A DNA stretch of 64,000 nt from contig NZ_CP060010.1 in assembly GCF_017798205.1 (NCBI RefSeq), positions 1,364,001 to 1,428,000 of the forward strand, read 5' to 3'. The first letter of the stretch is position 1. Each line of letters begins with the position of its first letter. Position numbers and translations under genes: made by a program. Of the stretch, positions 1 to 64,000 are shown one piece after another. The DNA comes from Cognatishimia activa (GTDB lineage Bacteria; Pseudomonadota; Alphaproteobacteria; Rhodobacterales; Rhodobacteraceae). The notes beneath the pieces are model-generated. The model saw only the letters and a list, made by a program, of their open reading frames with translations, was not told the origin of the DNA and did no database searches.

Positions 1-1
1 T

Positions 2-238
2 TCTGAAGGCATTTTGAAGATCACCACCGACGTTGGTTTCCAGCAAGAAGTCGTGGAAACCGCGACGCAGCGACTTGAGGATGTTTCCATCATCCAGCGC
101 TTGCAAGTCGCGCGCCTGGAGAATGTCGACGCCTATGAAGTGTCAGCTCAGATCGCATCGCTGGAAGCTCAATTGCAAGCCAGCTACAGCGTGACCGCGC
201 GCCTCGGTCAACTGAGTATCCTCAACTACATGAGATAA
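2..238 (+). CDS. flgL: FlgL, hook-filament junction protein (3' end only)
   Basis: Only the last 78 codons are present; the frame is open to the left edge, so the gene starts outside the window. The C-terminal helix pattern (alternating Gln/Leu/Ala, then an ending LSILNYMR) is that of the flagellin-like D0 domain of hook-associated protein 3. FlgL is secreted by the flagellar exporter and joins the hook to the filament. It is followed by a strong rho-independent terminator and then the oppositely oriented regulator gene, so it closes an operon (probably flgE-flgK-flgL) lying to the left. A flagellin C-terminus is the alternative; the sequence is clearly different from the three flagellins further right and FlgL is preferred by its ending. 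Confidence 0.75.
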   Translation, partial: SEGILKITTDVGFQQEVVETATQRLEDVSIIQRLQVARLENVDAYEVSAQIASLEAQLQASYSVTARLGQLSILNYMR

Positions 239-277
239 CAGATCCCTCGAGCCCGTCTTGGATGTGCTCAAGTTAAA

Positions 278-312
278 ACCCCCGCTCCAGAAGGATGCGG
301 GGGTCTTTTTTG
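278..312 (+). terminator. Rho-independent terminator after flgL
   Basis: Perfect 8-bp stem ACCCCCGC (278-285) / GCGGGGGT (297-304) with an 11-nt loop, followed by CTTTTTTG. It sits 40 bases after the flgL stop and just before the end of the convergent regulator gene. Confidence 0.85.
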
Positions 313-329
313 TCTATTCTTGAGCGCGC

Positions 330-1082
330 TTAGGCGCGCGCCTCAAGTCGCATGCCAGAGCTGGTCAGCGCCGGAATTGGGGTCACATCGTCCAGAACAT
401 CTGGGGCGCTCAGCTTATAGCCGCGACCGTGGATGGTCTCGATATACTGCGCGCCGGTGTCAGCCGCCGAGGCGATTTTCTTGCGCAACTTACAGATGTA
501 AACGTCGATCACCTTGTCAAAAGGCTGATCTGCGCTCATGCCATAGACCGCATCGTAGATGGCGTTCTTGGAAATCACCTTGTTCGAGTTCAGCGCTAGG
601 TGCTGGAAAATCGAATGTTCGCGCTTGGACAGCTTGATACGGGTGCCCGAAACTATTGGGTCGCGACCGTCAAAGAAGGCGGTGACTTCGCCGACGCTGA
701 TGCTTTCGGCAGCGTGGCCGTGGAAGCGACGCACGATAGAATTGATCCGCGACAGCACTTCGCCACCTTTGATCGGGCTGACGATCACGTCGTCTGCACC
801 GCGATCCAAAGCGGCTGCGGTGTCCGCAGAATTCCGGAAATCCCGCAGGATTATCAAGGGGTTCTCGCATCCTGCATGACGCACCGCGCGGATTTGGCGG
901 TGGGTGTTCACAGATTCTCCGATCAGAATGGCGCGATGTTCGCTGCCCGTCTGAGTCAAAGGCGCAAGGCCCGTTTCAAAAAATTCTTCGCCCACAAAGA
1001 GAGGTTGCAGACCCGCGTTTTCCAACTCGGATGCTAGTGATGCTCGACGTTTCTCTCGTGGCTCATAAACATAGGCGCGCAT
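330..1082 (-). CDS. Atypical CtrA/FtcR-like OmpR-family response regulator
   Basis: A 250-residue protein with an N-terminal receiver-like domain (about 1-120) and a C-terminal winged helix (about 130-230). The DNA-binding part contains VIDVYICKLRKKI and a YIETIHGRGYKL ending, very like CtrA. The receiver has lost its phosphorylation signature: the phospho-Asp position reads ILIGES (Gly) and the Lys of the usual KPF motif is Ser (VSPI). Activity is therefore probably not controlled by aspartyl phosphorylation. Start chosen at 1082 because GGAGG precedes it by 5 nt; a Met 7 codons upstream (1103) has no ribosome site. It faces flgI across a spacer with CtrA boxes and is probably a flagellar transcription regulator, as FtcR is in Brucella; that role is inference. 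Confidence 0.75.
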   Translation of the reverse strand: MRAYVYEPREKRRASLASELENAGLQPLFVGEEFFETGLAPLTQTGSEHRAILIGESVNTHRQIRAVRHAGCENPLIILRDFRNSADTAAALDRGADDVIVSPIKGGEVLSRINSIVRRFHGHAAESISVGEVTAFFDGRDPIVSGTRIKLSKREHSIFQHLALNSNKVISKNAIYDAVYGMSADQPFDKVIDVYICKLRKKIASAADTGAQYIETIHGRGYKLSAPDVLDDVTPIPALTSSGMRLEARA

Positions 1083-1131
1083 AGCGTCCTCCGTTCCTGC
1101 CATTTTTGTTATTCTTGACGGCTAGCAAGGA

Positions 1132-1187
1132 TTAACCAGCCGTTCAACTATAAAAAGAATAAATCACAAAGATTAAAACGTAGTTAA
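1132..1187. promoter_or_regulatory. Two CtrA-type boxes between the regulator gene and flgI
   Basis: A perfect TTAA-N7-TTAA box lies at 1173-1187 (TTAA AACGTAG TTAA), and a 7/8 match at 1132-1146 (TTAA CCAGCCG TTCA). This is the full-site consensus for the cell-cycle/motility regulator CtrA in alphaproteobacteria. The spacer separates the divergent regulator gene (minus) and flgI (plus), so either or both could be controlled. Binding is inferred. Confidence 0.6.
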
Positions 1188-1267
1188 AACAGTCAATTGC
1201 AAAGATAGTATGGACGAGGCAAAGATAAATGGTTAAAGTGTCCTTGGGCATAGAGGCAAAAATATCT

Positions 1268-2404
1268 ATGGAGCAGTACCATAAACTCTTCTGGCCCCGA
1301 GCAGGTGTACTACTATGCGCATTGATCTTGGCGGGGTCAGTGTTTGGGGTGTCAGTGGCGAAGGCCGACGTTCGCATCAAGGATATTGCGAGCTTTGAAG
1401 GCGTGCGAGAGAACCATTTGATCGGCTATGGGCTGGTCGTGGGTCTTTTGGGCACGGGCGACAAGATGGCGAATTCTCCGTTCACACGTGAAAGCGTGCG
1501 GGGGATGCTTGAGCGTCTCGGTGTAGCCAATATTGACGCCAACCTGCTGCAGACCAAAAACACCGCGGCGGTGATGGTGACGGCGAAACTTCCGCCGTTT
1601 TCCCGTCGCGGTGCTCCCATTGATGTCACCGTAAGTTCCCTCGGAGATTCGACCAGCCTGCGGGGAGGTACGCTGTTGGTTACGCCTCTGGCTGGGGCTG
1701 ACGGCGAGGTTTATGCGGTCGCCCAAGGCGCCGTCGCGGTTTCGGGCTTTCGCGCCGAAGGGGCGGGTGCGACCTTGACCGAAGGTGTGCCGACCATCGC
1801 CCGTATTGACAACGGCGCGATCGTGGAACGCGAAGTCGGGTTTAGTCTGGATCAGATGAAATCTGTGCGCGTCGCTTTGCGGACACCTGATTTCACTACC
1901 GCCACCCGCGTGCGAGATGTTGTGAACACGGAATTGGGCGCTCAATTCGCCGAAGTTCTGGACCCTGGCACCATCGAAGTCGCCATCGCGAGCAAAACCA
2001 ATGTCGCGGAATTCGTGTCCGTGATTGAAAATCTGACGGTTCAGCCGGATTCAATCGCTCGCGTTGTGGTTGATGAAAAGTCCGGAACAATCGTGATCGG
2101 ATCCAATGTGCGCATCGGTCAGGTCGCGATCAGCCAAGGTGGCCTGACGATCCGCGTCAAAGAAAACCCGAGCGTCAGCCAGCCGAATCCGATTTCCATC
2201 GGTGGCACGACTATCGTGATCCCGGATACCGATCTGGATGTGACCGAGAAAGACAGCAAATTCACCATTCTTGAGGGCGATGTCAGTCTTCAGGACCTCG
2301 TGGACGGGTTGAACGCGATCGGAGTCGGAGCACGTCAGACCATTTCCATTCTGCAAGCGATCAAGTCCTCGGGCGCGCTGCACGCGGATCTGGAGATCAT
2401 CTGA
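1268..2404 (+). CDS. flgI: FlgI, flagellar P-ring protein
   Basis: FlgI polymerises around the distal rod in the periplasm to form the P ring, the bushing of the basal body. The protein has a Sec signal peptide (hydrophobic GVLLCALILAG, cleavage near AKA|DVRIK) followed by the family opening RIKDIASFEG and LIGYGLVVGLLGTGDK. It ends with the LVDGLNAIGVGARQTISILQ segment typical of the C-terminus. Start set at the ATG at 1268 (378 residues), which gives a normal 33-residue signal peptide; an in-frame ATG at 1229 adds 13 residues and has GAGG 9 nt upstream, so it cannot be excluded. First gene of a flgI-flgJ-flgN operon; its stop overlaps the next start by one base (TGATG). CtrA-type boxes lie upstream. 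Confidence 0.93.
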   Translation: MEQYHKLFWPRAGVLLCALILAGSVFGVSVAKADVRIKDIASFEGVRENHLIGYGLVVGLLGTGDKMANSPFTRESVRGMLERLGVANIDANLLQTKNTAAVMVTAKLPPFSRRGAPIDVTVSSLGDSTSLRGGTLLVTPLAGADGEVYAVAQGAVAVSGFRAEGAGATLTEGVPTIARIDNGAIVEREVGFSLDQMKSVRVALRTPDFTTATRVRDVVNTELGAQFAEVLDPGTIEVAIASKTNVAEFVSVIENLTVQPDSIARVVVDEKSGTIVIGSNVRIGQVAISQGGLTIRVKENPSVSQPNPISIGGTTIVIPDTDLDVTEKDSKFTILEGDVSLQDLVDGLNAIGVGARQTISILQAIKSSGALHADLEII

Positions 2405-2727
2405 TGGCGGATCTTCCGATTCTCTATTCACCGCTCGCAAACGCGCAGATTCCGAATCAAATCGGGCCCCAAAATCGGCTTTCCGAACAGGAAATTGCGA
2501 AGGCAAAAGAATTTGAGACGCTTTTTTTGTCCCAATTCGTCGACGAAATGCTCAAGACCGTTGACCTCGATGCAGCGACGGGCGGGCGCGACATGCACAT
2601 GTGGCGATCCTTCATGTCGCAAGCAATGGCTGAGTCCCTCGTTGACCAGGGCGGCTTGGGTTTGGCGACCAGTGTTGAACAAATGATGTCGGCATACAAA
2701 ACCGCCGGAAACGGAGGCAATTCATGA
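2404..2727 (+). CDS. flgJ: FlgJ-type rod-binding protein (no muramidase domain)
   Basis: A 107-residue protein matching only the N-terminal rod-capping domain of FlgJ: KAKEFETLFLSQFVDEML, then MHMWRSFMSQAMAESLVDQG and GLGLATSVEQMM. The C-terminal peptidoglycan hydrolase of enterobacterial FlgJ is absent, as is usual in alphaproteobacteria. The wall-cutting role is presumably taken by the SLT-domain protein at 10808-11608. Translationally coupled on both sides: one-base overlap with flgI and a 4-nt ATGA overlap with the following gene. Confidence 0.85.
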   Translation: MADLPILYSPLANAQIPNQIGPQNRLSEQEIAKAKEFETLFLSQFVDEMLKTVDLDAATGGRDMHMWRSFMSQAMAESLVDQGGLGLATSVEQMMSAYKTAGNGGNS

Positions 2728-3221
2728 TTTCTCAGCGCCAATTCCGGGTGGCCGGTCGCAAGCAAAACCGCACATCTGGGCAAGGAACAATGGCCATCGC
2801 ACCTACCGAATTGGACCTCCAGAATATCGATGCTTTTGCCAGCAAGATTTCGGAAGCCGTGTCGGTGTTGAAACAAGAGATTGCGGGTATCAACGACGGG
2901 CAACTCAATATCGTGAGTGAACTCTACAATCAGAAGGCCGGCATTCTGAAGTGGCTAGAGCTGAAAATGCCGCTGATTGAACCCTTTATGAACGACGATG
3001 CGGTCAAGGTCAGGCGCCTTCCCGACAGGCTTGCGGAACTCAAAGAGGCAGTGTCTGAAAACAACGCGCTTTTGTCACGTATGTCTGTCGCCGCAGGCAC
3101 CATCGTTCGTGAAATCGAGAAGGCCCAGAACAGGCACAGCCTGAACGGCCTTTATGGAAAATCCGGTCGTCGCATTGGCGCGGATAGCAGCCGATCGAGG
3201 GCTTTGGATAAGGAGCTGTAG
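2724..3221 (+). CDS. FlgN-like flagellar export chaperone
   Basis: A 165-residue, largely helical protein of the FlgN type, the cytosolic chaperone that protects hook-associated proteins FlgK and FlgL before export. The evidence is the helical Leu/Ile heptads between about 30 and 130, an ending NSLNGLYGKSG-like segment (HSLNGLYGKSGRR), size and position directly after flgJ. The start at 2724 overlaps the flgJ stop (ATGA) and is preceded by GGAGG. An internal ATG at 2790 preceded by AAGGA would remove a basic 22-residue leader and is a realistic alternative. FlgN proteins diverge strongly, so the assignment rests mainly on context. Confidence 0.6.
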   Translation: MISQRQFRVAGRKQNRTSGQGTMAIAPTELDLQNIDAFASKISEAVSVLKQEIAGINDGQLNIVSELYNQKAGILKWLELKMPLIEPFMNDDAVKVRRLPDRLAELKEAVSENNALLSRMSVAAGTIVREIEKAQNRHSLNGLYGKSGRRIGADSSRSRALDKEL

Positions 3222-3283
3222 CAGAGAAAATCAGGGAACCGTCTTACCTCTACGGGCCGTGAAGGTTTAAAAAAACGTAAACC

Positions 3284-3298
3284 TTAACCCCGCTTTAA
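3284..3298 (+). promoter_or_regulatory. CtrA-type box upstream of flagellin gene 1
   Basis: Perfect TTAA-CCCCGCT-TTAA (TTAA at 3284-3287 and 3295-3298), flanked by CC on both sides. It lies about 115 bases before the flagellin start and about 70 bases before the leader hairpin. The same arrangement, with one mismatch, recurs before flagellin gene 2. Confidence 0.6.
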
Positions 3299-3364
3299 CC
3301 AAAATTCTGTTAATCTACGAATGGTTGTACAGCCAGGCGTAGGTTTGGCATGTGCGATTGATAC

Positions 3365-3380
3365 TCTGTCAGAAGACGGA
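3365..3380 (+). promoter_or_regulatory. AGAA-loop hairpin in flagellin 1 leader
   Basis: Six-bp stem TCTGTC (3365-3370) / GACGGA (3375-3380), one pair being G-U, closed by C-G over the loop AGAA. It ends 31 nt before the start codon. A hairpin with the same loop and closing pair but different stem bases occurs at the same place in the other two flagellin leaders. It is a candidate post-transcriptional control site (FlbT/FlaF). Confidence 0.55.
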
Positions 3381-3411
3381 CTAAAAAATCGAGAATTGAG
3401 GAGAGCGTAAA

Positions 3412-4251
3412 ATGACGTCCATTCTCACGAATAACTCTGCAATGACGGCTCTACAGACCCTGACTATGGTCAATAAGAACCTGAACCAAACCCAAGGCCG
3501 CGTATCCAGCGGTCTCGCAATCAGCTCGGGTAAAGACAACGCCGCTTACTTTGCTATCTCCGAAACTATGAAGGGTGATAGCGGTATGTTTGATGCGATC
3601 AACGAGGGCCTGACATCTACCCGCAACTCAGTAGCGACAGCGCGCCTTGGCGCGGAAACCGTTTCTGATCTCGCACAGCAGTTCACCGAGCGCGTCGCGT
3701 TCGCACAGGGCTCTGGTGTGAATCTGGCAGATGTTCAGGCAGAACTTGATTCCATTGTGTCTCAAATCGGTACTGCCATCAGCCAGTCGACCTTCAACGG
3801 TGATGATCTGGTGTCTGGCGCTGCTGCGACACAAACCATCGTTTCCGGCGTATCCCGGACAGGTGGTTCTTTCGCGGCGACAACCATGACATTCGACTCC
3901 GTGAACCTCGGCGCGATCCAGACTGCTCTGGACGCAATTGATGTTGTAACTGCTGGTGCCACCAGTCAGGCTGCACTTCAGGCAACGCTGACGACCGCAG
4001 AGGCACAACTGGGCCTCGCAATCGACGCAGCGACGTCTTTGGGTGTCACAGAGAAATCCATCGAAGCACAACAGAGCTTCCTGGGTTCCCTGACCGACAC
4101 CCTGGATCAAGGTGTGTCCTCGATGGTTGATGCAGAGATGGAAGAGGAAGCAGCGCGTTTGCAAGCCCTTCAAACTCAACAACAGTTGGCGACTCAAGCA
4201 CTAGCAATGGCGAATTCTTCGCCTCAGTCCGTGTTGTCGCTCTTCCGTTAA
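3412..4251 (+). CDS. Flagellin, copy 1
   Basis: A 279-residue flagellin, the filament subunit exported through the flagellar secretion channel. It opens with the conserved SILTNNSAMTAL D0 segment and the RVSSGLAISSGKDNAAYFAI motif, and ends with helical LQTQQQLATQALAMANSSP and the terminal SLLFR-like VLSLFR. The middle is short (about residues 130-190), so the outer D2/D3 domains are essentially missing, as is common in alphaproteobacterial flagellins. It shares most residues with the two other copies at 4505 and 7042. It has its own CtrA-type box, leader hairpin and terminator, so it is a single-gene transcription unit. Ribosome site GAGGAG 9 nt upstream of ATG. Confidence 0.95.
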   Translation: MTSILTNNSAMTALQTLTMVNKNLNQTQGRVSSGLAISSGKDNAAYFAISETMKGDSGMFDAINEGLTSTRNSVATARLGAETVSDLAQQFTERVAFAQGSGVNLADVQAELDSIVSQIGTAISQSTFNGDDLVSGAAATQTIVSGVSRTGGSFAATTMTFDSVNLGAIQTALDAIDVVTAGATSQAALQATLTTAEAQLGLAIDAATSLGVTEKSIEAQQSFLGSLTDTLDQGVSSMVDAEMEEEAARLQALQTQQQLATQALAMANSSPQSVLSLFR

Positions 4252-4263
4252 GAGCAATAGAAG

Positions 4264-4297
4264 GGAAGCCGGGGGTCCTCGGCTTCCTTTTTTCTTT
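4264..4297 (+). terminator. Terminator of flagellin gene 1
   Basis: Stem GGAAGCCG (4264-4271) / CGGCTTCC (4280-4287) followed by TTTTTTCTTT. Confidence 0.9.
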
Positions 4298-4387
4298 AGC
4301 CGCACATTAAACAGTTTTAACACGCGGTTACCAATTCTCCCAAAAATTGTATTTTCTCAATGGGTTCGCTGAAAAGGCGGCAAATCC

Positions 4388-4402
4388 TAAACTTGGCTTT
4401 AA
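4388..4402 (+). promoter_or_regulatory. Degenerate CtrA-type box upstream of flagellin gene 2
   Basis: TAAA-CTTGGCT-TTAA, one base off TTAA-N7-TTAA. It aligns base for base with the perfect box before flagellin 1, including the shared GCTTTAACC end and the same distance to the start codon. A TTAA-N6-TTAA pair at 4307-4320 has the wrong spacing. Confidence 0.45.
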
Positions 4403-4458
4403 CCATGCCTCCCATATTCTTGTCAGACGCGTGCGGTGAGAAATCCGTGCGTGCCATA

Positions 4459-4474
4459 TCAGTCAGAAGACTGA
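4459..4474 (+). promoter_or_regulatory. AGAA-loop hairpin in flagellin 2 leader
   Basis: Perfect six-bp stem TCAGTC (4459-4464) / GACTGA (4469-4474) with loop AGAA (4465-4468), ending 30 nt before the start codon. Compared with leader 1, stem bases change while pairing is kept. Confidence 0.55.
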
Positions 4475-4504
4475 GACATAACGAGAATTAGAGGAGAACA
4501 TTAA

Positions 4505-5344
4505 ATGTCATCCATTCTCACCAATTCCTCTGCAATGGTCGCTCTTGCCACGCTTAACAACGTGAACATGAAGCTTAACGAAACCCAGAACCGTGTTTCC
4601 ACGGGTCTTCAGATCAGCTCTGGTAAAGACAACGCAGCCTACTTCGCGATTTCCGAAACCATGAAGGGCGACAGCGGCATGTTTGAGTCGATCAACGACG
4701 GCCTGACTTCCACCAAGAACTCCATCGCAACTGCACGCCTGGGCGCAGAAACTGTTGCAGACCTTGCTCAGCAGTTCACCGAACGTGTCGCCTTCGCACA
4801 AGGTTCCGGCGTGAACCTTACCGATGTACAGGCTGAACTGGATTCCTTGGTTTCTCAGATCGGCCTTGCGATCAGCCAATCGACCTTTAACGGTGAAGAT
4901 CTGGTCTCTGGCGCTGCGGCAACTGTGACTGTGGTATCGGGTGTTTCCCGTACCGGTGGTTCATTCTCCGCGACGACCCTCAGCTTTAGCTCTGTAAACT
5001 TGGGTGCAATTCAAACTGCATTGGATGCAGTTGACGTTGTGACGGCAGGTGCGACAAGCCAAGCCGCTTTGCAAGCGACTTTGGTGACCGCGGAAGGTCA
5101 ACTGTCAGCAGCGATCGACGCGGCAACGTCCTTGGGTGTTTCCGAAAAAACCGTCGAAGGTCAGCAGACATTCCTGAGCTCACTGACGGATACGCTTGAT
5201 TCCGGTGTTTCCTCTATGGTCGATGCGGATATGGAATCCGAGGCGGCGCGTCTGCAGGCACTTCAGGTTCAGCAGCAGCTGTCGACTCAATCGCTTTCCA
5301 TGGCGAACCAGACACCACAGAACATTCTGTCTCTGTTCCGGTAA
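4505..5344 (+). CDS. Flagellin, copy 2
   Basis: A 279-residue flagellin with the same architecture as copy 1: SILTNSSAMVALATL start, ISSGKDNAAYFAISETMKGD in the D1 region, short central part and a NQTPQNILSLFR end. It differs from copy 1 mainly in the central segment and the last 60 residues, and is closer to copy 3 at the C-terminus. AGAGGAGAA precedes the ATG. Flagellin multiplicity is usual in alphaproteobacteria and gives filaments built from several subunits. Control is probably by CtrA at transcription and by the leader hairpin afterwards. Confidence 0.95.
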   Translation: MSSILTNSSAMVALATLNNVNMKLNETQNRVSTGLQISSGKDNAAYFAISETMKGDSGMFESINDGLTSTKNSIATARLGAETVADLAQQFTERVAFAQGSGVNLTDVQAELDSLVSQIGLAISQSTFNGEDLVSGAAATVTVVSGVSRTGGSFSATTLSFSSVNLGAIQTALDAVDVVTAGATSQAALQATLVTAEGQLSAAIDAATSLGVSEKTVEGQQTFLSSLTDTLDSGVSSMVDADMESEAARLQALQVQQQLSTQSLSMANQTPQNILSLFR

Positions 5345-5387
5345 GTTCCTTTTAGGCCGTTTGGTCTTTGAATACCGAATGAAAAAA

Positions 5388-5411
5388 GCGGTCGCGCAAA
5401 TGCGCGGCCGT
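5388..5411 (-). terminator. Shared terminator between flagellin 2 and nagA
   Basis: Ten-bp hairpin GCGGTCGCGC (5388-5397) / GCGCGGCCGT (5402-5411) with two G-U pairs. Read on the minus strand it is followed by TTTTTTC, a good terminator for nagA; on the plus strand the tail is the weaker TTACTTTAT. Confidence 0.75.
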
Positions 5412-5416
5412 TTACT

Positions 5417-6616
5417 TTATGCCGACGGATTTTGTTTACGAACTTTCTTGCCACCGCGCCAAACACTGCGAAGCGCAAAGTCTGAAGACAAGTGTACGAA
5501 ATCAGCTGGCCCATTTTCGAACAAACGCCCCAATACTGATTTCCCAATTACATCCGCCGGATACTGAGTTGCCCGCTTCAGAGCGATTTCAACAGGCTCA
5601 CCGCACGTGGAAACCAAGAGTTTGATGGCGTCAGCCAAGGCCAAATGCGCGCCAGCTAAGGTTCCATCGGACAGGGTGAGGCGATCCCCCGATCTTAGGA
5701 TTTCGCGTCCGTTGAGTGTGAAAGACTCCAGGTCCGACCCGATCGTCGCCATAGCGTCAGTGACAAGGAATATCTCTCCGGGGCCTTTATTGGCGCGCAG
5801 AGCCAAACCAATCACCGCAGGATCAACATGAATACCGTCTGCAATGAGGCCGGCGTAAAAAGCGCCCGAAGACAACGCTGCGCCAACCGTCCCTGGCGCA
5901 CGTGCTGTCATCGGGCTCTGTGCGTTAAACAGATGGGTCACACAGTTGGCACCAGCTCTGGCATAGCGCAGACAGGTTTCGTAGTCTGCATCCGTATGAC
6001 CAATCGACACGACAACGCCTGCGTCCGTGAGGTCGCGAACCTGTTGTTCGGATGCATGTTCAGGGGCGAGGGTCACCTTTAGGACAGGGAGCGCTTTGGC
6101 GGCCCTTAGCAAAACCTTCATGTCTCGATCATTCATTGGCCGTACAAAAGACTCGCGATGCGCACCTCTGCGATTTGGCGCGATATGAGGACCTTCGAGG
6201 TGCAAACCAAGTACGCCCGGTATCCGCGCGGCGATTGCCTCCTCAACGGCAGCGATCGCTTGCGATGTTGTCTCTGGACTATCGGTGATCAACGTCGGAA
6301 GGAACGATGTCGTCCCCAAAACAGCATGCGCTTGGGACATCGTGGAGAGAGTTTCCACCGAAGGCGGGTTGTTAAACAACACGCCACCGCCCCCATTAAC
6401 CTGAAGATCAACAAAACCCGGTGCCAGAAAACCGCCATTCAACGCGATAGACGTGGTTTCTGCGGGAATTGCAGTGTCATCGACAAGGCATTTTACTTTG
6501 CTTTCCTCTATTAGAAGGGCTTTTCCTTTCTGAAGAGTGCCCTGCCAAAGGATGTCTGCACCCTTGAATGCTTTGGTTTTTGATTGTTCTTGGTTCAGCA
6601 AAGAAAGACGCTCCAA
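5417..6616 (-). CDS. nagA: N-acetylglucosamine-6-phosphate deacetylase
   Basis: A cytosolic amidohydrolase that removes acetate from GlcNAc-6-phosphate in amino-sugar or peptidoglycan recycling. The 399-residue sequence has the expected metal and substrate motifs: GFVDLQVNGGGG near the N-terminus, HLEGPHI with the metal-binding Glu, VSIGHTDAD, THLFNAQSPM, and the catalytic Asp in LVTDAMATIG. It is an isolated gene pointing against the flagellins and lying between the second and third copy. No partner such as nagB or a transporter is nearby. The position is odd: an insertion that separated duplicated flagellin genes is the simplest reading. Confidence 0.92.
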   Translation of the reverse strand: MERLSLLNQEQSKTKAFKGADILWQGTLQKGKALLIEESKVKCLVDDTAIPAETTSIALNGGFLAPGFVDLQVNGGGGVLFNNPPSVETLSTMSQAHAVLGTTSFLPTLITDSPETTSQAIAAVEEAIAARIPGVLGLHLEGPHIAPNRRGAHRESFVRPMNDRDMKVLLRAAKALPVLKVTLAPEHASEQQVRDLTDAGVVVSIGHTDADYETCLRYARAGANCVTHLFNAQSPMTARAPGTVGAALSSGAFYAGLIADGIHVDPAVIGLALRANKGPGEIFLVTDAMATIGSDLESFTLNGREILRSGDRLTLSDGTLAGAHLALADAIKLLVSTCGEPVEIALKRATQYPADVIGKSVLGRLFENGPADFVHLSSDFALRSVWRGGKKVRKQNPSA

Positions 6617-6731
6617 ATCGGTTTCGCGCTCATATTAGCAAGTTAGGCCTTGTTGCGGGGAAGCGATTTCTAAGTGGTGGAAGTACAACCTTAGCAGGAT
6701 TGGAAATGCTGCTAGGTTCTAAAAGTTGTGT

Positions 6732-6802
6732 AGTGGCGAGTATTTGGTAGAGCACAACGCTCGACGAAACCGGGGTTGGAACGTCAAAAGTCTTGAGCCA
6801 CT
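6732..6802 (+). other. Possible tRNA-Gly-like relic
   Basis: The stretch contains GGTAGAGCACAAC, identical to the D-arm/anticodon-stem start of many bacterial glycine tRNAs, and is bounded by AGTGGC (6732-6737) and GCCACT (6797-6802), which could pair at a tRNA-like 71-nt spacing. There is no proper T-loop (GTTCGA) and no CCA, so it cannot be a working tRNA. It could be a decayed tRNA fragment or chance. Confidence 0.2.
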
Positions 6803-7000
6803 CTGCACAAAAATGATGCATCAAAAGTGCAGCGCATGATGCGTCAGAGGATATCCTTATAATTGAGTAGGAAAACAAGGATACAATCTTTGCATTTAAC
6901 AACTTAAAGAAGAATTTCTTGGAATTTCTCAAAAACAGCAAGAACATATACCTTGCTTTAATCTTTTATTCTTTATAGTGACCTTATTAAAGAGAGTAAT

Positions 7001-7014
7001 GGTCCAGAAGGACC
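7001..7014 (+). promoter_or_regulatory. AGAA-loop hairpin in flagellin 3 leader
   Basis: Perfect five-bp stem GGTCC (7001-7005) / GGACC (7010-7014) with loop AGAA (7006-7009), ending 27 nt before the start codon. The loop and closing C-G pair match those of leaders 1 and 2 while the stem differs. Confidence 0.55.
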
Positions 7015-7041
7015 CTCGCCCGAAAGATAGGAGCGCAGGCA

Positions 7042-7884
7042 ATGTCGTCTATTCTTACAAACCATTCAGCCATGGTGGCTTTGTCCACGCTCAACATGGT
7101 CAACAAGAATCTGACCGACACGCAGAACCGCGTTTCAAGTGGTCTTCAGATCATGTCGGGCAAGGACAACGCTGCCTACTACGCCATCTCGGAAACGATG
7201 AAGGGCGACAGCGGCATGTTCGAGGCCATCCATGATGGCTTGACCGCGACCAAGAACTCGATTTCCACGGCGCGCCTTGGTGCCGAAACCGTAGCAGACC
7301 TCGCAAAGCAGTTTACCGACCGTGTTGCCTTTGCGCAGGGCAGCGGTGTTAACCTTGCTGATGTTCAAGCGGAACTGGACTCGCTGGTAACTCAAATCGG
7401 TACCGCGATCAGCCAATCCACGTTCAACGGAGAGGACCTCGTGTCGGGCGCTGCAGCGCCTGTGACAGTCGTTTCGGGTATTTCCCGCACAGGTGGCTCT
7501 TTCACAGCAACCACAATCACCTTCCAGTCCATTGATCTGGGTGCAATCCAGACCGCGTTAGACGCAATCGATATTGTTACCGCAGGCGCAACTAGCCAAG
7601 CAGCTCTTCAGGCGACGCTGGCAACCGCTGAGGCGCAGCTTTCCAATGCGATTGACGCGGCGACTTCGATGGGCGTCACTGAAAAGACCATCGAAGGTCA
7701 GATGTCATTCCTTGATATGCTCACCGATACGCTGGACTCAGGTGTTTCAGCGATGGTTGATGCGAATATGGAAGCCGAGGCGGCCCGCTTGCAGGCGCTT
7801 CAGGTTCAACAACAGCTGGCGACACAATCACTCTCTATGGCCAACCAAGCGCCACAGAACATCATGTCGCTGTTCAGGCAATAA
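7042..7884 (+). CDS. Flagellin, copy 3
   Basis: A 280-residue flagellin very similar to the other two: SILTNHSAMVALSTL start, IMSGKDNAAYYAISETMKG, short central part, and NQAPQNIMSLFRQ end (one extra Gln). Ribosome site TAGGAG lies 9 nt upstream. Its upstream region lacks the TTAA-N7-TTAA box seen before copies 1 and 2 and instead carries TACCTTGCTTTAATC, so its transcription may be governed differently. The leader hairpin is kept. Followed by its own terminator. Confidence 0.95.
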   Translation: MSSILTNHSAMVALSTLNMVNKNLTDTQNRVSSGLQIMSGKDNAAYYAISETMKGDSGMFEAIHDGLTATKNSISTARLGAETVADLAKQFTDRVAFAQGSGVNLADVQAELDSLVTQIGTAISQSTFNGEDLVSGAAAPVTVVSGISRTGGSFTATTITFQSIDLGAIQTALDAIDIVTAGATSQAALQATLATAEAQLSNAIDAATSMGVTEKTIEGQMSFLDMLTDTLDSGVSAMVDANMEAEAARLQALQVQQQLATQSLSMANQAPQNIMSLFRQ

Positions 7885-7937
7885 TCACAGTTTTCTGGGG
7901 GGAAGGCCGAACATTCGGTTTGACGCCATTGCAGAAC

Positions 7938-7967
7938 TCGGCCGGCTAGTCACCGGCCGATTTTTTT
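7938..7967 (+). terminator. Terminator of flagellin gene 3
   Basis: Perfect 8-bp stem TCGGCCGG (7938-7945) / CCGGCCGA (7953-7960) followed by seven T. It overlaps the 3' end of the convergent fliI gene. Confidence 0.9.
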
Positions 7968-9345
7968 ATGCGGCACTGGGTTGATCGACCGCCGCGACGT
8001 CGATGGGGACATCAATTCCTGCTTCAAGAAGCATCCGGTACAGCTCCGCAAAGCTTTGGTCAGACATCATCGTGTCGCTCTTGCGCTGGGACAGGAAGGT
8101 TTCAGCTACCTTGGCAAAGCGCATAGCAGCGTCGACCTCTGGGTCGGTGCCGGGCTTGTAGGCCCCAACACGGATTAGGTCTTCCATATCCGCATAGCGC
8201 GCAAGCGCGCGACGCGCTTCGTTCATGATGGCGTATTCTTCGTCCGAATGGCAGGCCGGCAGCATCCTGGAAATTGACTTCTGAATGTTGATGGCCGGAT
8301 AGCGCCCCCGTTCAGCAATGGCGCGATCCAGAACCATATGTCCGTCCAAAATGCCGCGAATGGCGTCGGCAATTGGTTCATTCATGTCATCGCCGTCAAC
8401 CAAAACCGTATAAATCGCAGTGATGTCGCCTTCACCCTCGCGACCGGGGCCAGCGCGCTCCAAAAGATGCGGCAGTTCCGAGAACACAGTGGGTGGATAG
8501 CCTTTAGTCGTCGGAGGCTCGCCAGAGGACAGGCCAATTTCGCGTTGCGCCATGGCAAAGCGGGTTACCGAGTCCAGCAACAAGAGAACCTGTCGGCCGG
8601 TCGACCTAAAGTGCTCAGCCACAGCCGTCGCGGTCCAGGCTGCTTGCCGCCGAAGCAGGGGGGCTTCATCGCCTGTGGCTACAACAACAACCGAACGCGC
8701 CATGCCCTCAGGGCCAAGGTCTTCCTGGATAAACTCCTGGACCTCGCGCCCTCGTTCTCCGACCAGACCAATAACGATGACATCTGCATTCGTATTGCGC
8801 GCCAGCATCGCCATAAGAGTGGATTTCCCAACGCCGGATCCCGCAAAGACACCCATGCGCTGTCCCTGACACAGCGGCGTGAACACATCCATGCACTTCA
8901 CTTTGGTCGAGAGCTTTTGCCCTACACGACGACGTGCAAAGGCGGGAGGTGGTTCGGCCCGTCCACTGGATCTTCGTCCTCTACCTGTCTTGAACCGAGG
9001 CGCTGCGGAGAGCGGTTTGCCAAGGCCGTCCACGACGGTTCCGATCCAACTGTCGTCAGGGCTGATGCCGGGATCGTGCTGAACGATCTCAACGTCATCG
9101 CCAACTGCGACACCATCCCAGCTCCCGAATGGAAGCAGTTTCAATCCGTCAGAAGAGGCGCCAACAATCTCGGCCATAACCGGCCCTCGGGTGCCTTTCA
9201 CGACACAGCGCTGACCGATGCCGGCAGCTCTTTTCAGGCCGGCTGCGGTCATGGTCATGCCTACAATTGACTGGACATGGCCAACAATTCTTGTGGCCTC
9301 CAAAGAGGATACACGCGTCTTGAGGTCGGAAAAAACCTTGGCCAC
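7966..9345 (-). CDS. fliI: FliI, flagellar export ATPase
   Basis: FliI is the F1-beta-like hexameric ATPase that, with FliH, feeds substrates to the flagellar export gate at the inner membrane. The Walker A motif AGSGVGKSTLMAML, the Walker B region QVLLLLDSVTRFAMAQ and SSGEPPTTKGYPP follow the family closely. Start placed at the GTG at 9345 (459 residues), because the encoded AKVFSDLKTRVSSLEATRIVGHV matches normal FliI N-termini and AGAGGG precedes it. An in-frame ATG at 9390 would add 15 hydrophobic residues and would leave only 24 bases before flgB, overlapping its likely promoter. The gene stands alone on the minus strand, divergent from flgB. Confidence 0.93.
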   Translation of the reverse strand: MAKVFSDLKTRVSSLEATRIVGHVQSIVGMTMTAAGLKRAAGIGQRCVVKGTRGPVMAEIVGASSDGLKLLPFGSWDGVAVGDDVEIVQHDPGISPDDSWIGTVVDGLGKPLSAAPRFKTGRGRRSSGRAEPPPAFARRRVGQKLSTKVKCMDVFTPLCQGQRMGVFAGSGVGKSTLMAMLARNTNADVIVIGLVGERGREVQEFIQEDLGPEGMARSVVVVATGDEAPLLRRQAAWTATAVAEHFRSTGRQVLLLLDSVTRFAMAQREIGLSSGEPPTTKGYPPTVFSELPHLLERAGPGREGEGDITAIYTVLVDGDDMNEPIADAIRGILDGHMVLDRAIAERGRYPAINIQKSISRMLPACHSDEEYAIMNEARRALARYADMEDLIRVGAYKPGTDPEVDAAMRFAKVAETFLSQRKSDTMMSDQSFAELYRMLLEAGIDVPIDVAAVDQPSAA

Positions 9346-9374
9346 AAGAATAAACCCTCTGTTAATCCATGCTA

Positions 9375-9387
9375 TACTTGCTATAAT
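9375..9387 (+). promoter_or_regulatory. Likely flgB operon promoter (-10 TATAAT)
   Basis: TATAAT at 9382-9387, 27 bases before the flgB start, overlaps the ten-mer TACTTGCTAT (9375-9384). The same ten-mer lies upstream of fliF (25941-25950) and a variant before flagellin 3. No good -35 is evident. Confidence 0.4.
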
Positions 9388-9414
9388 CATTGATAACTCT
9401 CTCGGAGTCTACCT

Positions 9415-9765
9415 ATGAATACAGAGGCTACTAATCTTTTTGATCTTGCGTCTAAGCGTCTGAAATGGCTCTCAGACAGCCAAAAAACGATCTCTGAAAA
9501 CATCGCAAACGCCGAGACATCCGGATATCGCGCGAAAGAAGCGCAAAGCTTTGAGAGTTACTTATCGCGCGCAGAAGGTGCTGAAATTGCACCTGATGCG
9601 ACTTCAGCGGAAAGCGACGTGACATGGGGCGAAGATTTGACGGGGAACTCTGTTGTCCTCGAAGAGCAGATCCTTGCAGCTTCCAGCACGGCAAGTCAGT
9701 ACAAGATCGCAGCTAATCTCTACAAGAAAGCGCACTCGATGTTGCGCGCTGTGGCAGGGGGCTAA
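9415..9765 (+). CDS. flgB: FlgB, proximal rod protein
   Basis: A 116-residue rod subunit that assembles on FliE in the periplasm. It carries the rod/hook-family N-terminal motif (QKTISENIANAETSGYRAKE) and a C-terminal amphipathic helix (ASQYKIAANLYKKAHSMLR). First gene of a tight operon flgB-flgC-fliE-fliQ-sltF-flhA-fliR-flhB; only 3 bases separate it from flgC. Confidence 0.93.
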   Translation: MNTEATNLFDLASKRLKWLSDSQKTISENIANAETSGYRAKEAQSFESYLSRAEGAEIAPDATSAESDVTWGEDLTGNSVVLEEQILAASSTASQYKIAANLYKKAHSMLRAVAGG

Positions 9766-9768
9766 TAG

Positions 9769-10179
9769 ATGGATCCGTTAACCACCATTTCCCGTATCGC
9801 AAGCACCGGTCTTCGTGCCCAGGGCGAGCGGATGCGCGTTGTTTCTGAAAACGTCGCGAATGCCAATTCCACAGCAAACGAGGCAGGCGGCGATCCCTAT
9901 CGGCGCAAAACCATCGCTTTCAACGAGCTCGTTGACGTTGAATCCGGAAGCTCTTTGGTTGAGACCACTGAAGTCGAACGCGACATGTCAGCCTTCACCG
10001 TGCGCTACGAGCCCCAGCACCCGGCGGCGGATGCCAATGGCTATGTCAAACTGCCCAATGTGAATCCGCTGATTGAGATGGCCAATATGCGCGAGGCCTC
10101 GCGGTCTTATGAAGCCAACCTCACGATGCTGGAACAGGCACGGTCGATGCGTTCACAGCTGATCGATCTGTTGGAGTGA
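9769..10179 (+). CDS. flgC: FlgC, proximal rod protein
   Basis: A 136-residue rod protein. Motifs: ENVANANSTANEAGGDPYRR near the N-terminus, HPAADANGYVKLPNVNPLIEM in the middle and the EASRSYEANLTMLEQARSM helix at the end, all typical of FlgC. It lies between flgB and fliE as in most flagellar operons. Confidence 0.95.
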   Translation: MDPLTTISRIASTGLRAQGERMRVVSENVANANSTANEAGGDPYRRKTIAFNELVDVESGSSLVETTEVERDMSAFTVRYEPQHPAADANGYVKLPNVNPLIEMANMREASRSYEANLTMLEQARSMRSQLIDLLE

Positions 10180-10185
10180 TAGAAG

Positions 10186-10503
10186 ATGGCTGATTTCACA
10201 TCGATCCGCCCAAACACCCTGATCCAAAGCGCCTATGGTCAATCCAAGGACCTGAAAGCCGCGACCGAAGCTCAGCCGGAAAAGGCCGAGAGCTTTGGCG
10301 ATATGCTGCGCGCGGCAGCGGCTCAATCAGCAGAAACCGTGCGCAGGGGTGACGAGGTCTCGACCGCGGGTCTGACAGGTGACGCCAGTATTCAACAGGT
10401 TGTTGAGGCCACAATGGACATGGAATCCACCGTTCGCGTTTCTGTTGCCGTGCGGGACCGCATTGTCGAAGCTTATCAGGAAATCATGCGGATGCCGATC
10501 TGA
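10186..10503 (+). CDS. fliE: FliE, MS-ring/rod adaptor
   Basis: A 105-residue protein joining the MS ring and export gate to the proximal rod. The C-terminal part (VVEATMDMESTVRVSVAVRD followed by RIVEAYQEIMRMPI) is the conserved FliE helix pair; the N-terminus is variable. It is 6 bases after flgC and 35 before fliQ. Confidence 0.92.
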   Translation: MADFTSIRPNTLIQSAYGQSKDLKAATEAQPEKAESFGDMLRAAAAQSAETVRRGDEVSTAGLTGDASIQQVVEATMDMESTVRVSVAVRDRIVEAYQEIMRMPI

Positions 10504-10538
10504 TCTCCGTTTGATTTTGTTCGGAAAGGACCGCCCGA

Positions 10539-10808
10539 TTGGACAGCACAGGTGCATTTGACGTTATTAGGATGACCCTAGAGACCATCCTGATCGCCTG
10601 CGCGCCGGTTCTGGCGATTGCGCTTGGGGTCGGGTTGATCATCTCGTTCATTCAGGCGCTCACGCAAATTCAGGAAATGACGCTGACATTTGTGCCCAAG
10701 ATCATCGCGATCTTTGGGATTCTGGTTTTCACAATGCCGTTTATGTATGGCACGCTGACCCGCCTGTCCGACACTGTGTTCGACCTGATCGTGTCGGGGG
10801 GGTTCTGA
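10539..10808 (+). CDS. fliQ: FliQ, export gate membrane protein
   Basis: An 89-residue protein with two transmembrane helices (about 18-40 and 51-75) and the family segment ALTQIQEMTLTFVPKI. It is part of the FliP-FliQ-FliR gate. A TTG start is used at 10539, preceded by AAGGA at a suitable distance; no in-frame ATG gives the full conserved N-terminus. Its stop overlaps the next start by one base. Confidence 0.92.
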   Translation: MDSTGAFDVIRMTLETILIACAPVLAIALGVGLIISFIQALTQIQEMTLTFVPKIIAIFGILVFTMPFMYGTLTRLSDTVFDLIVSGGF

Positions 10809-11608
10809 TGGCGCCTCGGTTTTCAAATGTCCTGAAACTTTTCGTGGCAAGCGCCTTTTTCTGTGCGCAGACCGCTCAGGCGGATCTGTTTACGGGTTTT
10901 TACACATCATCGGCGCCAAAACCGAAGCCAGCGCCCGAACGTGTAAAGTCATCCGTCACGACCGGCGCACGTTGCATCTCCGCTATTTTGGCCGCGCAAG
11001 AGCGACATGGGATTCCTGATAACCTCCTTTTGGCGATAGGTATCCAGGAAGCTGGCCGTAATGGACCAGAAGGACTCGCTGTCTGGCCCTGGACCGCAAA
11101 TGCGGCCGGCGAGGGTGTGTTTTTCACCAATCGTATCGAAGCAGAGGAGTGGGTGTCGCAGAAGTTGGCGAATGGGGTAAAAAGCATCGATGTCGGATGC
11201 ATGCAGGTCAATCTGCATTGGCACGGTGAGAACTTTCCAACCCTCAGCATGGCCTTTGATCCAGAGCGCAACGTGGATTATGCCGCTCGGTTCCTGCGCA
11301 ACCTGTACAGAGAGACGGGTGATTGGACCAAAGCCGCCGGTCGATATCATTCTGCCACCGACAAGCATCAAAAACGTTATCTGACCAGCCTCAAGCGCAA
11401 CAAGAACGTGGTCGACAGCCAGATGCCGCGTCTTACGGCCTTGGCAAATTCTGTCGGACGCCCGATCCAGGTCGCCGAAGTCACGCTGCCCAAAGCGCCA
11501 CCACCGCCGGTGTTCTGGGCTGCTGATGCCGAGAGCGGTGCGAGTTATTCGATCTATACAACGCAACCCCTGCAGCCGGTGCTTCCGGCTTTTCGCAATT
11601 CTCCATGA
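10808..11608 (+). CDS. Flagellar lytic transglycosylase (SltF-like)
   Basis: A 266-residue exported protein: signal peptide with cleavage near AQA|DLF (residue 25/26), a Pro-rich spacer, then an SLT-type lysozyme-fold domain (about 50-190) with the catalytic Glu in LLLAIGIQEAGRNG (Glu81) and the downstream VGCMQVNLHWHG and AGRYHSAT motifs. It is expected to open peptidoglycan for the growing rod. This is known for SltF of Rhodobacter sphaeroides, encoded in a comparable position. The lack of a muramidase domain in this window's FlgJ fits. The C-terminal tail (about 215-266) is Pro-rich and may bind rod proteins. Confidence 0.85.
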   Translation: MAPRFSNVLKLFVASAFFCAQTAQADLFTGFYTSSAPKPKPAPERVKSSVTTGARCISAILAAQERHGIPDNLLLAIGIQEAGRNGPEGLAVWPWTANAAGEGVFFTNRIEAEEWVSQKLANGVKSIDVGCMQVNLHWHGENFPTLSMAFDPERNVDYAARFLRNLYRETGDWTKAAGRYHSATDKHQKRYLTSLKRNKNVVDSQMPRLTALANSVGRPIQVAEVTLPKAPPPPVFWAADAESGASYSIYTTQPLQPVLPAFRNSP

Positions 11609-11620
11609 CGAAGTCCGACT

Positions 11621-13717
11621 ATGGCCGCAAATGACGCAAATCCTCCGGTAAATCTTGGTGACCAGCTGAAAGGTATGCTGGCCAACCGCGATATCGTCTT
11701 TGCGCTTGGCGTGGTGATGATCCTGGGCATGCTTTTTGTGCCTTTGCCGCCGGCGATGCTGGATTTTGGGCTGGCCGCGTCGCTGTCTTTGTCAGTGCTG
11801 ATCCTTATGGTGGCCCTTTGGATTCCAACGCCGTTGGAGTTCAACTCCTTCCCGACGCTCCTGCTGGTTGTGACTATGCTCAGGCTCGCGCTGAACGTAT
11901 CGTCGACGCGGCTGATCCTGTCTGAGGGTCACACGGGCTCGGGCGCGGCGGGTCAAGTCATCGAGGGCTTCTCGCGCTTCATGGTGGGTGGCGATTTCGT
12001 CATCGGAATCGTGATCTTTGCGATCCTCGTGATCATCAACTTCATCGTTATCACTAAAGGTTCGACCCGGATCGCCGAAGTCGCCGCGCGCTTTAGCTTG
12101 GATGCGATGCCCGGCAAGCAAATGGCCATCGACGCCGACCTTGGCGCAGGCATGATCACCGAAGACGAAGCCCGCGTGCGCCGCAAGACGCTTGAGGATG
12201 AAAGCAGCTTCTTCGGGGCGATGGACGGTGCGTCCAAATTTGTCCGAGGCGATGCCATCGCGGGTCTGATCATCACGCTGATCAACGTGGTCGGCGGCAT
12301 TCTGATCGGGATCATCAGCCATGATCTGACGGCGATGCAGGCAGCGTCCAACTATACCGTCCTGACAATCGGCGACGGTTTGGTTACTCAGATCCCGGCC
12401 TTGGTGGTATCTCTGTCCGCTGGTCTTCTTGTCACCAAAGGTGGCACGACGGGCGCGGCAAACGAAGCGGTGCTGGGCCAGCTCTCGAACTTCCCACGTG
12501 CGCTTTATATGGCCGCGGCCCTCTGTTTTGTTGTGGGTTTCTTGCCCGGCTTCCCCTTTGTGGTTTTCGCAATCTTGGCAGTCGGTATGGGATTCCTCGG
12601 GTACTTCATGCAGGGCCAACTGGAAGAACAGGAACGCCGCCGCGCCGAAGAAGAACGTCTTGCTGCCGAAGAGCCCGCCAAAACCGAAGACACTATCCAG
12701 GATCTCTTGAAACTAGACGAGCTGCGTTTGGAACTTGGAACGGCATTGGTGCCGCTCATCAACTCTCCGGAAGCGGCGCTGCCCGGCAAAGTCAAAAGCC
12801 TGCGTAATCTCTTCATTGCGGACTATGGCTTTGTCATCCCCCCCGTACGGATCAAGGACAATTCCACCCTGCCACACATGACCTATTCGATCTCTATTCA
12901 GGGTGTCGAAACAGCCACCGGCGAAATCCGCCCTGGTGCCATGATGCTGATTGAACCCAATGGCGAAGAGATCGATATCCCGGGTGAACGTACCAAAGAG
13001 CCGACCTTTGGTCTGAACGCAGTTTGGGTCGACCAAAGCCGTGCGTCGGAAGCAGAGGCGCGTGGTTACACCGTCGTTGATCCGGAAAGCGTCATCACCA
13101 CGCATATCACTGAGATCATCAAAGAACATATGCCGGATCTGTTGACCTATTCAGCCACCCAAGAGCTGATGGAGAACCAGACCAAAGAGTATCAAAAGCT
13201 GCTGACGGATATCTCCAATCCATCCCCAGTGGTTCTGTTGCAGCATGTTCTGCAAACGCTCCTGTCCGAGCGCATTTCGATCCGCAATCTGCCGCGCATT
13301 ATCGAGGCGATTGCCGAGGCCTCTGTGACCACGAAGAAGGTGCAGCAGGTTGTTGAACATGTGCGCACGCAGCTGTCCAAACAGATCTGCCAGAACCTGC
13401 AGGACGAAACCGGCTTTGTTCCTGTGATGACTTTGGGGCAGAGTTGGGAAACCGAGCTGCACAACGCTATCTCTAAAACGGGTGATGAGGTGAATTTCAT
13501 CATGTCGCCGCAGCGTGTGCAGGAGTTTGTTCTCGCAGTCAGAAAAGACATCCAGCAATTCGCCTCCTCGGATCAATGGCCCGCGCTCTTGGTGGCGCCG
13601 GACAGCCGCCCCTATGTGCGCTCGATCCTTGAACGGGTCAGTCCGATGACTCAGGTGATCTCGCACAATGAAGTCCACCGCAAAGCGTCGCTTAAGACGG
13701 TCGCCACGATCGGATAA
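11621..13717 (+). CDS. flhA: FlhA, flagellar export gate protein
   Basis: A 698-residue inner-membrane protein with about eight N-terminal helices (residues 20-330) and a large cytosolic domain that docks chaperone-substrate complexes. The FHIPEP-family signature region is visible around STRLILSEGHTGSGAAGQVI and FVRGDAIAGLIITLINVVGG. The cytosolic part ends with VVSHNEV-like (QVISHNEVHRKASLKTVATIG). Normal length and position in the operon. Confidence 0.96.
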   Translation: MAANDANPPVNLGDQLKGMLANRDIVFALGVVMILGMLFVPLPPAMLDFGLAASLSLSVLILMVALWIPTPLEFNSFPTLLLVVTMLRLALNVSSTRLILSEGHTGSGAAGQVIEGFSRFMVGGDFVIGIVIFAILVIINFIVITKGSTRIAEVAARFSLDAMPGKQMAIDADLGAGMITEDEARVRRKTLEDESSFFGAMDGASKFVRGDAIAGLIITLINVVGGILIGIISHDLTAMQAASNYTVLTIGDGLVTQIPALVVSLSAGLLVTKGGTTGAANEAVLGQLSNFPRALYMAAALCFVVGFLPGFPFVVFAILAVGMGFLGYFMQGQLEEQERRRAEEERLAAEEPAKTEDTIQDLLKLDELRLELGTALVPLINSPEAALPGKVKSLRNLFIADYGFVIPPVRIKDNSTLPHMTYSISIQGVETATGEIRPGAMMLIEPNGEEIDIPGERTKEPTFGLNAVWVDQSRASEAEARGYTVVDPESVITTHITEIIKEHMPDLLTYSATQELMENQTKEYQKLLTDISNPSPVVLLQHVLQTLLSERISIRNLPRIIEAIAEASVTTKKVQQVVEHVRTQLSKQICQNLQDETGFVPVMTLGQSWETELHNAISKTGDEVNFIMSPQRVQEFVLAVRKDIQQFASSDQWPALLVAPDSRPYVRSILERVSPMTQVISHNEVHRKASLKTVATIG

Positions 13718-13720
13718 GCG

Positions 13721-14488
13721 ATGGATCTCGACAGTTTTGTCAGCGGGATCGTCTTTGGCTACCTTCTGGTTTTCGCGCGGCTTGGCTCGGCCATGCTGTT
13801 CATGCCAGCGTTCGGAGAAACCCAGATCCCAACGACCTCTCGCCTTGCCTTTGCGCTGGTCCTAAGCCTCGCCCTTTACCCGATTATCCCAACGCCGGAC
13901 CGCGCACCGCAAGAGGCAGGGCCCATGGCAATCATGCTTGCAAGCGAAATCACGGTTGGCTTGTGGATCGGTTTGACGGGGCGGGTTTTGCTGTCAGCGA
14001 TGCAATTTGCGGGCGGGCAGATCGGTCAGGTAACCGGACTTGCCAACGCTTTCGGTGGCAATATTGGATCTTTCGAAGGCGCGACCCTCATGGCGACTTT
14101 TCTATTGATCGGAGCCGTGGCGTTGATGTTCCTTTTAGACATCCACCACATCATCCTACGCGCCTTGATCGACAGCTATGATATTTTCCCACCCGGTCCC
14201 TTGATGCTGGGCGATATGGCCGAACAAATGGTCCGAGTGGGCGGGCATTCGCTTTACATCGGCACTGCAATTGCGGCACCCTTCTTTGTAATGGGGGTGA
14301 TCCTGAACCTTGGGATGGGTCTGGCCAACCGTATGATGCCTCAGCTGCCGGTCTTCTTTGTGGGTGCGCCGTTGCTGATCATCGTAGGGTTCCTGATCTT
14401 TGCGGCCGCGGCCCCATCGATGTTTGACTATTTCCTCACCGATTTTGTCGAATGGTTCGGCAATCTTCGGTTCACCACAATGCCCTAG
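13721..14488 (+). CDS. fliR: FliR, export gate membrane protein
   Basis: A 255-residue protein with about six membrane helices and typical FliR features: FARLGSAMLFMPAFGE at the first helix, QFAGGQIGQVTGLANAFGG in the middle and GLANRMMPQLPVFFVGAPL near the end. With FliP and FliQ it forms the export gate. It is 3 bases after flhA. Confidence 0.94.
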   Translation: MDLDSFVSGIVFGYLLVFARLGSAMLFMPAFGETQIPTTSRLAFALVLSLALYPIIPTPDRAPQEAGPMAIMLASEITVGLWIGLTGRVLLSAMQFAGGQIGQVTGLANAFGGNIGSFEGATLMATFLLIGAVALMFLLDIHHIILRALIDSYDIFPPGPLMLGDMAEQMVRVGGHSLYIGTAIAAPFFVMGVILNLGMGLANRMMPQLPVFFVGAPLLIIVGFLIFAAAAPSMFDYFLTDFVEWFGNLRFTTMP

Positions 14489-14503
14489 CGCAAGCGAGCC
14501 CAG

Positions 14504-15637
14504 ATGGCAGAAGGCGACGAACAGGACAAGAGCCAACAGACGCAGGAACCGACGGAGAAAAAACTCCGCGACGCGCGTAAGAAAGGCGATGTCCCCACCT
14601 CGAAAGAGACCGGCAACATGATGGTTGTGGTCTCTTTGATTGGCGTGGCCGGCTTTGCTCTGCAATGGCAAGGGCCACAGATGGTGGATGCGCTGTCCTC
14701 ACTGATTGACCAGTCCGGCACGATCAACATCGGCAGCGACAGCGCGGGGGTGAACGACCTTGGCGAGATCTTCTGGGACTTTGTGATCCGCATTTCGGTC
14801 GCGATCACACCGATTTTCGCGCTGATGCTGGCGGGGGCCATTTTCGGTGTTTTGATTCAAGGTGAAACCGTCGTCGCCGCAGAGCGGATCAAACCCAAGC
14901 TCTCCAAGATTTCCTTGATCGGCGGGATCAAACGCCAGTTCTCGGCCAATACGCTGGTCGAATTTGTCAAAAGCCTCGTCAAAGTCCTTGTGGTCGGAGG
15001 CCTTGCCCTCTGGGTGACCAATGGCGCCGTGCGGGCGATCTGGCAGACGCCCGGCTTTTTGCCGGAATACCTGCCGGGCTATATGGCCGACGCAGCACGC
15101 AGGCTCTTGATTGCGGCCGCGATTTTTCTTGTGCCTGTCGCGATCCTCGACATCCTCTGGCAGCGCTTTAACTGGCGCAACAAGCAGATGATGACGATCA
15201 AAGAAGTCCGCGACGAGATGAAAGAATCAGAAGGCGACCCCTTGATCAGAGGCAAACGCGCAGCCCTGCGTCGCCAACGCGCACAACAACGCATCGCGGC
15301 GGCCGTGCCGAACGCCGATGTGATCCTGACCAACCCGACCCACTATGCGGTTGCTCTGAAATACGAACTCGGCGAGGACGTCGCGCCGGTCTGTGTGGCC
15401 AAAGGCGCAGACCTTATGGCGCGCCAGATCCGTTTGATCGCCCACGAACACGACGTGCCGATCCTGGAAAACAAGCCACTCGCGCGCACGCTTTACGATG
15501 TGGTCGAGATCGATGACCCGGTTCCAGTGGAACATTGGGAGGTCGTGGCCGAGATCATCAGCTTCGTCATGGCGCTGAAAACCGATCCAAATCGCAAGCC
15601 GCCTGCGGGTTCGTCGCTGCGCGAGGATCCTGAATAA
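14504..15637 (+). CDS. flhB: FlhB, export specificity switch protein
   Basis: A 377-residue protein with four membrane helices (about 38-55, 93-118, 160-178, 198-220) and a cytosolic domain containing the autocleavage motif NPTH at residues 277-280 (DVILTNPTHYAVALKY). Cleavage there switches export from rod/hook to filament subunits. Last gene of this flagellar operon; no strong terminator follows in the 91-base spacer. Confidence 0.96.
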   Translation: MAEGDEQDKSQQTQEPTEKKLRDARKKGDVPTSKETGNMMVVVSLIGVAGFALQWQGPQMVDALSSLIDQSGTINIGSDSAGVNDLGEIFWDFVIRISVAITPIFALMLAGAIFGVLIQGETVVAAERIKPKLSKISLIGGIKRQFSANTLVEFVKSLVKVLVVGGLALWVTNGAVRAIWQTPGFLPEYLPGYMADAARRLLIAAAIFLVPVAILDILWQRFNWRNKQMMTIKEVRDEMKESEGDPLIRGKRAALRRQRAQQRIAAAVPNADVILTNPTHYAVALKYELGEDVAPVCVAKGADLMARQIRLIAHEHDVPILENKPLARTLYDVVEIDDPVPVEHWEVVAEIISFVMALKTDPNRKPPAGSSLREDPE

Positions 15638-15728
15638 GGCCGTCGCAAACTACATTTCGCGTCGTTTTTTGCAACTCAGTGCGAAATTTCCGGCTTAAGC
15701 TAGGCTTCACACCAGCACCGGAGCCTGC

Positions 15729-16841
15729 ATGAAAATCACCCGTATCCGCGTTTTCAAAACGCCCTTGCCCTATGTCGACGGCGCCTATGCCTGGGGTGCG
15801 GGGAACGCCATCGAGGTCGCTATGGCTTCGGTCGTGGTCATCGACACAGACGCAGGGCTACAAGGCTGCGGGGAATTCACGCCTTGTGGCGAGAACTATA
15901 TGGTCGCGCATTCCGAAGGCGTCGAGGCCCTCGCGAAATTGGTGGCACGTAAACTGTTGGGTGAAGACCCACGGCAACTCGGCCGGATCGAGCAAATTCT
16001 GGATCACACAGTGCAGGGCCACGGCTACGCCAAAGCGCCTTTTGATGCAGCTTGCTGGGACATTTTGGGCAAGGCCACGAACCAACCTGTCTGGATGCTG
16101 CTTGGAGGAAAACTTACGGATGGCGCTCCGATGTATCGAGTCGCTCCCCAGCGCTCGACCGAGGAAACCATTGCCGAACTCGACCGTCACCGCGCAGCAG
16201 GCTATCGCCAGTTTCAGATCAAAGTCGGCGCGGATTGGCAGACGGACATTGATCGCATTCGCCAAACCGTCCCCTTGCTGAAACCCGGCGAAAAAGCCAT
16301 GGCGGATGCAAATCAAGGCTGGCGTGTGGACAACGCGATCCGATTGGCGCGTGCCACCAAGGATCTTGATTTCATTCTAGAGCAGCCCTGCCGCACCTAT
16401 GAAGAATGCCAGCAAGTGCGACGCGTGGCCGAACAGCCGATGAAGCTCGATGAATGCCTCACGGGGATGAACGCAGCCCAAAGGATCGTCGCGGATCGCG
16501 GGGCGGAAATCTGTTGCCTCAAAATCTCAAACCTCGGCGGCCTCAGCAAAGCCCGCCGCGTGCGCGATTTCCTGATCGACAATCGCATTCCCGTCATCAG
16601 TGAAGATACTTGGGGCGGGGAGATCACATCCTCGGTTGTGGCCCATTTCGCGGCCTCGACGCCTGAAGAGTATCTGCAGAACACGACAGACCTGATGAAC
16701 TACAACACCCGCTCGACGGGCATCGGCGGGCCGATATCCAAAGACGGTAAACTCTATGCCACCGACACGCCCGGCCTTGGCGTCACCCCTGATTTCGCAA
16801 GCCTAGGTGCCGCGGTCTTTGACACCGGAGAGACAGCATGA
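15729..16841 (+). CDS. Enolase-superfamily (MR/MLE) enzyme, cis-3-hydroxyproline dehydratase-like
   Basis: A 370-residue mandelate racemase/muconate lactonizing family protein. Visible active-site residues: Lys165 in FQIKVG (the first Lys of the usual KxK is Gln), metal ligands Asp193 (MADANQGW), Glu219 (ILEQPC) and Asp241 (KLDEC), and the second base Lys265 (CLKISNLGG). Two opposed lysines with this Q-x-K variant fit cis-3-hydroxy-L-proline dehydratases or hydroxyproline-betaine epimerases; the true substrate is unknown. It is translationally coupled (ATGA) to a second, homologous gene. Neither is flagellar, so a new functional block begins here. Confidence 0.75.
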   Translation: MKITRIRVFKTPLPYVDGAYAWGAGNAIEVAMASVVVIDTDAGLQGCGEFTPCGENYMVAHSEGVEALAKLVARKLLGEDPRQLGRIEQILDHTVQGHGYAKAPFDAACWDILGKATNQPVWMLLGGKLTDGAPMYRVAPQRSTEETIAELDRHRAAGYRQFQIKVGADWQTDIDRIRQTVPLLKPGEKAMADANQGWRVDNAIRLARATKDLDFILEQPCRTYEECQQVRRVAEQPMKLDECLTGMNAAQRIVADRGAEICCLKISNLGGLSKARRVRDFLIDNRIPVISEDTWGGEITSSVVAHFAASTPEEYLQNTTDLMNYNTRSTGIGGPISKDGKLYATDTPGLGVTPDFASLGAAVFDTGETA

Positions 16842-17944
16842 AAATCACAGCCATAACCGTATTCCACAGAGATCTGCCGCTAGAGCACCCCTATTGGCTC
16901 TCGGGTGGTCGCCTGAAATTCGAAGTCCTCGACGCAACCTTCGTCAAAATCGAGACCGATGCGGGCATCACCGGCTGGGGCGAAGGCACGCCTTGGGGGC
17001 ATACCTATGTCCCCGCCCACGGACCGGGCATTCGCGCAGGTATAGAGACCATGGCCCCCTTTGTCATAGGGCTCGACCCTCGGCGGGTTCTGGACGTGGA
17101 ACGTGCGATGGATCTTGCTTTGCCGGGGCATCTTTATGCCAAATCTCCCATCGATATGGCGTGTTGGGATATCGCAGGTCAGGCGGCGGGCCTGCCGATT
17201 GCAGACCTTATGGGTGGCGGCTCTCGCACCCCGCGCCCGATTGCGTCGTCAGTCGGGGCCAAAACCGTCGAGGAAACCCGCGCCGTCATCGACCGCTATC
17301 GCCAACGCGGGTATATCGCCCATTCGGTGAAGATCGGCGGAGACGTCGACCGCGATATCGCGCGTATTCGCGACGTGGAAGACATCCGCAAACCTGGCGA
17401 AATCGTGCTTTATGACGTCAATCGCGGCTGGACTCGCCAACAGGCGCTGCGGGTTATGAGCGCCACCGAAGACCTGAATGTCATGTTCGAGCAACCCGGT
17501 GAGACGCTCGACGACATCGCAGCGATCTCGCAAAAACACGCAGGACCGGTGAGTGTCGACGAAAGCCTCGTCACGCTGCAAGACGCCGCCCGCATCGCGC
17601 GCGACGGGATCGCCGAAATCTTTGGTATCAAACTCAACCGCGTCGGAGGCCTCACCAAAGCCGCCCGCATGCGCGACGTCGCTTTGGCGCATGGGATCGA
17701 TATGTTTGTGATGGCAACCGGCGGCTCGGTCTTGGCCGACACCGAGGCCCTGCATTTGGCGGCGACAATCCCAGACCACAACTGCCACGCGGTCTGGGCC
17801 TGTCAGGATATGATCACTCTGGATATTGCGCCGGGGCAGGGGCCTCGGAATGTGGACGGTCATCTGCATCTGCCTGAAACGCCGGGCCTCGGCGTTCACC
17901 CAGACGAAAACCTGCTGGGTGATCCAATCGCACGCTATACGTAA
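16838..17944 (+). CDS. Enolase-superfamily (MR/MLE) enzyme, second copy
   Basis: A 368-residue homologue of the preceding gene with the same numbering of catalytic positions: Lys165 (HSVKIGG), Asp193/Asn195 (YDVNRGW), Glu219 (FEQPG), Asp241 (VDESL), Lys265 (IKLNRVGG). The acid/base pair is kept but the loop before Lys165 (AHSV) and the eighth-strand region (MATGGSVLADTEA instead of SEDTWGGEITSS) differ, so substrate or stereochemistry probably differs. A racemase plus dehydratase pair acting in sequence is a reasonable inference. Overlaps the previous gene by 4 nt. Confidence 0.75.
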   Translation: MKITAITVFHRDLPLEHPYWLSGGRLKFEVLDATFVKIETDAGITGWGEGTPWGHTYVPAHGPGIRAGIETMAPFVIGLDPRRVLDVERAMDLALPGHLYAKSPIDMACWDIAGQAAGLPIADLMGGGSRTPRPIASSVGAKTVEETRAVIDRYRQRGYIAHSVKIGGDVDRDIARIRDVEDIRKPGEIVLYDVNRGWTRQQALRVMSATEDLNVMFEQPGETLDDIAAISQKHAGPVSVDESLVTLQDAARIARDGIAEIFGIKLNRVGGLTKAARMRDVALAHGIDMFVMATGGSVLADTEALHLAATIPDHNCHAVWACQDMITLDIAPGQGPRNVDGHLHLPETPGLGVHPDENLLGDPIARYT

Positions 17945-17996
17945 TTGCCGCAAGAACCGGATTGTGGGGCCTGTCGCGGCCCCATAGTCTCGCGCC

Positions 17997-18902
17997 ATGA
18001 CTACATCAGCCAAGCTCGACCTAACCTCCAGCCTGCTTTTGCTCGCGCTCGCCTCTGTCTGGGGCGGGTCGTTCTTTTTCGCAGAGATCGCGCTGGCCGA
18101 GGTTCCACCCCTGACGATCACCCTGCACCGCGTCTTCTGGGCCGCGCCGCTTTTGTTAATCGTGGTTCGGATCGCAGGCATTCCCTTGCCGAGAGACCCG
18201 CGCACCTGGGGCGCCTATCTGGTCATGGGTGCCTTGAACAACGCCATTCCCTTTTCCCTGATCTTTTGGGGGCAAAGCCAGATCGACAGTGGGCTCGCGT
18301 CAATTCTGAACGGCACAACAGCGATGTTTGGCGCGGTGGTGGCGGGGCTTTTGCTCAAGGACGAGCCGCTCACCCCAAACAAACTGGCAGGCGCAGGGCT
18401 GGGGCTGATCGGCGTGGGCCTCATCATGGGTCCAGACGCGCTCCTTGGATTTAACCTCGCCAACTTGGCTCAACTCGCCATTCTGGCTGGGTCTTTGTCC
18501 TATGCTGTCGCAAGCGTTTGGGGCAAAGCCACGCTGGCAACCCAGCCACCCCTGATGAACGCCTGCGGCATGGTGATCGGCAGCACGGTCTTGATGATCC
18601 CAATCGTTTTGGTCGTCGACGGACCGCCCAGTTTTGCGCTGTCTCCTTCTGTTTGGTCAGCGCTTCTGGGCCTTTCATGCCTCTCCACAGTCCTCGCCTA
18701 TGGGCTTTACTTCGCGATCCTGAAACGCGCGGGGGCGGCCAACCTGATGCTCGTCACGCTGTTGATCCCTCCCTTCGCCATCGCCCTCGGCGCGGCCTTC
18801 CTCGGCGAGCGCCTCCCCTCCAGCGCGTGGATCGGCTTCGCCGTCATTGCTGTCGGATTTGCCGTCACAGATGGTCGCCTGTTGACGTCACGGACACGAT
18901 GA
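17997..18902 (+). CDS. EamA-family (drug/metabolite) transporter
   Basis: A 301-residue integral membrane protein with about ten helices arranged as two EamA repeats. The family opening LLALASVWGGSFFF and the second-repeat features LLPPF-like (TLLIPPFAIALGAAFLGERL) are present. Such proteins export or import small metabolites such as amino acids. It lies 52 bases after the second enolase-family gene on the same strand and may share its operon. The substrate cannot be read from the sequence. Confidence 0.85.
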   Translation: MTTSAKLDLTSSLLLLALASVWGGSFFFAEIALAEVPPLTITLHRVFWAAPLLLIVVRIAGIPLPRDPRTWGAYLVMGALNNAIPFSLIFWGQSQIDSGLASILNGTTAMFGAVVAGLLLKDEPLTPNKLAGAGLGLIGVGLIMGPDALLGFNLANLAQLAILAGSLSYAVASVWGKATLATQPPLMNACGMVIGSTVLMIPIVLVVDGPPSFALSPSVWSALLGLSCLSTVLAYGLYFAILKRAGAANLMLVTLLIPPFAIALGAAFLGERLPSSAWIGFAVIAVGFAVTDGRLLTSRTR

Positions 18903-18963
18903 TCCCACTTGGACAGATCCAAAAAGCGCTTAAGTTGGATCTAAGAGAGGCAAGGGGGCTTTC

Positions 18964-19992
18964 ATGGCGCATGGCGAATTCATCTGGTGTGATCTGTCGA
19001 CGTTTCGACCAGATGTAACCAAACCCTTTTATTCAGAGCTTTTCGGTTGGGCGTATGAGGGCCTGACCCAACCGGATGGCACCGCCTATGACGTGGCTGG
19101 AACCCAGCACGGTGCAAGCGCCGCGATCTACCAAATGCCTCCGAAATTCGTCGAGATCGGCATGCCCAGCTTCTGGATGCCCTATATCGATGTGGAGGAC
19201 ATCAACGCGGCTTGCGAGACGGCTTTGTCCCTTGGCGGTCGGGTTGAAATCGGCCCGATCAGCTGGGGCGACTTCGGTCAGGTTGCCCTGATCCGAGACC
19301 CCCTGGGCGCGGGCTTTACCGTCATGCAAGGCGGCATGCCCGACACCAGTGCGATCACACCCACATCAGGACACGCGATGGCCTTTGCGCTGTATGTCTC
19401 AGACGCGGATGCGGTCAGCGGGTTTTACAACGCGCTCTTTGGATGGACATTGGACCCGCAAGGCACAGAGACCTCCTTCAATGTGATCTCAAAGACCGGC
19501 GCGCAGGTCGCCGAACTCCACCAAATGCCAGACGAGGAGCGTGGCAAAGAGCAATTCTGGTCGATCCAATTCGCGACTGAGAACCTAGCCGCGTCTAAAG
19601 CCACGCTTCTGGTCCAAGGCGGTGAAGTCGTCTTTGAAGGCGAGGGCACATTGCTAGCGCGCGACCCGGACAGAGGCGCATTCTTCGTGACCGAAGTCAA
19701 AAGCGCTGCGACGCCAAGCATACCCACGACAACTAAACCCACACCCGCCAAACCCGACACCAAATGGCGCACATGGGTGGGGCTCGGCATCGTCTACCTC
19801 GCGCTCTTCACCAACTTAAATTGGCTCTGGGGCATCCTGTTCCTGATGTGGACCATTCCCGCTCTACGCAGTGGCGAGACGTTCTTTGTCGAGCCCATCA
19901 GCCGCCGCGACACGCCGGGCCTTTATTGGGTGCTGATCATCACGTGGATCGGCCTCAGCCTTTTGCTGTTCTGGTACGGGTGGGGCGTCTAG
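18964..19992 (+). CDS. Tandem VOC (glyoxalase-fold) protein fused to a membrane domain
   Basis: A 342-residue protein. Residues 1-125 and 136-245 are two vicinal-oxygen-chelate modules; the first opens with GEFIWCDLSTFRPDVTKPFY, the second with FALYVSDADAVSGFYNALFGW. They resemble the tandem VOC proteins of the Cfp30B (27-kDa antigen) type. A Pro/Thr/Lys-rich linker (about 248-266) leads to an unusual C-terminal part with two or three membrane helices (about 272-296 and 322-341), rich in Trp. The VOC modules would face the cytosol, as there is no signal peptide. Function unknown. It converges on oxyR with a 4-nt overlap of the ends. Confidence 0.75.
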   Translation: MAHGEFIWCDLSTFRPDVTKPFYSELFGWAYEGLTQPDGTAYDVAGTQHGASAAIYQMPPKFVEIGMPSFWMPYIDVEDINAACETALSLGGRVEIGPISWGDFGQVALIRDPLGAGFTVMQGGMPDTSAITPTSGHAMAFALYVSDADAVSGFYNALFGWTLDPQGTETSFNVISKTGAQVAELHQMPDEERGKEQFWSIQFATENLAASKATLLVQGGEVVFEGEGTLLARDPDRGAFFVTEVKSAATPSIPTTTKPTPAKPDTKWRTWVGLGIVYLALFTNLNWLWGILFLMWTIPALRSGETFFVEPISRRDTPGLYWVLIITWIGLSLLLFWYGWGV

Positions 19993-20882
19993 TCGGGGCC
20001 AAGCGCGTCCCTCAAAATATGCGCCAACTGTTCAAGCTGGCCCGCCAAGGAACTGGACTTCCTCCAAGCCAGACCAATCGAGCGCGTCGGTTGCGGCGTG
20101 CCAAACCGAGCCACCGCAACTCGCGCGGATTGGGTTTCTACCGGAACCGCCATTTCAGGGATCAAAGTGACTCCAACGCCCGACCCCACCAATTGCACCA
20201 AAGTCGATAAAGACGAAGCATCCAGCAACTCTCGCGACGAGCTGGGGTTGTAGCTGCAAAACGCCAAAGCCTGATCGCGGAAACAGTGGCCCTCTTCCAG
20301 CAACAGCAGCTTCATCTCTCGCAGCTGATCTGGCGCGGGCACCGGCATGTCGCCTTCATCCGAGGGTCGGATCAACACGAACTCTTCGTCAAACAGAGCG
20401 AATTCATCCAACCCTGTTTCGGCAAGGGGCAAGGCTACAATCGCCGCGTCTAGACGACCTTCGGACAACTCTGCGATCAGAGTCTGGGTCAGGGTCTCGC
20501 GGATTTTCAATTCCAGCCCCGGGTAAGCCTCATCTAAAACCCCCAAAACCCGCGGCAATAAATAGGGCGCGACCGTAGGAATCACCCCAAGCCGCAACTG
20601 CCCTGCCATGCCCCCACGCGAGGCGCGCGCCAGATCGCCCAGCTCATCCACCGAACGCAGAATTTCCCGCGCCCGCCGCGCAAATTCCTCGCCAAATCCG
20701 GTCAAACGCACCTGCCGCGTGCTGCGTTCAAACAGAGCCATGCCGAGTGATTGCTCTAACTCTCTGATTTGCACAGACAAAGCGGGTTGTGACACGGCGC
20801 AGGCCTCGGCGGCACGGCCAAAATGCGCGTGTTTGGCCACCGCAGAGAAATAACGAAGCTGTTTCAATGTCAGGTTATTCAT
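19989..20882 (-). CDS. oxyR: OxyR, LysR-type peroxide sensor
   Basis: A 297-residue LysR-family activator. N-terminal winged helix (about 1-60: LKQLRYFSAVAKHAHFGRAAEACAV begins it), effector domain after residue 90. The redox pair of OxyR is present: Cys200 in EEGHCFRDQAL and Cys209 (AFC), nine residues apart as in E. coli Cys199/Cys208. Hydrogen peroxide should form the disulfide that turns on the divergent katG. The 132-base spacer between them holds a candidate OxyR operator. Confidence 0.93.
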   Translation of the reverse strand: MNNLTLKQLRYFSAVAKHAHFGRAAEACAVSQPALSVQIRELEQSLGMALFERSTRQVRLTGFGEEFARRAREILRSVDELGDLARASRGGMAGQLRLGVIPTVAPYLLPRVLGVLDEAYPGLELKIRETLTQTLIAELSEGRLDAAIVALPLAETGLDEFALFDEEFVLIRPSDEGDMPVPAPDQLREMKLLLLEEGHCFRDQALAFCSYNPSSSRELLDASSLSTLVQLVGSGVGVTLIPEMAVPVETQSARVAVARFGTPQPTRSIGLAWRKSSSLAGQLEQLAHILRDALGPD

Positions 20883-20933
20883 AAGAAAATCATATCAATT
20901 GAATTCAAAAATACAATTTCTTCAAATGAAAAT

Positions 20934-20970
20934 TTAGATCTATTCTAAACCCGAGATACGCCGATTTTAT
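20934..20970. promoter_or_regulatory. Candidate OxyR operator, oxyR-katG spacer
   Basis: Four tetramers spaced exactly 7 nt apart: TTAG (20934), CTAA (20945), ATAC (20956), TTAT (20967). The OxyR consensus is ATAG-N7-CTAT-N7-ATAG-N7-CTAT; each block matches 3 of 4 bases. It ends 44 bases before the katG start. Confidence 0.5.
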
Positions 20971-20972
20971 AG

Positions 20973-23174
<2,202 letters not shown>

Positions 23175-23182
23175 ACAGCAAA

Positions 23183-23206
23183 GGCGCCGGGGATTTTCCC
23201 GGCGCC
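23183..23206 (+). terminator. Terminator-like hairpin after katG
   Basis: Perfect 9-bp stem GGCGCCGGG (23183-23191) / CCCGGCGCC (23198-23206), 8 bases after the katG stop, followed by TAATTTGC (poor U tract). Confidence 0.7.
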
Positions 23207-23216
23207 TAATTTGCAT

Positions 23217-23266
23217 CCTCCGGATTTTTTGAAAAAATCCGGAGGCTTTTTCTTTTAAAGAAAAAG
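23217..23266. terminator. Bidirectional double palindrome between katG and motE
   Basis: Two abutting palindromes: CCTCCGGATTTTTT (23217-23230) with its exact complement at 23232-23245, then CTTTTTCTTT with AAAGAAAAAG (23246-23266). Together they give T-tracts on both strands and can stop transcription from either side of the convergent pair. Confidence 0.7.
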
Positions 23267-23275
23267 CGACCTCCG

Positions 23276-23953
23276 TCAGTTCAGACGAACCCCGTTCAGG
23301 TCTTGATCACCCGGCAACTGACTGCGTTCCAGAATAATCTTGGACACCGCCCGCGCCCTTACTGGCGTCATCTTCGCCAAAATCGGAGCAGCGGTGCGCG
23401 GCGACATGGTCCCCAGAACCATGATCGTCACTTCGATATCCATTTCGTTCATGAGGCTCGCAGCTTCTGCAGGCTTCATGTTCTTGTAGAAGTCAATCAA
23501 GCGCTGAACGTCATCGGTCTGCTGCGCTTCAATCTTGGCCAGCAGGGTCTCAATCGAGCCCTTCAACTCCACCAGAGCCGCCTTCTCGATATCCAGCTTT
23601 TCGCGCGCTAGCGTCACTTCCGCCTCATGCGCATCGACCTTGGCCATGCGTTCGGCGATCAGTTCGCGCTCTTTGGACAGCGCGCGCAGCACTTCTTCGG
23701 GAGTCTCACAAAGCCCGGGCGTGTCCGACAGCCCCGCAATCACCGGAGGTGGACCTTCGTCATCCTCGTCTTCGGACTTCGCAACAACCTTTTCATCCGT
23801 GTCAGCATCGCCTGCGGTCAGAACGATATCTGAAATTGTCGGCGCCGGAGCGGTAAACGGATTGGGCAATTCAGGCAAAGACACCGCGGCCTTCGCCACG
23901 ACGGTCATCACCAACCCCCCAATCAGGATTTTACCAACCGGAACCCGCGCCAT
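23276..23953 (-). CDS. MotE-like flagellar protein (MgtE N-domain-like)
   Basis: A 225-residue protein with an N-terminal membrane anchor or signal (about 7-28), an acidic linker (about 55-70), a coiled coil (about 85-145) and a C-terminal helical domain (MKPAEAASLMNEMDIEVTIMV and MSPRTAAPILAKMTPVRAR) like the MgtE intracellular N domain. This is the architecture of MotE, a periplasmic chaperone for MotC in Rhizobium, and of related flagellar proteins. It ends the minus-strand operon fliL-fliM-DUF6468-motE; stop and start of neighbours are 2 bases apart. A stator-related role is inferred from family and position. Confidence 0.75.
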   Translation of the reverse strand: MARVPVGKILIGGLVMTVVAKAAVSLPELPNPFTAPAPTISDIVLTAGDADTDEKVVAKSEDEDDEGPPPVIAGLSDTPGLCETPEEVLRALSKERELIAERMAKVDAHEAEVTLAREKLDIEKAALVELKGSIETLLAKIEAQQTDDVQRLIDFYKNMKPAEAASLMNEMDIEVTIMVLGTMSPRTAAPILAKMTPVRARAVSKIILERSQLPGDQDLNGVRLN

Positions 23954-23955
23954 GA

Positions 23956-24303
23956 TCAGGCCCGTTCGGCGCGAGAGGCGTCAAAGAAGCGCCGCACCAG
24001 ATCCTGCTTGTCGCGCACCACCTGAACACCCGGGATTTTGGCGCGGGACTGGCGACGTGTCGCAAACATCGGCTCGTCTTCATCCTCTGCCTCCTTAAAC
24101 ATCGGACGCTCCTCAAGGTTCTGCTTCATCGCAGCAACCGAGGCCTCGGACTTGTCGACGGCCTGAGAATATTCGTTGATCAGCGGCTCCAACTCTTTCA
24201 AAGCCCCCATCAAAACATGCACTTTACGCGATACGTAATACCCATAAGCGATCGCGCCAGTCAGCAGCGCTATGATCACAAGATCAGTCAATGTCGCGGC
24301 CAT
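23956..24303 (-). CDS. DUF6468 flagellar-locus membrane protein
   Basis: A 115-residue protein with one N-terminal membrane helix (LTDLVIIALLTGAIAYGYYV, about 5-24), a helical middle and a basic C-terminal tail (ARAERA-like end). Proteins of this kind are found beside fliM in alphaproteobacterial flagellar loci; their function is not established to my knowledge. Start set at 24303 (MAATLTDL), which overlaps the end of fliM by 20 bases and is the natural coupled start; a Met 19 codons upstream (24360) would lie deep in fliM. Confidence 0.7.
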   Translation of the reverse strand: MAATLTDLVIIALLTGAIAYGYYVSRKVHVLMGALKELEPLINEYSQAVDKSEASVAAMKQNLEERPMFKEAEDEDEPMFATRRQSRAKIPGVQVVRDKQDLVRRFFDASRAERA

Positions 24304-25237
24304 GGTCGGTCTCCTCTTCTGCTTCGATACGTTCTGTAATGCGAATGGCGGTATTGCCATTGTTGCGTTTACCCATCAGCGCCTTGAACATCTCTGTTTC
24401 TGCGCAGATCACTCGGGCCTCGTGATCCTCTTCGATCCAGAGGTTCACCGTTTCGCCCGGTTTCCAATTCAGCAATGTCTGGATTGGCAGCTCGATCTCT
24501 GTCAGCACAGCTTCCAGCTCAACCACTGACCGTTCGATTTGGCCGGTCAGCTGATCTTTCCACGGGCTGCCATCCTCGTTGGGTTCTCCGTAGTGGATTT
24601 TGCCCAGCTTGGGACGGATTGGTTCCAAAGCGTCGTAAGGGATGATCGCGTCAAACATGCCCGTGCGACCGGCCAGCGCGACGGCAAATCGCATACGACA
24701 CACAAGGCTGGTCGGTTGGGTTACCATCGACGAGTCCGGATCTGTCTCGATGCGGTCCAGTTCCATATCGACATCGGCGACCATTGCCAGACAGCGACGC
24801 AATTCAACTGTTAGAATATCGCCAATCCGGCGCGCAAAGCCGCGCTCGATTGCCGTGAACTCTTCGGACTGCCTTTTCAACTCGCCTTTCGGAGACCCAC
24901 CCAGCATGAGCTCCATAGTGGTCAGGGCAAAGGTCGAGTCCAGTGCCAGCAGGATAGCGCCATTCAGGTGGTTTGCCTCTACGATGCCAAAAAACGAAGG
25001 CATCGAGATCCCGTCGATCGCCTGCGCCATCGGGAGATAGTCCAGACTGTTCAAGGAGGCCTCGACGATCACACCTGTGACGTCAGGCAAAACGGCCGTC
25101 AAAGCATCCGCAAGTCGCTCGCCGATAATGTCCAGCATCGGAAGGCGGTCGAAATTGAAATCGGACATGCGGATGATCTCGTCGATCACCCCTTTGCCGT
25201 TTTCGGCGATTTCCTCTGGCGTCATGATCTTGTTCAT
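24284..25237 (-). CDS. fliM: FliM, flagellar motor switch protein
   Basis: A 317-residue C-ring protein that receives the chemotaxis signal. Middle CheC-like domain about 40-225 and C-terminal SpoA domain about 235-310 (VELEAVLTEIELPIQTLLNWKPGETVNL). The canonical N-terminal CheY-P-binding motif (LSQxEIDALL type) is not evident; instead the start reads MTPEEIAENGKGVIDEI, so switch control may be altered or handled differently. Between fliL (11 bases upstream) and the DUF6468 gene. Confidence 0.9.
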   Translation of the reverse strand: MNKIMTPEEIAENGKGVIDEIIRMSDFNFDRLPMLDIIGERLADALTAVLPDVTGVIVEASLNSLDYLPMAQAIDGISMPSFFGIVEANHLNGAILLALDSTFALTTMELMLGGSPKGELKRQSEEFTAIERGFARRIGDILTVELRRCLAMVADVDMELDRIETDPDSSMVTQPTSLVCRMRFAVALAGRTGMFDAIIPYDALEPIRPKLGKIHYGEPNEDGSPWKDQLTGQIERSVVELEAVLTEIELPIQTLLNWKPGETVNLWIEEDHEARVICAETEMFKALMGKRNNGNTAIRITERIEAEEETDHGRDID

Positions 25238-25248
25238 TCTCGCCCCGC

Positions 25249-25869
25249 CTATTGCACGATCAGATCGCTGATCAGGATTTCTTGCGGCAAATCATTGCCT
25301 GCCGCTGCCCGTGCCCGTTTCAACAACTCGGATTTCACGGTCAGGATCCCTGCCATGCCCCGCACATCTGCTTCCGTCAGGCTACGGGCATATCCGTTAA
25401 ACAGATCCCGCATGAACGGCTTTCGGCTTTCCATCAGCTCTTTGGAGCCGGGATCCGGGCGATAGACCATGACCACATTCATCTTGAGGAAGGCGTTGAT
25501 CGGGACACCGTGTTGATTGAAACTGGTGATATTGGTCAGGATCTCATCAAACTCGATAATGCCGTCTTCGGCGGTTTTGATCTCTTCTTCGCCCTCACCA
25601 CCGCCGTCAGCGTTCTTTTCGTCAGACTCTTTAGCGGCGAGTTCCTCGTCGACACCTTCTTCGACGACTTCTTCAACATAGTCAGGCGCATAGGTCTCGG
25701 CGTCTTCTTGAAACGCCATCCGCGCAAGGAAAAACCCTCCGCCCAAAGAGACGAGAGACAGCACAACCGCTGCAATCAGAAGCTTTTTACTGCCCTTAGG
25801 CTGGGCGTCTTCTTCGCCCTCTGCCTCGGCCGCCAGCTCCGCATCGTTTTCCTTAGGTGCCTTAGCCAT
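25249..25869 (-). CDS. fliL: FliL, stator-associated protein
   Basis: A 206-residue single-pass membrane protein: acidic cytosolic N-terminus, membrane helix about 30-51 (LLIAAVVLSLVSLGGGFFLA), acidic periplasmic linker, then the FliL domain (about 105-206) with FLKMNVVMVYRP and the C-terminal LPQEILISDLIVQ. FliL supports stator function at high load. Start set at 25869 (MAKAPKEND); an upstream ATG at 25923 would add 18 residues with no clear ribosome site. Divergent from fliF. Confidence 0.9.
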   Translation of the reverse strand: MAKAPKENDAELAAEAEGEEDAQPKGSKKLLIAAVVLSLVSLGGGFFLARMAFQEDAETYAPDYVEEVVEEGVDEELAAKESDEKNADGGGEGEEEIKTAEDGIIEFDEILTNITSFNQHGVPINAFLKMNVVMVYRPDPGSKELMESRKPFMRDLFNGYARSLTEADVRGMAGILTVKSELLKRARAAAGNDLPQEILISDLIVQ

Positions 25870-25940
25870 GGATTTTCCAATAATTCTGCTTGGTATATTC
25901 TTAGTTTTTTCAATTGAATGCAAGTATAGACATGGATATT

Positions 25941-25956
25941 TACTTGCTATTCAAAA
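25941..25956 (+). promoter_or_regulatory. TACTTGCTAT motif in the fliL/fliF divergent promoter region
   Basis: The ten-mer at 25941-25950 also occurs before flgB (9375-9384). Here it is part of TGG-N8-TTGCT (25933-25948), which fits the spacing of a sigma-54 -24/-12 promoter; the flgB copy lacks the TGG. The region has no TTAA-N7-TTAA box. Confidence 0.3.
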
Positions 25957-26004
25957 ATAGTCTATCCTTACATCAAAGACAGCCGTAACGCCTCAGGAGG
26001 CCCC

Positions 26005-27783
26005 GTGCAGAACTTTCTGAACAATCTGATGGCGCTGGGTCAGCGTCGGCTCATGATCCTGGGCGGGGTCGCGGCTGTGATTATGGGTGTCATGCTGTTT
26101 GGCATCACCGCGATCACCGCGCCGAACTACCAGCCTCTGTATCGGAACCTTTCGACGGCGACGGCAAGTTCGATCGAGGCCACGCTAACAAGTTCCGGCT
26201 TTAACGCGATCATGAGTGAGGACGGCACGTCTGTGTCTGTCCCTGCGTCGGACATGGCGCGCGCGCGGATGGTTCTGGCCGAGACCGGTATTCCAATTGA
26301 AGGCGATCCGGGTTGGGAGCTCTTTGACGAATCCACCGGCCTTGCCATGAACTCTTTCATGCAACGCGTGAACCGTTTGCGCGCGATGGAAGGCGAACTG
26401 GCGCGGTCTATCCAAACGCTCGAAGGCGTGCAAAGTGCGCGCGTTCATCTGGTTTTGCCGGAGCGCGAAGCCTTTAGCCGCGAGCGTCCCAACCCGCGCG
26501 CGTCTGTGATTGTGCGCCCGGTGCCGGGTCGCGCCATCAGCCGCAAACAGGCGACAGCTGTGCGGAACCTTGTGGCGTCATCCGTCGCGGAGCTTGACCT
26601 CAACCGTGTCACCGTCCTGTCGGCAAGCGGCGAAGTCATTCTGGCCGAGACCGGATCTGCCGGCGGTCAGGTGACGCTGCAAACCACGAAGTCCACCATC
26701 GAAGAGCGACTGGCGCAAGAAGTCCAGAACATGCTGACCGCCCGCGTCGGCGCTGGCAACGCTCGTGTGCGGGTCAATGTGGAACTGACGAACTCGCGAG
26801 AAGTCGTCGTAGAGCAGAGCTTTAACCCCGAGCAGCAGGTTGTGCGATCCACCGAAAGCACCACCGAAGATAAATCAGGCACCGAAGGCAACGGCAACGT
26901 TGGCGTTGAAAACAACATCCTGCGGCGCTGCAGGGGTGATGGGGCAGGTGCCAGCAACACGCAATCCAAATCCGGTGAAGTTGTCCAATACGAAATCGGC
27001 AACACCCGCCGCGAAATCATCCGCGAAGCCGGAGAGGTCAAACGCATCTCGGTCGCGGTTCTGGTGAATGGTATCTACAACGTTGAAGACGGTGATGTGA
27101 TCTATGAAGACCGCGCGCCCGAAGAAATCGCACGCTTGCAGGAACTCGTGAAAACCGCCGTCGGCTTTAGTGCCGCACGCGGCGATGAGGTCTCGGTCGA
27201 CAGCCTGCGCTTCATGGATTATTCGATGGAGGTCGGCGATCCGGTCACCATGTCCATCATGGATCAGATCACCCGCAACTTCATGTCTGTCCTGCGAGCT
27301 CTGCTGGGTCTGATCATCGTCGCGATGATTATGATCCTCGGTGTTCGTCCCGCCCTGCGTACCTTGCTTGAAAAACCTGCAGAGCTGTCGAATGACGACG
27401 CCGTTGCCCTTACAGGCCCTGATGGTGAACCTCTTGAGGTGACCGCAACAGCTGAGGGCGATGTCCTTGCCGCAGATCCTACCGTACAACAGCCGCTCCC
27501 GTCCCCGACGGCCGAGCCAGAGCTTGCCGCGATACAGACGCAAGAGCAGCCGGAATATGAGCCTCGCGCTGTGCGCAATGGATCCGATCCCGAAGCCCCG
27601 GGCGCGACCTCGATCTTTGACATAAACGAAGACGACGGCCCGCATGAGTACATCGAAACCCTCGGGGTGCGCGGCAGCTTGATCAAAGCGCGTGTCGAAG
27701 CCATTCAGAACATGGCCGAGGAAAAGCCAGATGACGTCCTGCGCGTCCTGCGCAGCTGGCTGCATCAGGAGGCTGAGGCATGA
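26005..27783 (+). CDS. fliF: FliF, MS-ring protein
   Basis: A 592-residue membrane protein forming the MS ring on which the flagellum is built. Two membrane helices (about 16-38 and 426-448) bracket the periplasmic ring-building motifs; the C-terminus (about 540-592) binds FliG. GTG start with AGGAGG 4 nt upstream. One anomaly: residues 306-310 read LRRCR where the reading frame shifted by one gives PAALQ, which fits a normal FliF. The coding sequence looks as if one C was lost at 26919-26920 and one G gained at 26933-26936. The protein is otherwise intact. First gene of fliF-fliH-fliN-fliP. Confidence 0.94.
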   Translation: MQNFLNNLMALGQRRLMILGGVAAVIMGVMLFGITAITAPNYQPLYRNLSTATASSIEATLTSSGFNAIMSEDGTSVSVPASDMARARMVLAETGIPIEGDPGWELFDESTGLAMNSFMQRVNRLRAMEGELARSIQTLEGVQSARVHLVLPEREAFSRERPNPRASVIVRPVPGRAISRKQATAVRNLVASSVAELDLNRVTVLSASGEVILAETGSAGGQVTLQTTKSTIEERLAQEVQNMLTARVGAGNARVRVNVELTNSREVVVEQSFNPEQQVVRSTESTTEDKSGTEGNGNVGVENNILRRCRGDGAGASNTQSKSGEVVQYEIGNTRREIIREAGEVKRISVAVLVNGIYNVEDGDVIYEDRAPEEIARLQELVKTAVGFSAARGDEVSVDSLRFMDYSMEVGDPVTMSIMDQITRNFMSVLRALLGLIIVAMIMILGVRPALRTLLEKPAELSNDDAVALTGPDGEPLEVTATAEGDVLAADPTVQQPLPSPTAEPELAAIQTQEQPEYEPRAVRNGSDPEAPGATSIFDINEDDGPHEYIETLGVRGSLIKARVEAIQNMAEEKPDDVLRVLRSWLHQEAEA

Positions 27784-28451
27784 ACGCGCTCTTCCTCAGA
27801 GACTTTGATGCTGAGCAAGCCTCTGCCGCGCAAGTAGATGGCGCCGATGAGGTCACCGAAGAGGCCGCCGAGCCACTTTTCACCTTCACCGAAGCGGAGC
27901 TGGGCAAAATGCTGGCGGACGCGCGTGCCGAAGGCCATTTGAATGGCCTCAACGAAGGAGAGGCCGCCGGTCGTCAGTCTGAACGCCAGACCATCGAAGC
28001 CGAGGCGCTTGAGGCCCTGCAAGAACTCCAAAACCGCATCGCGGATTTCGCGACCGAAGACGCCCGTCGTCGGTCCGACATGCAGCAAGACATCATCGAT
28101 CTGTTTCTGGACGTCGCTGAACGCATAGCGCCTGACTTCCTCAACGCCTATTCGGCAGAGCTTGTGCAAGCCCGCATCACCGAAGCCGCGCATCTAGGCG
28201 TCGGGCAGTCCAAGCTGCAGATCAAACTGGCCCCAGAAACCCAAGCCGCCCTTGCCGAGCCGCTCAAAGTCATCGATCCAACCGGTGAGATGCTCGAGGT
28301 CGCAACCGACCCTGATTTCAAGAACGGCGAGGCGCGCGTGACCTGGGAAAACGGTTTCCTGAAATACAACCTCGATCGCGTGGTGTCCGAATTGCTGGAC
28401 GGGCTGCGCGAGGCCTCCTCGAAAATGAACCCTCAACCTCAGAAAGTCTAA
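27780..28451 (+). CDS. fliH: FliH-like export ATPase regulator
   Basis: A 223-residue protein with an acidic N-terminus, a long helical middle containing a Gly-spaced segment (ARAEGHLNGLNEGEAAGRQ, a GxxxG-type repeat typical of FliH) and a C-terminal globular part. FliH binds FliI and tethers it to the C ring. Its start overlaps the fliF stop (ATGA), and fliN follows after 3 bases. Sequence identity in this family is low, so the call rests on the Gly repeat, length and position. Confidence 0.8.
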   Translation: MNALFLRDFDAEQASAAQVDGADEVTEEAAEPLFTFTEAELGKMLADARAEGHLNGLNEGEAAGRQSERQTIEAEALEALQELQNRIADFATEDARRRSDMQQDIIDLFLDVAERIAPDFLNAYSAELVQARITEAAHLGVGQSKLQIKLAPETQAALAEPLKVIDPTGEMLEVATDPDFKNGEARVTWENGFLKYNLDRVVSELLDGLREASSKMNPQPQKV

Positions 28452-28454
28452 GCC

Positions 28455-28814
28455 ATGTCAGAAGACACGCCTGAAGCCGCTGAAACCGAAGCCCCAGCAG
28501 AGGGGTCCGTTACGCCAGAAGAGGCGCTTGAGGCGATTGCCGAAGGCGAAGAACTGGGCGGACGCAACATCGATGCGCTCTATAACGTCAAGCTCGACGT
28601 CCGCGTGGTCTTGGGCCGCTCGCGCATGTCGATTTCCGAGCTTCTGGAACTGACCAAAGGCTCGGTGATCGAGCTGGACCGCAAAGTCGGAGACCCGATT
28701 GATATCATGATCAACGACCGCATGGTCGCGCGCGGTGACTTGGTCAAAGTGAACGGCGAATTTATCGGTGTCGCCCTGCGAGAGATCGTCAAAGACTTTA
28801 TTTCCGGCACCTGA
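28455..28814 (+). CDS. fliN: FliN, flagellar motor switch protein
   Basis: A 119-residue protein with an acidic, Glu/Ala-rich N-terminus (about 1-40) and a C-terminal SpoA domain (about 45-118): LDVRVVLGRSRMSISELL, LTKGSVIELDRKVGDPIDI, NDRMVARGDLVKVNGEFIGV. It forms the lower C ring and docks FliH. It ends 4 bases before the probable fliP start. Confidence 0.94.
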   Translation: MSEDTPEAAETEAPAEGSVTPEEALEAIAEGEELGGRNIDALYNVKLDVRVVLGRSRMSISELLELTKGSVIELDRKVGDPIDIMINDRMVARGDLVKVNGEFIGVALREIVKDFISGT

Positions 28815-28818
28815 TCCG

Positions 28819-29634
28819 GTGCGCAGCCTGCAATCCCTCTTTGGGCTGATCATTGCCCTGACCGCTGGGATGTTCCTGGCGGATACGGCTGTGGCACAAG
28901 AGGACTTTGGTGGGCTGCTGCGCGAACTTTCCAGCACCATCAGTGGCGAAGAACCGGGCAGCGAGGGTACAACCACACTGGCAGGTCGCTTGATCCAGCT
29001 CTTCGCGCTTGTCACGGTTCTGTCGATTGCGCCGGGGTTGTTGGTTGTGATGACCAGCTTCACACGCTTCGTCATTGTCTTTTCCATGCTGCGCTCGGCG
29101 TTGGGTCTGCAGCAGACGCCGCCCAATATGGTGCTGAACGCGATGGCGCTGTTCATGACCTATTTCGTTATGCAACCCGTGTTCGACGATGCCTATCAAG
29201 ACGGCCTCCAGCCTCTGATCCGCAATGCCATCACTGAAGAACAGGCCGCAGTCGCGATCGCGGAACCTTTCCGCCAGTTCATGTTCGTGAACACGCGCGA
29301 AAAGGACATGGCGCTCTTTCGCGATATCGCAGGCGAACCAGAGCCCGAAGTTATCCCTGAGAATGCCCAAGACGTTGAATGGCGCGTTCTTATCCCAAGC
29401 TTCATGATCTCTGAGTTGCGTCGCGCCTTCACCATCGGTTTCCTGCTCTACCTGCCGTTTATCGCGATCGACCTCATCGTGGCCTCGGTTCTCATGTCTG
29501 CTGGTATGATGATGTTGCCGCCTGTCATCGTGTCATTGCCCTTTAAGGTCATCTTTTTCGTGTTGATTGACGGCTGGTACATGCTGGCTGGATCGTTAAT
29601 GCAATCCTACACCGTCGTCGCGGGCGGAGGGTAG
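28819..29634 (+). CDS. fliP: FliP, export gate membrane protein
   Basis: A 271-residue protein with a cleavable signal peptide (about 1-27, cleavage near AVA|QEDF) and four membrane helices. Hallmarks are VMTSFTRFVIVFSMLRSALG, QQTPPNMVLNAMALF and the final LPPVIVSLPFKVIFFVLIDGW. GTG at 28819 is preferred as start: upstream in-frame codons lie inside fliN and would add a non-hydrophobic leader. Last gene of the operon; fliG starts 113 bases on. Confidence 0.94.
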   Translation: MRSLQSLFGLIIALTAGMFLADTAVAQEDFGGLLRELSSTISGEEPGSEGTTTLAGRLIQLFALVTVLSIAPGLLVVMTSFTRFVIVFSMLRSALGLQQTPPNMVLNAMALFMTYFVMQPVFDDAYQDGLQPLIRNAITEEQAAVAIAEPFRQFMFVNTREKDMALFRDIAGEPEPEVIPENAQDVEWRVLIPSFMISELRRAFTIGFLLYLPFIAIDLIVASVLMSAGMMMLPPVIVSLPFKVIFFVLIDGWYMLAGSLMQSYTVVAGGG

Positions 29635-29651
29635 CGTGCAACACAAGATAT

Positions 29652-29704
29652 TGTGGATAACTTAAGGTTGCAGAGTAAGTATGGCATAGGTTATCCATGG
29701 ATAA
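29652..29704. promoter_or_regulatory. DnaA-box-like elements between fliP and fliG
   Basis: TGTGGATAA (29652-29660, the exact complement of the DnaA box TTATCCACA) and, 30 bases on, the perfect palindrome TTATCCATGGATAA (29691-29704), which contains two near-boxes. They lie in the presumed fliG promoter region. Confidence 0.3.
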
Positions 29705-29747
29705 GGTGAGTTTCACGAGGCCCTAAGGCCGTAAAATCAGAGCATCA

Positions 29748-30773
29748 ATGAACCAATTCGCCACCATTCGCCGCGCACAGCGCCTGACCGGTCCCGAAAA
29801 GACTGCGATCCTGTTTTTGTGCCTGGGCGAAGAACGCGGCAGCAAGCTCATGCAGGAACTCAAGAGCTCTGAGATCAGCAAAATCACGCGTGCCATTACC
29901 GCTATGGGCGAAGTGCAATCTGACATCGTCGAAGAAGTCATGCGCGAGTTTGGTCAGAAGTTCTCGAACTACGGCGGCATTGTCGGGTCTGTCGAAGCTG
30001 CACGTGGGCTCTTGAAGGGTTTCTTGCCGGAAGACCGCGTGGATTCCATTCTTGAGGAAATCGAAAGCGGCGTTGGCGACAATTTGTGGGAAGAACTCTC
30101 CAAGCTCGACGAGAAGATGTTCGCCGACTACCTGCGCAAGGAACACAACCAGACCGTTGCGGTTATTCTCGCGAAGGTGACCCCTGACGCGGTTGCGCGC
30201 GTTTTGCCCCTGATGGGAGAAGATCGCACGATCGATATCATCGAACGCATGGTCTCGATCGAAGTGCTACCGCCGGATTCTATGGCAGCCATCGAAGAAA
30301 GCCTGCGTCGCGAAGTTCTGGCCAAGGCCGGGAACAACGCTGAAGCCGAAGCCGAGAAGCAATTGGTGAAGGTGTTCAACAAACTCGACACCAAGATGTT
30401 CGAGGGCATCGCCAAGCAACTGGAAAAGAACATTCCAGAGAAGATCCGTTCCATCAAACAAAAGATGTTTGTCTTCGACGACCTCGGAAAAGTTCCAGCC
30501 AACGCGCTTGCGAAAGTCATGCGCGAGGTTTCGGGCAACACTCTTCCAATGGCACTTCGAGGGGCGGAGAAAGAAGTCCGAGATCACTTCCTCAACGCGC
30601 TTCCAGCGCGCTCACGCGATATGTTGCAGGATGAGATGAAGGCCATGGGCCCTGTAAAGTCTAAAGACGTCAAGAAAGCCCAGTCTGATCTGGTTGAAGC
30701 CGCGGTTCAACTGGCCGAAGCCGGGGACATCGAGCTGCCAGATGAAGATGAAGGCGAAGAGATGATGGAGTAG
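29748..30773 (+). CDS. fliG: FliG, flagellar motor switch protein
   Basis: A 341-residue C-ring protein that contacts the stator. N-terminal FliF-binding part with LTGPEKTAILFLCLGEERG; the middle domain has EHNQTVAVILAKV (EHPQ motif with Asn for Pro); the C-terminal torque helix carries charged residues near MALRGAEKEVRDHFLNALPARSRDML (split by convention at residues 265-290). Very acidic end. It converges on the DUF1217 gene with a 7-base gap. Confidence 0.95.
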   Translation: MNQFATIRRAQRLTGPEKTAILFLCLGEERGSKLMQELKSSEISKITRAITAMGEVQSDIVEEVMREFGQKFSNYGGIVGSVEAARGLLKGFLPEDRVDSILEEIESGVGDNLWEELSKLDEKMFADYLRKEHNQTVAVILAKVTPDAVARVLPLMGEDRTIDIIERMVSIEVLPPDSMAAIEESLRREVLAKAGNNAEAEAEKQLVKVFNKLDTKMFEGIAKQLEKNIPEKIRSIKQKMFVFDDLGKVPANALAKVMREVSGNTLPMALRGAEKEVRDHFLNALPARSRDMLQDEMKAMGPVKSKDVKKAQSDLVEAAVQLAEAGDIELPDEDEGEEMME

Positions 30774-30780
30774 GCCGCGC

Positions 30781-31608
30781 TTAGCGGAAAAGCGTCGCGC
30801 TGCCTGAGAAATTCACAGCATCAATGTCGAGCGTAAACGGTACGAACTGTCCTGACGAGTTGTTCAGGATCTGAATAGCCGCGCTCGTGGCCTGCGCCGG
30901 CGGGTTGTTTACATCCCGGATAATCATATAGCGCGAAATCAAGGCTTCGACCTCACGCGGGTCCTGCAGCTTTTCCAGGCTGAAACGCTTTTCAAGCATC
31001 TCGGCCTGTTTGTCGATGTCCAGACTCGACAGCTGCGACGGCATACCCAGCGCGGTCTGGAAGAACTCTGTCATCGTGCGGTCAGAGAGAATATTGTACC
31101 AAGAGCTGAAACCATCCACCTTATCGCGGAATTCCATCACTGTGCCGACGGTTTCATTCTGGTCGTTGTATTGGTTCTGGAATTGAACGTTGAAATAGCG
31201 ATCAACGATCTCATCCTGCCACTCTGTGCTGCCAAATCGAGACGGCGCAACCTGCCCCCCACCGGGCAAAGTAAAGCCAAGCGCATCGTGGATTTCGCCA
31301 AACCGTGCGTCCGAAAGCCGGTTCACCAAAGCGGTATCGTCACTTGGATCGCTTTCCAAAATCTTGCGCATCATGCCGCGACCGAAGATCTGGTCTTCAA
31401 GGTCAAAGGCATTCATGACGAAGCTGTAGACTTCAAAGTCCTTCACCAGGTCTTCGGGCGAGGTGATGGAGGCAATCCGTTCGCGAAAGACGCTGGCAGC
31501 ACGATTGTGCTGCGCCTCATTGCGAAGCGTGTTCATCTGCGTATCGCGGGTTCTGTCGATAAGGTTCAACGCAGCCTGGCTGGTCAATCCTGATACGCTG
31601 ATAACCAT
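30781..31608 (-). CDS. DUF1217 flagellar-locus protein
   Basis: A 275-residue, mostly helical protein without signal peptide. The start VISVSGLTSQAALNLIDRTR and the internal FEVYSFVMNAFDLEDQIFGRGM are characteristic of DUF1217 proteins, which occur in alphaproteobacterial flagellar clusters. The function is not established; Arg-rich helical repeats and the N-terminus suggest a rod/hook-type or export-related protein. Last gene of the minus-strand operon flaF-flbT-DUF1217, 11 bases after flbT. Confidence 0.75.
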   Translation of the reverse strand: MVISVSGLTSQAALNLIDRTRDTQMNTLRNEAQHNRAASVFRERIASITSPEDLVKDFEVYSFVMNAFDLEDQIFGRGMMRKILESDPSDDTALVNRLSDARFGEIHDALGFTLPGGGQVAPSRFGSTEWQDEIVDRYFNVQFQNQYNDQNETVGTVMEFRDKVDGFSSWYNILSDRTMTEFFQTALGMPSQLSSLDIDKQAEMLEKRFSLEKLQDPREVEALISRYMIIRDVNNPPAQATSAAIQILNNSSGQFVPFTLDIDAVNFSGSATLFR

Positions 31609-31619
31609 TCGGGTCTGTC

Positions 31620-32051
31620 CTATTCTGCCGCAGCGCTGACCTGCGCGTCGTCAGATTTGCCCTGTAGCATATCCAAAAGCCGCGCTTCGTACTGGATCAA
31701 TGGGCGCAGCGCGCGCATCGCCTTATAGAAGTCACGGCACGACACATGGTTCGCCGCTTCAAAAATATGTCCACCGATTTCTTCGTGGAACACAGGGACC
31801 AGCTTGGCCAGATCCTTGTGAATGACCGGGATCAGCTCGTCCCGAACTGCGGGCGTAAGCAAAGCGGTCTGAATAAAGAAGTACACGTTCTTAACCGGAG
31901 ACCCGGCCTCACCCTCGTCCAAAAGGTCTACGCCCCGCACGATGTCCGCATGATTTTCGATCGTCAGCATTTGTCTGCGGTCCGCATTGCGGATCACGCA
32001 GCCGTTGATAACAATCTTCTCATTCGGTTTTAGCGTAAGACGTAGGGCCAA
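31620..32051 (-). CDS. flbT: FlbT, post-transcriptional flagellin regulator
   Basis: A 143-residue protein beginning MALRLTLKPNEKIVINGCVI, with RNADRRQMLTIENHADIVRG and a helical C-terminal half, the FlbT signature. In Caulobacter FlbT binds the 5' leader of flagellin mRNA and lowers its stability or translation until the hook is complete; in Brucella and Sinorhizobium it acts positively. Its presence here, together with conserved hairpins in all three flagellin leaders, suggests those hairpins as target. Coupled to flaF (3-base gap). Confidence 0.93.
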   Translation of the reverse strand: MALRLTLKPNEKIVINGCVIRNADRRQMLTIENHADIVRGVDLLDEGEAGSPVKNVYFFIQTALLTPAVRDELIPVIHKDLAKLVPVFHEEIGGHIFEAANHVSCRDFYKAMRALRPLIQYEARLLDMLQGKSDDAQVSAAAE

Positions 32052-32054
32052 GGG

Positions 32055-32453
32055 TCACTCCATGACGTGCATCGGGTTGCCTTCGAGTCCGCGAATGATG
32101 CTGCGGTTCACGTCCAGCAACGGTTTCACCGTTTTCTGTCCTTTCAGGACTTCGTTGGTGTGATTCTCAACCCAAAGCGACAGTGAAATCAAGCCCGCAC
32201 GCAGGTCTGGTGCCAATGCGTTGCCGGGGTTGATCAGATCGCTGCGGATCGTTTGCCAAATGCGTTGATTGTAAGAGAGCGTATCGCGCAATCCCTCAGA
32301 GAGGATCTTGAGTTTGTCTACGGCCTTCTCTGCCCCGTCGAACTCTTGCGAGCGCAATTCCATTTCGGCGGTGACATTCGAGAACACACGCCGTTCGATC
32401 TGCCGCGGATTTTCAGTTTCGGTGATGGTCCGCTTGTATGCAGTTATGCTCAT
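32055..32453 (-). CDS. flaF: FlaF, flagellin regulator/secretion chaperone
   Basis: A 132-residue helical protein with the FlaF features SITAYKRTITETENPRQIERRVFS and LRAGLISLSLWVENHTNEVL. FlaF works with FlbT and in Caulobacter is needed for flagellin synthesis and secretion. First gene of the flaF-flbT-DUF1217 operon. A perfect CtrA-type box lies 64 bases upstream of its start. Confidence 0.92.
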   Translation of the reverse strand: MSITAYKRTITETENPRQIERRVFSNVTAEMELRSQEFDGAEKAVDKLKILSEGLRDTLSYNQRIWQTIRSDLINPGNALAPDLRAGLISLSLWVENHTNEVLKGQKTVKPLLDVNRSIIRGLEGNPMHVME

Positions 32454-32767
32454 AAAGGTTTATCCAGTTTTTTTGTTATGTGGTCTGCCTCACATGAATA
32501 GAGTACCTGAGGTTGTTTAAAGCCAGTTTAATCCTTCATGGCAATTTAAGGATTATCTGCCATTTATTTACCTTTGTTTCACTTTTGGCACCACAGTGTT
32601 GCTCAACTGGGGGCTATTTGCCCCAGTTTAGCCACGTTTCGCCACTTTTCCGTCAAACTGCGTCAATAAAACGGTTTTTCAGGGATATGGCGCTTTCTGC
32701 TCTTGGCGTCAGTGAAAGAATTCACGCACGACATTCCCTTTTAGGTTGAATGACGAGGATGTAGGCA
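32454..32767. other. 314-base spacer between divergent flaF and the receiver gene
   Basis: No gene seen. It is AT-rich near flaF and holds the CtrA-type box at 32517-32531. A GGGGCTATTTGCCCC hairpin lies around 32611-32625. The receiver gene's ribosome site (GAGGATGTAGGCA) is at the right end. Confidence 0.6.
32517..32531 (-). promoter_or_regulatory. CtrA-type box upstream of flaF
   Basis: Perfect TTAA-AGCCAGT-TTAA. It is 64 bases from the flaF start and 237 from the oppositely oriented receiver gene, so flaF-flbT control is the more likely role. Confidence 0.6.
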
Positions 32768-33841
32768 ATGCGTATACTTGCTGTTGATGACCAAGAAGAT
32801 ATCCGTGAGCTGCTAAAGACAGCTATCTCGACGGAAAGCAAACATTCGGTCCAGCTGGCAAGCTCTGGGGCAGAGGCCTTGGAGATGGTGCGTGACGCAG
32901 AGCAGCCGTTTGACTGCTTTATGCTTGATATTCAGATGCCGGGTATGGACGGGATCGAGCTCTGTTCAGAACTGCGCACCACCAAAGGGTATGAACGCAC
33001 ACCTGTGCTGATGCTGACCGCGATGTCCGAGAAGAAATTCGTCGACCGCGCGTTTCAGGCGGGTGCGACGGATTACATCACCAAACCCTTCGAATTTCTC
33101 GAGCTGTTCAGCCGCTTAAGCAATGCAGAACGCCTGATCGCTGAAGCCGTGCGCATCGAAGAAAGCGAAACAGAGCTGCTGTCGCTGCGCAAAGACCTCG
33201 CACGCAGCTTTGAGCACAGCTTATCCGAACCCGTCGAAATAAGCGGCGTTGAACGCGTGACCGGCTATGTCAGCTTTGAGAACTATCTCTTGCAGATGTC
33301 GCGCATGAAAATGCTGACCACCAGCGTCTTTGCGATCAAGCTGCTCAATGTTGAAAAGCTTTTTGACAGCATGTCCGGTGCTGGGTTCCGCCGCATGCTG
33401 GGCGAAGTCGCCACCCAACTCACCACCCTTTACGGAGAAGACGCCGATCTTGTGACCTATCGCGGCAACGGGATCTTTGTGTGCGCCACATCCGCCAAGA
33501 ACGCCTTCTCGCAGTTTGGTTTAGAGCGGAAGATGAACTGCAAACTGAAGGAAAGCGTAACGAGTCGCTTCTCGGATCTGGCGGTGCAAGTCAGCGCGGG
33601 GGAGCCAGTGTCACTGCTGTCGTTCACCCGCGCTGGCGCCTTGCGCTCTTTGCAAAACGCCGTGCATCGCGCGGAAAAGCGGGCCGAGACCTATTGTCAG
33701 ATCCTGCATATGTCGACTCGTGCTTTGAAGGCGCGCGGTGTCTCTGAGCCCGTTATGAACCAAAGCGAAGAACGCGCGGCCTATCAGGCGATCCTCAAGG
33801 AAACCATGCGCAAAGATCTGCGGCTCGTCGCAGGCAACTAA
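32768..33841 (+). CDS. Receiver protein with degenerate GGDEF domain
   Basis: A 357-residue protein. Residues 1-120 are a complete CheY-like receiver: acidic pair Asp7/Asp8, phospho-acceptor Asp54 (FMLDIQMPGMDG), Lys106 (ITKPF). A coiled linker (about 120-160) leads to a C-terminal domain (about 165-325) with the fold pattern of a diguanylate cyclase; the GGDEF position reads GNGIF (233-237, in VTYRGNGIFVC), so catalysis is not possible. PleD-like architecture without activity suggests a phosphorylation-driven scaffold or c-di-GMP-related effector, probably for motility given its place at the edge of the flagellar locus. That role is inferred. Confidence 0.75.
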   Translation: MRILAVDDQEDIRELLKTAISTESKHSVQLASSGAEALEMVRDAEQPFDCFMLDIQMPGMDGIELCSELRTTKGYERTPVLMLTAMSEKKFVDRAFQAGATDYITKPFEFLELFSRLSNAERLIAEAVRIEESETELLSLRKDLARSFEHSLSEPVEISGVERVTGYVSFENYLLQMSRMKMLTTSVFAIKLLNVEKLFDSMSGAGFRRMLGEVATQLTTLYGEDADLVTYRGNGIFVCATSAKNAFSQFGLERKMNCKLKESVTSRFSDLAVQVSAGEPVSLLSFTRAGALRSLQNAVHRAEKRAETYCQILHMSTRALKARGVSEPVMNQSEERAAYQAILKETMRKDLRLVAGN

Positions 33842-33852
33842 CAATTTCCCCT

Positions 33853-33908
33853 GTGCCAACCCCACGCTGGCACTAGAAAGGCGTCCGTTGTCCCCCGGGC
33901 GCCTTTCT
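33853..33908 (+). terminator. Terminator region after the receiver gene
   Basis: Two hairpins: GTGCCA (33853-33858) / TGGCAC (33868-33873), then AGAAAGGCGTCCG (33875-33887) / CGGGCGCCTTTCT (33896-33908, one G-U pair), followed by a weakly T-rich tail. Confidence 0.7.
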
Positions 33909-33924
33909 CTATTCTATCTCCACC

Positions 33925-33959
33925 AAAAAAAACGCGCCGCCTGTTAGGGCAGCGCGTTT
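33925..33959 (-). terminator. Terminator of the isocitrate dehydrogenase gene
   Basis: Stem AAACGCGC (33930-33937) / GCGCGTTT (33952-33959), with eight A on the plus strand at 33925-33932, giving a U tract for minus-strand transcription. Confidence 0.8.
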
Positions 33960-33978
33960 CGCTTTTTCTGCGGTCGAC

Positions 33979-36195
33979 TTAGTCGATGATCGCGTTCAGA
34001 GTCGCGCTTGGACGCATCACCGCTGCTGTCTTTACTGGATCGGTTTTATAGTAGCCGCCCAGATCCGCTGGCTTGCCTTGAGCGGCTGCCAGTTCAGACA
34101 CAATCGCATCTTCATTCGCCGCCAGCTTTTCCGCGATTGGCGCGAAATGCGCTGCCATATCGGCATCACCTGTCTGCGCCGCCAGAGCCTCGGCCCAGTA
34201 ACGCGCAAACCAGTAGTGGCTGTCGCGGTTGTCTGGCTCGCCCACCTTGCGGGATGGGGATTTGTTGTTGTCCAGAATGCCTTGCGTCGCGATCTCTGCT
34301 GCTGCGCCCAGAACACCCGCTTTCGCGTTGCCTTGCGCATCTGCGATGAAGTTCAGGCTTTCACCCAGCGCGCAGAACTCACCCATGGAGTCCCAACGCA
34401 GGTGGTTTTCTTCAACCAACTGCTGCACGTGTTTCGGAGCCGAGCCACCCGCGCCAGTTTCAAACAGACCGCCACCGTTCATCAGCTTGACGATGGACAG
34501 CATCTTGGCGGAGGTGCCCAGTTCCAGAATTGGGAAGAGGTCGGTCAGATAGTCGCGCAGCACGTTGCCGGTGATGGCAATGCTGTCGTTGCCAGCCGTG
34601 ATGGTTTCCAAGGACTGACGGGTCGCCTCACGTGGCGCCATGGTCAGGAATTTGTCGGCCACACCGGCGGCTTCCAGCGCAGGCTTAACGTACTCGATCA
34701 GCTGCGCATCATGCGCGCGGTTCGCATCCAGCCAGAAGATCGCCTCAGAGCCTGTCAGACGCTGACGGTCCATCGCCAGTTGGATCCAGTTCTCGATCGG
34801 TGCTTTCTTAACGGTGCAAGAGCGCCAGATGTCGCCTGCTTCCACGTCGTGGCTGTGCAGCGTCTCGCCATTGGCCAGAACGATGCGGATGGTGCCGTCC
34901 GCTGGGGCCTCAAATGTGGTTGGGTGAGAGCCGTATTCCTCAGCCTTCTGCGCCATCAGGCCGACGTTTGCGACTGCACCCGCTTTGGTCACGTCCAGCG
35001 CGCCATTGGCCTTAAAGAAGTTGATGGTCTCGTCATAAACGGTCGAGTAGCAGCGATCCGGGATCACGCAGTTGGTGTCGCCCTTATTGCCTGCTTCATC
35101 CCAGCCTTTGCCGCCCGCGCGGATGACCGCTGGCATAGAGGCGTCGATGATCACATCAGATGGCACGTGCAGGTTGGTGATGCCTTTGTCGGAATCCACC
35201 ATATACATGGACGGACGATCCAGCGCCGCGATCTCTGCTTTGATCGCATCGGCGTTGTCCAGTGTGTCGATGGCATCCAGAACCGCACCCAGACCAGAGT
35301 TCGGGGAACCGCCTGCCGCGGCAATAGCCTCACCATGCGCATCCCACACAGGGCCGAGCCAAGCTTTGACCGCGTGACCAAAGATGATCGGGTCAGAGAC
35401 CTTCATCATGGTGGCTTTCATGTGGAAAGAGAACATAGTGCCGTCGGCTTTGGTGTCCTCGATGGAACCGGCAAGGAAGGTCGCCAGAGCTTTGGCGGAC
35501 ATGAAGGTCGCATCTGCAATGGTGCCTTCGTCCAGCGGCCAGCCGTCTTTTAGAACGGTTGTACTGCCGTCTTTGCCGACGAATTCGATCTTCGCGTCAC
35601 CGGCTTGGGCTGCAGTGATGGTTGCAGAGACCTCATTCGCGTAGAAATCATTGCCCGGCATGGAAGAGACTTTGGTTTTGCTCTCAGCAACCCAAGCACC
35701 CATGGAATGCGGGTTGTTCTGCGCGTAGTTCTTAACGGCCTTCGCCGCGCGGCGGTCAGAGTTGCCTTCGCGCAGAACAGGGTTCACCGCGGAGCCTTTG
35801 ATCGCGTCATATTTCGCGCGGATCGCTTTTTCTTCGTCTGACTGAGGATCTTCCGGGTAGTCCGGCAGGGTGTAACCTTTTTCCTGCAGCTCGGTGATCG
35901 CGCCCACCAACTGTGGGACCGATGCCGAGATGTTTGGCAGTTTGATCACATTGGCTTCCGGTGTTTTCACCAGAGTGCCCAGTTCCGCCAGATCGTCAGA
36001 CTGCTGCAGGTCTGCGGGCAGGCTTTCTGGGAAGGTGGAAATGATGCGGCCCGCCAGGGAAATATCCTTGGTGCCAACGTTCAAACCTGCTGCAGAAGCA
36101 AAGGAACGGATGATGGGAAGAAGGGATGCAGACGCCAGCTCCGGCGCTTCGTCTACAATTGTATACAATACGTCTGGCTTCGATGTGTCGGTCAT
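33979..36195 (-). CDS. icd: Monomeric NADP-isocitrate dehydrogenase
   Basis: A 738-residue enzyme oxidising isocitrate to 2-oxoglutarate in the TCA cycle with NADPH formation. Length and motifs are those of the monomeric class rather than the dimeric 415-residue enzyme: opening [29 protein letters not shown]-like [27 protein letters not shown], and [19 protein letters not shown]. Cytosolic, single gene with own terminator, divergent from gap across a 347-base spacer. Confidence 0.96.
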
Positions 36196-36542
36196 TGAAT
36201 TTTAGCCTTTCACCTGTCTCAGAAGGGGTTTGCAGCATTTAGGGAAAGCCCGCGCCGCATGGTCCAGTGTCACTCACGAGTCCCTAGGGCATGGTTTGCG
36301 CGCAGGGGACTCATTTGAGGCTGCTTTTAGAGGAAGCCCTTTCAAGGATCAATCTCTGAGATGCGACCAAATGCGCGCTTTTTGACGCGGTCCCCCCTTG
36401 GACAAGCGGATTTGACCGCGATCCCACTTGATTTTCCCTATTGTTAGCGGTAGCGGTTGCGCAAATTTGTTACCGCTAACACGGACCGCCGCGCATATTC
36501 ACCATCGATTGAGAGCGCTGCGACAAAACCGGAGAAGATACG
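36196..36542. other. 347-base spacer between icd and gap
   Basis: No gene seen. It must contain the icd promoter (left part) and the gap promoter. The gap-proximal end carries two LacI-type palindromes (36442-36481). Confidence 0.6.
36442..36481 (+). promoter_or_regulatory. Paired LacI-type operators upstream of gap
   Basis: TGTTACCGCTAACA (36468-36481) is a 14-base palindrome of form TGTTANCGNTAACA; TGTTAGCGGTAGCG (36442-36455) matches the same form except the last As. Their outer arms TGTTAGCGGTA and TACCGCTAACA are perfect complements. The form is what I recall for the LacI-family carbon regulator CceR/AkgR of Rhodobacter sphaeroides. It ends 61 bases before gap. Confidence 0.5.
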
Positions 36543-37544
36543 ATGACCCTGAATATCGCCATCAATGGCTTTGGTCGGATTGGCCGAAATGTACTGAGAG
36601 CAATCATTGAAAATGATGTGAGTGACGTGAATGTTGTAGCCATCAACGATCTGGCTCCGGCAGAGACTTTGGCGCATCTGCTGCGGTTTGACTCGGTCCA
36701 TGGTCGCCTGAATGCAGAGGTCACTGTCGAGGGCGACGTGATCAAAGTGGGCAACCAGTCGATCAAACTGACCGCGATCCGCAACCCTGAAGAGCTGCCT
36801 TGGGATGGCGTTGATATTGCCTATGAATGCACCGGCATCTTCACCGCGCGCGATAAAGCGGCGCTGCACCTGAAGAATGGCTCCAAACGTGTGTTGATCT
36901 CTGCCCCCGGCAAAGACGCAGATCGGACCGTAGTCTACGGTGTGAACCACGGCGACCTGACGGCGGATGATGTGATCGTGTCCAACGCGTCCTGTACGAC
37001 CAACTGCCTCGCGCCTTTGGCAAAGGTGATGGACGATAACTTCGGCATTAAAACCGGCTATATGACAACGATCCACGCCTATACCGGCGACCAGCCAACC
37101 CATGACGCGGCGCATAAAGACCTCTATCGCGCCCGTGCGGCGGCGATGAGCATGATCCCGACGTCCACCGGCGCAGCCCGTGCGATCTCTGAGGTTCTGC
37201 CGCATCTGAAAGGTCGCCTCGAAGGCTCCGCCATCCGCGTTCCAACTGCGAATGTCTCTTTGGTCGATCTGTCCTTCGTTCCAGAAAAAGCCGCGACCGT
37301 CGAAGCCATCAACGCGGCCGTCAAAGCCGCAAGCGAGGGCGCGCTGAAAGGCGTGCTGGCCTATGAAGATCGCCCGCTCGTGTCCATGGATTTCAACCAC
37401 GACGCCCATTCCTCCACATTTGCCTCGCCACAAACCAGCGTCACATCCGAAGGTCTCGTGCGTGTTGTCAGCTGGTATGACAACGAATGGGGCTTCTCTA
37501 ACCGCATGGTTGACACCGGCAAAGCCATGGGTGCGCTGCTGTAA
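36543..37544 (+). CDS. gap: Glyceraldehyde-3-phosphate dehydrogenase (type I)
   Basis: A 333-residue glycolytic/gluconeogenic enzyme. NAD-binding start IAINGFGRIGRNVLRA, catalytic Cys151 in SNASCTTNCLAPLA, base His178 (TTIHAYTGDQ) and the closing SWYDNEWGFSNRMVD. Single gene, ribosome site GGAGAAGA upstream, with LacI-type palindromes in the promoter region that suggest repression or activation according to carbon supply. Confidence 0.97.
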   Translation: MTLNIAINGFGRIGRNVLRAIIENDVSDVNVVAINDLAPAETLAHLLRFDSVHGRLNAEVTVEGDVIKVGNQSIKLTAIRNPEELPWDGVDIAYECTGIFTARDKAALHLKNGSKRVLISAPGKDADRTVVYGVNHGDLTADDVIVSNASCTTNCLAPLAKVMDDNFGIKTGYMTTIHAYTGDQPTHDAAHKDLYRARAAAMSMIPTSTGAARAISEVLPHLKGRLEGSAIRVPTANVSLVDLSFVPEKAATVEAINAAVKAASEGALKGVLAYEDRPLVSMDFNHDAHSSTFASPQTSVTSEGLVRVVSWYDNEWGFSNRMVDTGKAMGALL

Positions 37545-37595
37545 ACAGCGCATTCATCTTGCACAAAATACTCTGGGGGTGAGGCCGATCAGGCC

Positions 37596-37614
37596 GAGGG
37601 GGCAACGCCCCCTC
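37596..37614. terminator. Hairpin between gap and chrR
   Basis: Perfect 8-bp stem GAGGGGGC (37596-37603) / GCCCCCTC (37607-37614) with an AAC loop, in the spacer of a convergent pair. No T tract on the plus strand. Confidence 0.5.
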
Positions 37615-37622
37615 TCCTCAAC

Positions 37623-38273
37623 TTAAATCCGGAAAATCGGCTGGAAAATCCGCGGTATCAGCGAATGGAACCGCAAGGGTGCTCCGGTGGCTGCCAGACA
37701 AATACAGGCCTCGCCTTTGTCCGCGATCGGAGCATGATCCAGATCGTCTCCGGCGATCTCGACGTCACCGACGCCAAAGCGGCCCGTTTCATCGCTAAAC
37801 GATCCCTGCAGAACCAGCGTCAGTTCGATGCCGCGATGTCCGTGCTCGGGCACAGCTTCGCCCGCCGGGATATATAGCAGGCGCACCGATCCTGATGCAT
37901 CGGAATGCAGAATCGATTGACGCACTCCAAATCCGACAGCCTTCCACTTGGGCGGTTTTCCTTTCAGCGCCGCCATTACAGGGGCCGGAAACACGCCCGA
38001 TTTCGAATAGACGGGTGCGTCTGGTTTTGCCGGGCTATCAAGCATCGACATTACGTCAGATTTACAATCCGCGGAAATGTCCTGCGCCATAGAGCACTCC
38101 ATAACGGCCCCACCAGCTGCTTCATGCGCAGTAAGACGCGCACGGCATTCGTCGCACATGGACACATGTGCCGCGACAACCAGCGAATAATGCCAGTCCA
38201 GCGAACCGGCGGCATAGGCGGCCAAGAGCGGTTCGGAAATGTGATGTGTGATGTCCTGAGAGAATGAGGTCAT
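37623..38273 (-). CDS. chrR: ChrR, zinc cupin anti-sigma factor
   Basis: A 216-residue anti-sigma factor that holds RpoE inactive until singlet oxygen or related stress. N-terminal anti-sigma domain with the zinc site His36-x3-Cys40-x2-Cys43 (AHVSMCDEC) plus an N-terminal His, and a C-terminal cupin domain (about 110-205) with EHGHRGIELTLVLQG and LDHAP metal ligands. This matches the two-domain ChrR of Rhodobacter sphaeroides. Its start overlaps the rpoE stop by 4 nt (ATGA). Confidence 0.93.
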   Translation of the reverse strand: MTSFSQDITHHISEPLLAAYAAGSLDWHYSLVVAAHVSMCDECRARLTAHEAAGGAVMECSMAQDISADCKSDVMSMLDSPAKPDAPVYSKSGVFPAPVMAALKGKPPKWKAVGFGVRQSILHSDASGSVRLLYIPAGEAVPEHGHRGIELTLVLQGSFSDETGRFGVGDVEIAGDDLDHAPIADKGEACICLAATGAPLRFHSLIPRIFQPIFRI

Positions 38274-38824
38274 GGGCTTCTCAAGTCCTTGAGTTCATGT
38301 CGCAGCTTCTCCAGCCCCAGTCGGATGCGCGATTTGATTGTTCCTAATGGCAGACCAGTCTCGGCCTTGATTTCTGCGTGGGTCAGATCGCCCAGATAGG
38401 CTTTCTCGACCATTTCCCGTTGGCCAGGTTTGAGGCGCGCCAGAGCCTGGCGCAACTGTTGCGCTTCTTGATCCAAGGCGATGATCTGACTTGCGTCTTC
38501 ATCCGTGGAGTCCGGCGGTTTCAGTTCTTCGGGGACCGGGCGGCTTTCGCGGCGGATAATGTCGATCTGCCGGTTGCGTGCCACTTGATAGATCCAGCTG
38601 CTGACTTGAGCCCGTTGCGGATCAAAAAGATGCGCCTTGCGCCAGACCGTCAGCATGACGTCCTGCACGATCTCTTCGGCCTGAGCGTTGCCCGTGCCGG
38701 ATCGCATCACAAAGCCCTTCAGTCGCGGCGCATAATAATCGAACAACAGACCAAAGGCCGCTTTGTCGCGCGCATCGCGCACGGCAATCATCCAGCCAGT
38801 TTGATCCGAGTAGCCTTTCGCCAC
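38270..38824 (-). CDS. rpoE: RpoE, ECF sigma factor (singlet-oxygen type)
   Basis: A 184-residue ECF sigma factor. Region 2 includes AEEIVQDVMLTVWRKAHLFD and SSWIYQVARNRQIDIIRR; region 4 includes LTHAEIKAETGLPLGTIKSR. With chrR it forms the pair known from Rhodobacter sphaeroides. The frame is open upstream to 39001, but the sigma-E promoter (38924-38951) would start transcription near 38917. I therefore prefer the GTG at 38824, which has AAGGG 5 nt upstream and gives the usual length. An ATG at 38917 would make an almost leaderless 215-residue form and remains possible. Confidence 0.9.
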   Translation of the reverse strand: MAKGYSDQTGWMIAVRDARDKAAFGLLFDYYAPRLKGFVMRSGTGNAQAEEIVQDVMLTVWRKAHLFDPQRAQVSSWIYQVARNRQIDIIRRESRPVPEELKPPDSTDEDASQIIALDQEAQQLRQALARLKPGQREMVEKAYLGDLTHAEIKAETGLPLGTIKSRIRLGLEKLRHELKDLRSP

Positions 38825-38923
38825 GACTGCCCTTTTGTCCTTTGAAGACTCGACGCCCGCTGGCGCAATCTGGGCGCCCTCAAGGTCTTTGGTCTTTATT
38901 TGGTCCAAGGTCAGCATATCGAG

Positions 38924-38951
38924 ATTACGCAATGGGTGAAGTCTCGGATCA
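38924..38951 (-). promoter_or_regulatory. Sigma-E promoter of rpoE-chrR
   Basis: On the minus strand, TGATCC (38951-38946), exactly 18 nt, then TAAT (38927-38924). This fits the RpoE (ECF11) promoter TGATCC-N18-TAAN known from Rhodobacter sphaeroides and implies autoregulation. Confidence 0.7.
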
Positions 38952-38978
38952 AAAAACTTTAAAATCTCTGGCCAAATG

Positions 38979-39006
38979 TGATCCAGCCTACGGCGGCGCA
39001 CGTAAA
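38979..39006 (+). promoter_or_regulatory. Sigma-E promoter of the amine oxidase-Cfa operon
   Basis: TGATCC (38979-38984), exactly 18 nt, then TAAA (39003-39006), 26 bases before the operon's first start codon. It is back to back with the rpoE promoter, 27 bases apart. Confidence 0.7.
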
Positions 39007-39031
39007 TTCCGAAAGCAGAACCGGAGCTTAC

Positions 39032-40324
39032 ATGTCTTTTGACCTTCCTTCATCACTTCGCCAACGTATCGCTATTGTAGGGGGCGGGATCTCGGGCATG
39101 GCTGCGGCGTATGAATTGGCCGATCAGTTTCACGTCACTCTGTATGAGGGCGAGACATCGCTCGGCGGTCATGCGCGCACGGTTGTTGCGGGGCGCAACG
39201 GGGATCAGCCGGTGGATACGGGCTTCATCGTGTTCAACTATGTAAACTACCCGCATCTGACACGCATGTTTCAGGATCTGGATGTGCCGGTCGAGAAATC
39301 CGACATGAGCTTTGGCGCCACGATTGACGGCGGTCGCATCGAATATGGCCTGCGCAGCCTGAACGCATTGACGGCTCAGAAGCAAAATCTGGCCCGCCCG
39401 TCCTATTACCGCATGGTGCGCGACATCTTTAGGTTCAACGCGCAGGCCGAAGCCTTGGCCAAAACGGATGACGTCACCATTGGCGATCTGATCCGCGAGA
39501 TGAATTTGGGCGAGTGGTTCCGCCGGTATTACCTGATGCCGATTTGCGGTGCGATCTGGTCTACGCCTGCAACCGAGATCGACGCCTTCCCGGCAAAATC
39601 CTTGGTGCAGTTCTTCCGCAACCATGCCTTGCTCAGCCACAAGGGTCAGCATCAATGGTGGACAGTCTCGGGCGGCTCGACATCCTATGTGACCCGCCTG
39701 CGCGCAAACCTCGTTGCGCGGGGCGTCGATATTCGTGAAGGCAGCTCGGTTGAGGCCGTGCGCCGTGTTCAGGGCAGTGTGATTGTCTCGTCCAAGGGAT
39801 CGGAAGCGGAAAGCTTCGATCAGGTGGTCATGGCCTGCCACAGCGACGATGCGCTTCGGTTGCTGACAGATGCGAGCATGGATGAGCGCACGGCCTTGGG
39901 GAACCTGCGTTATCAGGATAACCACATGATCCTGCATTGTGACGAAGCTCAGATGCCAATGCGGCGGGCGTGTTGGTCGTCCTGGGTGTATAAGGCCGAT
40001 CTGGTGGATGAACGTGCCGAGATCGGCGTGACCTATTGGATGAACAAACTGCAGAATATCCGCGAAGACGATCCGATGTTTGTGTCCCTTAACCCAGCTA
40101 CTCCCGTCCGCGAAGAACTGATCTATGATCAGAAAATGTTCAGACATCCGGTGTTTGATGGTGCCGCCCTGAAAGCTCAGCGCGCCATTGCTGACATACA
40201 GGGTATGCGCAACACATGGTTTGCGGGTGCCTATCTGCGGCATGGCTTCCACGAGGACGGTTTCGCCAGCGCCATGCGTGTGGCGCGGGCGATGACTTCG
40301 CAGAAAATGGCGATGGCCGCATGA
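39032..40324 (+). CDS. FAD-dependent amine oxidase-like protein
   Basis: A 430-residue NAD(P)/FAD-binding protein with the dinucleotide motif IAIVGGGISGMAAAYEL (about 12-28), LYEGETSLGGHARTV, and the C-terminal FAD-binding AGAYLRHGFHEDGFASAMRV. Such proteins stand next to DUF1365 and Cfa-like genes in many proteobacteria. The related Rhodobacter sphaeroides genes are sigma-E targets, some of which make methylated and furan fatty acids. Start at 39032 (MSFDLPSS, GGAG upstream) because an earlier ATG at 38978 overlaps the promoter. Redox step on fatty acyl chains is inferred. Confidence 0.85.
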   Translation: MSFDLPSSLRQRIAIVGGGISGMAAAYELADQFHVTLYEGETSLGGHARTVVAGRNGDQPVDTGFIVFNYVNYPHLTRMFQDLDVPVEKSDMSFGATIDGGRIEYGLRSLNALTAQKQNLARPSYYRMVRDIFRFNAQAEALAKTDDVTIGDLIREMNLGEWFRRYYLMPICGAIWSTPATEIDAFPAKSLVQFFRNHALLSHKGQHQWWTVSGGSTSYVTRLRANLVARGVDIREGSSVEAVRRVQGSVIVSSKGSEAESFDQVVMACHSDDALRLLTDASMDERTALGNLRYQDNHMILHCDEAQMPMRRACWSSWVYKADLVDERAEIGVTYWMNKLQNIREDDPMFVSLNPATPVREELIYDQKMFRHPVFDGAALKAQRAIADIQGMRNTWFAGAYLRHGFHEDGFASAMRVARAMTSQKMAMAA

Positions 40325-41064
40325 GTCACTGGCCCGAACATATCGCGGCCCGCACGGTGCATCGGCGCAAGGGATCTGGCGCTCGCACGTTCAGCTACAA
40401 CGTGGACTTCGTGATGATCGATCCGAAGGCGACGAAGGGGCCAGCGTTGTTCTCGCGCAACCGGTTCAATCTGTTGTCTGTGTGGGATCGCGACCACGGC
40501 GGTCAACGAGGGTCCGGCAGCGGGCTTGCTTGGGCCGAGCAGGTCTTTGATGACCATTGCGTGCGGTCTGAGCAGATCCTGTTGCTCACGCAACCGCGGT
40601 TCTTGTGGGTGGGTTTTAATCCAGTCAGTTTCTGGCTCGCGATGCGAAATGGCGCGCTTGTCGGCGCGATTGCAGAGGTCAACAACACGTTCGGAGACCG
40701 GCACAACTATCTTTGCGTGCCAGAGGGTTCAGTGATCTCGCCCGACGCTACTTTGTCGGCCAAGAAGCAAATGCATGTTTCACCGTTTCAAGAGGTGTCC
40801 GGAGAGTATCTCTTCAATTTCAACATCTTGGCCGAAAAGCTCTCGATCAAGATCAACTTGTCTGAGGACGGGGCCGGGTTCTTTGCAAACCTCGCAGGAC
40901 ATCGTGCGCCACTGCGGTCGCGTACAATTCTTGGCTTGCTGTTCAAGCGTCCATTTGGGGCTTTGCGCACAATTGTGCTTATCTATTGGCAGGCTTTGAA
41001 GCTTAAGCTCCAAGGCGAAACCTACCGACCGCGCCCTGCGCCGCCCCAAGAGGAGATCTCGTAA
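40321..41064 (+). CDS. DUF1365 protein of the Cfa operon
   Basis: A 247-residue protein of the DUF1365 family. Characteristic segments: RTFSYNVDFVMID, LTQPRFLWVGFNPVSFWL and FGDRHNYLC, followed by KQMHVSPF. Function not established; it is consistently found with cyclopropane-fatty-acid-synthase-like enzymes, pointing to lipid modification. The start overlaps the previous stop (ATGA), and its own stop overlaps the next start by one base (TAATG). Confidence 0.85.
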   Translation: MSHWPEHIAARTVHRRKGSGARTFSYNVDFVMIDPKATKGPALFSRNRFNLLSVWDRDHGGQRGSGSGLAWAEQVFDDHCVRSEQILLLTQPRFLWVGFNPVSFWLAMRNGALVGAIAEVNNTFGDRHNYLCVPEGSVISPDATLSAKKQMHVSPFQEVSGEYLFNFNILAEKLSIKINLSEDGAGFFANLAGHRAPLRSRTILGLLFKRPFGALRTIVLIYWQALKLKLQGETYRPRPAPPQEEIS

Positions 41065-42221
41065 TGCCAATTTTGAAAGCGGCGATTCAGAAAGAGTTCT
41101 TAGCGACCTGTGAGAAACTGGAATACGGCCGGTTGCGCCTGAAGACGCCAGAAGGTGCGTTTTTCAACTTCGGGGACAGTGGGCCTGAGGCAGAGATGCA
41201 CATCCACGACTGGTCTGTGGTGACCTCACTTGCCGCGCGCGGAGATGTGGGCATGGGCGAGACCTATATCGCGGGGCTTTGGGACACGCCGTCGATTGAG
41301 ACGCTGGTGTCGGTTGCGATCAAGAACATGGAACTGTTTCGCAACTTTGCCTATCCGACGTCCTTCAACCGCATCAAATTCCTGATCGTCGACCGCATCC
41401 TGCGCGCCAATTCCCGCATCGGCGCGGCGCGTAACATCAAGGCCCACTACGATGTTGGCAACGAGTTCTATCAGCTTTGGCTCGATCCCAGCATGACCTA
41501 TTCGTCAGCCATTTTTGACGGAGGCGATAACGATCTGGAAACCGGGCAGAAGAAAAAATACGACCGCGTATTGTCCAAACTCAGCTCTGGTGAGAGCGTG
41601 CTGGAAATCGGGTGCGGCTGGGGAGGCTTTGCCGAACGCGCCGCCGATCAGGGCCGCTTTGTGACGGGTCTGACCATTTCGCCCAGCCAGCACGGCTTTG
41701 CCGACGCACGTCTCGACGGGCGGGCGCAGATCAATCTGCAGGACTATCGTGAGACGCAAGGCACCTTCGACAACATCGTGTCCATCGAGATGATCGAGGC
41801 CGTGGGCGAGCGCTATTGGCCGAGCTATTTCGCGACGCTCAAACGCAGCCTGTCGGAGTCGGGCAAGGCCGTCGTTCAGGCGATCACGGTGCCGGACCAC
41901 TACTTTGACCTCTATCGCAGCGGCAGCGACTTTATTCGCCAATACACCTTTCCTGGCGGCATGTTGCTGTCGGATGCCGTGATCTCGGATCAGGCGCGCC
42001 AGGCTGGGTTGAAGGTCACTGACAACTTCGCCTTTGGTCAAAGCTACGCAGAGACCTGCCGGCAATGGGCCCAAAGGCTACGTGCACAGACCGACCGCAT
42101 CATCGGTTTGGGGCACAATGATGCGTTCATTCGTAACTGGATGTTTTACCTAGAAATCTGCGCCGCGTCCTTTGCCGTTGGCCAAACGGACGTCGTGCAA
42201 GTGGAGATTGAGCATGCTTAG
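41064..42221 (+). CDS. Cyclopropane-fatty-acid-synthase-family methyltransferase
   Basis: A 385-residue SAM-dependent enzyme that transfers a methyl or methylene group to unsaturated acyl chains of phospholipids. N-terminal lipid-binding part about 1-110, then the catalytic domain with HYDVGNEFYQLWLDPSMTYS and the SAM motif VLEIGCGWGGFAERAADQG. In Rhodobacter sphaeroides related sigma-E targets include a Cfa enzyme and the furan-fatty-acid methylase; I cannot tell which this is. Third gene of the sigma-E operon. Confidence 0.88.
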   Translation: MPILKAAIQKEFLATCEKLEYGRLRLKTPEGAFFNFGDSGPEAEMHIHDWSVVTSLAARGDVGMGETYIAGLWDTPSIETLVSVAIKNMELFRNFAYPTSFNRIKFLIVDRILRANSRIGAARNIKAHYDVGNEFYQLWLDPSMTYSSAIFDGGDNDLETGQKKKYDRVLSKLSSGESVLEIGCGWGGFAERAADQGRFVTGLTISPSQHGFADARLDGRAQINLQDYRETQGTFDNIVSIEMIEAVGERYWPSYFATLKRSLSESGKAVVQAITVPDHYFDLYRSGSDFIRQYTFPGGMLLSDAVISDQARQAGLKVTDNFAFGQSYAETCRQWAQRLRAQTDRIIGLGHNDAFIRNWMFYLEICAASFAVGQTDVVQVEIEHA

Positions 42222-42729
42222 ACTGCCTGGTTTCAAGTCCCAATCCATCACGGATTACATCGGCACTACGCCGGTGTTTGACATTCGTACACATCTGAAC
42301 GGACCGCTGATCTCGGAAGGGATGATCTATGGTCCAACGGGCAAGGTCGTGTCCCGGTTCGTGGCCGACATGCACGGGAGTTGGTCCGGCGCGACCGGCC
42401 GTTTGCAAGAGAATTTTGTCTATGCAAGCGGCTTGCGGCAGGATCGCGAGTGGCGTCTGACAGAAAGCAACGATGGCAGCATTATCGCGGATGCCGATGA
42501 TCTGGTGGGCCAAGGCTATGGGCGCGCCGAGGGTTGTGCGTTTCAGATGAAATATAAAATCCGTTTGCCCCAAGACGCCGGCGGCCATGTCCTAAGCGTT
42601 GTGGACTGGATGTATCTGGTGGACAACGGAACCATCCTTAACCGCTCGCAAATGCGGAAGTTCGGCGTGAAGGTGGCCGAGCTCGTCGCCACCATGCGCC
42701 CTGTGCAGGCGGACCAGATCGCAGCTTAA
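42214..42729 (+). CDS. DUF3833 protein
   Basis: A 171-residue protein resembling DUF3833: FDIRTHLNGPLISEGMIYG, LQENFVYASGLRQDREW and ADDLVGQGYGRAEG. Many relatives are lipoproteins; this one has no lipobox at the chosen start (42214, GGAG upstream, 8-nt overlap with the preceding gene). Last gene of the sigma-E operon; its stop is 1 base from the convergent binding-protein gene. Function unknown, presumably lipid related. Confidence 0.75.
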   Translation: MLRLPGFKSQSITDYIGTTPVFDIRTHLNGPLISEGMIYGPTGKVVSRFVADMHGSWSGATGRLQENFVYASGLRQDREWRLTESNDGSIIADADDLVGQGYGRAEGCAFQMKYKIRLPQDAGGHVLSVVDWMYLVDNGTILNRSQMRKFGVKVAELVATMRPVQADQIAA

Positions 42730-42730
42730 C

Positions 42731-43747
42731 CTATTCCTGCAGGATCGCGCTTTCCCATTCGCGGATGAAACTCTTGTTCTTGAACTGGTCGAGATAGACC
42801 AAAAGGCCCGGTCCCAAAGCGATCCGGTGAAGGGAGTTCTCGTTCGCCTCTGCGAGCATTTCAGATTGCAGCAGTGGTGATGTGCCTTTGGGAAAGGTCT
42901 GCCCCAAAACGAAATCCAAAAAGGTCCCGGCCAGATCGGGGTTCGCCGAGGTGGTCGGTATCAACATGGTGCGCAGCATCACGATGGAAAAATCCGACGG
43001 CAGGATGATCGTGAAAGCATCGGAATCCGCGCGTTTTTCTGCATAGCTGGCAAGGACGTTGTAGGCGATGGCGAGCTCTCCGCTGACCACAGCGTCGATC
43101 ATATTCGAGGTGCAGCAATAGAGTTTGGGGTCCAAAGCCCCCATCACTTCGGTCAGCCGCCAATAGGTATCCGAGGCGCGCGCGTCTTGGGTCGCAAACA
43201 GATATCCCGCGCCGGATTGACGGATGTCATAGGTGCCGACACGGCTTTCAAATATTTCGGGGTTTTGCCGCAGGGTGGTGATCAGATCTTGCCGGTCTTC
43301 TGGCAGGTCCAACCCTTCGAAGGCCTTATTGGAAATCACGAAAGCTGCGGGTTCTTGGGTGAAGGCAAAGACCATATCATTCCAGACGGCCCAGTCCGGA
43401 AGCCGCGCGGTCTGGTTGGTAGAGTGCACCCGCGCAAGCCCGTCATTGGCGAGTTTTGTCTGCAGGTCCATTGCGCTCGAGATCGCGAGGTCAAACGAGT
43501 GCTGCTCTTCGTACAATGCTGCCATGACATCGGTGGAACTGGCCACGGTATAATCTACGGCGACGTTTGGATTGGCCTCAAGATAGGACAGGATCATTGG
43601 CGTAAAAAAGCTGATGTCCGCCGTCGACAGGATGCGCAGAGTGCTGGACGCGTCAGGGTCGCCAAAGACCGCTTGGTCTTCGACGTCAAAGGCCGTGCCG
43701 GTGCTGCCCCAAAGGGTCAGTCCAAGGGAAAGGATAAGGTGACGCAT
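42731..43747 (-). CDS. Periplasmic binding protein paired with a two-component system
   Basis: A 338-residue solute-binding protein with a short signal peptide (about 1-19, ending GTAFD). It resembles iron/phosphoglycerate-type class 2 binding proteins: TLRILSTADISFFTPMI, VASSTDVMAALYEE and DVVVSGELAIAYNV-like. No permease is adjacent. It overlaps the end of the histidine kinase gene by 31 nt and is in the same operon, so it probably serves as a sensory subunit for the kinase (as PgtC does) rather than for uptake. Confidence 0.75.
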   Translation of the reverse strand: MRHLILSLGLTLWGSTGTAFDVEDQAVFGDPDASSTLRILSTADISFFTPMILSYLEANPNVAVDYTVASSTDVMAALYEEQHSFDLAISSAMDLQTKLANDGLARVHSTNQTARLPDWAVWNDMVFAFTQEPAAFVISNKAFEGLDLPEDRQDLITTLRQNPEIFESRVGTYDIRQSGAGYLFATQDARASDTYWRLTEVMGALDPKLYCCTSNMIDAVVSGELAIAYNVLASYAEKRADSDAFTIILPSDFSIVMLRTMLIPTTSANPDLAGTFLDFVLGQTFPKGTSPLLQSEMLAEANENSLHRIALGPGLLVYLDQFKNKSFIREWESAILQE

Positions 43748-45093
43748 GCTCCGCCTCCTGCGTTGTTAGACAGCGTGATTGACCCGCCATGCGCGCGCAT
43801 GACCTCGTCTACGATCGTTAGACCAAGCCCAGAGCCGACGACCCCCTCGGCGTTCTGGCCCCGCGCGTAGCGTTTCAACAGCGCCTCGGTGTCGCCGTCC
43901 TGAAAACCGGGGCCTGAATCCGAAATGACAATGTCGGCAAACCCGTCTTGTTTCGTCAAGGACAGCGCGACTTGGGTTTGGCCGCTGGAATACTTGATCG
44001 CATTGTCCAGTATGTTGTGGAGCGCGCTTTGCAGCAGGATTGCATCGCCTTTGATCGCGACGGGCTCCAGTTTCAAAATGGCGATTTCGATATCCTTCAG
44101 ATCGGACAACGGGCTGAGCCGCTCAACCACGTCGGTCACCAGCTCGCTCAGATCGACCGTTTCATCCGCCAGATTGTCGGTTCGGAACGTCACCATCGCA
44201 TGATCCAAAAGCTGCCCAGCCGTGCGCGAGCTCTCGTCAATCGCGCGGATCATTTCGCGGACGGACTTTCGGTTCTCTTCTTTCTCAACCCGGCGCAGGG
44301 TGATTTCGGCCTGCGTGCGCACGATGGCCAATGGAGTGCGCACACGGTGGGCTGCTTCGGCGATGAAATGCTCGGACTGCGACAGGGATTTTTGCAGCCG
44401 ACCCATCAGCGAATTCAGCGACAGCACCAGCGGCGCCATCTCGGTCGGGACAGGGGCCGCGACAGGGCGCAAGTCGGCCGGGCCGCGTCGGGATACGGAT
44501 TCCGTGAGGCGGTGCAGCGGGCGGATGGTGCTGAGCGCGATCAGCAGTGCGACAACGGCGGAAAACAGAAAAAACCCAACGCCCACCGTTAAAGCGATCT
44601 GCGATACCCGCGCGAGAGTCTGGTTGAGGCCTGTCAGAGTTTGCGCCACCGAGACCTCCAAGAAGGCCTGCTCGCCTTCGATGGAATAGCTGCGCCGGGT
44701 CGAGGCGATACGGATGTCCTGACCCAGATAGCTGGCCGACTGAAAGGTCGTGTCGCCGCCCGCGAAATCCTTGGATCGTGGCAGTTTTTCATAGCCAGAC
44801 AGGAAGTCGTCATTCAACCGGATCGCATAGAATGCACGCTCGTCGGTCACGCTGTCCAGCATGGACAGGGCAGAGTAAGGCAGGTCGATTGAAATCTCGC
44901 CTTGCTGCACCCGCGCACTGTCTAAAATGGAAATCGCCGAGGCCGCGAGGATATTGTCCTGGCTTTCCTGCGCGATCTGCGAGGCGACGGATTGCACGAC
45001 CAGATATAGCAATACCCCAATCGCGCCAGCGCTCAGCAAGAGCATAGCAACCAGACGCTGGCGTATAGAGCCTTTGATGTTAGGCCGTTTCAT
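43717..45093 (-). CDS. Sensor histidine kinase (TctE-like)
   Basis: A 458-residue inner-membrane kinase. Membrane helices about 14-36 and 160-185 flank a periplasmic sensor region of the TctE (2CSK_N) kind; then HAMP, the phospho-acceptor His in EAAHRVRTPLAIVRT, and the ATPase domain with DNAIKYS, SDSGPGF and GSGLGLTIV. It overlaps the response regulator stop by 4 nt. The divergent tctCBA transporter is the obvious target system; the tricarboxylate-type signal is inferred from that. Confidence 0.87.
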   Translation of the reverse strand: MKRPNIKGSIRQRLVAMLLLSAGAIGVLLYLVVQSVASQIAQESQDNILAASAISILDSARVQQGEISIDLPYSALSMLDSVTDERAFYAIRLNDDFLSGYEKLPRSKDFAGGDTTFQSASYLGQDIRIASTRRSYSIEGEQAFLEVSVAQTLTGLNQTLARVSQIALTVGVGFFLFSAVVALLIALSTIRPLHRLTESVSRRGPADLRPVAAPVPTEMAPLVLSLNSLMGRLQKSLSQSEHFIAEAAHRVRTPLAIVRTQAEITLRRVEKEENRKSVREMIRAIDESSRTAGQLLDHAMVTFRTDNLADETVDLSELVTDVVERLSPLSDLKDIEIAILKLEPVAIKGDAILLQSALHNILDNAIKYSSGQTQVALSLTKQDGFADIVISDSGPGFQDGDTEALLKRYARGQNAEGVVGSGLGLTIVDEVMRAHGGSITLSNNAGGGACVTLSFPLD

Positions 45094-45755
45094 TCAGTTT
45101 CCAGCTTATAGCCGAGACCGCGGACGGTGGTGATCATCACCTGCGATCCTGTGAGGTGTCTGCGAAGGCGGCCGACATAGACTTCGATGGCGTTCTCGGA
45201 GGCCTCTTCGTCATAAGAAAACAGCCGGTCCACCAGTTTGGATTTCGAGAAAATCTGGTTCGGAGCGTTAATGAAAATCTCAAACAGGCGCAGCTCTCGC
45301 GTCCTGAGTTGCGTCTCTTTGCCCGCGATTTTCAGGGTGCCGGCCAGAGAATCAAATTCCAGATTTCCCATCGCAATCACATTGCGCGCCTCGCCCCCGC
45401 GCCGTCTGAGAACTGCCCGAACGCGTGCTTCGAGCTCGGAAAAATCGATGGGTTTGACCATGTAATCATCTGCGCCCAGATCGAGCATCCCGACGCGATC
45501 CGAGACCTCGGAACGCGCTGTCAAAACGATCACTGGTGTCAAAGATTTGCCCGCACGATGATGCGTCAGAAAACTACGCCCGTCGCCGTCTGGCAGCATA
45601 ATATCCAATAAAATCAGGTCGTAATCGGTGGTCGCGGTGAACTCCATCGCCGTCTCAAGATCGCCCGCGTGATCGACCACATGGCCGTCCATGCCCAGAC
45701 GATCCAGCACCGCCTTTGCCAAGGCCTCATTGTCCTCAATCAACAGGAACCGCAT
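45090..45755 (-). CDS. OmpR-family response regulator (TctD-like)
   Basis: A 221-residue regulator: receiver with MRFLLIEDNEAL, phospho-Asp in LILLDIMLPDGDG and Lys in YMVKPID, and a winged helix ending ITTVRGLGYKLE. Start at 45755; the frame stays open 205 codons further upstream, but that part is antisense to tctC and has no family resemblance. Operon order regulator-kinase-binding protein, divergent from tctC. Confidence 0.92.
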   Translation of the reverse strand: MRFLLIEDNEALAKAVLDRLGMDGHVVDHAGDLETAMEFTATTDYDLILLDIMLPDGDGRSFLTHHRAGKSLTPVIVLTARSEVSDRVGMLDLGADDYMVKPIDFSELEARVRAVLRRRGGEARNVIAMGNLEFDSLAGTLKIAGKETQLRTRELRLFEIFINAPNQIFSKSKLVDRLFSYDEEASENAIEVYVGRLRRHLTGSQVMITTVRGLGYKLETE

Positions 45756-45782
45756 ACCCGAACTCTTCTCATTCTGACGCCT

Positions 45783-45799
45783 TGTCAGGCTTGTGTCAG
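45783..45799. promoter_or_regulatory. Direct repeat TGTCAG in the regulator/tctC spacer
   Basis: TGTCAG at 45783-45788 and 45794-45799, 11 bases apart, about one helical turn, in the 108-base divergent spacer. OmpR-type regulators usually bind such phased direct repeats; a TctD-like site is suggested. Confidence 0.3.
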
Positions 45800-45863
45800 T
45801 TTGACCTCTCACCTTTCGCGAACATGGGCGGCGGATGTCGCAAATGTCAAATGGGAGGAAATT

Positions 45864-46847
45864 ATGAGTAACTTTGGATTGGGCCGTCGCGCCTTTATCG
45901 CCGCTGTTGCGGCTCTTGGTATTGCGGGTCCGGCATCTGCAGGTGGCCATCAGGTCGTGGACAGCATCCACTTTCTGATCCCTGGCGGCGCGGGTGGCGG
46001 CTGGGACGGCACGGCGCGTGGCACCGGCGAAGCGCTGACCGGCGCGGGGATCGTGGGCTCTGCGTCTTATGAAAACATGTCTGGTGGCGGTGGTGGTAAA
46101 GCCATCGGCTATATGATCGAAAATGCAGACAGCCAGCATGGCACGTTGATGGTGAACTCCACTCCAATCGTGATCCGCTCGCTGACCGGCGTGTTCCCGC
46201 ATAACTTCCGCGATCTGACTTTGGTGGCTGGCACCATCGGCGATTATGCGGCGATTGTTGTGGATGCAAACAGCTCCATGAACAACATGGCGGATCTGGT
46301 TGCGGCCTATGACGCGGACCCAGCGGGCACTGCGATTGGCGGCGGCTCTGTTCCGGGCGGCATGGACCACCTTGTTGCAGCTATGGTGATGGAAGCCGCG
46401 GGCAAAGACGCGCTGAACGTGAAATACATTCCTTATGACGCAGGCGGTAAAGCCATGGCGGCGCTGCTGTCTGGCGAGATCAAAGCGCTCTCTACCGGTT
46501 TCTCTGAAGCGGTGGCTCTGGCACAGGCTGGCGAAGTCAAGATCATCGGCGTGACCTCGGACGAGCGTGTTGCAGCGATGGACAGCGCGATGACCATGAA
46601 AGAGCAGGGCATCGATACATCCTTCGTCAACTGGCGTGGTTTCTTCGCGGCTCCGGGTCTGCCTGCAGACAAGCTGGCAATGTATCAGGACGCGCTAAGC
46701 AAAATGTATGACACACCCGAATGGGAAGCCGTGCGTGCGCGCAATGGCTGGGTCAACATCCATAACTCTGGCGCTGATTTCCAAGCCTTCCTTGAGAACC
46801 AAGAACAGGTGATCGGCGATCTCATGAAGAAGCTGGGCTTCCTGTAA
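45864..46847 (+). CDS. tctC: TctC-type substrate-binding protein of a tripartite tricarboxylate transporter
   Basis: A 327-residue periplasmic protein with a Tat-like signal (FGLGRRAFIAAVAALGIAG, cleavage near ASA|GGHQ). TctC/Bug-family features: FLIPGGAGGGWDGTARGTG, MVNSTPIVIRSL and WRGFFAAPGLPADKLAM. It captures a tricarboxylate or similar carboxylate and delivers it to TctA/TctB. GGGAGGAA precedes the ATG; the upstream in-frame extension (from 45669) runs through the promoter region and is discounted. Two hairpins follow before tctB. Confidence 0.92.
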   Translation: MSNFGLGRRAFIAAVAALGIAGPASAGGHQVVDSIHFLIPGGAGGGWDGTARGTGEALTGAGIVGSASYENMSGGGGGKAIGYMIENADSQHGTLMVNSTPIVIRSLTGVFPHNFRDLTLVAGTIGDYAAIVVDANSSMNNMADLVAAYDADPAGTAIGGGSVPGGMDHLVAAMVMEAAGKDALNVKYIPYDAGGKAMAALLSGEIKALSTGFSEAVALAQAGEVKIIGVTSDERVAAMDSAMTMKEQGIDTSFVNWRGFFAAPGLPADKLAMYQDALSKMYDTPEWEAVRARNGWVNIHNSGADFQAFLENQEQVIGDLMKKLGFL

Positions 46848-46860
46848 GTCTGACGTGATT

Positions 46861-46910
46861 GGCGCGTGAGTGCGCGCCGCAGGATAGGCCGGGCCGAGGC
46901 TCGGCCTATC
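46861..46910 (+). promoter_or_regulatory. Two intercistronic hairpins between tctC and tctB
   Basis: GGCGCG (46861-46866) / CGCGCC (46873-46878), then GATAGGCCG (46883-46891) / CGGCCTATC (46902-46910). No T tract follows, so they probably act as mRNA stabilisers or partial attenuators that let the binding protein be made in excess over the permease. Confidence 0.5.
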
Positions 46911-46929
46911 GACCTATAAGGGGGGAAAC

Positions 46930-47412
46930 ATGGCACTTGATCGTTGGGTTGCGCTTGTTTTGTTAGGGATTTGTATGGCCTACGGCTATACGGCTTGGTT
47001 TACGATGGATGCGACATTGCCGCCGATTATGAAGCGGCTGGCGGTTTGGCCGTCCTCTTTTCCAAAAGTTTTGTCGATTGCGGGGATTGTCCTGTGCCTC
47101 ATCGTCCTGAGCGGGATTGAAAAAGGCGAGGAGAAGATCGGCGACATCGATTATCGCAGATTGCATGAATATAACCTCGGCCAGGCTATCGCGCTTCTGG
47201 CGCTGATGGTGGCCTATGCGCTTCTGCTGCGTCCGGCCGGATTTTTACTGGCAACCAGCGGGTTCCTGATCGGTGGATCGGTTCTGTTGGGCGAGCGCCG
47301 CTGGATCACGATGATCGTCGTGGCCTCGATTGCAACTCTTGGCATTTGGTATCTGGTTCAGGAAGTGCTCGGCATTTTCTTGCGTCCTCTGCCGTTCTTT
47401 TTGGGGACTTGA
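46930..47412 (+). CDS. tctB: TctB, small membrane subunit
   Basis: A 160-residue protein with four membrane helices (about 6-24, 43-60, 82-100, 118-150 as two), the usual make-up of TctB. It is the small subunit of the tripartite tricarboxylate transporter. AAGGGGGGAAAC before the start is a strong ribosome site. 3 bases before tctA. Confidence 0.88.
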   Translation: MALDRWVALVLLGICMAYGYTAWFTMDATLPPIMKRLAVWPSSFPKVLSIAGIVLCLIVLSGIEKGEEKIGDIDYRRLHEYNLGQAIALLALMVAYALLLRPAGFLLATSGFLIGGSVLLGERRWITMIVVASIATLGIWYLVQEVLGIFLRPLPFFLGT

Positions 47413-47415
47413 TCA

Positions 47416-48930
47416 ATGCTTGAAGGTATTCTCTTAGGCTTGTCGACGGCCCTGTCGATGCAAAACATTCTGATGGTGATTGGTGGCTGTCTGATCGGCA
47501 CATTCATCGGCATGTTGCCGGGGCTTGGCCCCATGTCGATCATCGCGATCATGATCCCTGTGGCGATCACAATCGGAGACCCATCTACCGCACTGATCCT
47601 TTTGGCGGGTGTCTACTATGGCGCGATCTTTGGGGGCTCGACTTCGTCGATCCTGCTGAACGCGCCGGGCGTTGCTGGCACCGTGGCGACCAGTTTCGAT
47701 GGCTATCCCATGGCGCGCAAAGGCAAAGCGGGCAAAGCGCTGACGATTGCGGCGATTGCGTCTTTCGCGGGCGGTACCATTGGCGCGATCCTCTTGATGG
47801 TTTTCGCGCCGATGCTCTCGACGGTCGCGCTCTTGTTCCACTCGGCAGAGTATTTTGCCCTGATGATCGTCGGCCTTTCAGCCATCGCAGCCTTTGCGGG
47901 CACGGGGCAGGTGTCAAAGGCTCTGTTGATGACCGTACTGGGTCTGATCATGGCCACCGTGGGCGAAACCGCGCAGTTCAACGCGCCGCGCTTCACAATG
48001 GGGTTGATGGACCTGCAATCAGGCTTTGGTTTTATCACGCTGGCCATGGCGATGTTTGCTTTGCCCGAGGCGCTTTATCTGGTGCTGAAACCCTCGCGAT
48101 CCGAGCAGGGCAGCAGTGGCGAGATCAAAGACCTGCGGATCACGCGCGATGAGGCGAAAAAGATCACGCCGGTCATTGGCCGCCAGTCGATCCAAGGTTT
48201 CTTCATTGGGGTTCTGCCCGGTGCGGGGGCGACGATTGCGTCTTTCCTCGGCTATGCGGTGGAACGCAACATCGCGCCTGCAGAGGAACAGAAAGAGTTC
48301 GGCGACGGTTCTGTCAAAGGTCTTGCCGCGCCGGAAACTGCCAACAACGCGGCTTGTACAGGGTCGTTTGTGCCCTTGCTGACACTCGGCATTCCGGGTT
48401 CGGGGACGACGGCGATTTTGCTGGGCGCTTTGATTGCGCTGAACGTCACACCGGGCCCGCGCCTGATGGTCGATGATCCTCAGATCTTCTGGTCTGTCAT
48501 CATCTCGATGTATATCGGCAACGTGGTTCTGTTGATCCTGAACCTGCCGCTGATCCCTTACATCGCCAAAATCCTGGCCGTGCCGCGGAACTTCCTGATC
48601 CCGTTTATCCTCTTCTTTACTTTGATGGGGGCCTATATCGGGCAGAACAACGCGACCGAGCTGTTGATCCTTGTGGCCTTCGGCATCTGCGCGACGATCT
48701 TCAAGTTCGCGGATTACCCGCTGGCACCGCTGCTCATTGGCTTCATTCTGGGCACCATGCTCGAGGACAACTTCGCGCGCTCGATGAACCTTTATGATGG
48801 TGCGAGCTTTGTCTGGGATCGTCCGATGACGCTGGGCCTCTTAGTGATTTCGGTTCTGCTGGTGGTCTTCCCAAGCTATCGCGCACGGCGTGCCAAAGCG
48901 CGGGCGGCTGGGATCGCTGATGGCGACTAA
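47416..48930 (+). CDS. tctA: TctA, large membrane subunit
   Basis: A 504-residue permease with about twelve helices. Family motifs are plain: GTFIGMLPGLGPMSIIAIMIP, YYGAIFGGSTSSILLNAPG and GVLPGAGATIASFLGYAVE, PLLTLGIPGSGTTAILLGA. It transports the substrate captured by TctC, driven by a cation gradient. Its end overlaps the probable CoA-transferase start by 11 nt. Confidence 0.95.
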   Translation: MLEGILLGLSTALSMQNILMVIGGCLIGTFIGMLPGLGPMSIIAIMIPVAITIGDPSTALILLAGVYYGAIFGGSTSSILLNAPGVAGTVATSFDGYPMARKGKAGKALTIAAIASFAGGTIGAILLMVFAPMLSTVALLFHSAEYFALMIVGLSAIAAFAGTGQVSKALLMTVLGLIMATVGETAQFNAPRFTMGLMDLQSGFGFITLAMAMFALPEALYLVLKPSRSEQGSSGEIKDLRITRDEAKKITPVIGRQSIQGFFIGVLPGAGATIASFLGYAVERNIAPAEEQKEFGDGSVKGLAAPETANNAACTGSFVPLLTLGIPGSGTTAILLGALIALNVTPGPRLMVDDPQIFWSVIISMYIGNVVLLILNLPLIPYIAKILAVPRNFLIPFILFFTLMGAYIGQNNATELLILVAFGICATIFKFADYPLAPLLIGFILGTMLEDNFARSMNLYDGASFVWDRPMTLGLLVISVLLVVFPSYRARRAKARAAGIADGD

Positions 48931-50107
48931 ACCTCTGAACGGTGTTCGCGTTCTAGACCTGACCAACGTCTTGGCTGGCCCCTATTGTTGCTATCAATTG
49001 GCAATGATGGGGGCCGATGTCATCAAGGTGGAACGGCCTGGATCTGGCGATCTGGCCCGTGTGCTTGGGGCCGATCCTGACCGCAACAAAGCCGGCATGG
49101 GCATCAGTTTCCTCGCGCAGAACGCGGGGAAAAGGTCTGTCACCTTGGATATGAAAACCGCGCGGGGCAAAGAGCTTTTGAAAGAGCTCGTGAAAACCGC
49201 AGATGTGCTGGTTGAGAATTTCCGTCCCGGAGTGATGGCGCGGCTTGGATTGGACTATGAGGTGCTCAAGCACGTGAACCCGCACCTGATATATTGCGCC
49301 ATATCGGGCTTTGGGCAGACCGGTCCGCGTCAGAATGATCCCGCTTATGACCAGATCGTGCAGGGCGTGTCAGGCGTGATGTCGATCACCGGCGCGCCCG
49401 ATACGGCTCCGTATCGTGTGGGTTATCCACTGGCTGACACCAACGGAGGCATGGCCGCCGCGATGTCCATCTGCGCCGCCCTCAACGCGCGTCCGAGGGG
49501 CACGTTTCTGGATGTTTCCATGACGGACTCGGTGATTTCTTCGATGGGCTGGGTCGTGTCCAATTACCTGATCGGAGGCGTGACGCCCGCCGCCCATGGA
49601 AATGAAAATACCACCTCTGCACCGTCGGGCACATTCGCGACCAAGGACCAGCCGATCAACATCGCCGCCAATCGCGATGAGCAATGGGAGGCCTTGGCCC
49701 GCCATATCGGCAAGGCGGATTTGCTGAGCCATCCGGACTATCAAACCCGCGAGGATCGTAAGCGCAATCGGCATGCGTTGCGGGCAGAGATTGAGGCTGT
49801 TCTGACGACACGTCCGTCGGGGGATTGGGTAGCAGAGCTCAACCGGCTGGGCGTCCCGACCGGTCCTGTGATGACGGTTCCGCAGGTTCTAGACGACCCG
49901 CAACTGGTGGATAGAGGCATAATCGCATCTTTGTCTCAAGGCGACGACACGATCCAAGTGACGGCGAGCCCCGTGGTTATGGATGGCACGCGGCCATCGC
50001 CAATAGACGCGCCGCCAGAACTCGGAGCGCATAATGCGGAGATATGGGCAGAGCTTGGTCTTTCGGCGGCCGAGATAGACGCGTTAACGGCGGAGGGCAT
50101 CTTGTGA
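48920..50107 (+). CDS. CaiB/BaiF (family III) CoA-transferase
   Basis: A 395-residue acyl-CoA transferase. Start at 48920 (MATKPLNGVRVLDLTNVLAGP). Motifs: GADVIKVERPGSGD, KRSVTLDMKTARGK, and the nucleophilic Asp174 in GYPLADTNGG. It moves CoA between carboxylic acids, probably from succinyl-CoA to the acid imported by tctCBA. The next gene, a citryl-CoA-lyase-like protein, overlaps it (GTGA) and would cleave the product. A separate ATG at 48890 lies inside tctA and is discounted. Confidence 0.88.
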   Translation: MATKPLNGVRVLDLTNVLAGPYCCYQLAMMGADVIKVERPGSGDLARVLGADPDRNKAGMGISFLAQNAGKRSVTLDMKTARGKELLKELVKTADVLVENFRPGVMARLGLDYEVLKHVNPHLIYCAISGFGQTGPRQNDPAYDQIVQGVSGVMSITGAPDTAPYRVGYPLADTNGGMAAAMSICAALNARPRGTFLDVSMTDSVISSMGWVVSNYLIGGVTPAAHGNENTTSAPSGTFATKDQPINIAANRDEQWEALARHIGKADLLSHPDYQTREDRKRNRHALRAEIEAVLTTRPSGDWVAELNRLGVPTGPVMTVPQVLDDPQLVDRGIIASLSQGDDTIQVTASPVVMDGTRPSPIDAPPELGAHNAEIWAELGLSAAEIDALTAEGIL

Positions 50108-50868
50108 GCGACGTTGCAGACTGGTGGCGCACCTCAATCATCGACATGGAACCCGGGCGCATCGAGCTGCGTGGCCATCCGATTGAGGAGCTGATTGGGA
50201 ACGTCAGTTTCCCCGAGATGATCTGGCTTATGGTGCGCGGCGATCGTCCGTCCGAAGGGCAAGCAAAGCTCTTTGAAGCGGCTTTGGTTTCGGCGGTGGA
50301 TCACGGCCCCCAAGCGCCGTCGATCGCCGCCGCGCGTATGGCCGTCACCTGTGGTCTGCCTCTCAACAACGCTATGGCAAGTGCCGTGAATATGTTGGGC
50401 GATGTGCACGGCGGGGCTGGAGAGCAGACGGTTGAGCTCTATCATTTTCTGGCGAGGTCTGGCGCGCCATTGCGCGATGCCTTGGATGACTGGTGCGCCG
50501 CACGCGGTAAGATCGTCCCGGGATTTGGACACCGCTTCCACACGCCAACAGACCCTCGCGCGCCTCGGCTTTTGAAGTTGGTGCAGGACAGCGTTGAGGC
50601 AGGTGTTTGCGACGGTGCTTTCGCTGAAATTGCGATCCAGGTGGAACAGGAGTTGTTGAAGCGCGCCGGCAAACCCATTCCGATGAACATCGACGGCGCC
50701 ACAGCGGTGATCTATGCGGAACTCGGCTTTGCGCCGCCTCTGGCGCGTGGCTTGTTTTGCTTGTCCCGCTCGGTGGGGATCCTCGCCCATGCTTGGGAGC
50801 AAACCCAACAAGGCGGTCGCAACAAGGGTCCAACCCCACCAAGCTATCGTTGGACTTTTGACGGCTAA
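50104..50868 (+). CDS. Citrate synthase-fold citryl-CoA lyase-like enzyme
   Basis: A 254-residue, shortened member of the citrate synthase superfamily with the catalytic set visible: His102 (VHGGAGEQ), His143 (GFGHRFH) and Asp198 (MNIDGAT). Length fits citryl-CoA lyases rather than full synthases (about 430). GTG start overlapping the CoA-transferase stop. Taken with the preceding genes it would split a citryl-CoA-like thioester into acetyl-CoA (or an analogue) and an oxo acid; the exact substrate is inferred. Confidence 0.75.
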   Translation: MSDVADWWRTSIIDMEPGRIELRGHPIEELIGNVSFPEMIWLMVRGDRPSEGQAKLFEAALVSAVDHGPQAPSIAAARMAVTCGLPLNNAMASAVNMLGDVHGGAGEQTVELYHFLARSGAPLRDALDDWCAARGKIVPGFGHRFHTPTDPRAPRLLKLVQDSVEAGVCDGAFAEIAIQVEQELLKRAGKPIPMNIDGATAVIYAELGFAPPLARGLFCLSRSVGILAHAWEQTQQGGRNKGPTPPSYRWTFDG

Positions 50869-50913
50869 ATCACCCGATCAGACACCCTGTGGATTCGCCT
50901 AAATTTTCAGCAT

Positions 50914-50927
50914 GTTTACGCGTAAAC
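50914..50927. promoter_or_regulatory. Perfect 14-base palindrome upstream of the ATP-grasp operon
   Basis: GTTTACGCGTAAAC, 75 bases before the ATP-grasp start, in a 134-base AT-rich spacer. It has the look of a dimer-binding operator; no protein is assigned. Confidence 0.4.
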
Positions 50928-51002
50928 CCCTAAAACACGAACCTATTTCAGCCCCTAAAATTATCTGCTTGCGCTCAGGTTTCTTTATGCGAACGTAATT
51001 TT

Positions 51003-52433
51003 ATGACCGAGAGTAATCAGTATTTCGACGAAATGTTGCGAGAGGCGGGTTTGCCTCGGCAACCTTATGAAGCCTACTTCAATTGGTTTAAGAACGAAGA
51101 CCTCAAAACGCTGAGGCGCAAATCTGCAGAAGCCGAGAGTTTCTTTCGCCGGATTGGCATCACGTTCAACGTCTATGGTCAGGACGAGGCTGACGAGCGC
51201 TTGATCCCCTTTGACATCGTCCCGCGCGTGATTTCCGCCAAAGAATGGCGCACGCTCGAGCGCGGGATCGAACAGCGTGTCCGTGCGATCAACGCCTTTC
51301 TGCATGACATCTACCATCGTCAGGAAATCCTGCGCGCTGGGCGTATCCCCAAGGAGATCATCGCGGGAAATGAAGCGTTTCTCTCTGAGATGGTCGGGAT
51401 GAAACCGCCCGGAGGCGTCTATACCCATATCGTCGGAACTGACCTCGTGCGCACGGGCGAAAACGAGTTCTATGTCCTCGAGGACAACGCCCGCACCCCG
51501 TCAGGCGTGAGCTATATGCTCGAGAACCGCGAGACCATGTTGCAGATGTTCCCAGAGCTTTTCACCCAGCTCAAGGTGCGTCCGGTCTCGGCTTACCCGC
51601 AGCTCTTGCGCCGTTCTCTGGCTGATAGCTGCCCTCAAAATTCACCCAATGCGAAGCCGGTTGTGGCGGTGCTGACGCCGGGGATCCATAACTCGGCCTA
51701 TTTCGAACATGCTTTCCTTGCGGATCAAATGGGGGTCGAGCTGGTTGAATCCACCGACCTGCGTGTCGAAGACGGCTTTGTCTCGATGCGAACGACGCGG
51801 GGCTATCAGCCGATTGATGTGCTTTATCGGCGTGTGGATGATGATTATCTGGATCCGCTGACCTTCAATCCAGACAGTATGCTGGGTGTGCCGGGGATCA
51901 TGGATGTCTATCGCGCGGGCAATATCACCATCGCGAACGCGCCAGGTACAGGGATTGCGGATGACAAAGCGCTCTATTCCTACATGCCCGATATCGTCGA
52001 GTTCTATACCGGCGAGCAGGCGATCCTAAAGAACGTGCCGACCTGGCGTTGTTCCGAGGAAGACAGCCTGAAATACGTCTTGGACAACCTCGCCGATCTG
52101 GTGGTCAAAGAAGTGCATGGGTCGGGCGGCTATGGCATGCTCGTGGGACCCGCGGCTTCAAAGAAAGAGATTGCGGCCTTTGAACGCAAACTCCGCGCGC
52201 GGCCTGCAAATTATATCGCCCAGCCGACGCTCTCTTTGTCGACTGTTCCGATCCTGACCAAGGCGGGGCTTGCGCCGCGCCATGTGGACCTGCGCCCCTT
52301 TGTTCTCGTGTCGCCCAATCGCGTTGATATCACGCCGGGTGGGCTGACCCGCGTGGCGTTGAAGAAGGGCTCTTTGGTGGTCAATTCCTCGCAAGGGGGC
52401 GGCACCAAGGACACTTGGGTATTGGGGGACTAA
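51003..52433 (+). CDS. Circularly permuted ATP-grasp protein
   Basis: A 476-residue protein of the circularly permuted ATP-grasp type 1 family (former DUF404/DUF407). Recognisable parts: RAINAFLHDIYHRQEILRAG, VLEDNARTPSGVSYMLENR, VDVLYRRVDDDYLDPL-like and VVKEVHGSGGYGMLVGP (ATP-binding loop). These enzymes are thought to ligate amino acids or make a peptide-like modification. Head of a four-gene set with an alpha-E protein, a transglutaminase and Anbu, a combination known in many bacteria. 3 bases before the next gene. Confidence 0.88.
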   Translation: MTESNQYFDEMLREAGLPRQPYEAYFNWFKNEDLKTLRRKSAEAESFFRRIGITFNVYGQDEADERLIPFDIVPRVISAKEWRTLERGIEQRVRAINAFLHDIYHRQEILRAGRIPKEIIAGNEAFLSEMVGMKPPGGVYTHIVGTDLVRTGENEFYVLEDNARTPSGVSYMLENRETMLQMFPELFTQLKVRPVSAYPQLLRRSLADSCPQNSPNAKPVVAVLTPGIHNSAYFEHAFLADQMGVELVESTDLRVEDGFVSMRTTRGYQPIDVLYRRVDDDYLDPLTFNPDSMLGVPGIMDVYRAGNITIANAPGTGIADDKALYSYMPDIVEFYTGEQAILKNVPTWRCSEEDSLKYVLDNLADLVVKEVHGSGGYGMLVGPAASKKEIAAFERKLRARPANYIAQPTLSLSTVPILTKAGLAPRHVDLRPFVLVSPNRVDITPGGLTRVALKKGSLVVNSSQGGGTKDTWVLGD

Positions 52434-52436
52434 GAC

Positions 52437-53381
52437 ATGATGCTAGGCAAAACCGCTGGCGGTCTGTTTTGGATGTTCCGCTACCTTGAACGCGCTGAGA
52501 ATACTGCGCGCCTGCTTGAGGCAGGCTGGCACATCGCCCTGACCCGCGCGGATGGGGCGTCCAATGAATGGCAGTCCATTGTTTCGACCGCCGGCATGAA
52601 CGCGGCTTATCTCGAGAAATACGACAGCTATGAAGCCGGGCAGGTGATCAATTTCATGCTGCGTGACAAGGACAACCCGTCCTCGGTCATGACGGCGATC
52701 ACGGCAGCGCGCAACAACGGGCGTCTGGTGCGCACGGCGCTGAGTTCCGAGGTCTGGGAAGCCACCAACGAATGTTGGATGGTGCTTAAGGATCTGCTCT
52801 CGCGGCCGGTCACGGAACGCGCGATGCATGACATTCTGACCCAAATCCGGTTCAGAACCTCGGTCGTGCGGGGGGCCCTGCACGGCACGATGCTGCGCAA
52901 CGATATCTTTGCGTTTTCGCGCCTCGGGACGTTTATCGAACGCGCCGACAACACAGCGCGGATTTTGGACGTGAAATATTACGTGTTGTTGCCCTCGGCT
53001 GCTTTCGTTGGGTCCTCCATCGACAACGCGCAATGGGAGGTCATTTTGCGGTCTGTCTCGGCGGAGCGAAGTTTTCGCTGGCTCCATGGCGGCGAAAGTA
53101 CACCGGCTACGATTTCAAATTTCCTGATCCTGGACGGACGCATGCCGCGGTCTCTGGCCTTCTGTGCCAAGAGGATTGGGGAGAATTTGAAACATCTAGA
53201 AATGGAATACGAAGCGCGCGAGGAAAGCCACGTTCAAGCCGATGCTTTGTGCCACCGGATCAACGCGCATTCGGTTGATACGATTTTCGAAGAAGGTCTG
53301 CACGAGTTCCTCAGCAGCTTCATCGCCGACAACGCGAAACTCGCGGCTCATATCGAAGAGGACTTTAGGTTCTATGGATAA
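52437..53381 (+). CDS. Alpha-E domain protein (DUF403)
   Basis: A 314-residue helical protein. The start LGKTAGGLFWMFRYLERAENTARLLEAG and FSRLGTFIERADNTARILDVKYY are the repeated R-x2-ENTAR motifs of the alpha-E family. Always associated with permuted ATP-grasp proteins and presumed to act with them; no biochemical role is settled. Overlaps the transglutaminase start by 8 nt. Confidence 0.88.
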   Translation: MMLGKTAGGLFWMFRYLERAENTARLLEAGWHIALTRADGASNEWQSIVSTAGMNAAYLEKYDSYEAGQVINFMLRDKDNPSSVMTAITAARNNGRLVRTALSSEVWEATNECWMVLKDLLSRPVTERAMHDILTQIRFRTSVVRGALHGTMLRNDIFAFSRLGTFIERADNTARILDVKYYVLLPSAAFVGSSIDNAQWEVILRSVSAERSFRWLHGGESTPATISNFLILDGRMPRSLAFCAKRIGENLKHLEMEYEAREESHVQADALCHRINAHSVDTIFEEGLHEFLSSFIADNAKLAAHIEEDFRFYG

Positions 53382-54192
53382 GACCCGCCGCCTGACCGTG
53401 CGCCATGTGACCACATATTCTTACGACGTACCGGTACACTACGCGCTGCAACGCCTCCGCCTGACGCCCAAGGATGGGCCGGGGCAGAAGGTTCTGGAGT
53501 GGAGCACCAAGGTCACCGGAGGGGTGGTGCAATGCGGCTTTGACGATCAATTCCAGAACCGTACGGAACTGGTAAAAGTCGATGCCGGTGCCACGACGGT
53601 CGAGTTCCTCTGCGAAGGGGTGATCGAGGTCGAAGATCTGGCCGGTGCCTCAGGTAAACATCGCGGCTACGCGCCTCTGTGGCTCTATGAACAGCAAACG
53701 CCAACGACCAAACCTGGCCCCGCAATTCGCGCGCTGATCAGTGACATGCTGAAGCAGCGTAAAGAGATGGACGATATCCCTCTGCTCCATGCGCTGTCTG
53801 CCGAGATTTTAAAGACCGTGTCCTACAGCATCGGCGCAACCGACAGCGCCTTTACGGCCGAAGACGCGATGGCGGAAGGCAAAGGCGTCTGTCAGGACCA
53901 TGCCCATATCATGATCTCGGTTGCACGGGCGCTGGGCTTTCCGGCGCGTTATGTGTCGGGCTACCTCTTGATGGATGACCGTGTGGATCAGGACGCGACC
54001 CATGCGTGGTGCGAAATCCATGTGACCGGTCTGGGATGGGTCGGATTTGATGTCTCCAACGGCATTTCGCCGGACTCCCGATACATCACCGTCGCCATTG
54101 GCCGAGACTATCGTGATGCGGCCCCAATTCTGGGTATTCGTCAGGGCGAAGGCGAAGAAAGGCTTGATGTTGCGCTGCAAGTGCAGCAATAG
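53374..54192 (+). CDS. Transglutaminase-like protease-fold protein
   Basis: A 272-residue protein with an N-terminal bacterial transglutaminase domain (about 5-85, RLTVRHVTTYSYDVPVHYA) and a catalytic core with Cys173 (GKGVCQDHAHIM), His210 (DATHAWCEIHV) and Asp226 (VGFDVSNG). No signal peptide, so cytosolic. Such proteins may hydrolyse or remodel the peptide made by the adjacent ATP-grasp protein. Start at 53374, overlapping the alpha-E stop. Confidence 0.88.
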   Translation: MDKTRRLTVRHVTTYSYDVPVHYALQRLRLTPKDGPGQKVLEWSTKVTGGVVQCGFDDQFQNRTELVKVDAGATTVEFLCEGVIEVEDLAGASGKHRGYAPLWLYEQQTPTTKPGPAIRALISDMLKQRKEMDDIPLLHALSAEILKTVSYSIGATDSAFTAEDAMAEGKGVCQDHAHIMISVARALGFPARYVSGYLLMDDRVDQDATHAWCEIHVTGLGWVGFDVSNGISPDSRYITVAIGRDYRDAAPILGIRQGEGEERLDVALQVQQ

Positions 54193-54228
54193 CCTATTTG
54201 CTGTGCAAGAACTTAAATTGAGGGCACT

Positions 54229-54969
54229 ATGACCTACTGCGTCGGGCTGATGCTGAACAAAGGCCTGGTCTTTATGTCTGACACGCGCACCAACGCGGGC
54301 GTCGACAATATCTCGACCTTTCGCAAGATGTTTGCTTGGGATGAACCGGGGGAGCGCTCGATCACGGTGATGACCGCGGGCAATCTGGCGACGACGCAGG
54401 CTGTGATCAGCCTCTTGGAGGAACGCAGCAAGGCGGTCGAGGATCGCAGCCCCTCGATTTTGAAATGCGAGAGCATGTTTCAGGTTGCGACCTTGGTGGG
54501 CGACACCCTGAAAGAAGTGATTTCGGATCACGCCGACGAAGGCCAACAGGCCGATAGCGGGTTCAATGCGACGATCCTTGTGGGCGGTCAGATCAAAGGC
54601 GGCAAGCACCGGCTGTTCATGATCTATCCCGAAGGCAATTTCATCGAGGCCAGCGAGGACACGCCGTTTTTCCAGATCGGAGAAACCAAATACGGGCGTC
54701 CAATCCTGGTGCGCGCCTATGATCCTGAGATGTCCTTTGATGAGGCGATCAAGCTTTTGCTGGTGTCCTTTGACTCAACCATCAAAGCCAACCTCAGCGT
54801 AGATTTGCCCTTGGATGTGCGCGTCTACGCAAAGGATGCCTTCCAATGTGACCACGCCTTCCGCATTGAAGCCAATGATCCCTACTACCTCGAGATCTCC
54901 GAAGGCTGGGGCGGGGCCTTGCGCGAGGCTTTCGGCCGGCTGCCGGACTTCGACCTCGACGCGCTTTAG
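54229..54969 (+). CDS. Anbu, proteasome beta-like peptidase
   Basis: A 246-residue Ntn-hydrolase homologous to proteasome beta subunits. It starts MTYCVGLMLNKGLVFMSDTR, with Thr2 as expected nucleophile after Met removal, then NAGVDNISTFRKMF, the Anbu signature (ancestral beta subunit). It should form a ring-like complex in the cytosol. No proteasome alpha subunit or ATPase is present. 36 bases after the transglutaminase gene; it converges on the Hint gene with a 3-base gap. Confidence 0.9.
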   Translation: MTYCVGLMLNKGLVFMSDTRTNAGVDNISTFRKMFAWDEPGERSITVMTAGNLATTQAVISLLEERSKAVEDRSPSILKCESMFQVATLVGDTLKEVISDHADEGQQADSGFNATILVGGQIKGGKHRLFMIYPEGNFIEASEDTPFFQIGETKYGRPILVRAYDPEMSFDEAIKLLLVSFDSTIKANLSVDLPLDVRVYAKDAFQCDHAFRIEANDPYYLEISEGWGGALREAFGRLPDFDLDAL

Positions 54970-54972
54970 GCG

Positions 54973-55944
54973 TTATTTGCGCAGATTGCGCCCTTTGCGC
55001 AGATGCGCTTGCACGATGGTTTTCTGCAGCGAAGGCGACGGGATGTTGGTCTTAGCCTTTGGCGTCGTCGGCGTGCCGTTGGAATAGGGTAAAAGCCATT
55101 CCAACTCGGCCTGAGCCTCAGGACTTGTGATGAGGTCCGCGTCATCACCGTGCAACAGGCTCTCAGCGGGCGCACCTTCGGCAAAGACGATCTCGTGATC
55201 TTCAAACCCGAGGTGATAATAGGTCGTGTCCTGAATGTTTGGTTCCAGAAAGATGCCGGGCAAGATCGTTAGTTTGATCGCAGCTACCAGCGCATCTTCT
55301 TGCCCGAACTTGTTTTTCGAGATCTTGGATTTTACCAACATGCGGTGCTGACGCGAGACAAGAAGGTCGCGTTTCGGAACACCCAGCCCAATGGCACCCG
55401 CAGTGATCCGAACCGGACGTAGTTTTTCGTTGCGTTCAAGCTGACGTTCCGAGAATGCGCGTTTCAGAACATAAGCAAGGGGCTTTGTTTGCCCTTCGCC
55501 GCAGGTGACCAGATCTCCGGCACACAGAGTCTCGACCGGCTTTGCGCCCTCGGGCGTCTCAATCATGGTGCCGGAGACAAAACAGACAACATCGCTGTAG
55601 TCCCACCCAACGGTATGGCTTTGATAAGAGCCAAGTGTTGCGCCAACCGTGAATTCAGAGTCCGGTTCGGGTACGAAATACCACCCGCCGTCACTTGTGT
55701 AGAAAAAGTTGAAATCCTCGACGTGAGAATTTCCGTTGGTATCCGTGAAAGATACCGCGATCTTGTAAGGCTGACTGGCTGTCGAGTTGAACGAACCGCC
55801 GTCGATCTGAACCTGTTCGTCAGAGTCTCCGCCACCTTGATAGGCGCCATCATTATCAGAAAACGTCGCCTGATAGGACGTGTTATACTGAGAGTTGTAA
55901 TACGTCCCAGTCCACCGGAACGCTTCCACTGTATATGTCGGCAT
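54973..55944 (-). CDS. Hint-domain (hedgehog/intein) protein
   Basis: A 323-residue protein. Residues 1-115 are an unrecognised, Tyr/Thr/Ser/Gly-rich beta-type segment. From Cys121 (VVCFVSGTMIETPEGAKPVETL) a Hint domain follows, with LLVSRQHRML in the middle and YYHLGFEDHEIVFAEGAPAESLL near the end; this subtype is abundant in Rhodobacterales. The C-terminus (about 285-323) is basic and Pro/Thr-rich. No signal peptide; many relatives are secreted by type I systems. Possible self-splicing or cleavage at Cys121, which is not known here. Confidence 0.82.
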   Translation of the reverse strand: MPTYTVEAFRWTGTYYNSQYNTSYQATFSDNDGAYQGGGDSDEQVQIDGGSFNSTASQPYKIAVSFTDTNGNSHVEDFNFFYTSDGGWYFVPEPDSEFTVGATLGSYQSHTVGWDYSDVVCFVSGTMIETPEGAKPVETLCAGDLVTCGEGQTKPLAYVLKRAFSERQLERNEKLRPVRITAGAIGLGVPKRDLLVSRQHRMLVKSKISKNKFGQEDALVAAIKLTILPGIFLEPNIQDTTYYHLGFEDHEIVFAEGAPAESLLHGDDADLITSPEAQAELEWLLPYSNGTPTTPKAKTNIPSPSLQKTIVQAHLRKGRNLRK

Positions 55945-56051
55945 TACACACTACTGCCCGTACTCGAACGCATCATTTGCGATGCTTGAACTTGGTGGGG
56001 ATTATCCACAACCAAAGTTTACCACGAGTTTATGGGTTTCGTGTAGAGAAA

Positions 56052-56438
56052 TTAATCTTTCGCATTGTCCAGAACGTTCCGCGCAGCCCGGAAGCACTCC
56101 AACGCCTGTGGCACACCGCAATAGATCGCAATCACATGGATGATTGCGCGGATCTCTTCGGGCGTGACGCCATTGTTGATCGCGCCGCGGCAATGCAACT
56201 CCCATTCGTGCATCTTGCCCAGGGCGCCGATCATCGACAGGTTCATCATGGATCGGGTTTTGGCGTCGATCACATCGTCTCCCCAGCCGAAACCCCAGCA
56301 CCAGGCCGTCATGGCCTCTTGGAACGGACGAGTAAGGTCGTCGGCTGCGTCGAGACTTTTCTGAACATACTCGGCACCCAACGTGGCCTTGCGTTGTTCC
56401 AGGCCTTTTAGAAAGAGATCTTCGTCAAATACGCTCAT
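56052..56438 (-). CDS. Carboxymuconolactone decarboxylase-family protein
   Basis: A 128-residue helical protein of the CMD family, closest in look to PcaC: SMMNLSMIGALGKMHEWELH, NNGVTPEEIRAIIHVIAIYCG and the tail AARNVLDNA. There is no CxxC pair, so it is not an AhpD-type peroxidase. Likely a small decarboxylase/isomerase. It is 11 bases downstream of the Rieske gene and probably in the same rpiR-Rieske-CMD operon. Confidence 0.85.
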   Translation of the reverse strand: MSVFDEDLFLKGLEQRKATLGAEYVQKSLDAADDLTRPFQEAMTAWCWGFGWGDDVIDAKTRSMMNLSMIGALGKMHEWELHCRGAINNGVTPEEIRAIIHVIAIYCGVPQALECFRAARNVLDNAKD

Positions 56439-56449
56439 TGGTCAGTCCT

Positions 56450-57538
56450 TTATTGTGTCGGCCCATCGACCGCTTCGCGCATCCAGCGCTGAAGGTGCAT
56501 GATGGAATGTTCAGAGTTCACGCCACAGGTCGGATCTACCACCAAGGGCCCTGGCACATAACCGCGAGATTTCAGACCGCGATGCACAGATTCCACGAGG
56601 TGAATATCCTCTTCGACAGTCGTTTCCCGATCCTGTTTTGCGAGGTCGTGAATGATCTGCGGGTCAAACCCTTCGGCGGCATACCACCCGCGCCAGACCA
56701 CCACGTGATCGGCATCAATCGCGCGCCAATGGTAGGTGTTCAGCACATTGCCCGGATAGACCTGAAAGCTGAACATCGGCCAGAGGAACCAGCTTGAATA
56801 TTCTTCGGCATGCTTGCGGCTGCGGTCGATGGGATAGGTCATCTGATCCAGCGCCTGACATTCCGTTGTGTGGCGCAAACAATAGCCTTGCGGCTGGATG
56901 TCGTAGGTCTCGGGTTTCACAACGCCTGTGGCAAAGGTCGGATGGTTCAGAGAGCAGTGATAGCACTCGGAATAATTCTCGACTGAAACCTTCCAGTTGC
57001 AATTTTCCGGGATCTCGACCCATTCCACGGGCTTGAGGTCCGCAAAATGCGGCACCCAGCTTTCAAGTTCAGCGCGGGCATTCGGGAACCAATCTTCCAT
57101 CGGCTTGGCATCTGGATCGAGGTTCACAAAGATGAACCCCAGAAACAGCTCTGTGCGCACCTCGGTGAGGCAGATCTTGGACTTGTCAAAGCCTTCGACC
57201 GAATTGATATTCGGCCCTGCACGCAGGCCTCCGGTCAACTCGTAGGTCCAGGCGTGATAGGGGCAGACCACGACGCGCGTTGAGCCCGAGCCGCTGACCA
57301 ACTGATGCGCGCGGTGTTGGCAGACGTTATAGAACGTGCGGATCACATCATCGCGGCCCTTGATGCAAAACAGGCTCTCGCCCGCCATTTCAAAGGCAAA
57401 ATAATCGCCGGCCTTCTCAAGCTGGCTTGCATGGCCCGCGAATTGCCATGTTCGGGCAAAGAGCCCGTCCATCTCCATCTCATAGACCTTGGGGTCCGTG
57501 TAATAGCGCGCCTCAAGCGATTTTAATGGCTCACTCAC
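56450..57538 (-). CDS. Rieske non-haem iron oxygenase (betaine demethylase-like)
   Basis: A 362-residue oxygenase alpha subunit. Rieske [2Fe-2S] ligands Cys73-x-His75 and Cys92-x2-His95 (NVCQHRAHQL, VCPYHAWTY); mononuclear iron site Glu191-x2-His194-x4-His199 (ENYSECYHCSLNHPTF) with the third ligand Asp near EEDIHLVESV. This class includes glycine-betaine, stachydrine and hydroxyproline-betaine demethylases; the neighbouring GcvT-type dehydrogenase and enolase-family gene support such a role. The required reductase is not in the window. Start overlaps the rpiR stop (ATGA). Confidence 0.85.
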   Translation of the reverse strand: MSEPLKSLEARYYTDPKVYEMEMDGLFARTWQFAGHASQLEKAGDYFAFEMAGESLFCIKGRDDVIRTFYNVCQHRAHQLVSGSGSTRVVVCPYHAWTYELTGGLRAGPNINSVEGFDKSKICLTEVRTELFLGFIFVNLDPDAKPMEDWFPNARAELESWVPHFADLKPVEWVEIPENCNWKVSVENYSECYHCSLNHPTFATGVVKPETYDIQPQGYCLRHTTECQALDQMTYPIDRSRKHAEEYSSWFLWPMFSFQVYPGNVLNTYHWRAIDADHVVVWRGWYAAEGFDPQIIHDLAKQDRETTVEEDIHLVESVHRGLKSRGYVPGPLVVDPTCGVNSEHSIMHLQRWMREAVDGPTQ

Positions 57539-58422
57539 GTTGGCTCCTCCACATAAAGCCCAAGCGCGTGGCGGCGGGCGTGAAAGCGGTCGACCCTGTC
57601 GACGATTTCGTCAGAGGCGACCGAGATAACAAAGCTGAGCAGCGTCTCGAGAAAGGCGACAATGGCGACGGTCGAGGGAAAGAACTGCGGGCTTTCCGCG
57701 CCGACGACGAAGCCGTGATCCGCGGCTCGTATGATCGGGCTTGCTGGGCTGTCAGAGATGGCGACGATGGTCATGCCTTGGGATTTCGCGATCTCGACGG
57801 CCTCGACCACTTCGCTGCGATAGGGGCGGCAGGTGATGGCGATCAGAACATCGGTGTCGCTCGCCCATGCCAGATCGTCAACGGCGGTGGACCCCGGGCG
57901 CGGGATCGCGTGGAAATCGCTCATGCCGGTTGAGGCAAGATAGGTGAAGTTGCGCGCAATGGCGTTGTTGACGCCGACGCCAAGGGTGAAGACCTGCTTG
58001 CTGTTCCAGATCGCCTCGGCGGCGGTTTGCAGTTGTTCGGCCGAGATCGTTGCAAAGCTCTCTTCGATATTTCTGAGCGTCGCTTCCATCATGTCGGCAT
58101 AAAGCCCGCCAAGCCCGCCCGACTTGCGAATGTCCTGCAACCAGCGCGCACGGTCTGGAAAGCTCATCCCGCCACGCCTAATGGCATCACGAAACGGTGC
58201 GCGGAAATCCTCATAACCGTCATAGCCCATCTGCCGCGCCATGCGCACGAAAGTGTTAGGCTTCACCTGCGCCGCTTCAGCGATTTCGCGCACGGTGGAC
58301 ACGCCCACATCCTGTGGGTTCTCCAGCACATAGCGCGCTGCTTTCTGCGCCTCGGGCGTCAGCTCGTCCCAGTCATCAGACAGGCGGTCGAGAATAGATA
58401 AAGATACATTTGTGCCATTCAT
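57535..58422 (-). CDS. MurR/RpiR-family transcription regulator
   Basis: A 295-residue regulator with an N-terminal helix-turn-helix (about 15-80: STVREIAEAAQVKPNTFVRMARQMG) and a C-terminal SIS sugar-phosphate-binding-type domain (about 125-255). It lies between the divergent catabolic gene and the Rieske gene, so it is presumed to control both. Start at 58422 (MNGTNVSL). An imperfect inverted repeat over this start codon is a likely autoregulatory operator. Earlier in-frame codons overlap the divergent gene. Confidence 0.88.
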   Translation of the reverse strand: MNGTNVSLSILDRLSDDWDELTPEAQKAARYVLENPQDVGVSTVREIAEAAQVKPNTFVRMARQMGYDGYEDFRAPFRDAIRRGGMSFPDRARWLQDIRKSGGLGGLYADMMEATLRNIEESFATISAEQLQTAAEAIWNSKQVFTLGVGVNNAIARNFTYLASTGMSDFHAIPRPGSTAVDDLAWASDTDVLIAITCRPYRSEVVEAVEIAKSQGMTIVAISDSPASPIIRAADHGFVVGAESPQFFPSTVAIVAFLETLLSFVISVASDEIVDRVDRFHARRHALGLYVEEPT

Positions 58423-58443
58423 GATTGACGATGGTATAAATGT
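58406..58443. promoter_or_regulatory. Inverted repeat over the rpiR start codon
   Basis: ACATTTGTGCCAT (58406-58418) and ATGGTATAAATGT (58431-58443) are complementary at 11 of 13 positions, with a 12-base spacer that contains the rpiR start codon. The site lies 52 bases before the divergent dehydrogenase gene. Confidence 0.45.
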
Positions 58444-58494
58444 TTGCTTAGCCTGTCGAGAGAAAACACGACTCTCAACAGAGGAATCTTGCAA

Positions 58495-60957
58495 ATGTCC
58501 GAGAGCGCAAAAATACCCAGCCACGCGCGGGTGGTTATCGTCGGCGGCGGCGTCATGGGCGTGGGTCTCGCCTATCACTTGGCGCATGAAGGATGGGGGG
58601 CGGATACGGTCCTTTTGGAAAAGGCAGAGCTGACGTCGGGATCGACCTGGCATGCGGCTGGGCAGATCACCCATTCGACGTCTAGTTTCTCGCTGGGCAA
58701 ATGCGTGGACTACAACATCGGGCTCTATTCCGGTGGATTAGAGACTGAAGCGGGTCAGGCGGTGACATGGCATGGCTGCGGCTCTTTCCGGCTGGCCTAT
58801 ACCGAAGACGAGATGGATTGGCTCAAGCACACGCTGTCAGTTGGCCGCTCTTTGGGTTTCAATATCGAGCTTGTCGGTACGGATCGCATCGCCGAGCTGC
58901 ATCCTTTCTACAACCTCGACGGCGTGCTTGGCGCGCTCCACACGCCAGATTATGGCCATGTGGATCCGACCAATGTCACCATGGCGATGGCGGCGGGCGC
59001 GCGGGCCAAGGGTGTCAAGATCATCCGCCGCTGTCAGGCGACCAACATCACCAAGCAGGGTCACGAATGGGTCGTCGAGACTAACCAAGGCACCATCCGT
59101 TGTGAGCATGTGGTAAACGCAGGCGGCACCTATGCGCGGCAGATGGGCGAGTGGTCGGGGCTGCAATTGCCGATGACCTCGATGACCCACCACTATTTCG
59201 TCACTGAAGAGGTGCCCGAGTTTCAGGATCTAGAAACGGAATTGCCGGTCATCCGCGACGACCGCAAGGTCTCGGGCTATATCCGGATGGAGCAGAAGAA
59301 GGGCCTCATCGGGATTTACGAGAAGGAAAATCCGAATTCCGTCTGGCACGATCACTGCCCTTGGGACTACGAGAACTGGCTGTTTGACGCAGACTATGAC
59401 CGCGTGATGCCTTACCTCGAAGAAAGCCTCAATCGCATGCCGATCTTTGCCGAACTTGGCATCAGCCGCGATGTGCATGGCGCGATTTCGCATCCACCGG
59501 ACGGCAACCCTCTGATCGGTCCTGCGCCGGGTGTCGAGAACTACTGGTGTTGTTGTGGCACTCAGATCGGCATCGGCTGGGGCCCGGGTCTCACACGGGA
59601 ACTGGCGCGCTGGATGGTGCACGGGGCGGCGGATATTTCCATGCGCGACTATGATCCGCGTCGCTTTGGGGAATATGCCACCAAGGAATGGCAGGTCATC
59701 AAAGCCAAAGAGGATTATTGCCTGCGCCACGAAATCCCGTTCCCGCATTTCAATCGCCTCGCAGGGCGGCCGGTCAAACCCTCGCCGATGTATGATCGGC
59801 TCAAGGAAAAGGGCGCGGTCTTTGAGGAGGTCTTTGGACACGAACGCCCCCGCTGGTTCGCGCCCGATGGCACGCCTGCCGAAGATATCTATTCGTTCAA
59901 ACGATCTCCTCTGCACGACATCATCGCCGATGAATGCAAAGCCGTGCGTGAGGCGGTCGGGATCATGGATATCTCGGCCTTTACCAAGGTCGAGGTCGCG
60001 GGGCCGGGGGCAGAGGCCCTGCTCGACCGTCTGGTCGCCAACAAGTTGCCGCAGAAAGCGGGGGGTATCACACTCACCCATATGCTGAACAAACGCGGCC
60101 GGATCGAGTTGGAAACCACCGTCGTTAAGCTGGAAGAGGGTCGATATTACCTCGTTTGCGCGGCCTTCTTTGAACAGCGCTTGATGGATCATCTGCGGAC
60201 CCATCAGGATGGCGAGGATGCCGAGATCATCCTGCGGTCCAATGACTGGGCGGCGCTTACACTGAACGGCCCCAAGGCGCGCGATGTGCTGGCGGCCTGC
60301 ACTGATGCGGATCTCAGCAATGCGGGCTTCCCATGGCTTAAGGCGCGGGAAATCACGGTGGCGGGCGTGATGCTCTGGGCGTTCCGCATGTCTTATGCCG
60401 GCGAGCTTGGTTGGGAATTCCACATCCCGCGCGACGGTGCGCTTCAGGTCTATGACGCGCTTTGGGCCGCTGGTGAGGCCCATGGCATCAAGGACTATGG
60501 CAGCTTTGCCATGAATGCTCTGCGCATGGAGAAAGGCTTTAAGGGTGCGGGTGAATTGACCAACGAAGTGACCCTGCCAGAAGCAGACGTCATGCGGTTT
60601 GCCAAGCTCGATAAGGATTACTTGGGTGTCGAAGCGACCCGCGCCAGCGCCGCGCAGGCCGAGGCGGGAGATATGCCTTGGGTCTGTGCCTATCTTGCCA
60701 TCGACGAAGATGGAGAAACCGACGGCCATGGCGGCGAAGCCGTGATGCTGGGTGATCGAGTGGTCGGCTCGACGGCGTCGGTGGTCTATGGGCCAACGGT
60801 CGGCAAGATCCTGGCCTTTGCCTATATCAAACCAGAGGCCGCAGCACCTGGCACAGACTTGACGGTGATCGTGCATGGCGCACCACGTGCCGCCAAAGTC
60901 TTGGGAGAACCAGCCTATGATCCGGCCAGCAAATTGCCAAGGACGGATGCGGCATGA
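58495..60957 (+). CDS. Dimethylglycine/sarcosine dehydrogenase-like FAD protein with GcvT domain
   Basis: An 820-residue two-domain enzyme. N-terminal FAD oxidase part (about 10-400) with VVIVGGGVMGVGLAYHLA and SGSTWHAAGQ, the His being the usual covalent flavin site. C-terminal GcvT-like folate-binding part (about 430-815) that would accept the released formaldehyde onto tetrahydrofolate. It removes an N-methyl group from a secondary or tertiary amine. Start at 58495, AGAGGA upstream. Heads the plus-strand operon dehydrogenase-enolase family-aminotransferase; the next gene overlaps by 4 nt. Confidence 0.9.
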   Translation: MSESAKIPSHARVVIVGGGVMGVGLAYHLAHEGWGADTVLLEKAELTSGSTWHAAGQITHSTSSFSLGKCVDYNIGLYSGGLETEAGQAVTWHGCGSFRLAYTEDEMDWLKHTLSVGRSLGFNIELVGTDRIAELHPFYNLDGVLGALHTPDYGHVDPTNVTMAMAAGARAKGVKIIRRCQATNITKQGHEWVVETNQGTIRCEHVVNAGGTYARQMGEWSGLQLPMTSMTHHYFVTEEVPEFQDLETELPVIRDDRKVSGYIRMEQKKGLIGIYEKENPNSVWHDHCPWDYENWLFDADYDRVMPYLEESLNRMPIFAELGISRDVHGAISHPPDGNPLIGPAPGVENYWCCCGTQIGIGWGPGLTRELARWMVHGAADISMRDYDPRRFGEYATKEWQVIKAKEDYCLRHEIPFPHFNRLAGRPVKPSPMYDRLKEKGAVFEEVFGHERPRWFAPDGTPAEDIYSFKRSPLHDIIADECKAVREAVGIMDISAFTKVEVAGPGAEALLDRLVANKLPQKAGGITLTHMLNKRGRIELETTVVKLEEGRYYLVCAAFFEQRLMDHLRTHQDGEDAEIILRSNDWAALTLNGPKARDVLAACTDADLSNAGFPWLKAREITVAGVMLWAFRMSYAGELGWEFHIPRDGALQVYDALWAAGEAHGIKDYGSFAMNALRMEKGFKGAGELTNEVTLPEADVMRFAKLDKDYLGVEATRASAAQAEAGDMPWVCAYLAIDEDGETDGHGGEAVMLGDRVVGSTASVVYGPTVGKILAFAYIKPEAAAPGTDLTVIVHGAPRAAKVLGEPAYDPASKLPRTDAA

Positions 60958-62072
60958 GCGGCTCGGGACATAAAATCAGGCGGATTAGTCTCTGGCATGT
61001 GCCGCTGACCAGCCATGAGGCCTATTACATGGCCGAGGGCAAAACCTGTGACACGGTCGAGACAGTCGTTCTGGCGGTTGAGACCGACACCGGCCTCATT
61101 GGCTGGGGCGAAGTATGCCCGATCCCGCATTATCTGCCCGCCTATGCGCGGGGTGTCGCCTCTGCCATCACAGAGCTCGCGCCGGTCCTCATTGGCGCGG
61201 ATCCGGTTGGGCCTGAGGCCGTCATCGCCAATGCGGACGCCTATCTGCAAGACCACCGCTATGCGAAATCGGCGTTGGATATCGCCCTGTGGGACATCAC
61301 GGGTCAGGTCGCAGGGCTTCCGGCCTACGCGTTGCTTGGCGGGCGCAGGGCTGCGGATATGCCGCTCTATCATTCGATCACCTGCATCGCGCCGGACGAA
61401 ATGGCGCGGATTGCACGTGAGGCCTACGCGACCGGTATCCGGCAGTTCCAAGTGAAGCTCGGCGCATCAGGCGATTGGACCACCGACGTCGAGCGTCTGA
61501 CCAAAGTGCGCGAGGCTGTCGGCGAGGGGCCGCTGGTCTATGGCGATTGGAACTGCGGAGCGACCTCTTTGGACGCAACGCGGGTCGGGCGTGCGGTGGC
61601 GCGTATGGATATCATGCTCGAACAGCCCTGCCCGACAATAGCAGATTGCGCGCGGGTGCGTGAGGCCACTGGCCTGCCGATGAAGCTGGACGAAAACGCC
61701 CATGACATCCCCTCGATGCTCGAGGCGCATGAGCGTGGGTGTATGGATGCCGTCGCCCTGAAGCTTTCAAAATACGGAGGCCTCTCTGCCACCCGTCGCG
61801 CGCGCGATATGTGTCTCTATCTCGGCGCAAAGATGTGTGTTGAGGACACCTGGGGCAGTGACATCACGACGGCGGCGCTCTTGCATCTGGCGGCCTCGAC
61901 CGATCCGTCTCGGGTGCTGAACACCTGCGATCTGTCGTCTTATGTGTCACCCCGCCTCGCGCCAACAGCGCCGGAACGCGCGAATGGCCGTATTGCCCCG
62001 CCTGAAGGCGCAGGCCTTGGGATCAACGTGGACGCACAGGCGCTGGGCGCTGCTGATCTGACTGTGGAGTAA
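60954..62072 (+). CDS. Enolase-superfamily enzyme (hydroxyproline/betaine type)
   Basis: A 372-residue MR/MLE enzyme. Active-site positions: Lys168 (FQVKLGA, first Lys replaced by Gln), Asp198/Asn200 (YGDWNCG), Glu223 (LEQPC), Asp246 (KLDEN), Lys270 (ALKLSKYGG), and eighth-strand EDTWGSDITT. It resembles cis-3-hydroxy-L-proline dehydratases and hydroxyproline-betaine epimerases and is the third family member in this window. The context with a demethylating oxidase and a Rieske oxygenase makes an epimerase or dehydratase of an N-methylated proline-like compound plausible. Confidence 0.8.
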   Translation: MSGSGHKIRRISLWHVPLTSHEAYYMAEGKTCDTVETVVLAVETDTGLIGWGEVCPIPHYLPAYARGVASAITELAPVLIGADPVGPEAVIANADAYLQDHRYAKSALDIALWDITGQVAGLPAYALLGGRRAADMPLYHSITCIAPDEMARIAREAYATGIRQFQVKLGASGDWTTDVERLTKVREAVGEGPLVYGDWNCGATSLDATRVGRAVARMDIMLEQPCPTIADCARVREATGLPMKLDENAHDIPSMLEAHERGCMDAVALKLSKYGGLSATRRARDMCLYLGAKMCVEDTWGSDITTAALLHLAASTDPSRVLNTCDLSSYVSPRLAPTAPERANGRIAPPEGAGLGINVDAQALGAADLTVE

Positions 62073-62075
62073 GCC

Positions 62076-63359
62076 ATGCAGAAATTAACTACCCAAGCGG
62101 AATGGGCCGCGCGTGCGAAAGCGGTTTTGCCCGCTGGCGGCTTCGGAAATTTCGACCCGTCTATGTTCATCAAAGAGGGCCGCGGATCGCGGGTCTGGGA
62201 TGAGGATGGCAATGAATATGTCGACTATCTGATCGGCTCTGGCCCGATGCTTTTGGGCCATGGTCACCCCGAAGTTCTGGAGGCTGTTCTAGAGCAGCTC
62301 CCGAAGGGTCAGACCTTTTTTGCGAACAACGCACTGGGCGTGGAACTGGCGGAGGATATCGTCAACGCGATGCCGTGTGGCGAACAGTTGCGCTATGTGT
62401 CCTCGGGCGGAGAGGCGGATATGTACGCCATGCGCCTCGCGCGGGCGTTCACCGGGCGCGACAAGATCGTAAAGTTCGAAGGCGGCTATCACGGTATGAG
62501 TGCTGAGGCACAGATGAGCCTTGCCCCCGTGAAGCAGGTGAACTTTCCGCAAGCGATTCCTGACAGCGCGGGCATTCCTCAGAGTGTCGCAGACGAAATG
62601 CTGATCGCACCGTTTAATGATCCTGACTACATTCGCTCTCTTCTGGCTGAATATGAGGGGCAGGTGGCTGGCATCATCGTTGAGCCTCTTCAAAGGATCA
62701 TTCCGCCGGAACCGGGTTTCCTGCAGCTTTTGCGAGAGGAAGCCGACAAATACGGCATCGTCCTGATCTTTGACGAGGTGGTTACAGGTTTTCGCTTTGC
62801 CTATGGCGGCGCGCAGGAACTCTATGGCGTGACGCCGGATCTCTGCACCTTGGGCAAAGTCATTGGCGGAGGCTTTCCGCTGGCGGCCATTATTGGGCGC
62901 ACAGATATCATGGCGCATTTTGATAAGGCCGTGGTCGGTGCGGATGGCTGGCTCATGCAACTTGGCACGCTTTCGGGAAATCCAGTGGCGACGATTGCGG
63001 GGATCAAGAGTCTCGAGATACTGCGACGCGAGGGCCAGTACGAAAAGCTGCGCGGGTTCGGTCATAAGGTACAGGACATGATCCGCAAAGCGCTGGATCC
63101 GGTGGGCATCGGATACCGTATCGTCGGCGATCCCACCCTGTTCGAGATCGTGTTCACCGATGCCAAGCCACGCACCTATCGCGATGTGCTTGGGGGTGAT
63201 GCGGCGGCTGGCAAAGTCTGGAATGACACCTTGCGCGCGCATGGGATCTTTAAGTCCCCTGGCAAGACATATCCGTCCTTGGCCCTCACGGATGCGGACA
63301 TGGAGATGACCTCTGACGCGATTTCACAGGCGGGGAAAGCGGTCGCGCAACTGGGTTAG
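62076..63359 (+). CDS. Class III PLP-dependent aminotransferase (GSA-AM-like)
   Basis: A 427-residue aminotransferase of the glutamate-1-semialdehyde aminomutase/aspartate-aminotransferase-like group. PLP lysine Lys261 (TLGKVIGGGFPLAA), Asp233 in IFDEVVTGFR, and MRLARAFTGRDKIVKFEGGYHG. It probably transfers or moves an amino group in the same catabolic route as the preceding genes (3 bases apart). It converges on the SDR gene with a 4-nt overlap. Not hemL itself, judging by context and sequence. Confidence 0.87.
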   Translation: MQKLTTQAEWAARAKAVLPAGGFGNFDPSMFIKEGRGSRVWDEDGNEYVDYLIGSGPMLLGHGHPEVLEAVLEQLPKGQTFFANNALGVELAEDIVNAMPCGEQLRYVSSGGEADMYAMRLARAFTGRDKIVKFEGGYHGMSAEAQMSLAPVKQVNFPQAIPDSAGIPQSVADEMLIAPFNDPDYIRSLLAEYEGQVAGIIVEPLQRIIPPEPGFLQLLREEADKYGIVLIFDEVVTGFRFAYGGAQELYGVTPDLCTLGKVIGGGFPLAAIIGRTDIMAHFDKAVVGADGWLMQLGTLSGNPVATIAGIKSLEILRREGQYEKLRGFGHKVQDMIRKALDPVGIGYRIVGDPTLFEIVFTDAKPRTYRDVLGGDAAAGKVWNDTLRAHGIFKSPGKTYPSLALTDADMEMTSDAISQAGKAVAQLG

Positions 63360-64000
63360 AAGAACCGGCGCACCCAGCTGTCAGGTAAGAGGCGCAACAG
63401 GCGAAAGACGCCTGCGAATGGATAGGGAAAGGCCGTGCGGAATTTGCGGCGTTTCATGTTGCGGATTACATGATCGGCGGCGACGTCTGGCATCATCAGT
63501 TGCGTCATCTGAAAGCTGTTTTTCTGCGTGAGGCGGGTCTCGATAAAGCCCGGATTGGTGACTTGTACCCGCACCTTCGTGGATTTCAGATCGAGGTAAA
63601 GGTTCTCGGCCAGATGCATCAGAGCAGCTTTGCTGGTGCTATATCCGACCGCTCCGGGCAAGCCGTGGTAGGCGGCAAGAGAACCGATCAGGACGATGTG
63701 GCCCTCATCCTTGGCAACAAAGCGGGACACGATGTCAGGTAACACACGCATCGCGCCAAGCACGTTGACATCCATCATAAAGAGACCCTTATCGCGGTCC
63801 CAATCTTGCGCTGTCATCGGGTCATAGGCACCAGCGCAGTAGATCACGCCATCGATGTCTGGCAGCGCCGAAAGCGCCGCGTCGACCGAGGTCTGATCGG
63901 TGAGGTCCATCGGAAGGATCTGGGCATCCTCAACGTCGATATCCCGCAAGCGACTTTCCGAGCGCGCCGACAAAACCAAGGCGCAGCCCTCAGCAGACAG
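63356..64000 (-). CDS. Short-chain dehydrogenase/reductase (5' end missing)
   Basis: 215 codons are present; the frame is open at the right edge, so the start with its Rossmann glycine motif lies outside. Visible SDR parts: LVLSARSES after the first strand, VIYCAGAY, catalytic Ser in VLIGSLAAYHG and the Tyr-x3-Lys motif GYSTSKAAL, then VTNPGFIETRL. An NAD(P)-dependent oxidoreductase of unknown substrate. The tail FPYPFAGVFRLLRLLP is somewhat hydrophobic. Confidence 0.88.
   Translation of the reverse strand: MSAEGCALVLSARSESRLRDIDVEDAQILPMDLTDQTSVDAALSALPDIDGVIYCAGAYDPMTAQDWDRDKGLFMMDVNVLGAMRVLPDIVSRFVAKDEGHIVLIGSLAAYHGLPGAVGYSTSKAALMHLAENLYLDLKSTKVRVQVTNPGFIETRLTQKNSFQMTQLMMPDVAADHVIRNMKRRKFRTAFPYPFAGVFRLLRLLPDSWVRRFF

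Follow-up and report, generated by a model that had tools for sequence, protein, structure and literature searches.

A C-ARAA loop hairpin in the flagellin mRNA leaders of Cognatishimia activa and other Alphaproteobacteria, a putative operator for FlbT

The window (i.e. the whole 64-kb stretch of Cognatishimia activa DNA that was analyzed) carries three flagellin genes, each preceded by a leader hairpin, as well as flaF, flbT and a DUF1217 gene. The features considered here are:

3284..3298, + strand: CtrA-type site TTAA-N7-TTAA, 5' of the leader hairpin of flagellin 1 (pattern match)
3365..3380, + strand: leader hairpin of flagellin 1, TCTGTC-AGAA-GACGGA; 6 pairs, one of them G-U; ends 31 nt before the ATG at 3412
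3398..3405, + strand: Shine-Dalgarno-like GAGGAGAG of flagellin 1 (read from the sequence), 3' of the hairpin and outside it
3412..4251, + strand: flagellin 1, 279 aa (PF00669 and PF00700)
4459..4474, + strand: leader hairpin of flagellin 2, TCAGTC-AGAA-GACTGA; 6 pairs; ends 30 nt before the ATG at 4505
4491..4496, + strand: Shine-Dalgarno-like GAGGAG of flagellin 2 (read from the sequence)
4505..5344, + strand: flagellin 2, 279 aa (PF00669 and PF00700)
7001..7014, + strand: leader hairpin of flagellin 3, GGTCC-AGAA-GGACC; 5 pairs; ends 27 nt before the ATG at 7042
7029..7033, + strand: Shine-Dalgarno-like AGGAG of flagellin 3 (read from the sequence)
7042..7884, + strand: flagellin 3, 280 aa (PF00669 and PF00700)
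30781..31608, - strand: DUF1217 gene (PF06748), directly downstream of flbT
31620..32051, - strand: flbT, TTG start, proposed hairpin reader (PF07378, 107.4 bits; AF2 model)
32055..32453, - strand: flaF (PF07309), secretion chaperone for flagellin as judged from its Caulobacter relative
32517..32531, + strand: CtrA-type site before flaF-flbT, which lie on the - strand (pattern match)

Flagellins 1 and 3 share 82% and 84% identity, respectively, with flagellin 2. A fourth PF00669 match of the C. activa genome is located outside the window. The motif TTAA-N7-TTAA, which we take to be the CtrA-type consensus, is found three times in the window against 0.07 expected.

The initial annotation had described hairpins with an AGAA loop, a C-G closing pair and a spacing of 27–31 nt to the flagellin start codons, and all of this was confirmed when the sequence was re-read and recomputed. 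The motif CAGAAG occurs 26 times on the + strand of the 64 kb and 20 times on its - strand, and at four of these sites, all on the + strand, it is enclosed by a stem of at least 5 pairs; three of these four are the flagellin leaders. When the rule was loosened to C-ARAA-N?-G with a stem of at least 3 pairs, all three leaders matched, compared with 0.11 expected from dinucleotide shuffles. In leaders 1 and 2 folded alone, the hairpin was present in both the MFE and the centroid structure, and in leader 3 folded alone the 7001..7014 hairpin was absent from the MFE fold, which contained other structure instead.

The search was extended to flagellin leaders of other genomes. The family (Rhodobacteraceae) set consisted of the best-scoring 69 leaders, taken from 60 of the 96 other genomes with a match. 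For the class set, 78 leaders were taken from the 114 rows that remained once those of the window were set apart; rows that start late and most of the weak ones were omitted, and one family member (G134) among the 78 leaders was dropped from the class counts. Thirteen further leaders came from FlbT-bearing genomes chosen for a low FlbT score (as in the window) and from a genome of the same genus. Of 78 Caulobacterales loci, one (L201) was left out for its too short leader. This analysis revealed the strict C-ARAA-N?-G hairpin in 55 of the 69 family leaders (2.9 expected from shuffles), in 70 of 77 named Caulobacterales leaders (3.0 expected; some of these leaders are near-identical) and in 23 of 66 leaders from other FlbT-bearing Alphaproteobacteria (2.2 expected). 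It was thus missing from 14 leaders within the family and from 43 of the 66 leaders of FlbT-bearing genomes outside it. The region -300..-170, used as a control, gave 1/69 matches in the family and 1/64 in the class. In 19 short-type leaders (flagellin 2 of the window counted) the 3' end of the hairpin lies between -27 and -35.

The stems keep their pairing while their letters vary. Where CARAA occurs in a leader, it is enclosed by a stem of at least 3 pairs at 69 of 106 sites in the family, 33 of 65 in the FlbT-bearing class genomes and 132 of 152 in the Caulobacterales, compared with 34 of 356 sites over the whole window. For the covariation analysis sites were chosen by letters (CARAA with a G facing it across five loop bases), and stem positions 2, 3 and 4 were paired above all 1000 shuffles in each of the three taxon sets; in the Caulobacterales, for instance, 94, 87 and 70 of 96 sites were paired at these positions (shuffle maxima 58, 75 and 56). 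Selection on RNA structure, proposed initially from the three window leaders, is therefore borne out well beyond them, both by the spread of the hairpin relative to shuffles and by stem covariation, and the covariance check that had been suggested for related leaders showed a widespread loop class with covarying stems in three taxon sets.

The leader reportedly used in the Caulobacter FlbT binding work is that of fljK. In C. vibrioides it contains two such hairpins, gtgggc-AAAAT-gcccac ending at -48 and gtc-AAAAT-gac ending at -32. Among distinct leaders of Caulobacter structural flagellins, 76 of 85 have at least two strict hairpins and the remaining 9 have one. The picture differs for the flagellins that we label FljJ-like (47–51% identity to FljK, eight of 24 shown, plus an N-terminal motif; phmmer search): two hairpins were found in none of their 23 leaders, one in three and none in 20, and 11 of the 23 have an ARAA-loop hairpin of different closure near the start codon. 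The window shares with the fljK type a C-ARAA-type loop hairpin in the flagellin leader, the presence of both flbT and flaF, and the distance to the AUG (-27 to -31 in the window, -32 for C. vibrioides fljK and -28 to -32 for most Caulobacter leaders). It differs in that each window leader has one strict hairpin rather than the usual Caulobacter two in tandem, and in its AGAA loop, which is one base shorter than AAAAT. Because 9 of the 85 structural leaders of Caulobacter also have a single hairpin, the tandem pair was treated as a variant feature. In contrast to the Caulobacter FljJ system, the three window flagellins, given the identities above, include no clearly divergent FljJ-like member.

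FlbT has been referred to for more than 20 years as a regulator of flagellin mRNA, and in Caulobacter it reportedly binds flagellin transcripts in their 5' UTR. A 2015 review gives no RNA motif for FlbT and leaves the mechanism open. FljJ is reported to be bound by FlbT, and the FlbT-FljJ pair to repress the other flagellins, with FljJ as co-repressor; an activator role is described for FlbT in Brucella. Since the same hairpin design is found in the Caulobacter leaders, where FlbT reportedly binds the flagellin messages, it is very probable that the hairpin is the handle of FlbT. We consider it likely that the hairpin acts in cis as a translational operator of flagellin mRNA, with FlbT as its reader. 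The short stem would display a loop of A-(A/G)-A-A, optionally with one extra nucleotide and closed by a C-G pair, to which FlbT, probably with flagellin as co-repressor, would bind.

In the window, the hairpin lies just 5' of the Shine-Dalgarno sequence, 27–31 nt before the AUG, and the position of the 30S subunit is close to this site, so that bound FlbT would hinder initiation; it could also promote mRNA decay. Export of flagellin through the finished hook, helped by FlaF, would then remove the co-repressor and lift the block. FlbT binding, the initiation block and its release on secretion are what we infer, and the coupling to hook completion, included in the initial annotation, would follow by analogy with the Caulobacter literature.

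An improbable alternative is that the hairpin serves RNA structure or stability (by protecting the 5' end, or as a site for RNase E/III or a cold-shock protein) and is not read by FlbT. This would account for hairpins in genomes with no FlbT found: G056 (family) has a 4-pair hairpin, with FlhA found and FlbT and FlaF not; G083 (family) has it at two of three flagellins and G027 (family) has kept it. In G083 and G027 the flaF-flbT genes may be unassembled, because the contig breaks off inside the flagellin gene or shortly beyond it. In addition, the Caulobacter hairpin comes soon after a sigma-54-like promoter (presumed such from its consensus) and thus lies near the 5' end. However, such an element does not need a fixed loop, yet CARAA sites keep pairing around it, and the hairpin pair is missing from FljJ-like genes in the same clusters. 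A further point against it is G058 (family), in which flaF is directly followed by the DUF1217 gene with flbT missing between them: FlbT was found neither by Pfam across that genome nor by HMM at the locus, and its flagellin leader contains no CARAA and hence no hairpin. The look at genomes lacking flbT that had been suggested initially thus gave a mixed picture: G058 has neither flbT nor hairpin, and G056, G083 and G027 have a hairpin with no FlbT detected.

The same question was addressed per genome outside the family, where the strict hairpin was found in 16 of 27 FlbT-positive and 1 of 8 FlbT-negative genomes (Fisher p 0.041, uncorrected for kinship). The exception is G139, in which FlbT, FlaF and FlhA were not found and one of two leaders has the hairpin. 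This comparison covers 27 of 40 FlbT-positive and 8 of 12 FlbT-negative genomes, the flagellin-bearing FlbT-negative G141, G195, G233 and G238 being left out. With the closing pair left free, matches were found in 38 of 66 FlbT-positive leaders (shuffle mean 11.4) and in 6 of 11 FlbT-negative ones (shuffle mean 1.4); as the relaxed form is also enriched in FlbT-negative leaders, only the strict form discriminates, and the relaxed one was set aside. Its Shine-Dalgarno-proximal subset comprised 17 of 66 FlbT-positive leaders (shuffle mean 1.8) and none of the 11 FlbT-negative ones (shuffle mean 0.3).

That FlaF, rather than FlbT, reads the hairpin is very unlikely. Distribution hardly separates the two proteins, as they are almost always co-inherited: each was detected in 226 of the 296 genomes of the family, and the two lists, compared by eye, differ by one genome each way. 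Nevertheless, G058 retains FlaF while having neither FlbT nor the hairpin, and a 2020 paper calls FlaF a flagellin secretion chaperone and reports that it binds all six flagellins. The initial annotation had named FlbT and/or FlaF as the reader. FlbT as putative reader is strongly, though indirectly, favoured by the Caulobacter leaders, which are reportedly bound and bear the hairpin, by the FljJ-like leaders, which have no pair, and by G058; the same genome and the reported chaperone role speak against FlaF as an RNA reader.

Still less credible is a DNA element, e.g. one bound by a transcription regulator. Inverted repeats often serve as operators, a CtrA-type site is present upstream of flagellin 1, and the + strand between 3200 and 7060 yielded no sigma-70-like promoter. 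However, the hairpin is strand-specific (antisense strict matches in 0/3 window, 2/69 family, 2/66 class and 1/77 Caulobacterales leaders), its distance to the start codon is constant in short and Caulobacter leaders, and its stems covary around a kept loop. Finally, hairpins kept by descent only, as copies of a gene duplication, would fit the identities of the three flagellins and GTCAGAAGAC common to leaders 1 and 2, but this reading is scarcely tenable in view of the spread and covariation, the stems that differ with pairing intact (that of leader 3 being unlike the others) and the same design before flagellins of ~40–60% identity in other genera and in Caulobacter.

In Bacillus and Campylobacter, CsrA/RsmA and FliW act in a comparable setting, with purine-rich loop hairpins near the flagellin ribosome site and feedback from flagellin export. 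The proposed FlbT operator resembles the CsrA sites in being a purine-rich loop hairpin near the ribosome site of a flagellin mRNA. It differs in that the window loops, AGAA in all three cases, lack GGA (the CsrA site), CsrA (PF02599) was not found in the C. activa genome (nor in 19 of the 21 Alphaproteobacteria examined, C. activa counted), and a sequence relation between FlbT and CsrA was undetectable. Five short predicted strands open the N-terminal part of the FlbT AF2 model, and the consensus of FlbT begins with 'LKLSLKPGEKF', which is reminiscent of CsrA. A relationship with CsrA was considered and dropped: none of 29 FlbTs matched PF02599 with E allowed up to 10, hhalign gave probabilities of 0.7, 0.3 and 0.5%, 57 of 200 column-shuffled CsrA decoys scored as high or higher against FlbT, and CsrA was absent from the Foldseek and VIA rows for the full-length and N-terminal models, which does not in itself prove a different fold. 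The helical domain of the FlbT model weakly resembles FliS: FliS-type bundles were matched in VIA (5maw_E, Z 8.3, rmsd 1.9 over 79), and FliS or flagellar chaperone entries account for 8 of the top 27 rows, but unrelated bundles score within Z 1 of them, and Z below 13 is common among helical bundles.

A 2016 paper raised the possibility that an analogous system with FlaF and FlbT might have evolved. The comparison suggests, by analogy, that CsrA-FliW and FlbT-FlaF may have converged on a shared design, in which a repressor that reads loops in flagellin mRNA is controlled by the export of flagellin. More tentatively, and with slightly less than even confidence, we propose a so far undescribed class-wide operator for the Alphaproteobacteria, in which a flagellin leader would bear between one and three C-ARAA(N)-G hairpins, in some cases covering the Shine-Dalgarno sequence. 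Its putative two-part repressor would contact the loops through its beta domain and sense flagellin with a FliS-like helical domain. If true, the arrangement would parallel the CsrA-FliW-flagellin circuit while having arisen independently of it, and FljJ-type flagellins, being without the hairpin pair, would escape control; the pair would then serve as a rule predicting which flagellins (FljJ-like) lie outside it. A short loop in a fixed place also gives the FlbT model a direct mutational handle, and the hairpin could define an RNA family in many flagellated Alphaproteobacteria.

Rfam usually includes cis-regulatory leaders of such size, and the hairpin is without a family there: release 15 gave no family match over the window hairpins (sub-threshold matches lay elsewhere), and 31 further flagellin loci gave two matches at E <=0.1, neither inside leaders. 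A covariance model (R1) was built from 53 pentaloop hairpins, window sequences excluded. On the window it ranked two leader hairpins 14th and 18th of 33 and missed the third; on 13 loci outside its training, tetraloop leaders were not reported at E <=1 and six pentaloop leader hairpins were among the best seven matches. The pattern GTCAGAAN?GAC had 20 matches in the own genome against 13 for the reversed control, two of them being flagellin leaders, and the translated ORFs downstream of four non-leader matches included none that looked flagellar by eye. A single hairpin is too small for genome-wide detection, and recognition of the element depends on its leader context. Aligning 62 leaders makes H2 and H3 of the long Rhodobacteraceae type visible; the RNAalifold consensus there retained only H1 and part of H3.

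The three hairpins that the initial annotation had noted in the leaders (the sequences 5′ of the ATG) of flagellins 1, 2 and 3 were recomputed from the sequence, and their positions, stems, AGAA loop, closing C-G pair and distances from hairpin end to ATG (31, 30 and 27 nt, respectively) all agreed; the ORFs that follow them encode flagellins, and FlbT and FlaF are also encoded in the window. The features concerned are:

3365-3380 (+), hairpin TCTGTC/GACGGA, leader of flagellin 1
4459-4474 (+), hairpin TCAGTC/GACTGA, leader of flagellin 2
7001-7014 (+), hairpin GGTCC/GGACC, leader of flagellin 3
30781-31608 (-), DUF1217 gene, directly downstream of flbT
31620-32051 (-), flbT
32055-32453 (-), flaF

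Within the 64 kb, CAGAAG sites enclosed by a stem of at least 5 pairs occur four times on the forward strand and never on the reverse strand, and three of the four are flagellin leaders. When the leaders were folded alone, the hairpin was present in both the MFE and centroid structures of leaders 1 and 2, and absent from both for leader 3. A further strict C-ARAA match, at 9390-9442 (-), may have arisen by chance; the FliI ATPase gene, on the same strand, starts about 52 nt downstream of it.

Of 120 Rhodobacteraceae genomes searched for flagellins, 97 gave a match (own genome included), and 69 leaders from 60 other genomes formed the family set. Counting only C-ARAA-N?-G hairpins whose stem has at least 3 pairs (the strict rule), 55 of these 69 leaders carry one (2.9 expected from shuffles; controls: 1/69 in the -300..-170 region and 2/69 antisense). 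The common design is GTC-AGAAN-GAC or relatives, with the tetraloop AGAA in the window and its nearest relatives and the pentaloop AGAAN in most others. In long leaders the hairpin precedes the ATG by approximately 60-85 nt; in short ones, whose flagellins most resemble those of the window, it does so by 27-34 nt. Several leaders failing the strict rule carry near variants (e.g. GGTCAGAACGCC). Thirteen other FlbT-positive leaders were taken from genomes with a low FlbT score, as in the window, and from one congeneric genome; 12 of them contain a clear GTC-AGAA(N)-GA(C/U) hairpin, the thirteenth (genome G488) having a variant only.

The long Rhodobacteraceae leaders (loci L009-L074) show two more putative hairpins 3′ of the AGAAN hairpin, the last of them commonly with an A-rich loop (GGCGCAAAGCGCC type) beside the ribosome site. 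One paralog in a multi-flagellin genome (L042, G086:C1:329062) lacks the strict hairpin and could be a regulatory flagellin of Rhodobacterales of the type that we label FljJ-like (defined below). Genomes G092 and G088 (loci L007, L067, L016, L068 and L072) carry two flaF and two flbT genes each, and their leaders, of both the short and the long type, all have the hairpin; these genomes possibly encode two flagellar systems, such as are described in PMC12363192.

In Alphaproteobacteria outside the family, the strict hairpin was found in 23 of 66 leaders of FlbT-bearing genomes (2.2 expected) and in 1 of 11 leaders of genomes without detected FlbT (0.3 expected; the -300..-170 control also gave 1/11). 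Counted per genome, this is 16/27 of those examined with FlbT versus 1/8 without it (p 0.041, kinship ignored). The hairpins of the FlbT-bearing genomes are often tandem and sometimes cover the Shine-Dalgarno sequence (tccAGAATgga).

In Caulobacterales, 78 named loci were gathered by a FljK protein search, and 70 of 77 leaders carry the strict hairpin, 61 of them more than one. The C. vibrioides fljK leader has gtgggc-AAAAT-gcccac ending at -48 and gtc-AAAAT-gac ending at -32, and both stems occur in its MFE fold, with one extra pair within the loop. The second hairpin differs from that of the window by one changed loop letter and one added loop base, and it ends at the same distance from the AUG. 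The fljK leader was reportedly also the one used in the work on FlbT binding. Anderson and Gober (2000), as cited in PMC3930126 and PMC4347634, are reported to have found that FlbT binds flagellin mRNAs of Caulobacter in their 5′ UTR. According to PMC7591256, FlbT interacts with FljJ and not with other flagellins, FlbT-FljJ represses the five remaining flagellins, and FljJ is 49% identical to the others. As FljJ-like we classified those flagellins in loci L153-L212 that start with SVNTNQPAL, which are 47-51% identical to FljK among the eight listed. At least two strict hairpins occur in 76 of 85 distinct structural flagellin leaders (one in the other 9), and such a pair in 0 of 23 distinct FljJ-like leaders (one strict hairpin in 3, none in 20; an ARAA-loop hairpin of other closure near the start in 11); therefore, the pair marks the FlbT-repressed flagellins, not the first-made one.

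Selection on RNA structure, suggested initially by three stems, is borne out by the larger sets. CARAA is followed by a stem of at least 3 pairs at 69/106 family, 33/65 class FlbT-positive and 132/152 Caulobacterales leader sites, and at 34/356 sites in a whole-window comparison. Among distinct CARAA sites having G across five loop bases, none of 1000 shuffles reached the observed pairing at stem positions 2-4, whichever of the three sets was taken: 55, 62 and 49 of 74 for window plus family (shuffle maxima 50, 60 and 42), 41, 30 and 28 of 43 for the class (30, 25 and 24), and 94, 87 and 70 of 96 for Caulobacterales (58, 75 and 56). Position 5 reached the shuffle maximum in Caulobacterales only, and position 6 in none of the three sets. 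In a 53-hairpin alignment, 79% of cells pair versus 24-47% in slid controls; the hairpins had been chosen for pairing, which biases the three inner pairs.

FlaF (PF07309) and FlbT (PF07378) were each detected in 226 of 296 family genomes, and the lists, compared by eye, differ only in G058 (FlaF only) and G054 (FlbT only). In G058 (L251), flbT is missing exactly between flaF and the DUF1217 gene, both neighbours and the flagellin are kept, no FlbT-like frame was found at this locus, and the flagellin leader lacks CARAA; this is one natural deletion in agreement with the FlbT-hairpin model. Evidence against the model comes from G056, which keeps a four-pair AGAAC hairpin with FlhA found and neither FlbT nor FlaF, and from G083 (2/3 leaders) and G027, where hairpins are kept and FlbT was not found; the contigs of the latter two end inside or just past the flagellin. 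G032 (FlbT and FlhA missing) has no hairpin.

The leaders share an RNA element that is associated with FlbT control. We infer, in part from Caulobacter work, that FlbT with a flagellin co-repressor most likely binds the hairpin loop and hinders ribosome entry, and that flagellin export after hook completion, with the help of FlaF, would most likely lift the block. The window also contains three full CtrA-type sites, TTAA-N7-TTAA (0.07 expected):

1173-1187, upstream of the FlgI gene (ATG 1229)
3284-3298, upstream of flagellin 1
32517-32531, upstream of flaF-flbT

Sequence searches for a relative of solved structure were negative for both FlbT and FlaF. As modelled by AF2 (pLDDT 85), FlbT begins with five short strands and also has a helical domain. 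Foldseek returned nothing significant; in VIA-align the four top-ranking entries (Z 8.3 to 7.8) belong to the flagellin chaperone FliS, with FliS/flagellar chaperones forming 8 of the top 27 rows, unrelated bundles tied and Z middling for a helical bundle. A relationship of FlbT to CsrA was tested and not supported.

Rfam release 15 gave no match over these hairpins, and no description of the loop motif was found in the titles and abstract openings of the openly available papers listed. What we claim as new is a class-wide, testable definition of the element, and not the action of FlbT on flagellin leaders; the claim is so limited because the original Caulobacter papers may already describe the fljK stems. 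Elsewhere in the window, a strong Rfam match to the Ruegeria Cis8 sRNA (RF02646, 118 bits) lies at 48454-48581 (-), far from the flagellins, a sub-threshold match to the Alphaproteobacterial sRNA ar35 covers the flagellin 1 end and a terminator-like stem (4173-4293), and an enolase-superfamily (mandelate racemase-like) gene is located amid the flagellar genes (15729-16841).
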